The notes under the pieces: model-generated
Database searches by the model: none
Told to the model about the DNA's origin: nothing
Seen by the model: the letters and a program-made list of their open reading frames with translations, nothing else
Translations under genes and position numbers: made by a program
Shown here: positions 1 to 64,000 of the stretch, in pieces
Position numbering within the stretch: position 1 is the first letter of the stretch
How the letters are laid out: each line of letters starts with the position of its first letter
Origin: Methanomicrobiales archaeon
GTDB lineage: Archaea; Halobacteriota; Methanomicrobia; Methanomicrobiales; JACTUA01
DNA length: 64,000 nt
Reading direction: 5' to 3'
NCBI GenBank assembly: GCA_029907705.1
Contig: JARYLJ010000003.1
Coordinates: 1 to 64,000, forward strand

Positions 1-29
1 GAGATCCTGTCAGGATACGGGAACTCAAT

Positions 30-2928
30 TTACAGCTTAAGGTGTACACTGCCGGTAAACTCATACACCGGATAACCTGGTGCGAGTATTCTTATCGTTT
101 CATAATAGGTCGCAGTAAGATACACGTGAACCAGTTTTTGACCACCTGAGATCGTCCCTTTGTAATCTTCATCGAAATACACTTCAGCTCCTTCCACGTC
201 ACAATAGAGGAGAATATATCCTTTGTCTCCCCCCACTGGAGTGGCAGGGGTGACCGTGATCTCCACCACCTCGTAGTCGGTGTACTCGCCATCGCTGACC
301 GTGAAGTTCACGAAGTAGGTGCCGTTCTGTCCGATCGCCGGAGTCCAGGTGAACCACTGGTCTTGAGTAAAGAACTGGGCACCTTCCGGAAGGTTGGTGG
401 CATTAAAGTAGATCTGATCCTGGTCCGGATCGTAGCCGTCCACGGAGAGAGAGAGCTCGAGACCTTCCGTCGTGTACGGGGTCCGATGTAATCAAGGACA
501 GGTGGCTGGTTGGCTGGAGTGGCAGGGGTGACCGTGATCTCCACCACCTCGTAGTCGGTGTACTCGCCATCGCTGACCGTGAAGTTCACGAAGTAGGTGC
601 CGTTCTGTCCGATCGCCGGAGTCCAGGTGAACCACTGGTCTTGAGTAAAGAACTGGGCACCTTCCGGAAGGTTGGTGGCATTAAAGTAGATCTGATCCTG
701 GTCCGGATCGTAGCCGTCCACGGAGAGAGAGAGCTCGAGACCTTCCGTCGTGTACGGGGTCCGATGTAATCAAGGACAGGTGGCTGGTTGGCTGGAGTGG
801 CAGGGGTGACGGCGATATAATTGGTTTTATTCTCCCAATCAATCCCACTGGCATTTGCAACCCGCAGAGCAACAGAATAGGTTCCTACCGAGGGATATAC
901 GTGAAGGGGAGACGGTTCTGTGCTGGTGTTCCCATCACCAAAATCCCAGTACCATGACAATGGATCAATACAATCAGATTCATCCAAGAATTGGACAGCG
1001 AGAGGAGGGTTTCCGCTCGTAATATTGGCTGAAAATTGTGCGAATGGCCGTACTGATGGGAGAATCTGATTTTCATCCCAGGGCCCAACAAGCGGATAAG
1101 AGTCTAATCCAATAGACGGAATGGAGTGAGGGATATCCCCTATTCCATCTCCATTCTCATCAGGAGCGTCAGCGTCACTCCAGTAGTTACCGGTGTAATT
1201 CGTGAATGCGATGCCCCTATAGGAGTAGGAAACTGGTTCTGGGGAGTGCCATGTATTGACAGAGTCTGCTGTATCTGCATTGACAGAATTATTGATCAGA
1301 TTGTTCTGATAGATTCTGTTCCCGCCCGATGTCGCATACCAGAATTTTAGGCCCACGTTATTCGAATTCAATGTATTCCCATAGACAGTGTTGTTGGTTG
1401 AATCCCAGATGCATATACCATCCCAGATATTTCGAGCAAAGAAATTATTAGCGATGATATTGGAATTACTGGAAGAGTAGAGTAATATTCCACGTTTATT
1501 GTCATTGCCGATATTTCCTTCGATAACGTTGTAGGTACTTCCAAGCGAGAGAAAGAGTGCATACCCTGTACCCCCAGACGGATTATATCCGGAGATTGTA
1601 TTTTGAATGATGTTGTTATGATGATGGCCGATGATCTGAATACCATATACCCCAACATTCGTTCGGGGAGTCAGGGAATTATTCGAGATGGTATTGTAAT
1701 CTGACAGGACATTGATACCAGTGTCGGTATCCTCGAGGATGAACCCGCTAAAGAGTATTCCATTGGCGTTGAGTGTTACTGCAGTCAATCCCTCCGCACG
1801 GATTACAGGTTTTCCGCTCCCAGTATCATTCCCGATGAGGAATACCGATTTACCAATGCTGAGACTTTCGTAATAGACACCACTATCAACAATGATTGTA
1901 TGCCCACCAAGAGTTTCTGGAGCGTTCAGGGCACCTTGGATGGTGGAATAACTGATACCGGTATTCAGGTTGTGAACCGGTTCCGATGACTCTTGCGGCT
2001 CGGTGATCGTGAACGTAACGGCGTTGCTCGACTGTCCATCGGGATTCAACACTTCCAGCTGCCATTCGCCGGGAGCGACATCTTCGAGATAAAAACCGCA
2101 TTCGAGTTCGTTTTCTGACACATATGTGGTATTGAAGGCTAAAATATCGTAATAGGAGGGACGAACCAGCTTCCCACTCGCGCCGTTGAGGAAGTGGCTG
2201 CCGGTTATATCAATAAATACCTCTATACCGGTATTCCCTCCATTGGGATCGATCGAATCGATGGAGTGTGGTCGGTACTGATATACCCTGAAGGCGTCGC
2301 TGAGAGAGGTATTGTATCCATCCATATAGCCGACGAATACGGAATAATCCCTCCAGTATTCCGGCTCGGAAGTACCACTCAGATCGAAGGATGCACCGAG
2401 CTGGCCCTGATTGATATAATCCAAAGATACGGGAGTCAATAATTCATTCAGGCCTTCGTTGAAGAGCCATGCGCCCATATCGTCCGAGAAGTGGCTGCCC
2501 ACAATGGTGATCTCTATCCCCTCCCCCCACGTACCCGATTCGGGAATGATCTGATCGATTCCTATAGGGTCGTAAACGGGGATGGGGTCTACCCGTCCTT
2601 CCTCACCACCAGTGCCGTTGATAACCCAGAGCGTCAATTCTTCAGGGGTATCCGATGGAAAGGAGAAGAGGGCTTCAATCTTGTTCTGACCCCATGATAT
2701 GACTGTTCCATTGAGTTCGAAACCCTGTGTATCATTCATCTTCACGCTGGGATCGTCGAAGCTATCACCCGTGACTGTGTATGTGATTTCCGTCCCCCTG
2801 ACAGCAAAACGTGGCTGGACATCGGTGATGGTACCAGCTCCCGCGCCAAGCACTATTCCAAAGATACTGCACGATATCAATTAAATGAGAAGAATAATTC
2901 CAATATAATCAAAGATTTTCTCTCCCAT
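30..2928 (-). pseudogene. Surface/secreted protein: signal peptide, IPT/TIG-like domains, NosD-like right-handed beta-helix, PKD domain, two Ig/cadherin-like repeats, PEGA-like C-terminus; reading frame interrupted
   Basis: ORFs 586..2880, 308..721 and 30..443 read as one protein across frame changes. Upstream in-frame ATG at 2928 gives MGEKIFDYIGIILLI-TAA-LISCSIFGIVLGAGAG, a signal-peptide-like segment broken by TAA at 2881-2883. PKD motif WYWDFGDGNTSTEPSPLHVY; beta-helix NxI/NT repeats. Confidence 0.75.
241..796. repeat. Two tandem direct repeat units of 278 bp, with a partial third copy of the boundary at 797
   Basis: The string gtggcaggggtgac recurs at 241, 519 and 797 (spacing 278 and 278). 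ORFs 30..443 and 308..721 are offset by exactly 278 bp and share their first ~69 residues. Confidence 0.95.
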
Positions 2929-3228
2929 ACGCAACGTTCCTTCCCCAATTACTTCATCACATGTTGCTGCCTACCGAGCATCAACTGGATGAATCAGCTT
3001 GCCTGTAGTGGTGCTTCGTATGAAGGTCATATTAATGTTTTCTTTTATATCTCAAAAAATAAAATACTTATATAATTAATTTTTATAATAATTTAATATA
3101 TTAATATTGCTATATTTTTAATTATATAATAAGATAATTAAATTATTATAAATTAATATAGGACTTAAATAGGATTTTATGCCAACGATTTCACGATATC
3201 ATAGAGTAAAACCGATTGTTTTAACATC

Positions 3229-3525
3229 TTGATGTCCACCATTCCAGTGATGATGTTCCATTTCGATCATACCCATCTCGAGATGGGAGGACCGCGATAT
3301 CATGGTCCGGTTGTCTCACGCCGCCCTATCATACATACCTCGCTATGCAAGCACTGCGGGACCTGCGCCGCTTTCTGTCACATGAGTGCCATTGTCCTGC
3401 TGGATATGGACGGACATATCGAGCTCCATCCGGAGCGCTGTGTAGGCTGCAGAATGTGTCAGCGGGTCTGTCCGGAACATGCGATCGAATTGATGCAGAT
3501 AGAAGCGACGGCCGTCATGGCATGA
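3229..3525 (+). CDS. 2x[4Fe-4S] ferredoxin-domain protein
   Basis: Two CX2CX2CX3C motifs: CKHCGTCAAFC and CVGCRMCQRVC. Confidence 0.85.
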   Translation: MMSTIPVMMFHFDHTHLEMGGPRYHGPVVSRRPIIHTSLCKHCGTCAAFCHMSAIVLLDMDGHIELHPERCVGCRMCQRVCPEHAIELMQIEATAVMA

Positions 3526-3569
3526 ATCATACCGCTGCTTGGGATACATGCAGTTGATCGAACGGACAT

Positions 3570-3592
3570 CCTGTTTTTTGATTTTTTTTCCA
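3570..3592 (+). terminator. Candidate T-rich archaeal terminator after the ferredoxin gene
   Basis: ctgttttttgattttttttcc tract shortly downstream of the stop. Confidence 0.4.
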
Positions 3593-3752
3593 CAATAAAA
3601 AGGATTCTTTTCCTTATGATTGCTTTTTATCATAGGGTCCGTACCGATAGCGGTTTCCTGAGGTTGATTGGGGCAGTGGATTGTCATATGCATGCAAAAA
3701 TGAAAATTTTTTATCCTCGTCATGGCTATATGCATGTTGCGACCAATATTCC

Positions 3753-4808
3753 ATGCAACTTCCCGATATTTTTCCCCTGAAGCGACCTGACATCGATGTT
3801 CTTGCCGAGAGAAGGGATATCGATGGCCTGATCAGAGCGTTGCAGTTTCCGGATTTCGATATCCAGTGGAAGGCAGCCTCGGCTCTCGGTTCCATGGGTG
3901 TGGAGGCTCTTGACCATCTGATCCCGCTCCTCGACCATCCGAGTGTGGATGTCCGTCTGGGCATCATCGAGGCGCTCGGCGAGATGCATAACAGGAAGGC
4001 AACTTTTCCGATGTTCCGGCTGCTCGATGATGAGAGCTTCGAGATCCGGTGGGCGGCTGCCCTCGCACTCGGGGAGATAGGGGATCTCAGAGCCATCGAC
4101 CCTCTCGTGCTGATGCTGGTCGATCCGAACAAGTATGTGAGGTACGGGGCGGCAATCGCGCTGGAGAAGCTGGGATGGCAGCCCGGAAATGTAAATGAAT
4201 TGGTCTGTAACGCGGTGGCGAGGCATGAGTGGGACCAGATCATCCCCCTCGGAAGGGAGGGGGTGGAGCCTCTCCTCCCCTTCCTCAAAGACAGGGATCC
4301 GGAGGTCAGATCGAAGGCAGTCGAGGTGCTCGGGACCCTCGGCGGGGATACTGCGAGGCGATTCTGCAGGGTAGCGCTGTCAGATTCCGATCCGCAGGTG
4401 CGATGGGGAGCAGTGCTCGCCGGGTTGAGATGCGGTATCTCTCACAGGCACATCCCTCTCGGTGTCAGCAGAAGGAAGAGGGGGGAGAAGAATTCGATCG
4501 TCGCCGGTTTCCTGAACTTCATCTTCCCTGGCATGGGTTACCAGTACTCGGGCGCCCTCCCACCGGGGGCAGGTATCGCCCTCTGGCAGGCATATCTGCT
4601 GTGTATGCTCGTCGTCCTGCTCTTCATTCATGGGGGATTCCCCATCACCGGAGCGAAACTTGCGTTCTTCACGCCGCTCTATCCGCTCTATGGATGGATA
4701 GACATATCGGCATGGTTGAGCGGGGCGAATGCACTGCTCTATTTTCCGCCCATTGCCCTTGCACTTCACGTATGGTACAGTGTCGAGAATGCACCCGATG
4801 TCCTTTAG
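3753..4808 (+). CDS. HEAT/PBS-lyase-repeat protein with C-terminal TM2-like membrane domain
   Basis: Repeated VRxGAAxALxxLG / DxxVRxxAxxALG units; C-terminal GFLNFIFPGMGYQYSG plus hydrophobic helices. ORF opens at 3681; internal ATG at 3753 gives MQLPDIFPLKRPD, matching the paralog's start. Confidence 0.8.
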   Translation: MQLPDIFPLKRPDIDVLAERRDIDGLIRALQFPDFDIQWKAASALGSMGVEALDHLIPLLDHPSVDVRLGIIEALGEMHNRKATFPMFRLLDDESFEIRWAAALALGEIGDLRAIDPLVLMLVDPNKYVRYGAAIALEKLGWQPGNVNELVCNAVARHEWDQIIPLGREGVEPLLPFLKDRDPEVRSKAVEVLGTLGGDTARRFCRVALSDSDPQVRWGAVLAGLRCGISHRHIPLGVSRRKRGEKNSIVAGFLNFIFPGMGYQYSGALPPGAGIALWQAYLLCMLVVLLFIHGGFPITGAKLAFFTPLYPLYGWIDISAWLSGANALLYFPPIALALHVWYSVENAPDVL

Positions 4809-4823
4809 GAGAGATGAGTCAGC

Positions 4824-5774
4824 ATGAGATGGCCGATCAGGAATAAACCGAATATTCCACTGCTGCTGGAGCAGAGAGATATCAGCGGGTTGATCAGAGC
4901 CCTTCGCCACCCCGATACCACGGTACAGTGGCAGGCGGCAGAGGCACTGGGAAATCTCGGAAGAGGGGGGCTGGACCATCTGCTGCGCTCCCTGAAGCAT
5001 CGGGATCGGGAGGTGAGGCTGGGTGTCATCGAGGCCCTCGGAGAGATCCGGGATCCTGGATCCGTGCCTGCCCTCCTGGAGATATGCACGGATCCGAGTG
5101 TCGAGGTGCGGTGGGCCACCGCCATCGCGCTGGGGGAGATAGGTGATAAAAGGGCGATCGAAAGGCTGATCCCGATGCTCGGGGATTCGGATAAATATGT
5201 GCGTTACGGTGCAGCGATCGCACTCGAAAAGCTGGGGTGGGAGCCTGCGGATGAGCGCGAGCGTACGATGCTCCTCCTCGGGAAGCAGGAATGGGAGGGT
5301 CTCGCCCGACTCGGAGAGCATGCGATCAGGGCGCTCTCGCGGGCGATGAAGGACAGGCATGCGGATGTCAGGATCAAAGCGATGGAGGTGCTGGGCGATA
5401 TCGGCTCTCCGAAGGGGATCTACCTCGTGGTGCGGGGGCTCCGGGACGAGAATCCATCCGTCAGGTGGAAGGCGGTGCTGGCAGGCCCGAAGTGCGGGAT
5501 ACATCTGATGTATCTTCCTCGCGGTCTTAACAAGAGGCCATGGATCAGGAAGAATCCGAGGATTGCGGCATTTCTGAACTTTATACTGCCCGGTCAGGGA
5601 TACAACTATCTGGGATTATGGTTCGGGACGCTCATTTTTCAGGTGGATGTCACCCTGACGCTCTACATGCTCTCCTTTGGCGGTGAACAGCTGACGTATA
5701 TGGTCATGCTGCCCATCTACGCGCTCTTTGCACTTCACGCCTGGTTCATCGCACAGAAGATGCCCGAGCTGTGA
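4824..5774 (+). CDS. HEAT/PBS-lyase-repeat protein with C-terminal TM2-like membrane domain (tandem paralog)
   Basis: Same architecture as the preceding gene (YVRYGAAIALEKLGWEP; AAFLNFILPGQGYNYLG). Confidence 0.85.
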   Translation: MRWPIRNKPNIPLLLEQRDISGLIRALRHPDTTVQWQAAEALGNLGRGGLDHLLRSLKHRDREVRLGVIEALGEIRDPGSVPALLEICTDPSVEVRWATAIALGEIGDKRAIERLIPMLGDSDKYVRYGAAIALEKLGWEPADERERTMLLLGKQEWEGLARLGEHAIRALSRAMKDRHADVRIKAMEVLGDIGSPKGIYLVVRGLRDENPSVRWKAVLAGPKCGIHLMYLPRGLNKRPWIRKNPRIAAFLNFILPGQGYNYLGLWFGTLIFQVDVTLTLYMLSFGGEQLTYMVMLPIYALFALHAWFIAQKMPEL

Positions 5775-5783
5775 GAGGATAGG

Positions 5784-6668
5784 ATGGAGGGCGAAGAGTT
5801 ATCCAGTGTTCAGCGGTTCAGGAAAAATGTGCACCGCATCGTAGAAGCGGCGAGGAACGGCGACGGGGCGAGCCGAAGATTCGATCTCTTCATGCTCGCG
5901 CTGATCAGTGCGAATGTGCTGGTCGTGATTCTGGAGACGGTAAAATTTATTGAGGCGAACTATTTCTTCTATCTTCACTGGTTCGATGTGATCTCGGTAG
6001 GGATCTTCACCGTCGAATACATCCTTCGCCTGTGGAGCTGTACCGTCGAAGAACGCTACCGGAATCCGGTACTGGGAAGATTGAGGTTCGCCCTCACCCC
6101 CCTCGCAATCATCGATCTCCTCGCCATTCTGCCTTTTTATTTGCCGATGATCATACCCCTGGATCTCAGGTTCGTCCGTATCGTGAGGCTCTTCAGGATC
6201 ACAAGGGTGCTGAAGTTCGGGCGTTACTCCGAGAGCATTCAGACCTTCGAGAGAGTATTCGAGAAAAAGTGGGAGGAGCTTCTGATGGCCTTCTTTGTCG
6301 TGCTTGTCATTCTGGTCCTCTGCTCCAGCGTGATGTATTTTGCCGAGCATGAGGTGCAGCCCGATAAGTTCGGGTCAATCCCTGATGCGATGTGGTGGGG
6401 GGTGATCACACTGGCGACCGTAGGCTATGGAGATGTGTACCCGATCACTGCCCTTGGCAAGGTGATGGGGGGCTTCGTTGCATTGCTCGGGATTGCGGTG
6501 TACGCCCTGCCCACCGGTGTCCTCGCGGCAGGTTTCGCGGAAGAGCTGCAGTCCAGAAAGAGGAATACCACTCAAATGGTTTGCCCTTACTGCGGACATG
6601 AGATTTCATTGAATAATGGGTGCCATCCTGCTGATCGGAAGAATAATGTGAATAATGCGAAGAGATGA
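5784..6668 (+). CDS. Voltage-gated potassium channel (VIC/Kv family) with CxxC-containing C-terminal tail
   Basis: Selectivity filter TLATVGYGDVYP; S4 RFVRIVRLFRITRVLKFGR with basic residues every third position. Confidence 0.92.
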   Translation: MEGEELSSVQRFRKNVHRIVEAARNGDGASRRFDLFMLALISANVLVVILETVKFIEANYFFYLHWFDVISVGIFTVEYILRLWSCTVEERYRNPVLGRLRFALTPLAIIDLLAILPFYLPMIIPLDLRFVRIVRLFRITRVLKFGRYSESIQTFERVFEKKWEELLMAFFVVLVILVLCSSVMYFAEHEVQPDKFGSIPDAMWWGVITLATVGYGDVYPITALGKVMGGFVALLGIAVYALPTGVLAAGFAEELQSRKRNTTQMVCPYCGHEISLNNGCHPADRKNNVNNAKR

Positions 6669-6956
6669 AGATATCCTGGATCTGTGTACAGGGAGGAGGG
6701 CAAAACGGATACCCCCTGTTATCCTTGGGAGGGGGCTGGCTCCTCGTCCATCGTTCATTCGAATTGATCGCCATTTGCGGGCCAGCATCAACCATCTCAT
6801 AATGGCTAAAAACTTGTTTATACTCTTGTATACGACCCTGCCGGCGACTTTCCAGTTATTTATTTTGTGGTGAAGAAGAGTTTGACTCAGTCGATGGCTT
6901 CTTAAATTTTTAATTGCGCAGAACCCCGAACTCGAGCCGAAAAATCTGGTTCTCGC

Positions 6957-7166
6957 TCATATCCAGGAGAGGATACGGGCGAATAGCAGGAGCTTTCCCA
7001 TACCGAGGACCAGGAGCCCGGCATAAAGGAACTTCTCGTAGCTTATCGAATGGATGATCTGTGTGATGGAGAGGCGTTCGGTATCTTCTATCGCCAGCAG
7101 CTCCATGTATTCGGAGCTCTTGCCGCCGTATACCGGTTCGTTTTTCTGATGGTATTCACAGTCCAT
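6957..7166 (-). CDS. Small hypothetical protein with one C-terminal TM helix
   Basis: 69-aa ORF preceded by a TATA-like sequence (tttatatatactataaa on the minus strand) in an AT-rich upstream region. Confidence 0.5.
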   Translation of the reverse strand: MDCEYHQKNEPVYGGKSSEYMELLAIEDTERLSITQIIHSISYEKFLYAGLLVLGMGKLLLFARILSWI

Positions 7167-7537
7167 GGATAATTAATTTACTTTATAGTATATATAAATT
7201 ACTAAATTATTAATCTATTAATTTATATTTATAATTATAATAGCCATTAAATTTTTGATAAAATGACAAAATAAAATAAAATTTCAAATTTAAAAATTTG
7301 AATTATATTTATATAAAAAATAAAAGTTAAATGAATCATGCATGTATTCATCCTGCCCAACACAACAACAGCCGGTGGATGCAGTGACGGAGACACTCTA
7401 TTCAATAATAGGGCACCACTATGAGGCAATATCCGATTCAAAAAATACAATGGATCGCTCAGATTCCGTAGTTCAGTTTTCCCTCTATTTCCACTGGTTC
7501 AACTGAAGACAGGTAAAGCATATATCTTCTACATGCC

Positions 7538-7894
7538 ATGATCGTCTGTGGTCATATGCCCGAAATCTCGAGCGATGAGAGAGGGCGGCGTGCATTTCAG
7601 CTGCACCGGGAGAAGGCCGTCGATAATGCCATCGAGAAGATCAGGGAGAGCACAGGTCCGGCGTGGAGGGCACTCTCCACTTCGGAGATCGAGCTGCTGA
7701 GGTACATGCTGGGCGAGAGCTGGGTCGCCACAGGCAAAGCCACGTGGGAGAGGTTCTCTTTCTCCCGTCTGACAAGAAAGGATCTGGAAGAGATGATCTC
7801 ACTGGGCGCGAGTGTTAGAAGGAGGGAGAAGACCGAAGGAGAGGCGGTGGAGAGAGTGATCGGTATTCTCCAGAGAACACTCTCACCCACCTAG
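7538..7894 (+). CDS. Hypothetical protein (118 aa)
   Basis: ORF in an otherwise empty gap, convergent with and slightly overlapping atpD-1. Confidence 0.55.
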   Translation: MIVCGHMPEISSDERGRRAFQLHREKAVDNAIEKIRESTGPAWRALSTSEIELLRYMLGESWVATGKATWERFSFSRLTRKDLEEMISLGASVRRREKTEGEAVERVIGILQRTLSPT

Positions 7895-8536
7895 CGGGGC
7901 AGAGGCCATCTTCTTCCGCTCGATGATCTTCTTCACCTTCTTCAGCCGGAAGAGATCCTCTCTCTCCCGTTCATCGATGACGATCCCGATATATTTTGCC
8001 TGTTTCTTCAGATCAGGGATCAGTATCTGCTCCAGTGCATTCACACGCCTTCTCGTCATCTGGATCTCGCCCCCCAGCCGGTTCAATGCGGTCTCCGTCT
8101 CCGCAAGTTCGAGGATGAGATCGAGCGTGTTCTCGAACTTCTCCGCCACTTCGTCGATCCGGCTGCTGACGGAGATGACACTGTACCCCCTGTCGAATGT
8201 ACTTCGAAGGAAGTTCTTCTTCTCGATGATGGGCACCGGGACCCCCATCACGTTCTTACCCTTGATGTCCACGCTGGTTCCTTTGCGGGTCGCCATCGAC
8301 GCCGACCTCAGGGTGACCGGCTCATCGATCGCGAGGGCCATGAGCAGGTAGCGGTTCGCAATCGCGGAGACGTTTTCCAGCTCCTCCCGTGAGAGCGATA
8401 CGTTCTCCATCACACGGAAGAACTCTCGTATGAGCGCATCCATCTTCTCCCTAAGAAGATCCCTGCCCTGCTCCGCGAGCTTGATCTGTGCCTTCTTCCT
8501 GATCAGCTCCGTCCTCGTGGGAGTGACCTGCTCCAT
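7883..8536 (-). CDS. atpD: A-type ATP synthase subunit D (operon 1)
   Basis: V/A-type D subunit: TRTELIRKKAQIKLAEQGRDLLREK...RRRVNALEQILIP. Confidence 0.95.
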   Translation of the reverse strand: MEQVTPTRTELIRKKAQIKLAEQGRDLLREKMDALIREFFRVMENVSLSREELENVSAIANRYLLMALAIDEPVTLRSASMATRKGTSVDIKGKNVMGVPVPIIEKKNFLRSTFDRGYSVISVSSRIDEVAEKFENTLDLILELAETETALNRLGGEIQMTRRRVNALEQILIPDLKKQAKYIGIVIDEREREDLFRLKKVKKIIERKKMASAPLGG

Positions 8537-8542
8537 ACCGTA

Positions 8543-9937
8543 TCACTTCTTTCTCGAGGGATGGTACTTCTGAATATACTCCCTCTTAATGCGCTTCAGC
8601 TCCTCCTCTGGCAATAGTGTGAGAAGGGACCATGCGATATCGAATGTCCGCTCAATGTCACGATCTTCGTCACCCTGCGTGATGAACTTCTTCTCGAACT
8701 CGTCTGCGAACTTCAGGTACTTCTTGTCCAGGTCGGTGAGCGCCTCCTCGCCGACGATCGCGACCAGCCTCCTCAGATCCCGTCCGTAGGCATAGGAGGA
8801 ATAGAGCTGATCTGCGACGTTCCTGTGATCCTCCCTCGTCTTCCCTGCCCCTATACCCAGATTCATCAGTCTCGAGAGGCAGGGCAGCGCATCCACCGGA
8901 GGATCTCCACCCCGTCTGAAGAGATCCCTGCTCATGACGATCTGCCCCTCGGTGATGTAACCCGTGAGGTCGGGCACCGGATGGGTGATATCATCGTCGG
9001 GCATCGTCAGGATGGGAAGCTGCGTGATTGAGCCGCGTCTCCCCTTGATCCTGCCCGCCCTCTCGTAGATGGAGGCGAGGTCGGTGTACATGTAACCAGG
9101 ATATCCACGCCGGCCAGGCACCTCTTCACGTGCAGTGGAGATCTCGCGAAGGGCCTCGCAGTAGTTGATCATGTCGGTGAGGATCACGAGGACGTGGAGG
9201 TCGTGGGAATAGGCGAGGAACTCCGCCGCGGTGAGGGCGCATCTCGGCGTGGCAAGCCTTTCTATGGTCGGGTCATCCGCCAGGTTCATGAAGAATATCA
9301 CCCGCTCCAGCGCCCCGGTGCGTTCGAAGTCCCTCATGAAGAAGGATGCCTCCTTGAAGGTGATTCCCATGGCAGCGAAGACGACAGCGAACTGCTCACC
9401 CTCGCCGACCACCTTCGCCTGCCTCGCGATCTGTGCTGCCAGCTTGTTCGCGGGCAGCCCGGCACCCGAGAAGATTGGGAGCTTCTGTCCCCTCACGAGC
9501 GTGTTCAGGCCATCTATCACGGATATGCCCGTCTGGATGAAGTCCGATGGTTTGTCTCTGGAGGCAGGGTTGATCGGTCTTCCGTTGATATCGAGCCTCT
9601 CCTCCTCGATGATCTCAGGTCCACCGTCCCGCGGCCTGCCGATCCCATCGAATATCCGCCCCATCATATCGGGGGATACACCCAGCAGCATGGGTTCGCC
9701 GGTGAATCTCACCTTCGTGTTGAAGTTATCGATACCTCTTGTCCCCTCGAAGACCTGTACCACGGCCATCTCCTTTGATATATCCAGCACCTGTCCCCGC
9801 CTCCTCTCCCCTGAAGGCAGCGTGATCTCGGCGATCTCGCCATAGGAGACGTTCTTAACGTTCCTGACGAAGATCAGGGGGCCCGAGACGTAGCTGACCG
9901 TTCTGTACTGCTTTGTGACGAGAGATTGCGGACTCAT
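8543..9937 (-). CDS. atpB: A-type ATP synthase subunit B (operon 1)
   Basis: [64 protein letters not shown]. Confidence 0.97.
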
Positions 9938-11673
9938 CGCTCCGCCTCCAGCGCGAGGATGCTCTGATCGATCTCCTCCATCATCGACTGTATCCTCTTC
10001 GGATCCTCCAGCTCCTTCATTCTCCCGATCTCGGCCTTGATCGGGAGGGAGAGGATCTTTCTCAGTGGTACCCCTTTGTTCATCGCCTGATTCAGCCGGT
10101 CGAAGAAGGAGAGGATCACACGCAGCATCCAGTACTGTTTTTCGAGCGGACAGTACGAGTCGACGTCATGGAAGGCGCTCTGCTGCAGGAAGTCCTCCCG
10201 GAGCATCCTCGCCACTTCCAGGATCGCCTTTTCGCTCTCGGGGAGTGCGTCCGGTCCAACGAGCTGGACAATCTCCTGCAGCTCCACCTCCTTCTGGAGG
10301 AGGTACATTGCCCTTGCCCTCACCTCCTTCCAGTCCTTGTATCCCGCCGTCAGATACCAGGGCTGGATGCTGTCCAGGTAGAGCGAGTATGATCTGATCC
10401 AGTTCACCGACGGGAAATGACGCCTGTATGCGAGGCTCGTATCGAGCGCCCAGAAGGTTCCGGCGATTCGGAGTGTATTCTGGGTGATCGGCTCAGAGAA
10501 GTCGCCACCGGGTGGACTGACTGCACCGACTACGGTGATCGAACCCTTTCTCCCCTCTGAACCGAGACAGATCACCCTCCCTGCCCGTTCATAGAAGGCG
10601 GCGAGCCGGGTGGCAAGGTATGCCGGATAACCTTCCTCCCCGGGCATCTCCTCCAGCCTCCCTGAGACCTCGCGGAGCGCCTCGCCCCACCGGGAGGTGG
10701 AGTCAGCCATGAGTGATACATCGTAACCCATGTCCCTGTAGTACTCCGCGATGGTGATGCCTGTATAGATGGATGCCTCCCTCGCAGCCACCGGCATGTT
10801 GGAGGTGTTCGCGATCAGGACGGTGCGCTGGATCAGCGGCAGCTTCGTCCGGGGATCGAGGAGCTCCGGAAATTCGGCCAGGACATCGGTCATCTCGTTG
10901 CCACGCTCCCCGCAGCCGATGTAGACCACGATCTGTGTATCCGCCCATTTCGCGAGCGTCTGCTCTGCAACCGTCTTCCCTGTGCCGAAACCTCCTGGAA
11001 TCATCGCCGTCCCCCCCTTGGAGACCGGAAACATCGTGTCGAAGACCCTCTGTCCCGTGATGAGCGGGGTATCGGGATCCATCTTCCTCTGATAAGGCCT
11101 CCCGATCCTGACAGGCCACTTCTGCATCAGCGATAGTTTCGCTCCGTCCTCCATCTCGGCCACCGGCTCCTCGATTGTGAACTCTCCCTCCTGGATCTCC
11201 TTTACCCTTCCTGAGATATTCGGTGGCACCAGAATGCGATGTTCGATATGGAACTCCATCACTGTGCCGATGGTATCTCCGCCCTTCACCTCCGCGCCTG
11301 GCTTTACCACGGGCATGAAGCTCCACCCCTTCTTTCTGTCGAGCCCGGGAACCGAGATCCCCCTTGCGATGAAGCTTCCGCTACTTTCTGCCAATGCCGG
11401 AAGCGGGCGCTGGATGCCATCGTAGATGGAGGAGAGGAGCCCCGGGCCCAGTTCGACAGAGAGGGGGAGCTCTGTATTCTCCACGGGCTCCCCCACGATG
11501 AGCCCCGAGGTATCCTCATACACCTGAACCACCGCCTGATCCCCCTCGAGCCTGATGATCTCCCCGTTCAGCCCTTCACGTCCGACCTTCACCACGTCAT
11601 ACATCTTCGAACCCGTCATGCCGCTGGCGATCACCACCGGACCCGTGATACGTGATATATGTCCTCTGATCAT
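9934..11673 (-). CDS. atpA: A-type ATP synthase catalytic subunit A (operon 1)
   Basis: P-loop [57 protein letters not shown]. Confidence 0.97.
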
Positions 11674-11677
11674 TGAA

Positions 11678-11998
11678 CTACCTCCTCAGGACGATATCGT
11701 AACCGATCGCACGCCTCAACAGCCTCTCCAGGTAACCGGTCCTGTCAGCGACCCGCCTTCTTCCCGGAATGGGAATAACGAGAGGACGGTAGGTCTTCCT
11801 GATCTTCTCGAGCACCCTCTGATCGAGCCCTTCCATGAACTCTTCGGGCACGGCAAGTATTCCCGTGTCGTCCCTGTTCAGGAGCGATGGTATCAGTCTG
11901 GATGCGTCCTCCTGTGTATTCGCCTCCACCACCTCCACCCCGGCCAGCCTGAAACCTGACGCTGACTCCGAATCGGTGACCACGATGAACCTATACAC
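11678..11998 (-). CDS. atpF: A-type ATP synthase subunit F (operon 1)
   Basis: Small F subunit between atpC and atpA; similar to operon 2 F ([14 protein letters not shown]). Confidence 0.9.
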
Positions 11999-13055
11999 GG
12001 ATGAGCGCCTCCCTGAGCTCCTTTTCGGGTATATCCTCCAGTTTCGCCCGCCCGATCAGCCTGATGTTCCTGAACTCGATCTCCTTTGCCCAGAGATATG
12101 CGAGCGGGATCGCGATGCTCAGTGGGTCCTTCAGAAACAGCCCGATCGCCCTCTTCATGAGGAGCCTTTCGAGCTCCTTCTCGAACTCTGAAATTCTCCC
12201 CTCGCTGGATGACCTCTCGCCAGTTCCGATGAGGCTCGAATAAATAGTGCCGGCGAGTTGCTTCACCGCCACCTCGAGAGAGGGTGACGCGGCCATCGCG
12301 AGTAGCTTTTCCTGCGTTAGTATCTTTCCACCCCTGATGAGCAGTTCTGCAAGATTCTCCGGCCTCAGGCGATCCCTCACCGCTCTGAGCACCGTCTTTA
12401 CATTTATCGTGTCCACCTCGGCGCCGAGGAAATCGAGGAGTATCTCGTCGTCAGTCGACTCACCCTTCTTCAGCCGGGCGATTGCGTTCTCGTAATAGAA
12501 CCTGTCGAGGGCATACTCCAGTGTGGACATATCCCGGCTCTCGAGATACCGGCTGAAATGCCTGGTGAGCGGACGGGAAAGGTCGATGCCCCATGTGGCG
12601 AGCAGATCGATCGTCGCCTTGATGTCAGGCTGCCTTATCAGTTCGATACAGGCGGCCTCATCCAGTTCACCCGCCGGCACGATACACGCCAGGATCTCCT
12701 CCGGACTGGTGGCGATGTTCTTGCCCCTGAGTATCGTCTTCACGTTGTGCAGATCCCATCGGGTCATCAGGAAGCGAAGGTGCCAGTCCTCTTCCTCTCT
12801 TCCTGCCATCTCCAGTATCTTTCTGGAGACCCTGACCATGTGGTTCCTCAGCGCGATGTCGAGGAGAGAGATGCCTGAGTATCTGACGCTCGCCTTCTCC
12901 AGCTCCTCTCCGTACGTAGTTTTATGGAGTTCTGCGATCAGGCTCTCCAGGTCGGGCTTGGAGATGATGGATTCCATCGACTCCTTTCCGAGAAGAGCGC
13001 TCTTCATGCTCTTCACCCTGGCGTTTACATACGCGTGCTCCATCTCACTCACCAA
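11991..13055 (-). CDS. atpC: A-type ATP synthase subunit C (operon 1)
   Basis: V/A-type C/d subunit pattern (YVNARVKSMKSALL...LAYLWAKEIEFRNIRLIGRAK) and operon position. Confidence 0.92.
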   Translation of the reverse strand: MVSEMEHAYVNARVKSMKSALLGKESMESIISKPDLESLIAELHKTTYGEELEKASVRYSGISLLDIALRNHMVRVSRKILEMAGREEEDWHLRFLMTRWDLHNVKTILRGKNIATSPEEILACIVPAGELDEAACIELIRQPDIKATIDLLATWGIDLSRPLTRHFSRYLESRDMSTLEYALDRFYYENAIARLKKGESTDDEILLDFLGAEVDTINVKTVLRAVRDRLRPENLAELLIRGGKILTQEKLLAMAASPSLEVAVKQLAGTIYSSLIGTGERSSSEGRISEFEKELERLLMKRAIGLFLKDPLSIAIPLAYLWAKEIEFRNIRLIGRAKLEDIPEKELREALIRV

Positions 13056-13602
13056 AGAGCAATTCGAAGAGGGGCGGTCTCATCCTCTCCTTTATCCGCT
13101 CGAGGCGCGATTCGATCGAATTCAGGATCAGATGCCTGCCGTCTGCACTGCTCGCGGTGACACCACCAGAACTAACCAGATCGGTTTTTATCTCGCAGTT
13201 CCTGCCCAACTCTCCGATAATCTCCCTGCAGAGCGGCTCGTCCCTTTTATCTGCATGAATGACGATGGATTCGCCTTCGAGTTCGGAGATGGATTCACGG
13301 ATGCTACGGCGAAGGAAATCACGGTATGCAGGGGAATCCCGCAGATGCACGAGTGATTCGTATGCTTCTCTGTAGGCCTGCTCCAGAACCTTGTTCTTCG
13401 CTCTGAGGATCTCGATCCTGTTCCTCTCCTTCACCGAGGAGATGATCCTTCTCCTCTCCAATTCGAGCTCTTTTCTCACGTTCTCCCTGTATCTTTTCTT
13501 TATCTCGTCTTCTCTGGAGAGTGCCTCCTTTTTAATTCCCTCTGCCTCGGCGGAGGCCTTCTCCCTGAGCTCCCGGATCCTCTCCTGTGCATCGGTGACC
13601 AC
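13045..13602 (-). CDS. atpE: A-type ATP synthase subunit E (operon 1)
   Basis: Coiled-coil E subunit and operon position. Confidence 0.9.
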   Translation of the reverse strand: MVTDAQERIRELREKASAEAEGIKKEALSREDEIKKRYRENVRKELELERRRIISSVKERNRIEILRAKNKVLEQAYREAYESLVHLRDSPAYRDFLRRSIRESISELEGESIVIHADKRDEPLCREIIGELGRNCEIKTDLVSSGGVTASSADGRHLILNSIESRLERIKERMRPPLFELLFGE

Positions 13603-13691
13603 TGCCTCGATCAGGTTCTCGTACGAAATTTCGGATCCCCCCCCCTTTTAACCGAACCCCGATGGACCCCCGCCTTGAGCAGGAGGTCGGT

Positions 13692-13913
13692 TCAGCCCCC
13701 GAGCATGATCATAATCATGGAAGCGACCACAAAGCCCAGGATCACAAGGGTCTCTGGAATCGCCACCAGTATGATCATAAGGCCGAAGCTCTCGGGCTTT
13801 TCAGCGACTGCACCGGCACCCGCGGCACCAATCTTCGACTGCGCGATTCCCGTGCTCAGTGCACCAAGGCCGAATGCGATGCCGGCACCTATTGGAATTC
13901 CAAAATCCACCAT
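13692..13913 (-). CDS. atpK: A-type ATP synthase membrane subunit c/K (operon 1)
   Basis: Two-TM proteolipid: GALSTGIAQSKIGAAGAGAVAEKPESFGLMIILVAIPETLVILGFV. Confidence 0.95.
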   Translation of the reverse strand: MVDFGIPIGAGIAFGLGALSTGIAQSKIGAAGAGAVAEKPESFGLMIILVAIPETLVILGFVVASMIMIMLGG

Positions 13914-14069
13914 TTTGTTACAACCTCCACATATGCATCATACCGGGTAATACTTGGTCCACAGGTTTCCCTGCGGCAGCGTGAGAGCAGGAATCCACAC
14001 TGGGATCCCCCATCCAGGCCTTCACCGTCTGTGGGACGGATCATGTGGCCAATATGCGGATACGGGCCG

Positions 14070-16007
14070 TCAACCCTCCTTTCCGAACGGTTTGTAGAGC
14101 TTTCCTCCTCCTTCGAAGAACTTCGAATGGAACTCGACCAGATGCAGACGGAGAGAGTGAAGGAATGGACTGAACATTGCCAGGATGAGGTTCAATCCAT
14201 GCAGCATGGCGGCGATGAGGAGGCCGATGAGTGCGACATCGGTCATCCCGCCCAGCTTATTCGCCACAACCGCAAGAATGACCGATGCCAATCCGATGGC
14301 CATGATACGGGCGTACGAAAGGATATTTCCTATCATGCTGATGATCTCGAAGGCACCGAAGAAGCCGCCCCCATAGATGATCAGAGGGAGTGCAACGATG
14401 ACGAGCAGGATGCCCGGCTGCATCAGCACACCGGGGATCATACCGGCTACGGCGCCTATAACGAGTATGATTCCGACGAGCACGGCCATCATACCTGCCT
14501 TCTCGCATATATGCCTCCTGCAGGCGGCTGTATGATGTTCGCAGCTCATCAGCGCCCACGCGTTGACGATACCGAGGAATAAACCGAGCAGCACATGAAA
14601 GACGCCGATCGCGATGGAAAGGATGAGCAGGGGGACGATCGCCTCCATCCTGTTCCACGTGATGCCCATGAATTCGATGGGGTGTAACCATCCCATATGC
14701 TCCCCGAAATCCCCGAAGAACTCACCATATAGAAATCCGAAGAGGATCGCGGGGAAGGAGGATATGATCAGGATATTCATCAGCTGCTGGAATGCCTCGT
14801 GCTGATGGAACCGTCTCTTCATCAGGACCGCGAATACGAGGATGATCAACCCATAGGCGATATCCCCCACCATGAGACCGAAGAAGATCGGGAAGAACAA
14901 TGTGATCAGGGGCGATGGATCCACCTCCAGATATTTTGCAGGACCGATGAGCTTCAGGACATATTCGAATGGTTTGACGATCCGTGGGTTATCGTAGAAG
15001 GTGGGCGCCTTTTCGAGCATCTCGGGGGTCAGGGGTATCTCGTTCACCAGCACCCTCTCTCCGAATTCGCCCTTCAGCGCCTTTGCAGTTTTATGGAGGA
15101 ACTTCTTGGGTATCCATCCCAGAATGACGAATGCATAATCAGTCTGGCCGAACTTATTGAAGACGGAGAGCTCCGCATAGCGGTCTTTCAACGCCCGCTG
15201 CATTCCCTCGAGCTGGTTACCCCATCGGATGGCGATCTCGTTCAGATCCTGCTCGATTTTTATCCTCTTCTCCTCCAGGCCTCTCTTTTTTTCGTCAATC
15301 AGCCGGAGAATCTCGTCGAAGGGTTTGCCCAGATACTCCGCGGGGAGCCGCACCTCGTTCACGTTCTGTGTATGAATGAAGGCGTGTACATCATCCGAAT
15401 ACCTCTTGTGGAAGACCATCACCGTGGCGATCGTCTCCTCGTCCACATCGGCTGAGATCAGCTCGAACTGGTTCCTCGTGATCTTCACGAGGGCGCTTCT
15501 GATGATCTCGAGCACCTCCCTGAACTCCCTTGCAATCAGGATGACCGTGATCTCGAATCCCTCCAGCACCGGAAGCTGACTTTCGAGCGGTCTGATCTTC
15601 TCGATGATCTTCTCGTACCGTATCAGGTTCGCGATGGTAAACTCGATATCGCTCTTCTCGGTGGCGAGTGTCTTCAGTGGCGCCTCCAGCTCGTCGAGGA
15701 TCTTCTTCGCCTCCCCCATCAGCGCATCCTGGGAGAGGTTCATGTATGTATTGTATAACTCCTGCTCCTTCACCGGCACCCTCCATTTATCCGAGAGCAT
15801 CAGGAGCATTCCACCAATCCTTCCCTGCAGGTTCAGGAGGTCCACGGTCTTCTCCATCTCCATCCGGCGGAGCATCGTCTCTCCTGCGGCGATGCTGTCG
15901 GAGACGTCTTCCAGGTGGACCGTCCCCTCCCGGTAGAGGATATCCACCACCCGGTGGAGATCCTTCTTCGGACCCACCACCTGTATTTTAATCATCTTCT
16001 GAAGCAT
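14070..16007 (-). CDS. atpI: A-type ATP synthase subunit I/a (operon 1)
   Basis: V/A-type a subunit: FFPIFFGLMVGDIAYGLI; LSYARIMAIGLASVILAVVAN. Confidence 0.95.
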   Translation of the reverse strand: MLQKMIKIQVVGPKKDLHRVVDILYREGTVHLEDVSDSIAAGETMLRRMEMEKTVDLLNLQGRIGGMLLMLSDKWRVPVKEQELYNTYMNLSQDALMGEAKKILDELEAPLKTLATEKSDIEFTIANLIRYEKIIEKIRPLESQLPVLEGFEITVILIAREFREVLEIIRSALVKITRNQFELISADVDEETIATVMVFHKRYSDDVHAFIHTQNVNEVRLPAEYLGKPFDEILRLIDEKKRGLEEKRIKIEQDLNEIAIRWGNQLEGMQRALKDRYAELSVFNKFGQTDYAFVILGWIPKKFLHKTAKALKGEFGERVLVNEIPLTPEMLEKAPTFYDNPRIVKPFEYVLKLIGPAKYLEVDPSPLITLFFPIFFGLMVGDIAYGLIILVFAVLMKRRFHQHEAFQQLMNILIISSFPAILFGFLYGEFFGDFGEHMGWLHPIEFMGITWNRMEAIVPLLILSIAIGVFHVLLGLFLGIVNAWALMSCEHHTAACRRHICEKAGMMAVLVGIILVIGAVAGMIPGVLMQPGILLVIVALPLIIYGGGFFGAFEIISMIGNILSYARIMAIGLASVILAVVANKLGGMTDVALIGLLIAAMLHGLNLILAMFSPFLHSLRLHLVEFHSKFFEGGGKLYKPFGKEG

Positions 16008-16013
16008 TTCCCC

Positions 16014-16331
16014 TCATTGCCCCAGTACCGCACTCTTTATCATTTCGACAGCCTGCGGTATCTTTGATATTCCCTTTAATCTGATCCTCTCCGCATCCTC
16101 CTTTCCCTTCGCCTCGAGCGTCTTCGATTCCTCTTCAATACGGGCCATCTCATGCATACGGTACGCCTCGGCTTCTGATCTGCCCTCCTCCTCCAATCGG
16201 GCGACCAGCTCTGCCGCCTCACGACGTGCCTTCTCCAGCACCAGGTCGGCCTCCCTGCGTGCCTGCTCGATGGCGACACTCATCTCGAGCTCCTTCTCCC
16301 TGATAACGCGCAGGATCGATTTTTCGGTCAT
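16014..16331 (-). CDS. atpH: A-type ATP synthase subunit H (operon 1)
   Basis: Coiled-coil AhaH-like protein immediately upstream of atpI. Confidence 0.88.
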   Translation of the reverse strand: MTEKSILRVIREKELEMSVAIEQARREADLVLEKARREAAELVARLEEEGRSEAEAYRMHEMARIEEESKTLEAKGKEDAERIRLKGISKIPQAVEMIKSAVLGQ

Positions 16332-16346
16332 CGTCTCCTCCGCCCC

Positions 16347-16523
16347 TTAAAGGCCATACATCTCCTTCAATCGACGGCTAACCACGGGGTTTCCTTTCCC
16401 TTCCCCTTCGTTCTTCGTACCCTCCGGTCGCGATTGCCTTGCTGCAATGACTCTCTCCCGGCAGCGTTCTATCGCAACCTGCTTCAGCCGTAAGACCATT
16501 TTCATCTGTTGATCGCACGCCAT
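16347..16523 (-). CDS. Unlisted 58-aa small basic protein upstream of atpH in operon 1
   Basis: Manual translation: MACDQQMKMVLRLKQVAIERCRERVIAARQSRPEGTKNEGEGKGNPVVSRRLKEMYGL*; below the ORF-track length cutoff; ends 15 nt before the atpH ATG. Confidence 0.6.
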   Translation of the reverse strand: MACDQQMKMVLRLKQVAIERCRERVIAARQSRPEGTKNEGEGKGNPVVSRRLKEMYGL

Positions 16524-16572
16524 GATGCACTGTGGATCCCTCTAACGCTGGTGGCTTTGGGTTCTCTGATAG

Positions 16573-16610
16573 ATATACTTTATTTTATTTAAATATTTCC
16601 TATCTAAAGC
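16573..16610 (-). promoter_or_regulatory. Candidate TATA-containing promoter for ATP synthase operon 1
   Basis: Minus-strand atttaaataaaataaagtatatc upstream of the sORF/atpH. Confidence 0.45.
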
Positions 16611-17037
16611 ACGGCGGTAATACTTATAGTATATTAACTATTTTATTATTATCGAAAAAAGCGCATCCAATCCCCGATAACCGAGGCGGTCGCACCCATC
16701 AGGATAGTTTAGACGACCGGCTTCCTGGAATCAGGTTTTTTCATCGCAATTTCTGAAAAAAACGAGATTCTGTATGATATACGCCCTGGTGAATCGCTCT
16801 GTTTCGAATCGAGGGGGACTATCCGTGTGTGCAGAGATGCATTCCATACAGTGTCCTGTGGTTCATCCTGTATAATGATGGATTGCAGCTCCATATTTCG
16901 TCGCGGATCGATCTACGATGGTCTTTTTCTCCTCGAAAAATCTTGTTGCGGGAATGCCGCACTGGCGCTGGAGCGCAGGAGAGGCATATTCGGAGAGATT
17001 ATTTGCCGAAAAAGAGCGAATAATTAAGGGGCAATCC

Positions 17038-17580
17038 ATGAGTGGCCGTACTTCCGATGAGGACATACGATTTTCCGAGGAGCAGCGTTTCAGGCAGTTC
17101 TGGATCCTCATCATCCTCTCATTCATCGCGGCCATCGCATGGTATGCATTCATCCAGCAGATCCTGATGGGAGAGCCCTTCGGGGATCATCCTGTAACTG
17201 ATATCGTGGTGCTGATCGTCCTTGCGATCTTCGGGATGCTCATCCCCCTGCTCTTCCTTCTGCTGAGACTGGAGATACAGGTGACCCGGAATTCGCTCCG
17301 GTTCCGGATGTATCCATTCCATCTCACATGGAGGATATTTCCCTTCGGTAGCATCGCGGATGTGGAGGCGGTGCGGTATCGCCCGCTCCTCGATTATGGG
17401 GGGTGGGGTATCAGGATCGGGAGAAAGGGGTGGGCCTATAATGTCTCGGGGGACGAGGGGGTGCAGATAACGCTGAAGAGCGGCCGATCGTTTCTTCTCG
17501 GTTCCGGAAGGGCAGAGGAGCTGGCGGGGGTACTCCAATCGCAGCTCCATCGGACGGGAAGTCAGGCTGAAGGCCCATAG
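17038..17580 (+). CDS. Membrane protein, two TM helices plus PH-like/DUF domain
   Basis: MSGRTSDEDIRFSEEQRFRQFWILIILSFIAAIAWYAFI...; internal ATG of ORF 16918..17580. Confidence 0.65.
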   Translation: MSGRTSDEDIRFSEEQRFRQFWILIILSFIAAIAWYAFIQQILMGEPFGDHPVTDIVVLIVLAIFGMLIPLLFLLLRLEIQVTRNSLRFRMYPFHLTWRIFPFGSIADVEAVRYRPLLDYGGWGIRIGRKGWAYNVSGDEGVQITLKSGRSFLLGSGRAEELAGVLQSQLHRTGSQAEGP

Positions 17581-17988
17581 ATTTCGGGGAGTCCTTTTCA
17601 TAGGTGGATGATGACTGAAATGCAGATCTGAAGGGAATATGACCAATTAGAGAGGTAGTTATGGTTTTTCAGGACATTTTTCGCGTCTTCAATCGGGATG
17701 GGAGAGGCAATAATATGGTTGCTCTGGTTTGTTTCCGTATTAAAATAAAATCCATGGCCTTTCTTCCTCTTCCACGCCTCCAGGTGTTCACCCTGTTCTG
17801 CCTGCCATCATACTGTGATAAAGTCGCGGGACATGCATGACAGTGACCGCCTGGCATGGCAGAAAATCTTTCTTCCAGCCCTTCATTACAGAGAACTTAC
17901 GTACCCATAGCTCCATTTGTCAGCATCATTAAATGGTCGGGAATGAGAGTAATGAATGTAAATTATTTCTCAAGAGCGTGAGTGCACT

Positions 17989-18570
17989 ATGAGGAGAAGA
18001 ACACATCCCATACAGGTGCTGATCTCCGGTCTGATAGGCATCGTGTTCTTCCTCCTAGTGCTCTGGCTCCTCAGGTTCATCGCCGATCGCGCCTCGATCG
18101 CGTTCTTTTCTGCATTCGTCGATTTCCTCGTCGCCAGTGCGCCACTCATCATCCTCTTCTCCGTCATCTTTGCCATCGGGGATGTCTTCGCTGCGTTCCC
18201 TTTTCCCTTCAATCTGCTATACCCGATCTTCAGTGCGACCGGATGCGTCCTCCTCGCCTCGTTCCTCATAGGCCTGATCCTATTCCTGAACACATATTTT
18301 GGTATGGATATCGCACATGCGATCGAACTGCTGAAGGTGATCCTCTACCCCCTGATCTTCATTGTAATCCTCATCGCAGGATATCTCTCCATTGCCGTGG
18401 ATGGCCGATGCGGGTGCGAAGAAGAGCCGGAGGTCAGGAGAGAGGCCCCGCGGCGGGGGCAGTCAGGCGATCTGCATGGCAGCCCCACCTGGGAGGAGAT
18501 CGGCGAGGAGTTCAGGGGATTGTGCCACGATATCTGCAGGAGGGTAAGGGAGGAGATAAACAGGAAATAG
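17989..18570 (+). CDS. Hypothetical multi-pass membrane protein
   Basis: 193-aa ORF with several hydrophobic helices and a charged C-terminus. Confidence 0.65.
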   Translation: MRRRTHPIQVLISGLIGIVFFLLVLWLLRFIADRASIAFFSAFVDFLVASAPLIILFSVIFAIGDVFAAFPFPFNLLYPIFSATGCVLLASFLIGLILFLNTYFGMDIAHAIELLKVILYPLIFIVILIAGYLSIAVDGRCGCEEEPEVRREAPRRGQSGDLHGSPTWEEIGEEFRGLCHDICRRVREEINRK

Positions 18571-20066
18571 GGATTTATCGCGTTTTTGCATTTTTGCAGG
18601 CCTTTCCGTTCTTTCGGGAACGCATGGAGATATACCCGCCCCACCGCCATGACAGGTGATTGGATGTGGACGCTCCTCCGAAGGCGCTATTCGTTGTTTG
18701 ACTTGCTGCGTCTCTCGTCGTTCGTCGCGTTGCATAGTCCATTCCTTTCTCCGTCTTTCTCCGTATTATCGCCAATATCACGAGCCGGAATGAGCGTGCA
18801 CCCCTGGACAGGGATTCGCAGTGGATGGCACGATGTAAAGTGACGATGCCGACAGCAATGGTACAGGTGCGACTCTCCCACCATATATCGAACCGATTTC
18901 CCCCTGACTGGCGAAGAGTTATTCCATACTCTCCAGATATGGAAAAGGGATTAAAAAAAGAGCGACGGAGACAGGGGGAGAGCCAACTGGGGTGTTTCTG
19001 CATCCAAAAACCCGAATCATTACCTGAGAACGAAGGATGTTTGATGACGATCCCTCATTCCTGAATGTTCATCGGGGTTCTCCTGTCTTTTACTCTCTCG
19101 AGCGCAGGTATTCATCAGGACCCTGGATAAAGTATACGCGAAGTTCAGGGATTCACGATATCGCTCTAATTATTGCAACCGGATCGAATGTAATGGACAC
19201 ATGCAGTGTTCGGATGACGGACACGCCACACTCCTGTTATATCCTCGGTCTGTGTAGAGGATCACCCGAAGTTCGATCCGGGTCAGAAAGGAGGAATCGC
19301 GGCCAGGGGCGCCAGAGAGGCAGGGGCATCGGATGGCAGAACCCCCTTCTGGGATCGGCAGGTGAAGGTGATCCTTATGGTTCCATTTCATCTCCAGGAG
19401 GTATTGACCTGATGGGGGTCGATGATTGCACATTCACCGGAGGATCGGGCATCGGTGGAATGTGGTGAACGATGGTTGTGAACAGGTCGATCTCTGGAAG
19501 AGAGGTATCTATTATCGTCTCTTGCCTGAATGACAAAGAACTGGATTGTCCAACCGATCTCACATCTTCCCGATCGTACTGCCGGTCCAGATCATTGAAA
19601 TATTCTCAGCAATCTCCTGAACCCGATCTTACACAGGTGGAAATCAAAAATGATATGTTTCGTACCGCAACACCGGCACACTAAATGTATTCCGCAAATC
19701 TTCGTTAAAATATGCAATTTTCTGGACTCGTCCCCCCCATTCACGAGGACCGAATATTCCCGCAAACTCCGGAAAAGGAAGAAGATCCACTTCGACGTCG
19801 GCCGTGGGTATCGCACGGTGAATAACGTGTCCGATCCCCGGGGGGCCATATGTTCCAACGACGATCCCGAGATGGCCGATTGTCTGGATGGATTCATCGT
19901 CAAATCCATCGATTATGCGCATATTTGGGGTTTTAGACTCATAGTACAAAGATCTTTTTTTTTGGTTCGGATAATGTATTTTCGAGCTCTTTTTACTGTG
20001 AATTGTCGGCTGAACAAAAAAAATGGCTGGATCAAAACAGAATCGTGGATGAAAATTATGCAACCT

Positions 20067-21293
20067 TCACAGTCCGAACATCCTCTTCGACTCCTCCAGC
20101 GCGAGCAGCGCCGGGAGCTTCTTTCCTGTGAGAAACTCGATGCAGGCGCCTCCGCCCGTGGATATATGGGTGAAGTCCCGTTCGATGCCCAGCTGCTCCA
20201 CGACGGCAGCGGTATGTCCTCCGCCGATGACGGAGAACTCGGCCTTCGCCGCTGCCTTCAACAGCTCGTGCGTGCCCGTTGCAAAAGGCGCCTCCTCGAA
20301 GACACCCGCCGGACCATTGAACACCACCGTGCCCGCGGATTTGAGTACACCGGTCATCTCCCCGATCGCTTCCGCACCGATATCGAGTACGGGCACCTCT
20401 GCAGGTATCCGGTCTGCGATGTATTCCACCCGACCTCCGCCTTCCTTAACCGCCACAGAGGCAGGAAGCATGATATTATCGGGGTAGCGTGCGAGGAGCT
20501 CCTTCGCCTTCTCGACTTCCTCTGTGTAGCCGAGCTGCTGGATCAGCTGGGTGGAGGGTTTTCCGATCTCGTTGCCTTTCGCGAGCAGGAAGAGGTTGCC
20601 CACCACGCCTATTGCGAGCACTCTGTCGGCGATACCCGATTCCAGCACATTCTTCGCTACCTGGATAGAATCATCCGCCTTCGTGCCCCCGAGGACAAAG
20701 ACAACCGGCCTCGGGGGATCCCTGAAGATTCTTCCAAGGGTAAAGACCTCCTTCTCCATCAGGAGGCCTGCGACCGAGCGCATCACCAGCGGAAGGCCCA
20801 CCATGCTCGGCTGTGAGCGGTGCGCAGTGCCGAAGGCATCGTTCACAAAGATCTCTGCCATGGTAGAGAGATTCCTCACGAGTAGAGTCTTTGCTGCATC
20901 CTGCGGCTTCAGTGTGAGGTTCTCCTCTGCGTTGAACCTGATATTCTCCAGCATGAGCAGATCGCCGGCCTTCATCGCACGCACCGCCTCCTTCGCCGAG
21001 CGCCCGAAGATGTCGTCCACGTACGCGACGGGTTTGTGGACGAGACGCTCCAGATACCTCGCATGTTCTTCGAGAGTGGTGAAGTCCTTCTTCCCGGGCC
21101 GGCTCTGGTGCGCGAGAATTACCGTTCGGCTCTCCTCCAGATACTGCACCGTGGGGAGATGCTCTCGGAACCTCTTGTCATCGAGTATCTTCCGCGTCGC
21201 GGGATCGATGGGGGAGTTGAGGTCGAGACGGAGGAGGATCGTCCTCCCCCTCACGTTCACATCCCTGAGAGTGGCGATCTCGTGCATACGCAT
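20067..21293 (-). CDS. pgk: Phosphoglycerate kinase
   Basis: RTILLRLDLNSPIDP; LLMLENIRFNAEE; VVFNGPAGVFEEAPFATGTHELL; VIGGGHTAAVVEQLG...STGGGACIEFLTGKKLPAL. Confidence 0.97.
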   Translation of the reverse strand: MRMHEIATLRDVNVRGRTILLRLDLNSPIDPATRKILDDKRFREHLPTVQYLEESRTVILAHQSRPGKKDFTTLEEHARYLERLVHKPVAYVDDIFGRSAKEAVRAMKAGDLLMLENIRFNAEENLTLKPQDAAKTLLVRNLSTMAEIFVNDAFGTAHRSQPSMVGLPLVMRSVAGLLMEKEVFTLGRIFRDPPRPVVFVLGGTKADDSIQVAKNVLESGIADRVLAIGVVGNLFLLAKGNEIGKPSTQLIQQLGYTEEVEKAKELLARYPDNIMLPASVAVKEGGGRVEYIADRIPAEVPVLDIGAEAIGEMTGVLKSAGTVVFNGPAGVFEEAPFATGTHELLKAAAKAEFSVIGGGHTAAVVEQLGIERDFTHISTGGGACIEFLTGKKLPALLALEESKRMFGL

Positions 21294-21294
21294 A

Positions 21295-21924
21295 TCAGGC
21301 GGCGGTCCTCGCCTTTATCTTTTTCAGCCGGAAGAGCTCCTCCCTCTCCATCTCGTCCAGCCTCATCTTGATGAAGTCTCTCGCCTCCGTGAGCTCCGGG
21401 ATGACGCGGTACTCCAGCGCATTTACCCGTCTCTTCGTGCTCTCGATCTCATCCAGCAGCTTCTTCATCGTCGTTTCGATCTCTGCGCTCCTCACAACGC
21501 TGTCCACCAGGCTCTCGTATGCATTCGCGGTCTCGTCGAGGACCGGAGAGGTGCCCAGGAGGCCGTAACCTCGTTCCAGCAGCTGCTTCCTCACCTTCTT
21601 CGAGGTGATCTCAGGGACCACGACACCCATCACATTTTTGGGTTTTACGGAGATCTCCGGCGTCTCCTTAACGGAGAAGGCCGCCGCTTTCAGGCTGATC
21701 GTCCCCTCTATCGTGTTCGAGAGTGCGATCATCTCCTTCGCCAGTTGGTATTTCTTCTGGAGTTCCCCCCGGGTGTTCTTCGCCTCGTCCAGCACCCCGA
21801 AGAACTCGAGGATCAGGCCGTCGCGCTTCATCTTCAGGATATTGTAACCGCGTTCCGAGAGCTTGATCTTCCGCTTGATATTGATCAGCTCCGAGCGTGT
21901 CGGTTTGATATCCTGCATTGCCAT
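21295..21924 (-). CDS. atpD: A-type ATP synthase subunit D (operon 2)
   Basis: KPTRSELINIKRKIKLSERGYNILKMKRDGL...RRVNALEYRVIPEL. Confidence 0.95.
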   Translation of the reverse strand: MAMQDIKPTRSELINIKRKIKLSERGYNILKMKRDGLILEFFGVLDEAKNTRGELQKKYQLAKEMIALSNTIEGTISLKAAAFSVKETPEISVKPKNVMGVVVPEITSKKVRKQLLERGYGLLGTSPVLDETANAYESLVDSVVRSAEIETTMKKLLDEIESTKRRVNALEYRVIPELTEARDFIKMRLDEMEREELFRLKKIKARTAA

Positions 21925-21930
21925 GGTCGG

Positions 21931-23346
21931 TTACCCCTTCACTGACTGCGGTTGCGCAGCGCCTGCCTGCCTCTGTCCCCTGAACTTCGGGTGGTACTTC
22001 TCGATCAGCCCCCGGTCGATCCTCACCAGCTGCTCCACCGGCAGCGTTGCAAGGAGCTCCCATCCGAGATCGAGGGTCTGTGTGATCGCACGGTTCTCGT
22101 CCTTCCCCTGCCGAACGAAGCGGTCCTCGAAGAGATCAGCGAATTCCAGGAACATCCGGTCACGCTCCGAAAGGGCATCCTTGCCCACGATCGCGACCAG
22201 ACCTCTGAGATCGTTCCCCTCGGCATACGCTGCATAGAGCTGATCCGAGACCTTCTTGTGGTCCTCCCTCGTGTGCTTCTCGCCTATACCGAGGTTCATC
22301 AGGCGCGAAAGGGATGGCAGGACGTTTATCGGCGGGTAGATGCCCTTCCGGTGTAGCTCTCTGGAGATGACGATCTGGCCTTCCGTGATATAACCGGTGA
22401 GGTCAGGGATCGGGTGCGTGATATCGTCGCCCGGCATGGTCAGGATCGGGAACTGCGTGATCGACCCACTCATCCCGTGTATCACCCCTGCCCTCTCGTA
22501 GATGGAGGCGAGATCGGTGTACATGTAACCCGGGTAGCCGCGCCTTCCCGGGACCTCCTCCCTGGCGGCGCCGATCTGCCGGAGCGCCTCGCAGTAGTTC
22601 GTCATGTCGGTGAGGATGACGAGCACATGCATCCCGAGGGTGAAAGCGAGGTATTCTGCAGTCGTAAGCGCCAGACGCGGGGTGATGATCCGCTCGACCG
22701 CAGGATCGTCGGCAAGGTTCAGAAACACGACCGCACGCTCCAGCGCACCCGTGCGCTCGAAGTCGGCCATGAAGTGGTTCGCCTCCTCCTTTGTGATCCC
22801 CATGGCGGCAAAGACGACGGCAAAGGACTCCTTCGCGCCCAGCACCTTTGATTGCCGTGCGATCTGGAGGGCGATATCGTTATGCGGCAGACCTGCGCCT
22901 GAGAAGATTGGGAGCTTCTGGCCTCTGACGAGCGTGTTCATTCCGTCGATCGTTGATATCCCGGTCTGGATGAACTCCTCCGGGGGATGCCTCGCATAGG
23001 GGTTGATCGCTGCACCTGTGATGTCGAGTCGCTTCTCGGGCACGATCTCCGGGCCCCCGTCGATGGGTTTTCCACCCCCGGAGAGTATCCTCCCGAGCAT
23101 CTCCCTCCCGACGGGCATCTTGATCGTCTCACCGGTGAAGCGGACCCCGCTGTCCCTTCCTATCCCTGCGGTGGTCTCGAATACCTGGACCACCACAATC
23201 TCGTCGCTCGTGTCCAGCACCTGACCCCTCTTGATGGTGCCATCCGCCAGCACGATATTCACCAGCTCGGCATATCCGATCGGTTCGGTCTTCTCCACGA
23301 AGACGAGGGGGCCTGCGATCTGGGTAATTGTCCTGTACTCCTTCAT
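21931..23346 (-). CDS. atpB: A-type ATP synthase subunit B (operon 2)
   Basis: [40 protein letters not shown]. Confidence 0.97.
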
Positions 23347-25115
23347 GAGATCCCTGCCCTGAGTGCGTTGAACTCCTTCTCCATCGAATCCATGATACGT
23401 GCGAGTTCTGGCCTGTAGTCCTTGATGAATTTTATCTGCGGCAGCTCTGACTTCGCCTTCACTGCCATCACCTGCTGGGGCAGCACACCCGCTGCCTGCG
23501 CCGCATATGCGAGATCAGAGAACTTCCTTATCGCCTTTACCATATCGTACTGCTTCGTCATATCGCAGTAGGTGTCGACCTTGTCATAGGCGTTCTGCTG
23601 CAGGAAGATCTCCCTGATCATCCTCGCGATCTCAATGGTGATCTGCTGCTCTTCGGGGAGTGCATCGGAACCCACGAGCTGGACAATCTCCTGCAATTCC
23701 GCCTCCTTCTGCAGCACCTCCATCATCCACGCACGCAGGGTGTTCCATTCCGGCGAGACATTCGCCGCGTACCAGTCGTTCAGGATATCGAGATACAGCG
23801 AGTAGGAGTTCAGCCAGTTGATCGCGGGGAAGTGCCGCCGCTGCGAGAGTTTGGCATCAAGCGCCCAGAAGACCTTCACTATTCTGAGTGTGTTCTGGGT
23901 CACGGGCTCCGAGAAGTCCCCGCCTGGCGGGCTGACGGCGCCGATGACCGACACTGACCCGTGCTGACCGTTCAGTGTTCTTACGCGACCGGCCCTCTCG
24001 TAGAACTCGCTCAACCTTGCGGCCAGGTACGCCGGATAACCCTCCTCTCCGGGCATCTCCTCGAGGCGGGAAGAGATCTCCCTCATCGCCTCCGCCCACC
24101 TCGATGTGGAGTCCGCCATGAGCGAAACGTCGTATCCCATGTCACGGAAGTACTCCGCGATGGTGATGCCTGTGTACACCGAGGCCTCCCTTGCGGCCAC
24201 CGGCATGTTTGAGGTGTTTGCGATGAGCGTCGTCCTCTCCATCAGCGGATTGCCCGTCGTCGGATCGAGCAGGTTCGGGAACTCGGTCAGCACCTCGGTC
24301 ATCTCGTTGCCGCGCTCCCCGCAGCCGATGTAGACGACGATCTTCGCATCGGACCATTTGGCCAGCTGCTGCTGGGTCACAGTCTTCCCCGACCCGAAGG
24401 GGCCGGGAATAGCGGCCGTGCCACCCTTTGCGATGGGGAACAGCCCGTCGAGTATCCTCTGCCCGGTGAGGAGCGGGATATCCGGATTCAGCTTCTCCTG
24501 ATAGGGCCGTGGAACGCGCACGGGCCATTTGTGCATCATCGTCAGAGCGGTCCCATCCTCGAGGGTGCAGACGACCTCCTCGACCGTGAACTTCCCTTCC
24601 CGTATCTCCTTCACCACGCCCCCCTTCACGTTCGGAGGAACCATGATGCGATGGACGATGCTCCTCGTTTCGGGGACCTCTCCGATGATGCTGCCGGCGC
24701 TCACCCGGTCGCCCTTCTTGACCAGGGGTTTGAAGTCCCATCTGGCGGTCCTGTCGAGACCAGGGGCACTCACCCCGCGCTCGATGAAGTTGCCCATCCT
24801 GTCGACAAGTACGGAGAGGGGGCGCTGAATACCGTCGTATATGCTCTTCATGAGCCCGGGCCCGAGCTCGACCGCGAGCGGGAGAGAGGTGTTCACCACA
24901 GGTTCGCCCGGTCTGATGCCGGCTGTATCCTCATACACCTGGATGATCACGTCCTCCCCCTTGATCTTGATCACCTCTCCCATCAGCTCTTCGCGGCCCA
25001 CCTTCACCAGATCGTACATGTGGGCCTCGAGGCCCACCGCGGTGACCACAGGCCCTGAGATCCGCCTGAGTACTCCCGCTTTCGAGACAGTTTTCTTTTC
25101 CTCTTTCATTTCCAC
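23343..25115 (-). CDS. atpA: A-type ATP synthase catalytic subunit A (operon 2)
   Basis: P-loop [25 protein letters not shown]. Confidence 0.97.
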
Positions 25116-25408
25116 AGATCAACACCCACCGATCGCTTAATCCGTTCTCTCATGGAGATCCCGCCCTCTTCCTCGCCGATCGTGATGACGGTCGGCCTGA
25201 TCGAGTTCTCCAGCGTTCTCTGAAGCCTCACGGGAAGGCGCTGCATATCCCGGTTGTCCATCACCAGTATGCCCACGTTCGGGTCCTCCAGCACCTGATT
25301 GATGTATGCACGGAGCTGCTCCTCGTTCTCTGCAGCGAATATCTTGCGAATCCCTGCCAGCCTGAAACCGATGACGAATTCTCCGCCCCCTATCACTGCG
25401 ATCTCCAT
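25106..25408 (-). CDS. atpF: A-type ATP synthase subunit F (operon 2)
   Basis: [24 protein letters not shown]; operon position. Confidence 0.92.
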
Positions 25409-26482
25409 TTATATCACCAGGTAATTCCGAATCCGCTCCATGGGGAGATTGGCCTCCTTTCCCCGCGTGATGGCTCGCAGATTGTATATCTCGAACTTCT
25501 TCAACTCCAGATACGCGAGGATGGGCCAGATCGAGAAGGGGTGCATCTTCGACATCCGCTCCATCTGGGCGAGCTGGATTCGCGTGAGGGCAACCTGGCT
25601 CTCTTCCAGGCGCCTCTCTTCCTCGGCCTTTGTCTCGGAAGACTTCAGGCGTTCGACGAAACCGATGAATGCCCTGTTCTTCAGTGACTTCTCCAGCCGC
25701 TCGTAGAACTCGCCCCTCTCCTCTATCTTGTTCAGCCCGGAGAGCTCCTCCACCGTGAAGGAGCCTCCGGGAATCATGTAATCCGAGATCTCGGCCCTCT
25801 CACCCTGGAGCCTGATCCTGAGCAGGTTCTGCAGGTTCCTGATGTCGATGTCGAGCTGGATGAAATCGAGGAACTCCTTTCCTCCCTTAATACCGCTCTC
25901 TGCATCCCTGATGATCTCCGCATAGAACTGCCTGTACAGCACGTTCTCCATCTGTGCAAAGGAACCGACTTCGGGCACCTTCTGGTATTCGCTTTCGAGC
26001 GTCCTGAACAGCCTCCACCCCTTCAGCGCCTCCACGATCTCGTCGTTCGAATCCATTGCGATGAGCCTGTCCAGGAATGTGCGGTCGAGTTCGCCGGCGG
26101 GTATGAGGACCTCCTTGATCCTGCCCGGCTTCAGTTTCTGCTCCTTCCCGCGCAGTATCGTAAGAACATTCTGGATATCCCACCTCCTCAGGTAACTGCT
26201 CGTCATCTCCTTCAGGCCGGCGGGCAGGATCTTCAGGACGTTCTGATAGCTCTTCGCCAGATTCCAGGAGAGTGCGAGCTCAAGGAGATTGATCCCGGAG
26301 AAGGATGTGGAGAGCTCGTCGATCTCCCTCTTGTACTCTGTCTCCTGAATCAGGCGCGTGATCTCGGGCAGACCCATGTGGAGCATCCGCATGTACTCCT
26401 CCCGCAGGATCAGTTTCTTCTTCCTCACCCTGAGCCTGGTGCATACGTAGATGTACGGCGAGGGTCCGAATGTTGCGGTCAT
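25409..26482 (-). CDS. atpC: A-type ATP synthase subunit C (operon 2)
   Basis: YIYVCTRLRVRKKKLILREEYMRMLHM...ILAYLELKKFEIYNLRAITRGKEANL. Confidence 0.94.
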   Translation of the reverse strand: MTATFGPSPYIYVCTRLRVRKKKLILREEYMRMLHMGLPEITRLIQETEYKREIDELSTSFSGINLLELALSWNLAKSYQNVLKILPAGLKEMTSSYLRRWDIQNVLTILRGKEQKLKPGRIKEVLIPAGELDRTFLDRLIAMDSNDEIVEALKGWRLFRTLESEYQKVPEVGSFAQMENVLYRQFYAEIIRDAESGIKGGKEFLDFIQLDIDIRNLQNLLRIRLQGERAEISDYMIPGGSFTVEELSGLNKIEERGEFYERLEKSLKNRAFIGFVERLKSSETKAEEERRLEESQVALTRIQLAQMERMSKMHPFSIWPILAYLELKKFEIYNLRAITRGKEANLPMERIRNYLVI

Positions 26483-26494
26483 TTGGGATCCTTC

Positions 26495-27082
26495 TCAGCT
26501 GAAGAGGGCATCGGAGGCCTCCTTCAAACCCTTCTCCCAGACGCGATCTAGATGGGTCCGGTAGGAGAGATCGAGTTTCAGCGCGCCATCGATGCTTTCC
26601 ACGACGGCTCCCCCCTCAATGGGCAGCGTGCCGCCTATCCTGAAACCGGCGAACTCCCCCTCCTTCAGGATGCTCTGAACGAACGGGGTGTCCCTTGCGT
26701 TGCAGAAGACGAGGCCCGTGTTTATCTCCTTTACAGCCTTTTTGAGGAGCTTCCGTATCGCCTCCTGATGGAACTCGGCGGGGAGTGCAGAGAGTTCAGC
26801 GAGGGTCTTCCTGTAAACCTCGTCGAGCACTTCCTTCTGCGCGTTCAGGACCTGCCTCTTCACCACGAGGGTGGCAGCGGAGTCCTCCTGCGCCATCATG
26901 CGGTCGATCTGCTCCTTCACATCCCTCTCGGCGGCCAGCTTGATCTCCTCGACACGCTGCTGGGCCGATCGCAGGATCGCCTCGACCTCCCTCCTCGTCT
27001 CGGCCCTTATCGCCTCGACCTCTCTCCGTCCCTTCTCCTGAATGTCGGCAACGACAGTCTCGAGTCCCATCGTCGACCCCAT
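26495..27082 (-). CDS. atpE: A-type ATP synthase subunit E (operon 2)
   Basis: E-subunit coiled coil; FHQEAIRKLLKKAVKEI...GGAVVESIDGALKLDLSYRTHLDRV. Confidence 0.93.
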   Translation of the reverse strand: MGSTMGLETVVADIQEKGRREVEAIRAETRREVEAILRSAQQRVEEIKLAAERDVKEQIDRMMAQEDSAATLVVKRQVLNAQKEVLDEVYRKTLAELSALPAEFHQEAIRKLLKKAVKEINTGLVFCNARDTPFVQSILKEGEFAGFRIGGTLPIEGGAVVESIDGALKLDLSYRTHLDRVWEKGLKEASDALFS

Positions 27083-27340
27083 TCAGAAGAGCATCAGGAG
27101 TGCGACCACGAGCCCGAAGATGACAATTGTCTCTGGAATAACTGTGAGCAGTAGCACGAGACCGAACACGTCCTTGTTCTCCGCGGTGGCGCCCACTGCG
27201 GCAGATCCGATCCCGTATTCAGCGAATGCGGAGGCGATGCCTGTCGACCCGACCGCGATCGCCGCTGCCAGTGCTGTCATTCCCATCTGCGATGCCTCGA
27301 TCATCTCGACCGAAAGACCAGTTAGATTCTCAACTGCCAT
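27083..27340 (-). CDS. atpK: A-type ATP synthase membrane subunit c/K (operon 2)
   Basis: Start ATG at 27340 inside ORF 27083..28063: MAVENLTGLSVEMIEASQMGMTALAAAIAVGSTGIASAFAEYGIGSAAVGATAENKDVFGLVLLLTVIPETIVIFGLVVALLMLF. Confidence 0.95.
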   Translation of the reverse strand: MAVENLTGLSVEMIEASQMGMTALAAAIAVGSTGIASAFAEYGIGSAAVGATAENKDVFGLVLLLTVIPETIVIFGLVVALLMLF

Positions 27341-27342
27341 GT

Positions 27343-29313
27343 TCAATCCTCCGTAAATCTGCGAATTTTTCCAAATGGATTGTATTTGACCCCTCCACCC
27401 TTGTAGAACTTGGTGAAGAACTCGACGTACTGCAGCCTGAGGGACTGCAAACCCCCTCCCACGACCCCGAGGGCCGTGTTCATCAGGTGTCCTATGACGA
27501 GCACGAGCACGCCCATCACGATGAAGACGATGCCCATGATGGAGAGCTGCTCGAGCTGAGGTCCGATGAGCATACCGATGGCGATGTAGTTCACCACCAT
27601 CGCGATCGCCACAGAAGACAGCCCCACCGCGACGAGACGGGCATACGAGAGGGTGTGGCTGATGATCGTGGGTATCTCGATCAGTTCCAGTGCGGACTCG
27701 GTGAAGATGGCGATCGCCCCTGCCACGATGAGTATCAGACCGAGAAGGCCTGCGAAATTCAGGCCCATCGCCACCACCGCAAGCCCGGTCAGATCGGGCA
27801 TCAGGGGAAGTGCATACATGGACCAGAGCATGAACAGGATCCCCCACATCACACTGATCCACCCGAATTGAGGGATCACACCCCTGATCCCGTGATGACG
27901 GTAGTGGTTCACTGCGGAGAGCAGACGTCCGAGCGTGATCTGGAGTATGCCGATCCAGATCGCCATCATCAGGAGTTCTGTGATCATCGGGCCGCTGTGA
28001 CCGCCTTCGTGCGACGCCTCCGCCCCGATGTTCAGGTGCCGTGAGTACAGGAGGGGTTCCCACGGGATCCCGAACTTATCGAAGCCATAACCGAAGAACT
28101 CGGAGAAGAGTATCCCGAAGAAGATACTGCTGACGGCCCCGTTGCGCATCGTATCCAGGAGTTTTCTGCCGTCTCCGGAGGGCAGGAGCTTTCTCAACCC
28201 CAGGCTCACGGCGAGGAGCAGGATACCATAGCCCACGTCACCTAGGATGAGCCCGAAGAAGATTGGGAAGATGATCGAGACGATCAGGGTCGGATCGATC
28301 TCCTCGTACCTCGGCCTCGAATAGGTATCGATCAGGAGCTCGGTCGGTCTTGCGAATGCCGGATTGTCGTACTCCACGGGTGCGGGCACATGCTCCCCGT
28401 CATGGATCTCCTGGACGTACGCCTTTCCGTCCGTGGCGAGTGAAAGACCTGACTTCAGGCGATCCACCTCTTCTACCGGCACCCATCCCTCGACGATGAA
28501 TGCCTCCTGCGTGGTGGCAAAGCGGAGTGGTGCCTCCGCCTGTTCCACCTCCATCTCCAGAAGCTCGTGGCAGGCGGCGATGAACTCGGCACGCTCCTCC
28601 CTCAGCCTGACCAGCCTCTCCTCCATGCGGGCCATCTCCGCTTTCAGTTCCGAGATGCGCCTCGAGGACTGCTCCATCAGCTCCTTCGGTTGACCGACTC
28701 CCTCGGGCACGGGTATGGGTGTGAAGCCCGCCCGCTCCAGTTCCTTCTGGGTCTCGCTCGCTGCCTGCACAGGGACGAAGACGGCGATGAAGTTGCCGTC
28801 CTTGGAAGGCGTATACACCTTTTCATGCGGCCCTGCAATCGCCACGTCGCGCCCAATTCTGCCCATGAACACGGCAAGGCTTTCGTAACCCCGGTAGTCC
28901 TCCAGCCGGAGCGGAGAGAGCGTGAAGGGGGCAAGGTCCCTGATCCTCTGCTCCTGATCCTTCAGCTCCGCCTCCATGGCAGCCTTCTTCGCGAGCAGCG
29001 CCTCCACCTCCTCCTGGAGCGGGTTCAGATCGCGGTCCACGATGCTCTTCAGCTCGCGGACAGAACGCCTCTTCGAGGCCTTCATCTCATCCGTCCTGAT
29101 ACCGAAGGTGCTCTCCAGCGATCTGACCTTCACCAGCCGTGAAGAGGCTTCTCCCGCCGTGGGGAGCGGCGAACCGATGGAGAGGCCATGGTTTTCTTCG
29201 ACGAAATCCCTGATATGAAAGACTCTGTGAGAATAGAGCTCCTGTATCACGTTCTGCATCCGGTCCTTCGAAGCAATGATGAGCAGACGGCTCATCTGCT
29301 TAGGACTCAGCAT
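27343..29313 (-). CDS. atpI: A-type ATP synthase subunit I/a (operon 2)
   Basis: FPIFFGLILGDVGYGILLL; LSYARLVAVGLSSVAIAMVVNYIA. Confidence 0.95.
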   Translation of the reverse strand: MLSPKQMSRLLIIASKDRMQNVIQELYSHRVFHIRDFVEENHGLSIGSPLPTAGEASSRLVKVRSLESTFGIRTDEMKASKRRSVRELKSIVDRDLNPLQEEVEALLAKKAAMEAELKDQEQRIRDLAPFTLSPLRLEDYRGYESLAVFMGRIGRDVAIAGPHEKVYTPSKDGNFIAVFVPVQAASETQKELERAGFTPIPVPEGVGQPKELMEQSSRRISELKAEMARMEERLVRLREERAEFIAACHELLEMEVEQAEAPLRFATTQEAFIVEGWVPVEEVDRLKSGLSLATDGKAYVQEIHDGEHVPAPVEYDNPAFARPTELLIDTYSRPRYEEIDPTLIVSIIFPIFFGLILGDVGYGILLLAVSLGLRKLLPSGDGRKLLDTMRNGAVSSIFFGILFSEFFGYGFDKFGIPWEPLLYSRHLNIGAEASHEGGHSGPMITELLMMAIWIGILQITLGRLLSAVNHYRHHGIRGVIPQFGWISVMWGILFMLWSMYALPLMPDLTGLAVVAMGLNFAGLLGLILIVAGAIAIFTESALELIEIPTIISHTLSYARLVAVGLSSVAIAMVVNYIAIGMLIGPQLEQLSIMGIVFIVMGVLVLVIGHLMNTALGVVGGGLQSLRLQYVEFFTKFYKGGGVKYNPFGKIRRFTED

Positions 29314-29632
29314 GCAGCTGCTCCCTGAACCGTGTGATCAGCAGTGCGACCGCCCTGTCGAGGTTTTTCATCCCCCTGGCCTTGAGGGCCATCGCACGCT
29401 CCTCCCCTGTCTTCAGGATGCCGGCACGCTTCTTCGCCACCGCATCCCTCGCATCGGAGAGGCGTTTCTTCTTGTACTCCTCTGCATCCTCCGATGCACG
29501 GATCACGAGGTTGTCCGCCTCCAGCTTCGCTTCGGCAAGCATTTTCTCCCGCTCTGCCCTCGCCTCGCTGATCATAGACCGATATCTTTCCTCAGATTCC
29601 TTGATGCTCGTCAGGATCTCAGTTTTCATCAA
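29300..29632 (-). CDS. atpH: A-type ATP synthase subunit H (operon 2)
   Basis: Coiled-coil AhaH-like; operon position. Confidence 0.9.
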   Translation of the reverse strand: MMKTEILTSIKESEERYRSMISEARAEREKMLAEAKLEADNLVIRASEDAEEYKKKRLSDARDAVAKKRAGILKTGEERAMALKARGMKNLDRAVALLITRFREQLHAES

Positions 29633-29697
29633 ACCCTCCTTCGAAGCTGTACCACAGATACTGGAGAAAAGTACCCATATATTTGTTTTTATTTAAA

Positions 29698-30162
29698 TTA
29701 CATTCCAGAAAATGGTTCTATATGAACCAGGCCCGCATCTGGGGAAAGGGACTCTATCCTGACCCCCCCATCCTCCCCCACGAGTTCGATCCCCGAGAGT
29801 TCCTCCGATGCACAGAGTATGTGCTGCTCCGGATGCGTGCCCCGCTGCACCTGGCAGCTCCCCCTGATGCGCTTCGAGACCGCGATCAGAACCCGGAGCC
29901 TGGACGAACCAGGATGGTTCTTCGGCAACGCGACGAGCGGGAGATGGAATCTTCTGACCAGTTCCAGAAGCATCATCGCGGGCAATATCGGACCGCCTTC
30001 GGGGCAGGAGGCGACCACGAGGTCATCCGGATCCACATGTGTGACGTCTTCGCCCCTGAAGGTCTCCACATACAGTTCAAAATGGTGCCCTGCCCTTCCG
30101 ACGAGGAGAAAAGAGCTTTTTCCCTTTATCAGGAGGAGATCATCGGCCAGCGGGACCTTCAT
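29698..30162 (-). CDS. Hypothetical protein (154 aa)
   Basis: ORF collinear with flanking minus-strand genes, compact spacing with the zinc-ribbon gene. Confidence 0.6.
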   Translation of the reverse strand: MKVPLADDLLLIKGKSSFLLVGRAGHHFELYVETFRGEDVTHVDPDDLVVASCPEGGPILPAMMLLELVRRFHLPLVALPKNHPGSSRLRVLIAVSKRIRGSCQVQRGTHPEQHILCASEELSGIELVGEDGGVRIESLSPDAGLVHIEPFSGM

Positions 30163-30344
30163 TCCTCGTAGACGTCATCCGACTGGCAGCTGGGACAGAC
30201 CGGCTTCTTCCCCACACCCTTGAACCTCTCTCCGCACGATCTGCACCTGTAGTCCTTCCCCTTGACTCGTTCTGAGTACTCCACATCCATCGGGCCACCC
30301 ACCGTGCACATCTGACTCACCTCATCCATAATCAGATGCCCCAT
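30159..30344 (-). CDS. Small zinc-ribbon protein
   Basis: YRCRSCGERFKGVGKKPVCPSCQSDDV (CX2C...CX2C). Confidence 0.8.
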   Translation of the reverse strand: MGHLIMDEVSQMCTVGGPMDVEYSERVKGKDYRCRSCGERFKGVGKKPVCPSCQSDDVYEE

Positions 30345-30449
30345 TTATTTAACCCTATCCTGAGCCGAAGATGGGGTGACAATCGCCTGGAAAAAAATGC
30401 CTTCGCCCGTGTGGCCAGGGATGGATCGGAATCCGTAATGGGATTGTGA

Positions 30450-30713
30450 TCAGAGCTGGATCCCGAAGAGATGCAGAACGATCACGACAAGCACACCTGG
30501 CAGGCCACCGAAGGCGCAAAGGAGAATCGTGACCAGATTGATGGGGATGTCGCCCTTTCCGAACCAGGACATCAAACCGAGCCAGTTCATGAGAAAGAGC
30601 AGGATCACGCCCACGAGGGAGTTGATCAGCAGGGTGATCGCCCTTCTGAGGAAGAAGTAAATCAGTGCCAGTATGAGGATGGCGAGGAGGATTAGCAGTA
30701 CCGACTGGAGCAT
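30450..30713 (-). CDS. BofA-like (pro-sigmaK processing inhibitor family) membrane protein
   Basis: LLINSLVGVILLFLMNWLGL...INLVTILLCAFGGLPGVLVVIVLHLFGI. Confidence 0.8.
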   Translation of the reverse strand: MLQSVLLILLAILILALIYFFLRRAITLLINSLVGVILLFLMNWLGLMSWFGKGDIPINLVTILLCAFGGLPGVLVVIVLHLFGIQL

Positions 30714-32011
30714 TATATACCGATGATCCTCTGAGAACTTAATCTTAATTCAGGGAGAATCGCATTGCCCACCACTCTGGATTCTTTTCCGAGCCCCTCG
30801 ACCGATTTGAGCAGATCGAAGACGTTCCCTACGAGCATGCCAGATCTCACCGGGGTGCCTGACTCACCATCCTCTATCCAGAAGGCCTTCGATAGCTCCA
30901 CCGACAGGTCTCCTGAGAGCGGATTTGCCGTATGGGCGCCGACCACATCGTGCACATACAGTGCGCGTTCCTCTTTCACATCAGAACGTTCACCATCGAA
31001 GACCAGGTTATGCACGCCGATGACGGGTGCGACCGCGTGGCCGGCCCTCACTGCACTCCCTGTGCTCTCCTCACCGTATCGGTAGGCGGTCCGCAGATCA
31101 TAGGCGAATGCACCGAGCACCCCGTCGCAGACGAAATCGAGCCTCTTCGTGGGTACGCCCTCTGCATCCCAGTCGGTCGAGCCCATCCCTTTCGCAAAGG
31201 GATCGTCGTAGATATCCAGCAAGGGTGACATGCATTCCTTCCCCATAAGAGAGGCGAGGGCGGATCGCCCCGCATGCACGTTCTTTCCACTCAATGCCCC
31301 CACGAGCACACCTCCGAGCAGATGGGATGCGGCGATCGGTGAAAGTACCACGTCGTAATTCCCTGTGGGTATCTCTACTGCATTCAGCGAATACTCCGCG
31401 AGAAAGGAGGCCTTCTCCCCCACGCGCGCTGCGTCCAGGTCGAGGTGTACGGACTGGTCGAATTCGAACGCGGTCGAATTCTCGACGATCGTCTCGCAGG
31501 AGACGGTCGCCGCGGTATGGGGGGCGGTATACTCGAGTCCGTGTGTGTTCGCGAGGGTGACCGTGGACTCCTCCAGCTCGACAGAGGCTTCTGCGATCCT
31601 CGACCGGTGCCTGGCAACCCCTTTCCCCACTTCGCGAAGGAGTCGGGCCGCCGTGAGTGGGGAGAGAATGAAGGCCGGATCCGCGGTCTCCGCACGTGGT
31701 TCGATATGTATTGGAGACGGGAGGCCACCCCAGTTCTGGGGACTCGAGAGACGGCTGCTCTCCAGCGCGGCAATCAGGCAATCCTTCCACCTTTTGGGGT
31801 CCCCCGTGCTGGATGCGCCGATCCTCCCCTGCCTGATCACCCTGATACCCATGCCCCAGGTGCAGGAGGCCTCGGCCGTCTCGCAACTCTCCCCCTTCTG
31901 CACCAATGAGAGCGACTCGCCCGATATGATGAAGACCTCCGCCTCGTCTGCCAGGCGGGAGGCCTCGCCGAGCAATTCTTCAATCAGCGCCCTTTCCTCC
32001 GACAAACGCAT
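30713..32011 (-). CDS. tldE: TldE/PmbA-type metalloprotease homolog
   Basis: PmbA/TldE pattern; overlaps the 3' end of tldD. Confidence 0.88.
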   Translation of the reverse strand: MRLSEERALIEELLGEASRLADEAEVFIISGESLSLVQKGESCETAEASCTWGMGIRVIRQGRIGASSTGDPKRWKDCLIAALESSRLSSPQNWGGLPSPIHIEPRAETADPAFILSPLTAARLLREVGKGVARHRSRIAEASVELEESTVTLANTHGLEYTAPHTAATVSCETIVENSTAFEFDQSVHLDLDAARVGEKASFLAEYSLNAVEIPTGNYDVVLSPIAASHLLGGVLVGALSGKNVHAGRSALASLMGKECMSPLLDIYDDPFAKGMGSTDWDAEGVPTKRLDFVCDGVLGAFAYDLRTAYRYGEESTGSAVRAGHAVAPVIGVHNLVFDGERSDVKEERALYVHDVVGAHTANPLSGDLSVELSKAFWIEDGESGTPVRSGMLVGNVFDLLKSVEGLGKESRVVGNAILPELRLSSQRIIGI

Positions 32012-33311
32012 CCTCCAGCAACAGGTGGGGCGAACCGTCGCTTACCGGCACGGTCTGGCCCCCTTTCCCGCAGTAGCCCTGATGGAGCTCCAGATCCTTG
32101 CCGATGAGGACGATCTGGTGGAGCGTCCTCAGGATCTCGCCCGAGAGAGAGACATCCCTGAGGAGGCACCCCATCTCACCCTTCTCTATGGCAAAGCCAT
32201 ACTCGGCGTTGAACTGGAAGAAACCTCGCCCCGGGTCCACCTGCCCGCCCCTGGACCCCTTCAGGAGGATCCCTTCCCCGCATGCCTCCAGGATCTCGTC
32301 GAGGTTGGAATCGCCCTTCTCCACAAAGGTGTTGCTCATCCTCACCAGTGGCGGTTCCCCTGGCATACCCCTCGCATGTCCGATATCCCCGCCCCCCACG
32401 GCCGCGGCCGTCTCCCTGCTGTGCAGATAGGCGTTCACCCTGCCTCTGGAGATGATCTCGGTCCTCTTCACCCTCGAACCTTCCGCATCCATGGGTTCGA
32501 AGCCGAATTCCTTCTGCGAGGGGTCGTCCACGATGGTGAGTTCCTTTACGCCGATCCGCTCTCCGATCCTGCCTGCGAGCACTGAGTTCCCCTCCTTCAC
32601 GAGATCCCCCTCGCTCGCATGCCCCACCGCCTCATGTGCAAAGACTCCCGCGAGCTCGGGATCGAGGATCACCCTAGTCCGCCCCCCCTTCGCCTCGCGT
32701 GCGTCCAGGAGCGCGACTGCCCTCTCCGCGGCCTTCAACCCCAGCTCCTCCTGATGGCGCAGGTTGAACCCGAGGATTGAATGTCTGCTCTCCCTTCCCA
32801 TCTGTATCAGTCCGTTGCGCCTGGCAACCGCGCTTATCGTAAAACCGCACCTGGTCATCCTGTACTCGGAATCCAGCCCTTCCGAACTGATGATACGGAC
32901 ATGTTCTGTGCGTTCGATATAACTTGCCCTCGTATTCACGATTCCATCGATCCGTGCCGCCTTCTCCAGCGAGGCGAGCAGGGAGATTTTTTCGTCCAGA
33001 TGAACATCTCCGGGATCCTCCTTCATCGCGGGCACGTCGAGCATGCCATGCTCGGCCGGCGCCAGTTCCAGGTGCTCACCCGTGTATCCTGCGAGCGAGA
33101 AGGCCTTCTCCAATGCATCCCTGCGTGCACCCGCGGAGTCCGGGTCGAAGGCATCGGCACAAAATATCCCCCAGCCCCTGTCTCCCAGCGCTCTCAGAAT
33201 CGTCTCGTCGAAGAAGGACGAGTCTCCCCTCTCCACGATGCCGTTGTCGATATCGATCTGGGTGACACTGCCTCTCACTTGCCTGATATCATAGTAACGC
33301 GGCTCGGCCAT
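31980..33311 (-). CDS. tldD: TldD-type metalloprotease
   Basis: VFAHEAVGHASEGD (HExxxH); GSRGGQVDPGRGFFQFNAEYGFAIEKGE. Confidence 0.95.
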   Translation of the reverse strand: MAEPRYYDIRQVRGSVTQIDIDNGIVERGDSSFFDETILRALGDRGWGIFCADAFDPDSAGARRDALEKAFSLAGYTGEHLELAPAEHGMLDVPAMKEDPGDVHLDEKISLLASLEKAARIDGIVNTRASYIERTEHVRIISSEGLDSEYRMTRCGFTISAVARRNGLIQMGRESRHSILGFNLRHQEELGLKAAERAVALLDAREAKGGRTRVILDPELAGVFAHEAVGHASEGDLVKEGNSVLAGRIGERIGVKELTIVDDPSQKEFGFEPMDAEGSRVKRTEIISRGRVNAYLHSRETAAAVGGGDIGHARGMPGEPPLVRMSNTFVEKGDSNLDEILEACGEGILLKGSRGGQVDPGRGFFQFNAEYGFAIEKGEMGCLLRDVSLSGEILRTLHQIVLIGKDLELHQGYCGKGGQTVPVSDGSPHLLLEDAFVGGKGAD

Positions 33312-33316
33312 CGGTC

Positions 33317-35227
33317 CTACACAACAGGTTTCGGGAGTGCCGCATCCAGCACTCTTCCAGCCTTTACGGACGCAAAGCTCCGGAGCTTCTCCAGGAACCC
33401 TTCCCGGTTCTCGGGCACGAGTGCATGCATCAGCACATCTTCGATATGATCTGCCGGCACGATCTCCACCACTTTCTGGTAACGCTCCTCGATCAGCACA
33501 TCGGGCATGTTCGCCCTCGGAATGATCACCTTCCTTATTCCGGCCTTCGCGGCCGCCTCGATCTTGTATGTGACTCCGCCCACGGGCAGCACCTCGCCTC
33601 GTACAGAGAGGGAACCTGACATCGCCAGATCCTGCCGGACGGGAATCCCCTCGATCGCACTGATCACGGCTGTGGCTACGCTGATGGATGCAGAATCACC
33701 ATCCACACCCCCATGGGTACCGATGAACTGGATATGGATGTCCATGTTCTTGATGTCCTTCCCTGTGAACTTCTTGATGATCGCACTGACATTCTTGATG
33801 GACTCCTGTGCGATCTCCCTGAGCATACCGGTGGCGATGACGGTGCCGTTCAATCCCTGCGAGGGCGTCACCTCGGCGACAATGGGAAGGACGGTGCCAC
33901 TGTCCGTGCCCATCACGGCGAGGCCATTCACACGCCCCACCCTCGTCCCTTCCACCACCGTCAGCTCGTAATCACGGCTCCGCCTGATGTAATCGTCCGA
34001 GACCTGCTCCTCGATCGACCTCGCCATGCCCTTCGCGGCGAGCACATGATCGAGCGTCGTGAAGGGGGCCCCCTGCTGCCGTGCGATATCCCCCGCGACA
34101 CGGATGAGTCCCCCGATATCCCTCAGCTTCAGCGTCAGGTGCCCCTTCCTGTTGCTCCTCCGCCTCGCCTCCCTGATCAGCTCCTCGATCGCACTGCGGT
34201 CGAAGTGAGGAATCTTTCCGTCCTTCTTCACCTCCTGTGCGATGAACCGAATGAACTTCTTCCGGTTCTCTGCATTGTCCTCCATCGTCTCCCGCATGTA
34301 GACCTCATATCCGTATCCCCTGATACGTGATCTGAGCGCTGGATGCATCCCCTGTATCGCATCCAGGTTGCCTGCCGCGATCATGATGAACCGGCAGGGG
34401 ACCGCCTCTGTCCTGACCATCGCACCGCTCGAGCGCTCACTCTGTCCCGTTATCGGGAATTCCCCCTCCTGAAGGGCGGTAAGAAGATTCTGCTGGGAGT
34501 GGGGCGTGAGGGTATTGATCTCGTCGATGAAGAGGACCCCAAGGTGCGCCCGGTGGATCGCCCCTGCCTCCACCCGGTCGTGGGCAGGCGTCTCCAATCC
34601 GCCGCTCTGGAACGGGTCATGCCTGACGTCCCCCAGGAGGGCGCCTGCGTGCGATCCGGTCGCATCCACGAAGGGTGCTGTGGCCGTCGCATCGTTGGAG
34701 ACGAGCAGTTTCGGGATCATGGACTCCTCGCGGGGGGTCGTGTAGCGGAGCGCCATGAAGACGAACGCGGCGGCGATGATCCCCATGAGCCACTGGTACG
34801 TGATGAAGGCATAGCCGATGATCGCGATCAGGAGCAGCATCAGGAGTGTATTGCGCATCTGTATGCGCTTCCTCGCCTCGGCCTTGTGGGCATTCACAAT
34901 CTGTTTTCCACGCCCTGCGGGAACAACGCGTATGATCGGATTGTTCGGATCCTCGGAGTTTGGATAGACGAGAATATCCTGCAATTCCTCCTTCGGTAGC
35001 AATTCTGCCATCGCTTTCGCCAGCATGGATTTACCCGTGCCCGGACTCCCGATCATCATCACATGACGCCGCTGGATCGCCGCCTTCTTGATTACTTCCA
35101 CCGCATGCTCCTGCCCGATCACCTGGTCGATGAGCTTCTGTGGAACCTCGATCTCGGAGGAGGTCTCGAGATCCAGACCGGCGAAAATATCTTCGCTATT
35201 ATCCAATTCGGTATCAATATTGCTCAT
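33317..35227 (-). CDS. lonB: Archaeal membrane-anchored ATP-dependent Lon protease (LonB)
   Basis: MIGSPGTGKSMLAKAMAELLP; two TM helices; GVDGDSASISVATAVISAIEGIPVRQDLAMSGSLSVRGEVLPVGGVTYKIEAAAKAG. Confidence 0.96.
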   Translation of the reverse strand: MSNIDTELDNSEDIFAGLDLETSSEIEVPQKLIDQVIGQEHAVEVIKKAAIQRRHVMMIGSPGTGKSMLAKAMAELLPKEELQDILVYPNSEDPNNPIIRVVPAGRGKQIVNAHKAEARKRIQMRNTLLMLLLIAIIGYAFITYQWLMGIIAAAFVFMALRYTTPREESMIPKLLVSNDATATAPFVDATGSHAGALLGDVRHDPFQSGGLETPAHDRVEAGAIHRAHLGVLFIDEINTLTPHSQQNLLTALQEGEFPITGQSERSSGAMVRTEAVPCRFIMIAAGNLDAIQGMHPALRSRIRGYGYEVYMRETMEDNAENRKKFIRFIAQEVKKDGKIPHFDRSAIEELIREARRRSNRKGHLTLKLRDIGGLIRVAGDIARQQGAPFTTLDHVLAAKGMARSIEEQVSDDYIRRSRDYELTVVEGTRVGRVNGLAVMGTDSGTVLPIVAEVTPSQGLNGTVIATGMLREIAQESIKNVSAIIKKFTGKDIKNMDIHIQFIGTHGGVDGDSASISVATAVISAIEGIPVRQDLAMSGSLSVRGEVLPVGGVTYKIEAAAKAGIRKVIIPRANMPDVLIEERYQKVVEIVPADHIEDVLMHALVPENREGFLEKLRSFASVKAGRVLDAALPKPVV

Positions 35228-35320
35228 TTCGAAATTTCCTCTTCGCGCAATGAGTACTTATATATTTAACCCCTGATGGTTTAAGTACTTTCAGCTGCAG
35301 GTAACGCCAGTGGTGATGAG

Positions 35321-36169
35321 ATGAGAGTGGTCAGCACGCAGAAATCGCAGATTCTCGCCATCGGAATCGCAAAAAGTCTTGGATTGGATTTCGTCCCGAC
35401 CATCTACTCCCGCTTTCCCGACGGTGAGCACTACCTGAAGACGGGCAGGCTCGATGGCGAGACCATCGTTGTCGGAAGCCTGACGGACAGCGACAGCCTC
35501 GTACAGCTCCTCCTCCTCCTGGATGCATGCGAAGGCAGCGAGTGCACCCTCGTGCTCCCGTACATGGGTTATGCACGTCAGGATAAGCGGTTCAACGAGG
35601 GTGAGCCGATCAGTGCGAGGGCCATCGCTGGTGCGCTCGGGAGGATGGCATGCCGTGTGATTACCGTGCACGTCCACGAGCCGAAGATCCTCGTCCACTT
35701 CAGAGTCGATGCAACGAACGTTTCCCTCGGAAGGGAGATCGGTAGCTGCCTCGCCTCTAGAGGTCTGGAAAACCCCATCATTCTTGCGCCGGATGGCGGG
35801 GCGGTCGGCCTTGCGAGGAGCATAGGGAGCGAAGGGGGCTGGGAGACCGACCATCTGATCAAGACGAGACTATCTGGTACGGAGGTGAAAATTGCACCGA
35901 AGGAGCTGGATGTGAAGTCCCGTGAAGTCGTCATCGTGGACGACATCATCTCCACAGGCGGTACCATCGTACAGGCGGCCATGATGCTCCGGGAGCAGGG
36001 TGCGTCTTCGATACATGCAATCTGCGTCCATGGCGTCTTCGCAAGCAATGCATATTCTCAGCTGAAGGAGGCCGGCATCTCGGAGATCCTGGCGAGTGAT
36101 ACGATAGAGAGCGGGCTCTCCAAATATACCGCTGCGGAAGGGATCGCCCGCGCCATCGAAGGATGCTGA
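35321..36169 (+). CDS. prs: Ribose-phosphate pyrophosphokinase
   Basis: PYMGYARQDKRFNEGEPISARA; VVIVDDIISTGGTIVQAA. Confidence 0.95.
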   Translation: MRVVSTQKSQILAIGIAKSLGLDFVPTIYSRFPDGEHYLKTGRLDGETIVVGSLTDSDSLVQLLLLLDACEGSECTLVLPYMGYARQDKRFNEGEPISARAIAGALGRMACRVITVHVHEPKILVHFRVDATNVSLGREIGSCLASRGLENPIILAPDGGAVGLARSIGSEGGWETDHLIKTRLSGTEVKIAPKELDVKSREVVIVDDIISTGGTIVQAAMMLREQGASSIHAICVHGVFASNAYSQLKEAGISEILASDTIESGLSKYTAAEGIARAIEGC

Positions 36170-37143
36170 CCATCGATGGTTCCAGGCTGGAGGGCGGCGG
36201 GCAGATCGTCCGTACCGCTGTGGCACTCTCCGCCCTCACCAGTGAACCCGTAAGAATCGTCAGCATCAGGGCGAAGAGGCCTGTGAAGGGGCTGGCTGCC
36301 CAGCACCTCGCCGCGGTGAAGGCGGTGGCCATGAGCTGCGATGCCGTATGCACAGGCCTGAGCGTCGGGAGCGGCGCGCTCGTCTTCGAGCCAGGTAAAC
36401 TGAAATACAGGGAGATCTCCCTCGATATCGGAACAGCGGGGAGCATATCGCTGGTGCTCCAGGCCTGGCTGCCTGTCGGCCTCGCTGCGGGAGGCACCAT
36501 CAGGATCGCAGGCGGAACAGAGGTGGAGCACTCCCCCACCATCGATTATATGGATGCGGTGCTCTTCGGCGTCCTCCGCCGATGCGGAGCAGAGGCGAGC
36601 CTGAAGGTGAATGCAAGGGGTTACTACCCGGAGGGCGGAGGAGAGGTGGTTCTTCGTACCGGCGCCTCGGCACTCACGCCGATCGCCCCCCAAAGAGTGG
36701 AGGGGGGCACGGTTAGTATCGTCTCCTGCACCCAGAACCTGCCGGATCATGTCGCTGCCAGGCAGGCGGAATCCGCTGCCGAACTGCTACAACGGGAGGG
36801 GTTGCGCGCGGAGAGTAAGCTGGAGCGGAGGAGAGGACGGAGCACGGGCTCCTCATGCACGATCTCCCTGGGCGCGAAGGGAGCGTGCGCACTGGGCAAG
36901 AGGGGTCTCCCTGCAGAGAAGGTAGGAAGAAAAGCGGCGGAGCGCTTCCTCGAGGAGTTTCGTCACGACGGTTCCGTGGACACCCACCTCTCGGATCAGC
37001 TACTCGTCTTTCTTGCAAGAGCTGGCGGCGAATACACATGCTCCAGCTTCACGATGCACGCACAGACGGTGTGCTGGCTATTCGGTGAGTTCGGACTCGA
37101 TGTGGAGGTGACAGGTGACACCCTCACCCGCTTCTCCGCTTAG
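36163..37143 (+). CDS. rtcA: RNA 3'-terminal phosphate cyclase
   Basis: DGSRLEGGGQIVRTAVALS; YYPEGGGEV; VDTHLSDQLLVFLA. Confidence 0.95.
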   Translation: MLTIDGSRLEGGGQIVRTAVALSALTSEPVRIVSIRAKRPVKGLAAQHLAAVKAVAMSCDAVCTGLSVGSGALVFEPGKLKYREISLDIGTAGSISLVLQAWLPVGLAAGGTIRIAGGTEVEHSPTIDYMDAVLFGVLRRCGAEASLKVNARGYYPEGGGEVVLRTGASALTPIAPQRVEGGTVSIVSCTQNLPDHVAARQAESAAELLQREGLRAESKLERRRGRSTGSSCTISLGAKGACALGKRGLPAEKVGRKAAERFLEEFRHDGSVDTHLSDQLLVFLARAGGEYTCSSFTMHAQTVCWLFGEFGLDVEVTGDTLTRFSA

Positions 37144-37600
37144 GTATGTGCTCGATGCTTCCGTCTTCTTCACGGATTGGCGGATGGATGGGGAGTGCAG
37201 CACGGTGCCGGGAGTGGTGGAGGAGCTCATCGATCGCCGTTCGAAGTGGCGGCTTGAGATCTTCCTCGAGCAGGGGCTGCAGGTGAGAGAGCCCACCGTA
37301 GACTCCCTGGCAAAGGTGATGGAAGCGGAGAGGAAGACCGGAGAGGGGGGAGCACTCTCCAGAACAGACAGACATCTCCTCGCCCTTGCCCTCGATCTGG
37401 GCGCCTGCCTGGTGACTGACGACTTCGCCATCCAGAACGTCGCCCACGAGCTGAAGATTCTCACAACCCCCCTGCAGCAGAGGCGTGCGATGCACAGGCA
37501 TTACCGTTACCGCTGCACTGGATGCGGCAGGTTCAGCGAGGTTTCGGGGGAATGTCCGATCTGCGGTGCCCCGGTGAGGAGGATCATAAGATACAAATGA
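37115..37600 (+). CDS. nob1: PIN-domain/zinc-ribbon endonuclease, Nob1-like
   Basis: PIN motifs (VLDASVFF; DRHLLALALDLGACLVTDDFAIQNVA) plus CTGCGRFSEVSGECPICGAP ribbon. Confidence 0.9.
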   Translation: MTPSPASPLRYVLDASVFFTDWRMDGECSTVPGVVEELIDRRSKWRLEIFLEQGLQVREPTVDSLAKVMEAERKTGEGGALSRTDRHLLALALDLGACLVTDDFAIQNVAHELKILTTPLQQRRAMHRHYRYRCTGCGRFSEVSGECPICGAPVRRIIRYK

Positions 37601-37624
37601 TGAGAGGTGCGTAATCTCCATCTG

Positions 37625-38236
37625 ATGACTGATCTCGAAGAACTCATCAAGAAGGCAAAATATCTCCTCTCGGAGGGCCACAGCCCGGGGCAGATCGCAG
37701 ACGAGCTCTCCCTCTCGATGGAGACGGTCACATGGCTTCTCACGCAGGAGAGAGGTACAAAGGTCCCGAAGGACATGCTCATCGACTGGACGCCTGTCGC
37801 GACACATGCAGCGAATCTGAATGAACTGGCGCTGATGCTGATACAGCGTTACTATCAGGAGAGAGGGGGGAAGGAGTACTCCGAAGAGAGAGGTGGTGAG
37901 GTGATCCTGGGCATCGCACTCTCCGGCATCCCGCTCGCAACCCTCATCGCGCTCCAGGAGGAGGCGCGCCTCGGCATCTACTACCCCTCGAAGCATGCGA
38001 TTGGTGAGAGCCCGAAAGGTTCCATCAGCGGCAACTTCGCCCAGGTGGCAGGCGAACGGGTCATCGTGGTGGATGATGTGATCACGAGCGGAAAGACTCT
38101 CGCAGAAGTGGTGGGATATCTGAGGAGCCATGGTGCGACTCCGCTTGCAATCCTCGTCCTCTTCGACAAGAAGGGCCTGAGGGAGGTGGAGGGAGTCCCC
38201 GTATATCCACTCTTCCGCATCACACGGCTGGGATGA
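37625..38236 (+). CDS. gfcR: HTH plus phosphoribosyltransferase-domain regulator (GfcR/PyrE-like)
   Basis: N-terminal HTH; PRPP loop [17 protein letters not shown]. Confidence 0.75.
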
Positions 38237-38333
38237 GGATGCGGTCAGCGGGAAGAGCGCCCCTTATACGTACCCCATTTTCTGATCGGCGAGATTTATT
38301 CATTTTTGGCAGTTGGGATAATCAGGGCCAGCA

Positions 38334-38344
38334 TCTTTTATATA
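38334..38344 (+). promoter_or_regulatory. TATA box of the thermosome gene
   Basis: cttttatatag about 45 nt upstream of the ATG at 38385. Confidence 0.6.
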
Positions 38345-38384
38345 GAACCTCAAATCCATATTTTTGACACAGGTGATATCCCAT

Positions 38385-40049
38385 ATGCTCGCTGGACAAC
38401 CCATAATCATTCTCAAGGAACATGTGGAGCGCACGAGGGGCCACGAAGCCCAGCGGTCCAATATCATGGCAGCGAAGGCGATCGCGAATGCGGTTCGGAC
38501 GACGCTGGGGCCGAGAGGGATGGACAAGATGCTCGTCTCCTCCACCGGCGATGTGGTGGTGACGAATGACGGCGCTACGATTCTGCACGAGCTCTCGGTC
38601 CAGCACCCGGGAGGGAAGATGGTCGTCGAGGTGGCAGAGACGCAGGATGACATGGTGGGTGATGGTACCACCACCGCCTGCATCCTCGTAGGTGCCCTGA
38701 TGGATGCCGCAGAAAAGATGATGGAGCAGGAGATCCATCCCACCGTCATCGCAGGCGGCTACCGCATGGGCATGGAGAGGGCGCTCCAGATAGTGGAGGA
38801 GCTCTCGATCAAAGTGAGCGAGCACGACCGCGAGATCCTGAAGAAGATCGCCGAGACCGCCATCTCGGGTAAATCCACGGACTCGATAAGGGAGAAAGCG
38901 GCAGATATCGTCGTGGATGCGGTGAATGCCGTCGCCGAACATAAGAACGGCAAAATCGTGGTCGACGAGGACGATGTGATGATCAAGACGCAGGTGGGCG
39001 AGACGATGGACGATGCAGAGCTTGTCCACGGTGTTGTGATCGATAAAGAGAGGGCGGACGAGGGCATGCCAAGGAAGATAAAAGACGCGAAAATCGCGAT
39101 CATCACCTCCCCTATGGAGATCACGAAGACGCAGGTGAAATCCAAGATTAAAATTACAAATCCAGCCCAGATGGCCGCTTTCGAGATGCAGGAACGTATG
39201 GCCCTGAAGGAGATGGTCGACCGGATCGTGAATGCCGGCGCGAATGTGGTGATCTGTCAGAAGGGCATGGCAGATGCAGTGGAGTACTATCTCGCGAAGA
39301 ATGGTATCCTCGGCATCGAAGATGTGAAGGAGAAGGATATCAAATATGCCGCACGCGCGACCGGTGCAACGGTCGTGAACAAGGTGGACGATCTCACATC
39401 CGATGCCCTTGGGCATGCGGCGGAGGTGGAGCAGCTCGAGGATGCGGAACTGGTAAAGATTTCGGGCTGCAGGAACCCGAAGGCGGTGACCATCCTCGTG
39501 CGTGGGAGCACACAGGTGCTCATCGATGAACTGGAGCGGGCATTTTACGATGGTATACGTGTGGTGATGGACGCGTTGGAGGACGGCAAGTATGTACCTG
39601 GCGGCGGTGCGATCGAGACCGAACTCCTGATGAAGCTGCGTGACTTCGCCTCATCTGTCGGTGGAAGGAAGCAGATTGCGATAGAGGCGTTTGCGAATGC
39701 CTTCGAGAGCATCCCGCGCACTCTGGCGGAGAACTCGGGGTTCAACCCCATCGACAAGCTCGTGGAGCTGAAGGCCGCACATGCGAACGGAGAGAAGTAT
39801 GCCGGCCTGAACGTGTTCACGGGCAGGATCGTTGACATGAAGGAGGAGGGCGTGCTGGAGCCCTCGAGAGTAAAGACACAGGCGATCATGAGCGCCACAG
39901 AAGCGACCACGATGCTGATCCGGATCGATGACATGATGGTTTCCAGGAAGCCGGCGAAGGAAGGCGCCGGCGGCCCTGGCATGCCACCGATGGGCGGCAT
40001 GGGCGGTATGCCCGGTATGGGTGGCATGGGGATGCCTCCCATGGGCTGA
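38385..40049 (+). CDS. thsA: Thermosome (group II chaperonin) subunit
   Basis: [45 protein letters not shown]-terminal GGM-rich tail. Confidence 0.97.
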
Positions 40050-40078
40050 TCCAGAAAAAACAATTTTTACCTGCAATT

Positions 40079-40318
40079 CTAACCCCTGCTGCAGGTCAGA
40101 AGAATCTCCACCTCTTCCTCCTCTATCTTTTCGTCGATGGGAAGCGATCTGCGCCCCTTCATGACGAGAACCGTATCGGGATTTATACCCAACGCGAGAA
40201 GCGCCTCCTCGTAGGTCTCATCATGCCGGCAACGGTGAAGGATTACGCCGCCCTCCGGTTTCAGTACGAACCTGCAGAACGCCACAACGGTAGTATTATT
40301 GCAGCCGGAAAATAACAA
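40079..40318 (-). CDS. ThiS/MoaD/SAMP-like beta-grasp small protein (true start may be a GTG near 40285)
   Basis: LLALGINPDTVLVMKGRRSLPIDEKIEEEEVEILLTCSRG* resembles the ThiS/MoaD C-terminal half. Confidence 0.6.
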   Translation of the reverse strand: MLFSGCNNTTVVAFCRFVLKPEGGVILHRCRHDETYEEALLALGINPDTVLVMKGRRSLPIDEKIEEEEVEILLTCSRG

Positions 40319-40343
40319 GATGATCCAGTTTCGTTTCCAGGGA

Positions 40344-40428
40344 GCCGAGGTAGTCTAGCCCGGAAAGGCGATGGTCTCGAAAACCATTGGTGCTGCGCAC
40401 CTCGGGAGTTCAAATCTCCCCCTCGGCG
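40344..40428 (+). tRNA. tRNA-Ser(CGA)
   Basis: Type II tRNA: acceptor gccgagg/cctcggc, anticodon loop ctcgaaa, variable arm, T-loop gttcaaatc. Confidence 0.93.
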
Positions 40429-41249
40429 TCGGATTGTTCTGTTTTCTGTTTTTTCTTCTCTGGAGTCCCGGGAGATATCTCCCTGACCAGGAAGGATCTG
40501 ACCGCAATCCAGATCCACGAGATGGGTTGAATTGCCTTTTTCGTTGCATATCACGGGCTTCTACAGGAGTGCTGCAATACCAGATGCCATCCATACATCT
40601 TTTTTCTGTAGTATCGGGAATTCTCCCGATGCTCGTTATTTTCGTACTGATGCTCTGCATGGCCGGCTGCATCGTTTCGCATGAAAACGGGCAGGGCTAA
40701 TATCTCCTTCTTTCCCTGCGATCTCAGGCCCCTTCCAGTATCTCCTTGCGACCTGATTGACCTCTATCGTCTTATTCCCGTAACAACCTATCCCTTCCTT
40801 GAAAAAACTGCTGAGAACTTATCTGTATCTCAGGATCCGCCGAGGTCGCCAGGTTCACGCTGGATGGACGAGAAGACCGAATCCATGCGGTGAGATTAAG
40901 CAGAGGGGGGAGGGGGCCGCCATGCAGTACGCTACGCATGGGTGTCTGTATCTCCATCACCTAGCAGAGTTGACCGGCGGAATAGGAAAACTTCGCGCCG
41001 CTTCTACGGTCCATCCTGGCCGTTCATGATCATGTCTGAACCGTCCGTTGTGATCAATGACGAGCGATGCGGCCTCGGAACATCCGATAATTTTCTCCTG
41101 AAGTTCTTACCGTGATGGCGATTGATATCGCCCTTTTATTCATTCCCTGCTACACTCTGCGGCCTTTCGACACTCCATTCTCCGGATTCTACCCGAAGGC
41201 GGATATTGACTGAGTGATCGGGGCCGCGTGAGATCCCCCACCCACACGG

Positions 41250-42233
41250 TTACCTGCGGGCAAAGAAACGGATCGTGGATACGATAGCGAGGATCGGCCC
41301 CGCGATGAATCCTGCCCAGAAGAGCAGTGCGAGCACTCCCCATATACCCATGGTCAGCCCAACAGTACGGGAGGGCATTAAAGCGTATTTACGGGAGGTA
41401 TTGATCATCGCGATGCCGAGGAGGAGAGGTATGAGGAGGAAGAGGAGTGTGACCCATGCCGATCCGGTCCACCCGGTTCGCATGAGTGCCATGATCGTCT
41501 GTGCCCCTGTGATGCCGGCCGAGCCCAGGCAGAGGAGGCCGGCCGAAATTCCGAGCACGGCGGGGTCCTTCCATCCGATGTTCGTCAGGATTCCCGTTCT
41601 GCGGAGGACCATAAGTCCTGCGAGGATCGCGGCGAAGAATGGGGCAATAATCAGTAATGTTGGCTGCCCTTCCCAGAGACGGATGCCAATGACCGAGAAT
41701 GGCACGAGTAGCCATTCTGAAGGGGTGAACTCTTCCCGATATCCAATGGCGAGCCCGAATTTTCCCCCATTGTAGGGTTCCCGGACGGCTATGTACCAGG
41801 TGCCCGAGTGTTCGATTATCCTGGAGTATTCTGCGAGTGGATACAGCACTGACGGGGTGAAAGGTTCGAATTCCGGCTCTTCAGGATATCTGCCCGGGAT
41901 CAGCTCTGCTGCATACCCTTCGGGTATCGGGGTGATGGCTGTATCGTCTCCTTCGCCCGGAAAGATGATGATGAGATCGGGGATGAAGCGAGAAGGCTCC
42001 GGAACAAACAGGGAGAGCCGGAGCTCCCCTCCACCCCTCATCTCCACCTTAAAGTAGCGGATACCCCCTCCCTCCTCGATCTCGTCGTAAACCACCCAGG
42101 ACTTTTCAGGGTCCTTGACGAGAACGGCATCGGAGAGAGCCTCCTCACCTGTCACGGACAAAGGCACATGACCCCCTGCCCCTGTAACGAGAGAGAGGAG
42201 GAGCAGGACAGACAGGAAATTTTTCAGGGCCAT
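41250..42233 (-). CDS. Hypothetical membrane protein: signal peptide, extracytoplasmic beta-rich domain, C-terminal TM helices
   Basis: N-terminal LKNFLSVLLLLSLVTGAGG and multiple C-terminal hydrophobic segments. Confidence 0.65.
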   Translation of the reverse strand: MALKNFLSVLLLLSLVTGAGGHVPLSVTGEEALSDAVLVKDPEKSWVVYDEIEEGGGIRYFKVEMRGGGELRLSLFVPEPSRFIPDLIIIFPGEGDDTAITPIPEGYAAELIPGRYPEEPEFEPFTPSVLYPLAEYSRIIEHSGTWYIAVREPYNGGKFGLAIGYREEFTPSEWLLVPFSVIGIRLWEGQPTLLIIAPFFAAILAGLMVLRRTGILTNIGWKDPAVLGISAGLLCLGSAGITGAQTIMALMRTGWTGSAWVTLLFLLIPLLLGIAMINTSRKYALMPSRTVGLTMGIWGVLALLFWAGFIAGPILAIVSTIRFFARR

Positions 42234-42414
42234 CTCATGATATCCATCACTGCCGCCGTTATTTATACCATGCGACGCATTTCGGATCAGAGGCGATCCT
42301 GCATGAGATGTGTGGTGGCGGTATATGCAAGGCTCGAAAAAAGCGCCGATTTTAGCATCTTTTCCCCATCAGTAGGAACGGAAAATACTTGATCCCTGTC
42401 ATCGAATAAAATGC

Positions 42415-42570
42415 ATGAAGCGACAGATCTGCAGTATTTGCAAGGCGGATATCACCTGCCCGCTCTGCCAGGGCGACGGCATGGGCCCTTTCGACGTACC
42501 GTACTCCACCTCCCTGAAGCAGTGCCCGAAGTGCAGGGGCACAGGCAGGATCGAGCACCGGCATGGATAA
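42415..42570 (+). CDS. Unlisted 51-aa DnaJ-type zinc-finger small protein
   Basis: Manual translation MKRQICSICKADITCPLCQGDGMGPFDVPYSTSLKQCPKCRGTGRIEHRHG*: CxxC plus CPLCQGDG and CPKCRGTG (DnaJ-like CxxCxGxG). Confidence 0.75.
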   Translation: MKRQICSICKADITCPLCQGDGMGPFDVPYSTSLKQCPKCRGTGRIEHRHG

Positions 42571-42795
42571 CAGTATCCTGACAGGTGGCCTTTCATTCCG
42601 CATCACCATAATTCTTTTGGCACGATCCGCGGCCGATCGGTCCATTCAGCTGGGACGAAGGAGGGGGTGTTTGTGGTCCATGCATGTATCTGCCTGAATT
42701 CTGACGCCCTTCTCCGATAACGCTGGATATGGGGGGTTTCCGTCATATCTACCATAAAGCGAAAAAATTCCCGCCGGCGTTACCCTGAACACGGC

Positions 42796-43995
42796 ATCTC
42801 CCTCGGAACCGCATTTCCCATCGCAGCGAGACTCGCATCGCTCCTCTCGGCATCGGGGACGTCGAAACCTGCGGCGTTGCCGGCTCCATAAGGCGGGGAA
42901 AGGATACAGAAGAATATCGATCTGGTCGCATCGTCGAAGGCACCCGAAATTGCGGTGAAAACCTTCTGTGCGATGCCATCGGTTGCGAGGGTGGTGGGGC
43001 GTTCTTTTTCCACAGCAAAGGTTCTGCTGAAAGAGGGTCCGGAGGCGGTGTTGAGGTTGGCCCCCGATGATGAGTTCGCTCCTGCCCTTCGTTACTGGAC
43101 CGGCTCGAGAGCGCATAATATCAGGCTGTATCGGGAGTACGGGCCTCCACCTGAACGGGCGGAGAGCGAGTCCGAAATCTACCGCGATTTAGGGCTTAAT
43201 TTCATCCCGCCTGAGCTGCGCGAAGATCAGGGCGAGTTCGAGGCAGCGAGAGGGGGGACGCTTCCATCCCTGGTGGAGATGAAGGACATCAGAGGTGACC
43301 TGCATATTCATGGACTCACAGTAGGTGGTGCCGATCTTCTGGAGGAGTACGCCGCCACCGCCATGAGGATGGGTTACGAGTATATCGCGATCACCGATCA
43401 TCTCCGCTCGCCATTCACCCCGTACGGGCTGGACGAAGCTGGAATTCGCTCCAGAATGCGTGAGATCGAGCACCTGAACCGGCGGCTGGAAGGCCTCACA
43501 CTCCTATCTGGAATAGAGGCGAACATCAATAAAGATGGCTCCATCGATCTCCCTGCTTCGATGAGCAGGGATCTGGATCTGGTGATCGCGAGCGTCCATT
43601 CGGACTTCAGCATGGCTAGGGATGAGATGACCCTGCGTATCGTCAGGGCAGTGGAGGAGAACGAGATTCACGTTCTCGGGCATCCGACTGGCAGGATAAT
43701 CGGAAAGAGGGCGATGGTACATCTGGATCTGATGAGGATCGCGGATGTCTCCCGTGAGCGGAACGTTCTTCTCGAGCTGAATGCTCACCCTGCGAGGCTC
43801 GATCTCAACGGCGAGGGGTGCAGGAGGGCGAAGGCTGCAGGCACGCTCTTCGCTCTTGGCAGTGATGCACATCGTCCAGAGGCGATGGGGAACCTCCTGC
43901 ATGGAGTCGCACAGGTGAGGAGGGGGTGGCTCGAGAAGAGGGATCTTGTGGTGACCATGCCCCTGTCCTTGCTCCTGGCGAGGCTAAATCGCTGA
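42796..43995 (+). pseudogene. polX: PolX-type (family X polymerase/PHP) gene, truncated and frameshifted; C-terminal PHP domain intact
   Basis: ORF 42955..43995: EFAPALRYWTGSRAHNIRL and PHP motifs GDLHIHG, ITDHL, GIEANI, SVHSDF, GHPTGRI, SDAHRP. Upstream polymerase motif GVAGSIRRGKDTEE is in another frame (see findings). Confidence 0.8.
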
Positions 43996-44186
43996 CATGA
44001 GGAGCCCATATTTTTCTCCTGAAGCTCCGTCTACAGCATTCTCACAACAAGCCGGACAGACGATGCATGGGCTCCGCCTTTTCCCCATGCGTCGTCCCTA
44101 TCGTGTAAGCACCTTATCCGGAGATCAGGCGGGTCCTCTTCCATGTTATGCATGGAGGCCCACTGCTTCGCATCGCCCGGGGGAGA

Positions 44187-44723
44187 TCACCTCTCCTCCT
44201 GCTCCATCCCGATCTCCTCGAGCGTCTTTCCGCTCGCCACGGACCTTGGATCCGGCTCCTCCGACCATCCAGGAATTGCATCCGTGTCTCTCTTCTTCAC
44301 GAGGAGCCACTGTCCACCCCGCGTCCGTATCAGCGTGAAGGCCCCCCTGAGCCTGATACCATGCAGATCGACAGTCGCCCTTCCCCTTGAGAGTGCCTCC
44401 TCCATGGATACGGCACCTTCCGTAAGATTCCTGTAGGTGCCCCGGTCCCACAGCATAACGGCGCCTGCACCATACTCTCCTTCCGGCACCACCCCCTCGA
44501 ACCCCGCGTATCCCATATCATGATCCTCCGTGGGGATCGCGAGCCTCTTCTCCGCCGGGTCCATCGAAGGGCCTTTTGGGACCGCCCATGACTTCAGAAC
44601 CCCGCCCACCTCGAGCCTGAAGTCATAATGCATCATCTTCGCCCTGTGCTTCTGTACGACGAAGACCGGATGTCCCTCCTTTGGGTACTCTTCACCACCC
44701 GTTTCCGCATCTTCTCTGGCCAT
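44187..44723 (-). CDS. LigD-type 3'-phosphoesterase (PE) domain protein, stand-alone
   Basis: FVVQKHRAKMMHYDFRLEVGGVLKSWAVPKGPSMDPAEKRLAIPTEDHDMGYAGFEGVVPEGEYGAG. Confidence 0.92.
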   Translation of the reverse strand: MAREDAETGGEEYPKEGHPVFVVQKHRAKMMHYDFRLEVGGVLKSWAVPKGPSMDPAEKRLAIPTEDHDMGYAGFEGVVPEGEYGAGAVMLWDRGTYRNLTEGAVSMEEALSRGRATVDLHGIRLRGAFTLIRTRGGQWLLVKKRDTDAIPGWSEEPDPRSVASGKTLEEIGMEQEER

Positions 44724-44825
44724 ATCACTCCCTTTTCATCCCATGGTGATGAAGCCGATGCCTCGGTCGCCTGTATGTGGTGAAAAGGACCATGATCTCC
44801 CCACCAGGCCCCTGCAGGATTAAAT

Positions 44826-45671
44826 ATGATCCAGTCCTCCTCCTCATTGATGGTTGCAGAGGAGAGGAGAGGAGAGGGTGAAACAGACCTCGGGGAATCT
44901 CCACCACCCCCGAGGGCTGCATGGTCTGGCACCCTTTCGCTGGGTCTGATAAATATACCAGTGAAGGCGATGCCCCTGATGCGCGATCGCACGATTCGCT
45001 TCCGTATGATACATGAGAAGTGCGGAACGCCCATTTCCTTCAGAAAATTCTGCGGAGAGGGTATAGAGGTCCCTGACGGGGAGATCGTGTTCGGATACGA
45101 GATCTCGAAGGGTGAATACGTGACCCTGAAGAAAGGGGAGCTTGAGGAGGTGAAACCAGAATCGAGCCGCGTGGTGAGACTCGACTCCTTCATCGACTCC
45201 GACGAGGTGGACCCGCATTACTTCGAGAGGACATACATACTCGTCCCTGCCGGCTACCCTGATGCATATGTGCTGTTGCGGGAGGTGATGAGAAGGGAGG
45301 GGAAGGGTGCGATCGGGAGGATCACCATGCATTCGAGAGAGGGGGTCGTTCTGGTGCATCATTACAGGAATGCGCTGGTCGCCACCACATTGCGATAGAG
45401 CGACGAGGTGCTGGATCCCGAAAGGATCTCACAGGTATCTGCCCTCCCCCAGCCTGAAGACGGGGGGATCCGCCTCGCCACACTCATCGTTGAACGGCTG
45501 ACCGCTCATATGGATCTCTCGCGTTACCGGGACGAGTATCGCGAGAGGCTGGAGGAGCTGATCCGTGCAAAGCAGAGGGGGCTGACGATCGTGATACCGG
45601 AAAAGGCGAAGGAACTCCCTGCCAGAAGGCTTATGGATACCCTCAGGAAGACCGCCGAGTCACTCAGATGA
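44826..45671 (+). pseudogene. ku: Ku DNA end-binding protein, interrupted by one in-frame TAG
   Basis: WSGTLSLGLINIPVKAMPL...VVLVHHYRNALVATTLR-TAG-SDEVLDPERISQVSALPQPE...; TAG at 45396-45398, same frame continues to 45671. Confidence 0.88.
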
Positions 45672-45686
45672 GTAAGGCGTCAAGAA

Positions 45687-46648
45687 ATGCCCATGAAACC
45701 GATTCCCCCAATGCTGGCCGTCAGCGGAAGGCCATTCTCTGCAGAAGACTGGCTCTTCGAGCCGAAGCTGGACGGTACACGATGCATCGCACATATCGAC
45801 AGTGACGGCGTCTTCCTTTAGAACCGGCGCCTCATGGATATCAAATTCAGATATCCCGAGCTGGTCGCCTCACTTCGGAGGGCGGCAGGCGATCTCTGCA
45901 TTCTGGATGGGGAGATCGTGGTGATCAGAAAGGATAGAATCGATTTCCAGGCGTTGCAACGGAGGGAGTAGCAGCGGGATGGACTGAGAATCGGGATGCT
46001 GGCTGAGGCGATGCCGGCCACGTATATCGCCTTCGATATTCTCGGGATCGGTGGAGAGAGTGTGATGCAGCGGCCGCTGAATGAGCGGAAGGCGATTCTC
46101 TCGCTGGTGCTTGGGAACTGCCCGAGGTGGCGGTCATCGACTTCATCGAAGGCGGGGGCGAGGAATTCTTCCAGGCCGCCATTCTCGAAGGTTTCGAAGG
46201 TGTCATGGCGAAGAGGATGGACTCGGCTTATCGTCCAGGGATCAGGAGCAGGGACTGGATTAAGGTAAAAAAGGAGATCGAGCTGGATCTGGTCATCGGC
46301 GGCATTACGAGAGGAGGGGGCTTCAGAGAAGATACGTTCCGTGCGCTCCTGCTCGGTGCGTACCGTGGGGATGAGCTGGTGTACGTGGGGAAGGTCGGGA
46401 CAGGGTTCTCCCGCGAACAGCTCCGCGAACTCCGGAGGTCGCTGCACGTGCGGAGAGATCCGCCGTTTGCCACATCACCCGCGATGAAGGCGGTCACATG
46501 GGTGGATCCCGAGATGGCCGCCAGGGTAAAGATATTGAATATCACAGAGGATGGCAGACTGCGTGCACCAGTATTCAAAGGCTTGAGAGAAGACAAACCA
46601 CCGCGGGAATGTACATACGAACAGATCGAAGAGACAAGGATGCGGTGA
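45687..46648 (+). pseudogene. ATP-dependent DNA ligase (LigD ligase domain), two in-frame TAGs plus one frameshift
   Basis: LFEPKLDGTRCIAHIDSDGVFL-TAG-NRRLMDIKFRYPELVA...LDGEIVV...FQALQRRE-TAG-QRDGLRI...ATYIAFDILG; frame shifts near 46118 into EVAVIDFIEGGGEEFFQAAILEGFEGVMAKRMDSAYRPGIRSRDWIKVK. Confidence 0.88.
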
Positions 46649-47074
46649 CCTATCTTCTCTGGGATAGCACTTCAAACATATAACCCCATTGAAGTGCCAT
46701 TCTTCGATTCGTCTCGTGCCGTCGACTGAATCGAGAGTGCAGGTTACCTTATCCTTATCATTATAATATTGTTGAAATGCAATTATAAGGTTGAGGAAAA
46801 ACGAGCACCTTGTTGTGTGAGGTTACCGCAGGAATACACGCTGCTGCCCGGAAATATCGAGAGATGCCAACGGGTGAGCAGGTTTTGCCGGATTAAGGCT
46901 TCACCTAATGCAGCTGGATAACCGGATTGCCCTGGTCCGTCCCATGTCCTGCGATGCCAAATCTGAACGAGGAGAGTGTTCAAGGGAGTTTCGCTGAGGA
47001 GTGGTAATATCCAGCACGAAATGCCCGCTCATACCTGATCGCTCTTTTTCCCCACATGATCAGGAGGGATTCTC

Positions 47075-49786
47075 ATGGGCGTCAGACTACCCAATACTCC
47101 CTGGAAATTCAGTAAGGTTGCCGGTATACCTGGAAAAGACCGTGAACAGCAGATCCTCCAGAGCGGGATCGTGAAAAGACTGGGGGAGATCTCCAGGCTG
47201 ACCCGCGAAGAAGTCCTGGCCTCTCTCGGTTCACGGGACGATGGACTCTCACCCGAAGAGGTGGAAGAGCGACTCGTCCGATATGGAGAGAATGAGATTA
47301 CACAGGAGAGGCCTCCAGCATAATACATCCAGTTTCTCCAGGCATTCATCAACCCCTTCAATGGCGTGTTGCTCATCCTTGCCATCGTCTCCCTGTTCAC
47401 GGATGTCCTCTTGAGCCCGCCCGGGGAAGAGAACTGGCGATCAGTCGTCGTGATTACGATCATGGTGCTGATCAGTGTCATCATACGGTTCTGGCAGGAG
47501 TATCAGTCAGGGCGCGAGGCTGAAAAACTCAAGACCATGGTACGGACCACAGCGACCGTATTCCGGCAGGGTACCGAAAGACAGGAGATCCCGATTGCGA
47601 ATCTCGTCCCGGGGGATGTCATTCATATCTCGGCAGGAGACATGATCCCCGGCGATGTCCGGCTCCTCTCGTCAAAGGATCTCTTCGTTACGCAATCGGT
47701 CTTGACCGGCGAATCGATGCCGGTGGAGAAATTCGCGAACGGGGGTTTTTCCGATGCCCCCGCCGGTAATCCCGCCAATAAAAGTGTTCTGGATCTCCCC
47801 AATATCTGCTTCATGGGGACGAGCGTCCTTTCGGGGACGGCGAGGGGCGTGATTGTCGCGACCAAAGACGAGACGTCTTTAGGTGCCTTTGCAAAAAACC
47901 TTGTCGGCGCGCATGTGGAGACCAGTTTCGAGCGGGGCGTCAACAAGGTCAGCTGGCTCCTGATCCGGTTCATCGAGGTCATGGTTCCGGTCATATTCAT
48001 TATCAACGGGTTTACGAAAGGCGACTGGTTCCAGGCTCTCCTCTTCAGCCTTGTCGTTGCCGTGGGCCTGGTCCCGGAGATGCTCCCAACGATCGTCACC
48101 ACCAACCTGGCCAAGGGGGCGGCTTCCATGGCAAAAGCGAAGACGATTGTCAAGAGGCTGAACTCGATCCAGAACTTCGGTGCCATGGATGTCCTCTGTA
48201 CCGACAAGACCGGTACCCTGACGCAGGACAGGATCATCCTCGTCCGGCACCAGGACGTGACTGGCAATGAGAATATCCAGGTTCTGATCTACGCGTACCT
48301 CAATAGTTACTACCAGACTGGGTTGAAAAACCTCCTGGATATCGCGGTACTGGAACACGAGGAGATCGAACCCGTGAGCAATATCGTGAGGCAATACCGG
48401 AAGGTCGATGAAATTCCCTTCGATTTTCAGCGGAGGCGGATGTCGGTCATCCTCGATCACCAGAAGGGCACCCGTCTCCTCATCACCAAGGGAGCGGTCG
48501 AAGAGATCCTTGCCATTTCCTCATCCGCCGAGATCAATGGCGAGATTATCCCTCTGACTGATGAACATCGAAAAATGGTCACCCGGACAGCAGACGACAT
48601 GAACGATGACGGGCTCCGTGTTCTGGCCGTGGCTACCCGGATGCTCACGCCAAAGGAGGGCGGATACTCGGTCCTGGACGAGAAGGACATGATCCTTTCC
48701 GGATATATCGGGTTTCTCGATCCCCCGAAGGAGACCGCGGGCCCCGCCATTGCCGCTCTGAAAAAGCACGGGATCTCGGTCAAGATCCTGACCGGCGATA
48801 ATGCGGTCGTGACAGGCTGGGTCTGCAAACAGGTGGGGATCGAGCCCGGGACGGTCGTCAACGGGTACGAACTTAACGATCTGAGTGACGAGGCCATGAT
48901 ACCGATCGTGGAGCGGACAGCGGTCTTCACGAAGCTCTCGCCGCTCCAGAAATCCCGAATTATCCGGGTGCTCCAGAAGAATGGGCATACCGTTGGGTTC
49001 CTGGGAGATGGGATCAACGATGCTGCAGCACTCAGGGACGCGGATGTCGGGATCTCTGTGGATACTGCGACTGATATTGCACGCGAATCGGCTGACATCA
49101 TCCTGCTTGAAAAGTCGCTGATGGTGCTTGAGGAGGGCGTCCTCGAGGGGCGCAGGACCTTCGGGAATATCATGAAATACATCAAGATGGCGGCGAGTTC
49201 CAATTTCGGGAACATGTTCAGTGTGCTTGTTGCGAGTGCGTTTCTGCCGTTCCTGCCCATGCTTGCCATCCAGCTCCTGGTCCAGAACCTTTGTTATGAT
49301 GTCTCCCAGCTCTCAATCCGCTGGGATAACGTGGACGAGGATTTCATTGCCATCCCCCGCAAATGGAATGCCTCCGATCTGGGAAGGTTCATGACCTGCA
49401 TCGGGCCGATCAGTTCGATCTTCGATATCACGACCTTTGCGATGATGTGGTATGTCTTTGGCGCGAATACCATCGGACAGCAGGGGCTCTTCCAGTCGGG
49501 CTGGTTCATCGAGGGCCTCCTCACCCAGACCCTGATCGTGCATATGATCCGAACGCGGCACATCCCGTTCGTACAGAGCAGGGCTTCCTGGCCGCTCCTT
49601 TTCCTCACAGGGACGATCATGGCCGTCGGTATCACGATCCCATTCACGGCGCTTGGCAGTACACTTGGATTCCAACCTTTGCCGCCCGCATATTTCCCCC
49701 TGCTTGCCCTGACTCTGATCAGCTATTGCATACTGACACAGATCGTAAAGATGTGGTATGTGAGACGGTATGATATGTGGCTGTGA
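47075..49786 (+). pseudogene. mgtA: P-type Mg2+-transporting ATPase (MgtA-like), interrupted by one in-frame TAA
   Basis: ORFs 47075..47323 and 47366..49786 share a frame: NEITQERPPA-TAA-YIQFLQAFINPFNGVLLILAIVS; DKTGTLTQD; GDGINDAAALRDADVGISVD. Confidence 0.88.
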
Positions 49787-49966
49787 TGGACAAGGGATCT
49801 CATATTTTTTGGTTACTGTGCGAGGTCCGCATGAAACCTTCGTCAGAAAGTGATTAATGGATCGTATGGATGTTCGAAAGGCAAAGATATATTTGAAGAT
49901 TTTTCAGAGCGGAAGTTATCCAATTCCAGAAGTGTTTTTATCGCCGGATGGGCTGAAATATATACG

Positions 49967-50752
49967 ATGGGGGATCCTTTACTCATCTCCAGCAGGGAAC
50001 TGACGATCGTGAATGGGGATGTACTTGCGACCGATGCCGTGGAGCCCGGATGCATCGACCTGATCGTCACCTCCCCCCCTTACAATGTGGGTATGAATTA
50101 CAGCTCCCACGACGATGGCCTCGACTATGCTGATTACCTTGATTTCTGCCGTGAATGGCTCTCACGGTGCTATGATTGGCTCAGAAACGATGGAAGGTTC
50201 TGCCTGAACGTGCCACTGGATAAGAACCGCGGAGGGCAGCAGAGTGTGGGGGCGGACATGACCGGCCTCGCAAAAAAGGCCGGATTCAGGTACCATTCCA
50301 CGATCGTCTGGAACGAGGGGAACATCTCCAGAAGGACTGCCTGGGGCTCATTTCGGAGCGCTTCTGCACCGTATGTCATCGCCCCTGTCGAGCTGATACT
50401 GGTCCTCTACAAGCAGGTATGGAGGAAGACGAGCGGCTCGCGAATATCGGATATCACGAGGGAGGAGTTCGTGGAGTGGACAAACGGTTTATGGACTTTC
50501 AACGGCGAGAGCGGGAGGCGGGTGGGCCACCCGTCCCCCTTCCCGCTCGAGCTTCCGGCGAGGTGCCTGAAGTTATTCAGCTATGTGGGAGACCTCGTCC
50601 TCGACCCCTTCATGGGCAGCGGCACCACGTTGATCGCTGCCATGCAGAACAACCGCCGCGCAATCGGCATCGAGATCGACGAGGGGTACTGCAGACTGGC
50701 GATGGAGAGGCTCCAGCGGGAGGCAGGAGTGAGATGCGGTATGGCTACTTAG
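49967..50752 (+). CDS. Site-specific DNA methyltransferase (beta-class; TSPPY motif)
   Basis: DLIVTSPPYNVGMNYSS (motif IV) and LDPFMGSGTTLIAAMQNNRRAIGIEIDEGYC (motif I). Confidence 0.9.
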   Translation: MGDPLLISSRELTIVNGDVLATDAVEPGCIDLIVTSPPYNVGMNYSSHDDGLDYADYLDFCREWLSRCYDWLRNDGRFCLNVPLDKNRGGQQSVGADMTGLAKKAGFRYHSTIVWNEGNISRRTAWGSFRSASAPYVIAPVELILVLYKQVWRKTSGSRISDITREEFVEWTNGLWTFNGESGRRVGHPSPFPLELPARCLKLFSYVGDLVLDPFMGSGTTLIAAMQNNRRAIGIEIDEGYCRLAMERLQREAGVRCGMAT

Positions 50753-51082
50753 AGGTCGCCCGCGGGCAAATGTCCAAATCGCAACAAATTATGATTTCAT
50801 ACGTTTCATGACACCCGGCATCTGAACGTATTCGTAAATGCAAAGCGAGGCTGTCCGGTACGTCATCAGGGCGATGCCGGGTTGTTTTCATACGCCAGCA
50901 ACTGCAACTGCCGGTATACCCCCGATGAATGATTTTTTAACCCGATCCAGACGTGACCGGCCGCTGTGCGCCATTGAGTGGCCACGTTCCTGACCCGCTG
51001 CTCCCCTCTCTTAAGGAGGGTATCATGCCTGCCATAGGAGCATTACAATTGAGAAGCATTACATTCAGGAAGGCCCACTCAC

Positions 51083-51640
51083 ATGAGCAGAGGTAAGATG
51101 ATCACCATGGCTGATGAGGTGGATTCCGTAGAGATGATGGGCAGGATCCAGAGAATGGTCATCGAGGCCGGCAGGGAAGTGCTGAGAGAGGAGACGAGGG
51201 ACGGGGACTGGTTGCTCTACATAAAGCACGGGAGCTACGTGATTACCCTCACCTGGCCTGCCGGGCGAAGGTTTATGACCGTTGTCTTCCGCGGCGAGAT
51301 CTCTGACGAGGGCCTGCTGAAGAGGTTGAATGACCTCTTCAGGGAGCCGCACCGCGGGGGGACTCTTCATTTTGCGCTGGTCTCCGCGCTGACCTACCCC
51401 AATACCTTCTACGACATCCTCAAGCAGGGGGACAGCATCACCGGTTTCGATGTGGGGGCGCTGATCTTCCCCTTCGAAGAGCGTTTCTCCACCCTGGAAC
51501 TTCATGTCGCGATCCAGAGCGTGGTGAACGCCGCCCTGCTCGGATGGGCATTCATCGGTTCCGTACTCGGTTTGAGCGATCTCGAGGAGCACCTGAAGGA
51601 GGGGTCGATAAGAACCTCGCCGGAGGGGATGTTCGCATGA
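51083..51640 (+). CDS. Hypothetical protein (185 aa)
   Basis: Intact ORF convergent with the ALDH gene. Confidence 0.6.
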   Translation: MSRGKMITMADEVDSVEMMGRIQRMVIEAGREVLREETRDGDWLLYIKHGSYVITLTWPAGRRFMTVVFRGEISDEGLLKRLNDLFREPHRGGTLHFALVSALTYPNTFYDILKQGDSITGFDVGALIFPFEERFSTLELHVAIQSVVNAALLGWAFIGSVLGLSDLEEHLKEGSIRTSPEGMFA

Positions 51641-51644
51641 GACA

Positions 51645-53213
51645 TCATCCGCATCTCGTCTGCGACTGTTCGCGGACGAATGAGTAGAGATAATAGGGCC
51701 CTCCCACCCCCTTTCCTGTGGAGCCCGATCCCTTCCACCCGCCGAAGGGTTGTGCGCCGGGCCAGGCGCCAGTGGTCGCCCCACCACGCCTGTTCGAGTA
51801 ACAGACCCCGAATTCGATCTCCCTGAAGAAGTATTCGAGCTCCGCCTCTTTTCGGGAGAAAATGCCTGCGGTGAGGCCATAATCGGTATCGTTCGCCTCC
51901 TTCACCGCCTCTTCGATGGTCTCGAATGTATCCACGATCAGGAATGGGACAAAGAGCTCCTCCCTGAACAGCCGGTGCCCTCTCGGTAGATGAATAACAA
52001 CCGTGGGTTCTGCATAATAACCATTTCCGAACTCTCCATGGGCGAGGACCTTCCCCCCTGCAGCAATCTCGCCACCCGCGCTCTCCGCCTCCGTCACCGC
52101 ATTGTGCAGCACGGCAAGTGCACGCTGATCGATGAGAGGTCCCATGAAGGTGTCCCTCTTTCGCGGATCCCCCACTCTGAGTGCATTGGTCATCTGCACC
52201 AGCCCTGCGAGGAACTCCGCTGCGATCTCCTCCTGCACATACACCCGGGAAGTGGCGCTGCACTTCTGCCCGCCGAAGCCGAATGCGCCGCGTACCACCC
52301 CTTCCATGGCCGCGTCCATGTCAGCCGACGCAGTCACGATGCAGGGGTTCTTGCTCCCCATCTCCAGCACGATGGGTCTTGGATGGCGCAACCTTTCCGC
52401 GATCCTGCGATAGAGCCACATCCCGGCGGCCCTCGAGCCTGTGAAGGCGATGCCTGCGAGTTCGTCCATGGAGACGACCGCCTCGCCAAAGGCTTCACCG
52501 GGGCCAGTGAAGAATGATAGGGCTTCCGGCGGGATACCGGCGCGGACGAATGACTCGTAGACTTTCAATCCGGAGAGGGGCGCCACGCTCGTGGGTTTCA
52601 GCAGGACGGTGTTGCCCGTCAGAAGGGCAGCGCCCGCCATCCCTGCCATAAGGGCGATGGGAAAATTGAACGGGGATATCACCGCCCATGCTCCATATGG
52701 ACGGAGGAGGCTGATCGGCACCTCCCCTGGCATGTCAGAGGCGAGAGGCCGAATAAACGCCTCCTCTCGTTCGTAGATACGGCAGTAATATCGGAGCATG
52801 TCCACCGCCTCCGCCACCTCGGCGAGCGCCTCTGTCCTCGTCTTCCCCACCTCGAGCGTAAGCAGTGCTGAAAGCTCGAAGCGATCCCTCCAGAATAGAT
52901 CTGCGGAACTCTCTATGGCGCTCAGACGCTCCTTCCAGTCCGTCCTCTGCCATCCGTGAAAACCTCTGTGCAGGCGCTTCAGGGCGTGCTGGGCGAGAGT
53001 GGCATCGCCTTTCTGGAATCTTCCGATCCGGATGCCCCTATCGATCGGTGACCATACATCGAATGCATCCCCGGCGACGATCGCTTTGCCATCTATCCAA
53101 ACAGGATGGACCTCTCCGAGTCCACCTTCTACCCTCGCGAGGGCATTTTCGTACGCGATATGCACCCCTTCGTCCGCGAACGCACTGGTGTATGTAATCT
53201 TCTCTCCCCTCAT
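51645..53213 (-). CDS. Aldehyde dehydrogenase (P5C dehydrogenase-like)
   Basis: ISPFNFPIALMAGM; FTGSRAAG; EMGSKNPCIV; FGFGGQKCSATSRVYV; NRRGGATTGAWPGAQPFGGWKGSG. Confidence 0.93.
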   Translation of the reverse strand: MRGEKITYTSAFADEGVHIAYENALARVEGGLGEVHPVWIDGKAIVAGDAFDVWSPIDRGIRIGRFQKGDATLAQHALKRLHRGFHGWQRTDWKERLSAIESSADLFWRDRFELSALLTLEVGKTRTEALAEVAEAVDMLRYYCRIYEREEAFIRPLASDMPGEVPISLLRPYGAWAVISPFNFPIALMAGMAGAALLTGNTVLLKPTSVAPLSGLKVYESFVRAGIPPEALSFFTGPGEAFGEAVVSMDELAGIAFTGSRAAGMWLYRRIAERLRHPRPIVLEMGSKNPCIVTASADMDAAMEGVVRGAFGFGGQKCSATSRVYVQEEIAAEFLAGLVQMTNALRVGDPRKRDTFMGPLIDQRALAVLHNAVTEAESAGGEIAAGGKVLAHGEFGNGYYAEPTVVIHLPRGHRLFREELFVPFLIVDTFETIEEAVKEANDTDYGLTAGIFSRKEAELEYFFREIEFGVCYSNRRGGATTGAWPGAQPFGGWKGSGSTGKGVGGPYYLYSFVREQSQTRCG

Positions 53214-53225
53214 GATCGACTCCTT

Positions 53226-54560
53226 TCAGTCATTTTTCGATACTCCTTCGCCCACCCGCGCCAGCGCCGAATCCAGGGTTTGGAGCGCGATGCCGATATC
53301 CCTTCTGCCAAGGATCAGAGGGGGTGAGAACCTGATCGCCGAGTATCCGGCAGAGAGAAATGTCACCCCCGACTCGAATGCGCCATGCAAGACCGCATTC
53401 CTCTCCGCGGTCGCCGGTTCTTTCGTATCGCGATCGAGCACAAGCTCCATCCCGCACATGAGCCCGAGACCCCTCACATCCCCCACGAGCGGATGCTTCC
53501 TCTTCAGCCTTTCGAGGCCCCGCAACAGCATTTTGCCCCTGTCAACCACACGTCTCGCGAAATCCGGTTCGCCCATGATCTCCAGCACCGCGAGCGCGGC
53601 GGCAGCGGCGATGTTGTTGCCGCCGAATGTGCTGGCGTGTGCACCCCTGGGCCAGCTCATCACCTCGTCCGAGGCCACGGTCACGCCCATGGGGATGCCC
53701 CCGCCGATTGCCTTTGCCAGACAGACGATGTCAGGCACCACGCCCGAATGCTCGCATGCGAGGAACCTGCCTGTCCGATAGCATCCCGACTGGACCTCAT
53801 CGGAGATGAGCAATATACCATATCTGTCGCAGATCCCCCGAAGCCTCTTCATGAACGAGAGGGGCGGAACGATGTAGCCACCTTCGCCCTGGACGGGTTC
53901 GACAACGATCGCGGCAACCTCCCTCGGGTCCACCTCACGCCTGAATATCTCCTCCTCGAGGTAGGCGACTGCGTCCAGGTCGCAGGTGGGGCCGCACCCC
54001 CGGGGTGGTCGGTACGGGTTCGCGTACGGGACATGAATCACGGGAAGAAAAGGCCCGAAGCGGGCCCGCTGCACCGTCTTTCCCGCGGTGAGCGAGAGGG
54101 CGCCGTAGGTCCTGCCATGGAAGCCCCCGAGGAACGAGATGAAAAAATTCCTGCCCGTATGGTGCCTGGCAAGTTTCATCGCCGCCTCCACCGACTCTGC
54201 CCCGGAGTTGGAGAGAGAGACCCGGTCCAGACCACGGGGGAGGAGTCTGACGAGCTCTTCGGCAAACCTGACAGGCAACTCGGAGCAGAAGTCGAGAAAG
54301 GCGCCATGCGAAAGCTGGCCCGCCTGCTCTCTGATCGCCTTCACCACCTTCGGGTGGTTCCAGCCAACATTCATGACCGAAATACCCGCGGTGAAGTCGA
54401 GGTAGCGGTTACCGTCCACATCCCAGAGGTTCATCCCCTTCGCCTTCTGAAGGACGAGGGGGTATTCACGGATCATGGACTGTGCGATGACTTTCGCGTC
54501 ACGTTCGAGGATCTGCCTGGCATTCGGTCCGGGTGGCTTGACCACGATTGCTGGCTCCAT
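53226..54560 (-). CDS. Class III aminotransferase (GABA/ornithine type)
   Basis: YLDFTAGISVMNVGWNHPKVV; LISDEVQSGCYRTGRFLACEHSGVVPDIVCLAKAIGGGIPMG. Confidence 0.93.
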   Translation of the reverse strand: MEPAIVVKPPGPNARQILERDAKVIAQSMIREYPLVLQKAKGMNLWDVDGNRYLDFTAGISVMNVGWNHPKVVKAIREQAGQLSHGAFLDFCSELPVRFAEELVRLLPRGLDRVSLSNSGAESVEAAMKLARHHTGRNFFISFLGGFHGRTYGALSLTAGKTVQRARFGPFLPVIHVPYANPYRPPRGCGPTCDLDAVAYLEEEIFRREVDPREVAAIVVEPVQGEGGYIVPPLSFMKRLRGICDRYGILLISDEVQSGCYRTGRFLACEHSGVVPDIVCLAKAIGGGIPMGVTVASDEVMSWPRGAHASTFGGNNIAAAAALAVLEIMGEPDFARRVVDRGKMLLRGLERLKRKHPLVGDVRGLGLMCGMELVLDRDTKEPATAERNAVLHGAFESGVTFLSAGYSAIRFSPPLILGRRDIGIALQTLDSALARVGEGVSKND

Positions 54561-54979
54561 GGGCGTACATTGGCCTCATCGTTCAAATAGATAGCGAGTT
54601 CTCGAACGAAAGGTGGGAGGTGGGGATATCCTCCCCCTTGCTGGCGTACAGTTGCCTCAAACCTCGGGGTGCGCAGGAGGACGTTCTTCCTTAAAACCTG
54701 CGCTGCCGCCGTATCGCTCCGTTTGCGTGCCGGAGAGGAGCTGTAACGGATCTGTGCATCCTCCTGCATGGTGCCTTCTCCAGTGAGCGGCTTTGTTGGG
54801 AGTGGTGATCACGAGAGATGGGAAAATACCAGAGGAATCCCATAGATCCATACCTTTCTTGACCGACATCCTCGTAGATGCGGAAAAAGTTCCACAATGA
54901 AGTGCCCCCACGAACGAGGGTGGGATGATGCAGAGAGGAATAGGATTATATCTCATGGGAGCAACCTCCTCCCTGCCGC

Positions 54980-55306
54980 ATGCAACATAAGAAAAAGGCC
55001 CGGCTGCTCAATGAGCTCCGCGTGTATTCGAGGAACCTGCTGAAGATCAGGACGGTCTCCTTCTGCAGAGAGGCACAGGACTTCCGGGAGATGATGAGAT
55101 CCAAACTCCTCGAGAAGGAGAGGGACCTGAGGGTCTGCCTGGTGGAGATCATGGAGGCGGCGGAACTCTGTCTGAAGAAGGCGGACCTGAAGAAGGATAC
55201 GACACTCTGTGAATACTTCAGGGCGGTCAGAGCGGACATCGCATTCATTCTCACCGCGATCGAGACCCTCCCCGGCAACAATGCAGGTCAGAGAGTTTCA
55301 GGTTGA
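54980..55306 (+). CDS. Hypothetical helical protein (108 aa)
   Basis: Intact ORF in an otherwise empty interval. Confidence 0.5.
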   Translation: MQHKKKARLLNELRVYSRNLLKIRTVSFCREAQDFREMMRSKLLEKERDLRVCLVEIMEAAELCLKKADLKKDTTLCEYFRAVRADIAFILTAIETLPGNNAGQRVSG

Positions 55307-55824
55307 TCGCGTTGTAACGTAAGGTGAGCGTGTCCCACAGATCCTGCATCACATCCCTGCATCTCGGATGTTTCCCCACGTGGTTTTTAATAAATTCCGG
55401 TCGAGCGAATGGTTGTGGATCTGACGGCGATTCCTGAGGTATAGAATCATCGGAGATCGGGACGTGGTGCTCACTGGAAGAGGTGATCATTCTGCCCTGG
55501 GTTCAGGGCTGAGGATGCATCGTTTGGTATCTGCCCTGTGCAGTTTCACTGCCATGCCCCCTTCCCGCGGCCGGCCAGATCCGGTGCCATGCCCTCTCCC
55601 CTCAACGATACGGTGAGGGGCGCCCTAAACCATATCCTTCTGAAATAACCCACGGGATACCTCAGTTGCAACGGGCAACTCTTCATCGGTGACCGGCGTG
55701 ATACCCTCTGCTTCCGTCATGGTGGAACGGTATTCAGAGGAGAGTACAATCCGTGGAGGCAGATTCCGGAATCGCCCATCTTCCACATTTTTATTATCTG
55801 TGCCGATCGATAGACTCTACACGC

Positions 55825-56268
55825 ATGCTGAAGAGACCAGCAATCGTGTTCAAAACGGTGAAGGAATGGAACCCCTTGGAGATCGTCCGGCTCTATCGCG
55901 CCGGTGGATGGTGGAGGGATGAATGGGATCCCTCCCGTCTTGCTGCCCTGATGCAGGGGAGTTTTTTCTTTGTTCTCGCCGTCGACGCCGACTCCGGTGA
56001 AGCGGTCGGGATGGGTAGGGCGATCTCGGATGGTGCGTCTGACGCATACATACAGGATGTGGTCGTGCTCCCTGAATTCAGGGGGCAGGGCATTGGTTGC
56101 CAGATCGTGGAGAGGCTGATCAGCCATCTCGAGGGGGCGGGGATAGGGTGGATCGCGGCGGTATCCAACCCTGATACCGAGGGATTTTACGAATCACTTG
56201 GTTTCAGGAGGATGATCGGTTTCGTTCCCATGCTCTACAGAGGTGCGGGTCATGATCTCCCGGTCTGA
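55825..56268 (+). CDS. GNAT-family N-acetyltransferase
   Basis: AYIQDVVVLPEFRGQGIGCQIVERLISHL; NPDTEGFYESLGFRR. Confidence 0.88.
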   Translation: MLKRPAIVFKTVKEWNPLEIVRLYRAGGWWRDEWDPSRLAALMQGSFFFVLAVDADSGEAVGMGRAISDGASDAYIQDVVVLPEFRGQGIGCQIVERLISHLEGAGIGWIAAVSNPDTEGFYESLGFRRMIGFVPMLYRGAGHDLPV

Positions 56269-57154
56269 TTTTTCAGCTGTGACCCTCGAAGAGAAGGAGT
56301 TCTTCGACCGGCACTTTGCCGTGTACCCGCAATCCCACAGCGACAACACCTTCACGAACATGGTCTGCTGGATGCACTATGCGAAGTACGAATTCGCCAG
56401 CTCGAGGGGAAGCGTCGTACTGTCCAGCACCATCGCGGGGGAGAGGAGGTATCGCTGCCCGATCGGCCCGCCCGACGGGGATCTCCTAGAGGAGGTGATA
56501 CAGCTGGCTGCACTCGAGGAGAGCGAGTACCCGTTCATGGTGATGGGAGAGGAGGACAGATCCCGTCTTTGCGAGTTCCATCCCGAAATCCCCCTCGTGG
56601 AGGCCCGTGACCTAGCGGATTACGTGTACAGGACCACGGATCTGGCGGAGCTGAGAGGCAGGAGGTATCAGAACATCAGGAAGGAGGTGAACAGGTTCAG
56701 GCAGAAATGCTCGTATGCGGTGGAAGAGATCGGAAGGGAGAACATCGCCGAGGTGGATGATTTCCTCCGCCGCTGGTGCGACTGGAGAGACTGCGACTCC
56801 TACCCCGTCCTTGCCGCAGAAGAAGAGGCCGTCCTCTTCGCGATCCGTCACTTCGCGAGGTTGAAACTCTCCGGGCTTTTGATCAGAGTGGATGGCGAGG
56901 TGGGAGCGATCTCCATCTTCGAGCCCCTGAACTGCGATACCATCGTGGTGCATTTCGAGAAGGGCCTGCCAGACTGCGAAGGTATTTACAAGGCGATCAA
57001 TATGGAGACGGCAATGAGGTTGAGGGAGAGGTACCCCTTCATCAACAGGGAGAGCGACCTTGGCATCATCGGTCTGAGGGTGGCGAAGGAGCGTTACCAC
57101 CCGGCGCACATGGTGCCAGTATACCTGGTGAGAGGGAGCGATCTCCCGCAATGA
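56243..57154 (+). CDS. DUF2156 / phosphatidylglycerol lysyltransferase C-terminal-like (GNAT-fold) protein
   Basis: RRYQNIRKEVNRFRQK; VVHFEKGLPDCEGIYKAINMETA; NRESDLGIIGLRVAKERYHPAHMVPVY. Confidence 0.8.
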   Translation: MRVMISRSDFSAVTLEEKEFFDRHFAVYPQSHSDNTFTNMVCWMHYAKYEFASSRGSVVLSSTIAGERRYRCPIGPPDGDLLEEVIQLAALEESEYPFMVMGEEDRSRLCEFHPEIPLVEARDLADYVYRTTDLAELRGRRYQNIRKEVNRFRQKCSYAVEEIGRENIAEVDDFLRRWCDWRDCDSYPVLAAEEEAVLFAIRHFARLKLSGLLIRVDGEVGAISIFEPLNCDTIVVHFEKGLPDCEGIYKAINMETAMRLRERYPFINRESDLGIIGLRVAKERYHPAHMVPVYLVRGSDLPQ

Positions 57155-57207
57155 GGTGGATATATGAGCACCGATTCCGACAGGAGAAAAATGAAGGAGA
57201 GTGGAGG

Positions 57208-58314
57208 ATGAAAAGCGATGTATTCTTCGCCGATATCCGTGCGAAAGGGGAGGGCGAGAATACAGGGAGCAAGATCGAGCGCCTCTTCAACAGAGCAGGC
57301 TTCGGCGATCTTATCGGAAAAGGAGACATCACCGCAATAAAGATGCATTTCGGCGAGATGGGCGGGGACTCTTTCGTGAGCCCCCTACATGTCCGGCATG
57401 TGGTCGACTTGGTCAGGGGTGCAGGGGGCATACCCTTCCTCACCGATACCGGGACCCTTTACAGGGGAAGCCGGTCGAATGCGGCAACGCATCTCGAGAC
57501 GGCGATCCGTCACGGATTCGACTATGTTGTCGTTGGCGCACCGGTGATCATCGCTGACGGACTCAGGGGTTCGAACTGGCGGGAGGTACCGGTGAAGGGC
57601 AAGCATTTCGAAAGAGTCAGGATTGCCGCCGACATCCTGGATGCATCGTGCATGATGGTGATCTCCCACTTCAAGGGTCACATGCTCGCAGGTTTCGGGG
57701 GTGCCTTGAAGAACCTGGCGATGGGTTGCGCACCCCCCGCCGGTAAGAGGGAACAGCATACGGCAAAGGCGTTCGTACATGCAGAGCGGTGCCTCGGGTG
57801 TGGTATGTGTGTCGAGTTCTGCCCTGCCGGTGCTGCGGTACTCGATGGTGGTGTATGTAGAATCGATCGGACGCGGTGCCTCGGTTGCGGCGATTGCATG
57901 CGCGCCTGCAGAGAGAATGCGATCGAATTCGACTGGGACGTGGAGATCGATCCCTTCCTCGAACGCATGGTCGAGTATGCGTGCGGTGCCATGACCGGGA
58001 AAGAGGGGCGCGTCGGTTTTTTGAACTTCCTTCTGAATATCACGCCGGACTGTGACTGCGTACCATGGAGCGACGCATCGATCGTGCCGAACATCGGTAT
58101 CCTCGCCTCCAGGGATCCGGTTGCGCTCGACCATGCATCCTACGACCTCGTGAACTCCAGCCGGGGAATCGGTGGAACAGCCCTCCTCTCCGGCCTCAGC
58201 GAAGGAGAGGACAAATTCAGGGGGATGTGGCCGCATACCAACGGTCTTCACCAGATCGAGTATGCGGAGGAGATGAGACTGGGATCGGCCTCCTACCGGT
58301 TGATCGAAGTCTGA
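57208..58314 (+). CDS. DUF362 family protein with 2x[4Fe-4S] ferredoxin domain
   Basis: CLGCGMCVEFCPAGA, CLGCGDCMRACRENA; ITAIKMHFGEMGG; start ATG at 57208 after ggagg. Confidence 0.9.
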   Translation: MKSDVFFADIRAKGEGENTGSKIERLFNRAGFGDLIGKGDITAIKMHFGEMGGDSFVSPLHVRHVVDLVRGAGGIPFLTDTGTLYRGSRSNAATHLETAIRHGFDYVVVGAPVIIADGLRGSNWREVPVKGKHFERVRIAADILDASCMMVISHFKGHMLAGFGGALKNLAMGCAPPAGKREQHTAKAFVHAERCLGCGMCVEFCPAGAAVLDGGVCRIDRTRCLGCGDCMRACRENAIEFDWDVEIDPFLERMVEYACGAMTGKEGRVGFLNFLLNITPDCDCVPWSDASIVPNIGILASRDPVALDHASYDLVNSSRGIGGTALLSGLSEGEDKFRGMWPHTNGLHQIEYAEEMRLGSASYRLIEV

Positions 58315-58317
58315 ATA

Positions 58318-58902
58318 TCAGTCCGCTTTCAGGCGCTTGAGAATCCAGGCGATGTTCTGCCCGAGCGACTGCATCGTTCTGATCCCCTCCTCATCCCTCT
58401 CCACATCTCCGGGCTTCCATCCGATGCCGATATTCCAGTAGGTGGAGCCGACCACGATCATCTGCCCGATCAGGAAGAAGTGATTGATTGTATCGAATGC
58501 ATGCATGCCTCCTGCCCTCCTCACGGCAACAACGGCCGCACCCACCTTTCTTCTGAAGAGGTCCCCATTCACCCTCGCCACCATGCCCGAGCGGTCGATG
58601 AACGCCTTCATCTCGGCGGATACATCCGAGAAATAGGTGGGTGAAGCGAGGATGATGCCATCCGACGCAGCCATCTTCTCGATGCAGCTGTTCACGATGT
58701 CGTTCCTGATGATGCACCTGCCGTCCAAGTTCTCCCTGCATTTCATGCAGGCCGTGCAGCCGCGGATCCTCTTTCCGGCAAACTGGACCATCTCGGTTCC
58801 GATCCCTTCCTGCTCCAGCTCCTGAAGGACGTATCTCACAAGCCTCGCCGTATTGCCATCCTTTCGTGCGCTGCCGTTGAATGCGATGACCTTCATATCC
58901 AT
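58318..58902 (-). CDS. Iron-sulfur flavoprotein / NADPH-dependent FMN reductase-like
   Basis: MDMKVIAFNGSARKDGNTARLV; CTACMKCRENLDGRC (CX2CX2CX7C); ILASPTYFSDVSAEMKAFIDRSG. Confidence 0.88.
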   Translation of the reverse strand: MDMKVIAFNGSARKDGNTARLVRYVLQELEQEGIGTEMVQFAGKRIRGCTACMKCRENLDGRCIIRNDIVNSCIEKMAASDGIILASPTYFSDVSAEMKAFIDRSGMVARVNGDLFRRKVGAAVVAVRRAGGMHAFDTINHFFLIGQMIVVGSTYWNIGIGWKPGDVERDEEGIRTMQSLGQNIAWILKRLKAD

Positions 58903-59051
58903 ACAGGAGAGAGGGCCGTTGATCAGTGATAAACCTGCAGTATCTGCCCTGTGCAACTGCGTCATTGATGACCAGCTGTGCAGAACGAATCCGCGAAACA
59001 GTTCAGATGGATTTAAATATCTGTTTGAGAAGAAGTACTCGTGTAGGACGA

Positions 59052-59149
59052 ATGACAGAAGAATCCAGCACGTCAAAAAATATTGCGATTCTGAACAGCT
59101 TCGGGTTCTTCTTCTTTAGTTAGGGGACCGAACAACGTTCGGTTCCCCT
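59052..59149 (+). promoter_or_regulatory. Candidate Phe-rich leader peptide and hairpin upstream of the symporter
   Basis: 23-codon ORF MTEESSTSKNIAILNSFGFFFFS* at 59052-59123, then inverted repeat aggggaccgaac-aac-gttcggttcccct at 59122-59149; TATA-like atttaaatat at about 59012. Confidence 0.45.
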
Positions 59150-59179
59150 GATATTGGCATTATACAGGCAGGAAAGATT

Positions 59180-59302
59180 ATGCTCGGTATCGACGATCCG
59201 CAAATCTGGCTTGGTTACCTCCTTGCGATAGGTTTCGCACTGTGGTGCCTGTTGTACGGACTGCTGAACTGGAACAGAGGGGAGGGCGGCGATGGCAGTT
59301 GA
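59180..59302 (+). CDS. Unlisted 40-aa symporter small accessory protein
   Basis: MLGIDDPQIWLGYLLAIGFALWCLLYGLLNWNRGEGGDGS*; single TM; overlaps the symporter ATG at 59292. Confidence 0.75.
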   Translation: MLGIDDPQIWLGYLLAIGFALWCLLYGLLNWNRGEGGDGS

Positions 59303-60857
59303 CACACTCGTCTTCGCAGCGATCACCATTGTCTACCTCGTGGTGACCATGGCTCTGGGTTACCTCGGGTACCGGCATACCCGGGAGACGGAGGACTACC
59401 TCGTCGCAGGACGCCGGATACATCCGGCCATCCTCGCCCTCTCTTACGGAGCGACGTTCATCAGCACTTCAGCGATCGTGGGGTTCGGAGGTGTCGCCGG
59501 ACAGCTGGGCATGGGTCTGATATGGCTGACGGTCTTCAACATCGGTGTGGGGATATTCATCGCTTTCGTCGTCTTCGGGACGAAGACACGTGAACTGGGA
59601 CAGCGGATGAAGGCACTCACCTTCCCGGACCTGATGGGGAAGGTATACAGATCCTCCTTCATGCAGTATGCAACAGCCGCGATCATCGTGATCGGTATGC
59701 CCCTGTACACCGCCGCCATCCTGATAGGCGGAGCGAGATTCATTGAGGAGACGCTCAGAATCGATTATAATCTTGCTCTTCTCGGCTTCGCCCTGATCGT
59801 CGCAATCTATGTCGTCCTCGGTGGACTCATCGCCGTGATGTACACCGATGCACTGCAGGGGAGCGTCATGCTCGTCGGTATGACGCTGCTCATCTTCCTC
59901 ACCTATATCACTCTGGGGGGTGTGGTGGAAGCACATTCTGCCCTCAATGCGATGAGCAATCTCGTGCCGGCGGCACTGAAGGCGGCCGGGCACACGGGAT
60001 GGACGAGCATGCCTGCGCTCGGTTCACCCATATGGTTCACTCTGGTCACCACGATGGTGCTGGGGGTGGGCATCGGCGTGCTGGCACAGCCGCAGCTGAT
60101 CGTCCGTTTCATGACCGTGAAGGACCGGCGTTCGCTGAACCGTGCGGTCTTCGTCGGCGGCCCCTTCATTCTGATGATGACGGGCGTTGCCTTCACTGTC
60201 GGTGCGCTGACCAACGTATACTTCTATACAAACAGGAATATGACCGCTCTCGAGGTCGCGGGGGGTAACGTGGACAAGATCATCCCCGCGTACATCAACA
60301 GCGTAATGCCCGATATCTTCATCGTCATATTCATGCTCGCCCTCCTTGCGGCGGCGATGTCAACCCTTTCCTCCCTGTTCCACACGATGGGAACCGCGCT
60401 CGGCTACGATATCTGGGTCTATACGAGCGAGGGCAGGCCCTCTCTGGGTGCGAGCCAGCGGGGGATTGTGCTGATGATCCTCGTGAGTGTGCTTCTCGCC
60501 TACGTGATGCCGGGGGGTATCATCGCGAGGGCGACGGCGATGTTCATGGGCCTCTGCGCATCCGCATTTCTACCCGCGTTTGCATACGGCCTCTACGCGA
60601 AGAATCCCTCCACATTGCCGGCAAGGGTGAGCCTGATCACCGGTAGCCTCGTGTGGTTCCTGTATACCGTGCTCGTTCACAAGGCTGAATCCGAGATCCT
60701 CGGGATCTCGAAGGCGCTCTTCGGGACGGTGAGCATCCTGCCGATGCCCTGGCCGGTCGTCGATCCGCTCATCGTCGCGCTCCCCGCCTCCATACTGGCC
60801 CTTCTCATCGGGATACAGGTGGGAAAAGAAGGCAGGAGTGGGCGGATTCCGCAATAA
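59292..60857 (+). CDS. Sodium:solute symporter family transporter
   Basis: 13+ TM helices; ETEDYLVAGRRIHPAILALSYGATFISTSAIVGFGG. Confidence 0.93.
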   Translation: MAVDTLVFAAITIVYLVVTMALGYLGYRHTRETEDYLVAGRRIHPAILALSYGATFISTSAIVGFGGVAGQLGMGLIWLTVFNIGVGIFIAFVVFGTKTRELGQRMKALTFPDLMGKVYRSSFMQYATAAIIVIGMPLYTAAILIGGARFIEETLRIDYNLALLGFALIVAIYVVLGGLIAVMYTDALQGSVMLVGMTLLIFLTYITLGGVVEAHSALNAMSNLVPAALKAAGHTGWTSMPALGSPIWFTLVTTMVLGVGIGVLAQPQLIVRFMTVKDRRSLNRAVFVGGPFILMMTGVAFTVGALTNVYFYTNRNMTALEVAGGNVDKIIPAYINSVMPDIFIVIFMLALLAAAMSTLSSLFHTMGTALGYDIWVYTSEGRPSLGASQRGIVLMILVSVLLAYVMPGGIIARATAMFMGLCASAFLPAFAYGLYAKNPSTLPARVSLITGSLVWFLYTVLVHKAESEILGISKALFGTVSILPMPWPVVDPLIVALPASILALLIGIQVGKEGRSGRIPQ

Positions 60858-61219
60858 AACCCCATTTGCGATGCAGGCAGCCTGTGGTCCGATATCGGGG
60901 CGGGAGGAGTGATCGACCCTATTCGGGTCACGATTCAACCGCCCCTGACTCCTTTTCATGGTATGCCAGTACATGCCCCCGAGGCGCCGGCGACCCGCAT
61001 ATGGGATGGCCTGTCGACGGTTCACACGGATTGAGGTTGAATTATGCAGGGGTACCCATGACGATACCTGAGAAAACACCGTCCGCGACGTTCATGCCTA
61101 ACCCATGGTCGATGAGGCTTCTTTCGCCATACGTGCCATCCCCTCACTGCTTCATCCGGAGCAGGACGACAAATAACGGAAACCGCCAGTTATTTTTATC
61201 CTGACCGAAAGTCTGATCT

Positions 61220-61570
61220 ATGGATCTCCTGTCGATGAAATGCACACCGCTGCAGCCCAGCACCCAGCCCCTGACGAGAAAGGAGATCAAGGCATTGATG
61301 CCGCAGATCCCTGACTGGTCGCTCGACGAGGGGCACTTGGTGACCAGGTACGACTGCAGGGATTTTGCTGAATGCATCAGAATCTTCGGCGAGGTGATCG
61401 CCATCGCGATGGAAGAGGGGCATTTCCCCGATATATGCATCAGCCGGTCGCGTTACGTGGATGTCCTTCTCTATACATACGCGATCGGTGGCCTCTCGCT
61501 GAACGACTTTATTCTCGCCGCCAGGATCTCCGGGCGCACGCGGAGAGATCCTGGTGCATCAGCCCTTTAA
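61220..61570 (+). CDS. phhB: 4a-hydroxytetrahydrobiopterin (pterin-4a-carbinolamine) dehydratase
   Basis: IPDWSLDEGHLVTRYDCRDFAECIRIFGEVIAIAMEEGHFPDICISRSRYVDVLLYTYAIGGLSLNDFILAARI. Confidence 0.9.
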   Translation: MDLLSMKCTPLQPSTQPLTRKEIKALMPQIPDWSLDEGHLVTRYDCRDFAECIRIFGEVIAIAMEEGHFPDICISRSRYVDVLLYTYAIGGLSLNDFILAARISGRTRRDPGASAL

Positions 61571-61990
61571 TCTAAAGTTGCTCATGATGCGCGCCCTGAT
61601 CATCTCCTTCGGATACGCGCCGATCACCCTGTCGACGAGCCGGCCGTTCGCAAAGAGGAGGAGCGTTGGTATGGCGGAGATGCCGAACTGACCGGCGATT
61701 TGAGGATTTTCGTCCGTATTGCACTTCCCGAACGCCACTCTTCCCCTGAATTCGGATGCGAGTTCCTCGACGATGGGCGATATGGTCCTGCAGGGGCCGC
61801 ACCATTCTGCCCAGAAATCCAGGAGTACAAACCGATTCTCTTTGAGAATCTCGGAAAAATTACTTCCATTCACCACGATGACGTCAGGCTTTTTCTTCGT
61901 CTCCATCGCCTTCATCATCTCCTGCAACCGCTTCTCCCTCAATTGCCGGAGTTCGTCGTCCATATGGATCAGCTCTCCCTCTTCGGTCAT
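61559..61990 (-). CDS. Thioredoxin with N-terminal DNA-binding-like helix
   Basis: VLLDFWAEWCGPCRTISPIVEELA; FGISAIPTLLLFANGRLVDRVIGAYPK. Confidence 0.93.
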   Translation of the reverse strand: MTEEGELIHMDDELRQLREKRLQEMMKAMETKKKPDVIVVNGSNFSEILKENRFVLLDFWAEWCGPCRTISPIVEELASEFRGRVAFGKCNTDENPQIAGQFGISAIPTLLLFANGRLVDRVIGAYPKEMIRARIMSNFRLKG

Positions 61991-62058
61991 TAAAATGAGA
62001 TATGTGCTGGCTGGGGCAAACTATAATACCCAATAATGGAAAAATATACCGCTTGCAC

Positions 62059-62133
62059 AGCGAGGTGGGGTAGTCAGGACATCCCGACGGGCTCATAACC
62101 CGTAGATCGATGGTTCAAATCCATCCCTCGCTA
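62059..62133 (+). tRNA. tRNA-Met(CAU), initiator-like
   Basis: agcgagg/cctcgct acceptor with A1-U72, anticodon arm gggctcataaccc (three G-C pairs), T-loop ggttcaaatcc. Confidence 0.93.
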
Positions 62134-62143
62134 TACATTCTAT

Positions 62144-62821
62144 TTACGTCTTTCTCGCTGCGATGACAGTGAAGGTCCTGTTTTTATATATGGTGTCGAT
62201 CTCTGTAAAACCGCTCTCTTTGAGCCACTGAAGCTGAAGGGATAGTCTGTCATTCCTGTCCAGCTCGTCCCTCCTCCTGCAGATCTCCGCCCTCTCTGCG
62301 TCGGTGAGCGGGCCTTTCTCGAGGAAATCGTTCCAATACTGAAGATACATACGTTCGAAGAACTCTGTCTCACCTCTCGTTTGATCAGCATTGACGAACA
62401 TCCCCCCTTTTACAAGCGATCGGTAAATCCGCACGAAGAGATCCCTCTTCTTCTCCGGCGCAAGATGATGGATCGAGAGGGCAGAACAGACGAGATCGTA
62501 CGGACCTCCGAGAGGACATCGGCTGTAATCAGCAGTGATGTAGCGGATACTGCCTGCATCGGCGAGGCGCCTTCTCGCCACATCCAGCATCCTCTCCGAG
62601 AGATCGATCAGTGCGATCTCTGCATCCGGATACTTCTGCAGCAGGTGTGCGCTCAAAAGGCCGGTGCCGGCCCCGAGATCGAGGATGGCGGGGGCCTTCT
62701 TCTCCGATGAAGCCGCGGAGACCGCCGCTTCATAGAAGTCACGGAGATGCGGTATCACATGTTCCCGCTGTGCATCGTACTCCCGCGCTCCCCGATCGAA
62801 CGCCTCCCATACGTCTTTCAT
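62144..62821 (-). CDS. SAM-dependent class I methyltransferase
   Basis: ILDLGAGTGLLSAHLLQKYPDAEIALIDLSERML; start ATG 62821 (MKDVWEAFDRGAREYD). Confidence 0.88.
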   Translation of the reverse strand: MKDVWEAFDRGAREYDAQREHVIPHLRDFYEAAVSAASSEKKAPAILDLGAGTGLLSAHLLQKYPDAEIALIDLSERMLDVARRRLADAGSIRYITADYSRCPLGGPYDLVCSALSIHHLAPEKKRDLFVRIYRSLVKGGMFVNADQTRGETEFFERMYLQYWNDFLEKGPLTDAERAEICRRRDELDRNDRLSLQLQWLKESGFTEIDTIYKNRTFTVIAARKT

Positions 62822-62826
62822 ATCGT

Positions 62827-64000
62827 TCAGGCGCCCTTCGCCTCGAGCAGCTTTGTCTGATATGTCCCCCCGACGATATCCACACTCCTCTGTGCGCACG
62901 ATTCGCCCTCGATTTGAACCGGATAGTGGCTGGTGAGGCAGCCCGTGCAGAGATCCTCGATTTGGATCCCGATCGCATCGACGAGCGCCGCCAGTGAGAT
63001 GTGGTGGAGGGTGGTGGCGGCAATATGCTCCCGCACCTTCTCCACCCCCTTGTCGCTCGCGATCAGCTCTTCCCTCGTCGGCATATCCACACCCAGATAG
63101 CAGGGGGCAATGATCGGGGGAGAGCCTATCCTGACATGCACCTCAGAGGCACCTTCCTCCTTCATGAGATTCACGATCCTGCCTGATGTCGTGCCTCTCA
63201 CGATACTGTCATCCACAAGTACGACCGAACGTCCTCTGATATGCTGCTTGATCGGATTCAGTTTGATCCTGACCGCCATCTCCCTCTCCCTCTGGGAGCT
63301 CTTGATGAACGTGCGGCCCATGTAACGGTTCTTCATCAGGGCCTCGAGATAAGGTATGCCGGAACGGTGAGAATATCCTATTGCAATCGAAGTCCCCGAA
63401 TCGGGCACTGGAGAGACCAGATCTGCCTTCACCTTCGCCTCTTCGTAGAGATGCTCTCCGATCCTGCGCCTCACATCGTATACAAGCTTCCCTTCGAGAA
63501 CAGAGTCTGCACGGGCAAAATAGATGAATTCAAATATGCAGTGGGCCTTTCTCTTCGCGATCGCAATCTGCCGTGATCTGATCCCCTGCGCATCGATCTG
63601 CAGGAGCTCCCCGGGTCGGACATCCCTGATCAGCTCCCCTCTGAGGGCATCCACCGCCACGCTCTCGGAGGCGACGATATATCCGCTCTCCGTCTTCCCG
63701 AGACAGAAAGGCTTGATCCCCATCGGATCCCGGAATGCATACAGGCAGCCGTCCACCATCATGACCACGGAGTAGGAGCCCTGAAGGGTCCGCATGCAAT
63801 GGACGATGCTGTCCAGCACATTACTGGAGCGTTTGAATTCCTGCACGAAGGTGCTCGCAATCACCTCCGTGTCGGAGGTGGTGGAAAATATCTCCCCGTT
63901 CGCCTCGTAATTCTCCCTCAATGCTTTTGCGTTCACCAGATTGCCGTTGTGTGCGATGGCGAAGAAATGTTCCCTGAACCTGAAGTTGAAGGGCTGGATG
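62827..64000 (-). CDS. purF: Amidophosphoribosyltransferase, 5' end outside the window
   Basis: HNGNLVNAKALRENYEANGEIF; VVLVDDSIVRGTTSGRIVNLMKEEGASEVHVRIGSPPI; frame open to the window edge. Confidence 0.95.
   Translation of the reverse strand, partial: IQPFNFRFREHFFAIAHNGNLVNAKALRENYEANGEIFSTTSDTEVIASTFVQEFKRSSNVLDSIVHCMRTLQGSYSVVMMVDGCLYAFRDPMGIKPFCLGKTESGYIVASESVAVDALRGELIRDVRPGELLQIDAQGIRSRQIAIAKRKAHCIFEFIYFARADSVLEGKLVYDVRRRIGEHLYEEAKVKADLVSPVPDSGTSIAIGYSHRSGIPYLEALMKNRYMGRTFIKSSQREREMAVRIKLNPIKQHIRGRSVVLVDDSIVRGTTSGRIVNLMKEEGASEVHVRIGSPPIIAPCYLGVDMPTREELIASDKGVEKVREHIAATTLHHISLAALVDAIGIQIEDLCTGCLTSHYPVQIEGESCAQRSVDIVGGTYQTKLLEAKGA

Follow-up and report, generated by a model that had tools for sequence, protein, structure and literature searches.

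The window analysed here, a stretch of 64,000 nucleotides of archaeal DNA taken at its full length, carries a sodium:solute symporter gene preceded by a small accessory ORF and, further upstream, by a short leader ORF with a Phe-rich end. The features of this region, in order along the forward (+) strand, are as follows.

59012–59019, + strand: TATA box TTTAAATA, from the sequence; the leader ATG at 59052 lies 40 nt beyond its first base.
59041–59046, + strand: 5′ strand of helix P1 (GUGUAG), in the predicted mRNA 5′ end and leader ribosome-binding region; outer helix of the window MFE fold.
59052–59123, + strand: leader ORF of 23 codons with stop TAG at 59121–59123, from the sequence; frame open in 57/57 representative loci.
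59100–59117, + strand: Phe-rich codons TTC GGG TTC TTC TTC TTT; Phe positions conserved, T/C changes at third codon positions only.
59121–59150, + strand: hairpin P2 (UAGGGGACCGAAC-AAC-GUUCGGUUCCCCUG), which takes in the leader stop; from fold energy and covariation.
59160–59165, + strand: 3′ strand of P1 (UUAUAC), ending 15 nt 5′ of the accessory-ORF AUG; from the window fold.
59166–59172, + strand: Shine-Dalgarno-like AGGCAGG of the accessory ORF, from the sequence; orthologues have GGAGGT, GAGGT or AGGTG here.
59180–59302, + strand: symporter small accessory protein, 40 aa; NCBIfam NF045580.
59292–60857, + strand: sodium:solute symporter (SSF), 521 aa; Pfam PF00474; overlaps the accessory ORF by 11 nt.

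The accessory ORF, which adjoins the SSF gene, scores well above the cut-off of 35 bits for NF045580 (65.1 bits, E 4e-18), and the symporter matches the Pfam SSF family with an E-value of 1e-46. These matches confirm the small symporter subunit and symporter proposed in a first-pass annotation of this DNA, and the sequence also agrees with its description of a TATA element at about 59012 and a 23-codon ORF (MTEESSTSKNIAILNSFGFFFFS, then the stop) that has five Phe within its final seven residues. Measured against solved structures and curated families, the symporter is no more than a distant relative of characterised ones, and it reached no substrate-specific NCBIfam cut-off. The best TATA-like 8-mer starts 36–44 nt before the leader ATG in 49 of 56 representative loci, and the predicted transcript start is most likely about 5–12 nt before this ATG, which would make the leader the first ORF. 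A gene for a flavodoxin-like FMN reductase runs divergently on the minus strand (58318–58902), with 150 nt between its start and the leader ATG; the short intergenic stretch thus holds two promoters. Rfam covariance models gave no match to 58900–59320 at E-values up to 1, and no second copy or repeat of the element was found within the same genome.

We compared 99 distinct orthologous symporter loci, 88 of which carry the same leader, ending F-x-F-R/S-stop on a hairpin, with all six sampled families of Methanomicrobiales represented. A motif rule (TTT, AGN or CGN, then TAG or TAA followed by GG, 80–300 nt before the symporter) identified 84 of the 99, where the ORF ends in Phe-Arg or Phe-Ser and has a plausible start some 20–40 codons upstream. 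Four further leaders were found by eye (L022, L061 (FFFFR-stop), L073 and L111), the last of them from Methanocorpusculum, where the peptide ends FFFFRFN before a TAA stop. The start codon is ATG, or TTG in Methanospirillum. The first-pass annotation had named conservation of the Phe run and hairpin at orthologous loci as one point on which its reading could fail, and the comparison finds both to be conserved. Among the 11 loci without a scored leader, seven belong to Methanomassiliicoccales or other Thermoplasmatota, in which the leader is absent, and two (L078 and L091) have no usable upstream sequence. Unrelated short Phe ORFs stand upstream of the accessory ORF in two Methanomicrobia loci, L047 (...RCFFIPVQNF-stop) and L099 (...RRFFFLRFC-stop); in L099, the stretches directly ahead of the Phe run (GGGACGCC) and of the accessory ATG (GGCGTCCC) are complementary to each other. 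At another locus (L113:840-1350, minus strand, genome G008) the leader is intact, ending FFFFFR at the stop, and the symporter ORF is short of about 340 internal residues in frame, owing either to a real deletion or to an assembly fault.

A second batch of 40 stretches, several of them re-fetched copies of known loci, extended the leader to nine more Methanocorpusculum-type loci (L205-L213), and most of the other stretches have it too; all eight newly fetched Methanocorpusculum-type loci with a P2-like stop context carry it. Elsewhere in the phylum, 39 sites from other families, among them Methanosarcina-like and Methanocella-like ones, showed no comparable Phe leader. In the leaderless Methanosarcina-like set (L165-L204), GCTAACA/GTTAACA-type motifs, defined by a loose pattern, occur shortly 5′ of the accessory gene at 19 of 39 sites, perhaps as the operator for a DNA-binding regulator used instead of the leader. 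Within genomes, the exact core motif is found in at most one copy, so that the element is tied to the symporter locus, and a reversed-pattern control found none. Only one accessory ORF was present when we looked for further ones with other leaders in the same genome, and these genomes have no conserved Phe leader at pheA (PDT) or pheS and no Trp leader at trpE. Judged from these genomes, the leader is a private device of the symporter operon. Upstream of trpE in two of them (L271 in G024 and L275 in G005) there are palindrome-like stretches, TGTATAAATATGTACA and GTATACAAAAATGTATATATG, which hint at an operator for a repressor and not at a leader peptide.

For codon-level comparisons we used 57 representatives less than 80% identical to each other (some counts are over 56); these loci share descent, so that nominal p-values overstate independence, and the patterns hold across genera. 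Though the loci were picked partly by their stop codon, the openness of the frame upstream played no part in the picking, and not one of the 1254 codons in the leader frame is a stop, compared to 39 and 71 stops in the other two frames, which are open in only 23 and 5 loci. Phe is found at codon -2 in 57/57 loci, at -4 in 54, at -5 in 38 and at -6 in 34, and the last ten residues include at least three Phe in 55 of 56 representatives and at least four in 47. When pyrimidine-only codons from -9 to -3 are considered, the T:C counts at first, second and third codon positions are 205:10, 199:16 and 73:142. T/C changes are thus confined to third positions, which shows that the peptide itself is conserved, and not merely a pyrimidine tract. 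The last codon is Arg in 49/57 loci, spelled AGA, AGG or CGN, and the terminal residue can be R, S, N or P; codon -3 is free. Loci such as L005 and L010 have lost the Phe at -4 and kept nearby Phe, and in Methanocorpusculum, where the stop is TAA, the hairpin is still adjacent. Codon -2 (59115–59117 in the window) is TTT in 56/57 loci, though other Phe codons favour TTC; together with AG and TAG this TTT makes up a conserved UUUAGNUAGGG, constrained at the nucleotide level. The N-terminal half of the peptide shows no conservation and the length varies from about 20 to 40 codons, and an unconserved N-terminal half is what is expected of a leader. Outside the locus, equally Phe-rich short ORFs number 11 in 1.36 Mb of single-strand sequence. 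To judge by the rarity of such ORFs and by the order-wide arrangement, the leader ORF is no chance ORF, and we consider it very probable, from the open frame and the pattern of substitution, that it is translated and under selection.

The RNA around the leader is predicted to form two helices. P2, the hairpin that the first-pass annotation had placed over the leader stop, is borne out by its folding energy in the window (-17.7 kcal/mol, z = -4.0, with none of 200 shuffled sequences as stable). Across the loci the leader stop falls within P2 or at its base. Since MAFFT misplaced the 3′ arms of P2 in alignment, pairing was tested by comparing the energies of cognate and permuted arms; cognate P2 arms average -18.3 kcal/mol, and exchanging arms among species weakens this to -14.7 (z = -11.5). 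The annotation had missed the other covarying helix, P1, which is added here. In many species GGUAAAC, the predicted first bases of the mRNA before the leader AUG, pairs with GUUUACC just 5′ of the accessory Shine-Dalgarno, and compensatory changes are seen, for instance, in L020 (GGUAUUUU/AAAAUACC), L062 (GGUAAAU/AUUUACC) and L032 (GGUAUU/AAUACC). Across 56 representatives, the comparison of cognate with permuted P1 strands gives z = -8.8, or -7.5 without the GGTAAA class, and controls taken from promoter DNA, the leader body, small-ORF codons and reversed sequence give z near 0. P1 is present in 37 of 56 unconstrained folds, its 3′ end lying mostly 14–16 nt before the accessory AUG where it is detected, and it closes the MFE fold of the window (59041–59046 with 59160–59165); Methanoculleus and a few others have a weak P1 or none. 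An SD-like AGGU of the leader (24/56) and often the leader AUG are paired within P1, which abuts the accessory Shine-Dalgarno site without covering it. We also tried unmasking of this Shine-Dalgarno by a stalled ribosome, which had no effect in silico: simulated ribosome masks left the accessibility of the accessory initiation region (-14 to +12) unchanged, so that any effect of P1 must act on the upstream flank or kinetically.

We lean, on balance, towards reading the element as a leader peptide that regulates the genes of the accessory subunit and the symporter, in the proposed form through P1 and translation. Of the parts of this proposal, Phe decoding as the sensed signal seems likely, and control by P1 at the level of translation is tentative, with chances we would put below even. 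Ribosomes would occupy the leader directly upon its transcription. When charged tRNA-Phe is plentiful, they would clear the leader fast, P1 would close and initiation would drop both at the leader and at the accessory and symporter genes. When Phe is scarce, they would slow on the Phe codons, with P2 against their front, and would line up as far as the leader start; the queued ribosomes would keep P1 open and the flank of the accessory Shine-Dalgarno free, so that the accessory protein would be made, and the symporter with it through the 11-nt overlap. The likely purpose would be uptake of Phe or of an aryl-acid precursor. The proposal draws on the conserved Phe end, on the position of P2, placed to meet a ribosome there, and on P1 joining the leader start to the accessory flank. 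Its weak point is that one ribosome stalled by itself would leave the leader start uncovered, so that queueing is needed, and the direction of the response to Phe is a guess. Also counting against it are the unchanged accessibility under simulated ribosome masks, the weak or missing P1 of Methanoculleus and some others, and the lack of Phe leaders at pheA and pheS.

The main rival is arrest by the nascent peptide, in which the F-x-F-R-stop tail would stall the ribosome at the stop, perhaps aided by a small molecule as for TnaC, and so keep P2 unfolded. Near-invariant Phe at codons -4 and -2, with Arg or Ser at -1 and a free codon -3, is what such a tail might look like, and the stop codon is embedded in P2. 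However, the Phe enrichment extends over the whole run rather than to specific positions, as loci that lose the -4 Phe and keep others nearby illustrate, and the terminal residue varies; we therefore regard arrest as unlikely.

We hold transcription attenuation to be more doubtful still. Here a slowed ribosome would shield the U-rich Phe codons from aCPSF1/FttA, and when Phe is plentiful the run would be exposed and transcription would end before the accessory gene. The UUY codons are indeed U-rich and the leader would be the first ORF, and aCPSF1, a general terminator in methanogens, binds U-tracts; it needs U4, however, and preferably two such tracts (PMC8716108). The annotation had called the coding strand U-rich and suited to archaeal termination, but though it is pyrimidine-rich, its longest U run in the window is 3. 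The same is true of the Phe region in 21 of 56 representatives, the window included, and two U4 tracts are present in just 10 of the 56; Phe is written mostly as UUC, even though UUU would extend the tract. The Phe run as a terminator was rejected on U-tract length. Beyond the run, P2 is followed in the window by AUAUUGG with no U-run, and the interval from the stop to the pre-SD region contains a run of at least four U in only 18 of 56 representatives. Nor did we find a conserved antiterminator/terminator switch: only P1 and P2 covary, and alternative pairings are at the permuted level. One candidate, pairing of the P2 5′ arm with the pre-SD region, had z = -3.6, which falls to -0.5 once the overlap with the P2 3′ arm is removed. 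With no alternative pairing and no U-tract, attenuation of transcription of the pheA type is not supported, so that of the annotation's proposal the conserved Phe-rich leader and hairpin before the symporter stand, the idea of symporter control by a Phe-rich leader peptide is supported, and the likeness to a bacterial pheA-type transcription attenuator is not.

Two further readings set the leader-peptide function aside. A conserved untranslated RNA or protein-binding motif, consisting of UUUAGNUAGGG and the hairpin with the ORF incidental, would account for the extra nucleotide-level conservation at codon -2, but is very improbable given a frame open at every representative locus, the third-position pattern, and the changes from AGR to CGN and from TAG to TAA. 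The ORF might instead encode a small protein with a function of its own, as an additional symporter subunit or a signalling peptide and not a cis-acting leader; this would suit its conservation beside another small subunit, but is hardly credible for an ORF with so variable an N-terminal half and length, and with ends built into conserved RNA helices.

The preferred reading, that of a leader-peptide regulator acting through P1, can be placed beside several known systems. The Phe leader-peptide attenuators of bacteria are pheL-pheA and pheM-pheST of enterobacteria, and the element resembles them in having a small ORF ahead of an operon, near the 5′ end of the transcript, in which Phe codons are strung together towards the stop. 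It differs from them in its archaeal host, in having a transporter downstream instead of pheA or pheS, in lacking a conserved terminator/antiterminator or U-run terminator, and in the long-range P1 that joins the leader start to the accessory flank. A similar pairing is found in the E. coli trp leader, where the leader ribosome-binding site pairs with a distal leader segment, as it does here with a distal segment of the same RNA; there, however, the pairing accompanies a terminator, whereas in our element the partner segment flanks the Shine-Dalgarno of the first gene. In ermC-type translational attenuators and in the TnaC/SpeFL arrest peptides, the position of the ribosome on the leader alters RNA structure at the next gene, as it would here; a difference is that no conserved helix was found to sequester the Shine-Dalgarno itself, which P1 abuts without covering. 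The regulated pair belongs to the NF045580 accessory protein and SSF symporter families, and we found no report on regulation of the NF045580 family or accessory protein in the open-access literature.

What the symporter carries can be approached through the genome. It encodes prephenate dehydratase and two proteins with a phenylacetate-CoA-ligase C-terminal domain, and so can probably make Phe and perhaps builds aromatic amino acids from imported aryl acids, a known route. An importer of Phe or phenylacetate that senses Phe would match this picture. Gene neighbourhood gave no substrate hint in the form of a conserved partner gene; a nearby pterin dehydratase gene, which the first-pass annotation had thought compatible with a link to aromatic amino acids, is also present in L113, from the same family, and was not recognised as recurring across genera.

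Leader-peptide attenuation is a textbook bacterial mechanism, and to our knowledge regulation after transcription initiation is scarcely documented in archaea; our search, which covered the open-access literature, brought up no archaeal example of ribosome-mediated control through a leader peptide. Translated upstream ORFs do exist in methanogens: of the 314 small ORFs newly identified in Methanosarcina mazei, about 10% are located in 5′ UTRs, where they may be uORFs (PMC11456600). Our comparison suggests that these archaea control a transporter by sensing how the ribosome handles Phe, a strategy so far essentially bacterial. Just short of an even chance, in our estimate, is the fuller claim of an order-wide archaeal ribosome-sensing switch, in which the leader start pairs with the flank of the first gene's ribosome-binding site and Phe-slowed ribosomes gate translation of the transporter, a layout unseen in bacterial attenuators. 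Leader-peptide control here would be a known class of mechanism, extended to another domain of life and built on an RNA layout that is new. If true, it would make testable whether archaea read translation speed for gene control, and would suggest that Phe or an aryl acid is what this symporter, uncharacterised though widespread among methanogens, takes up.
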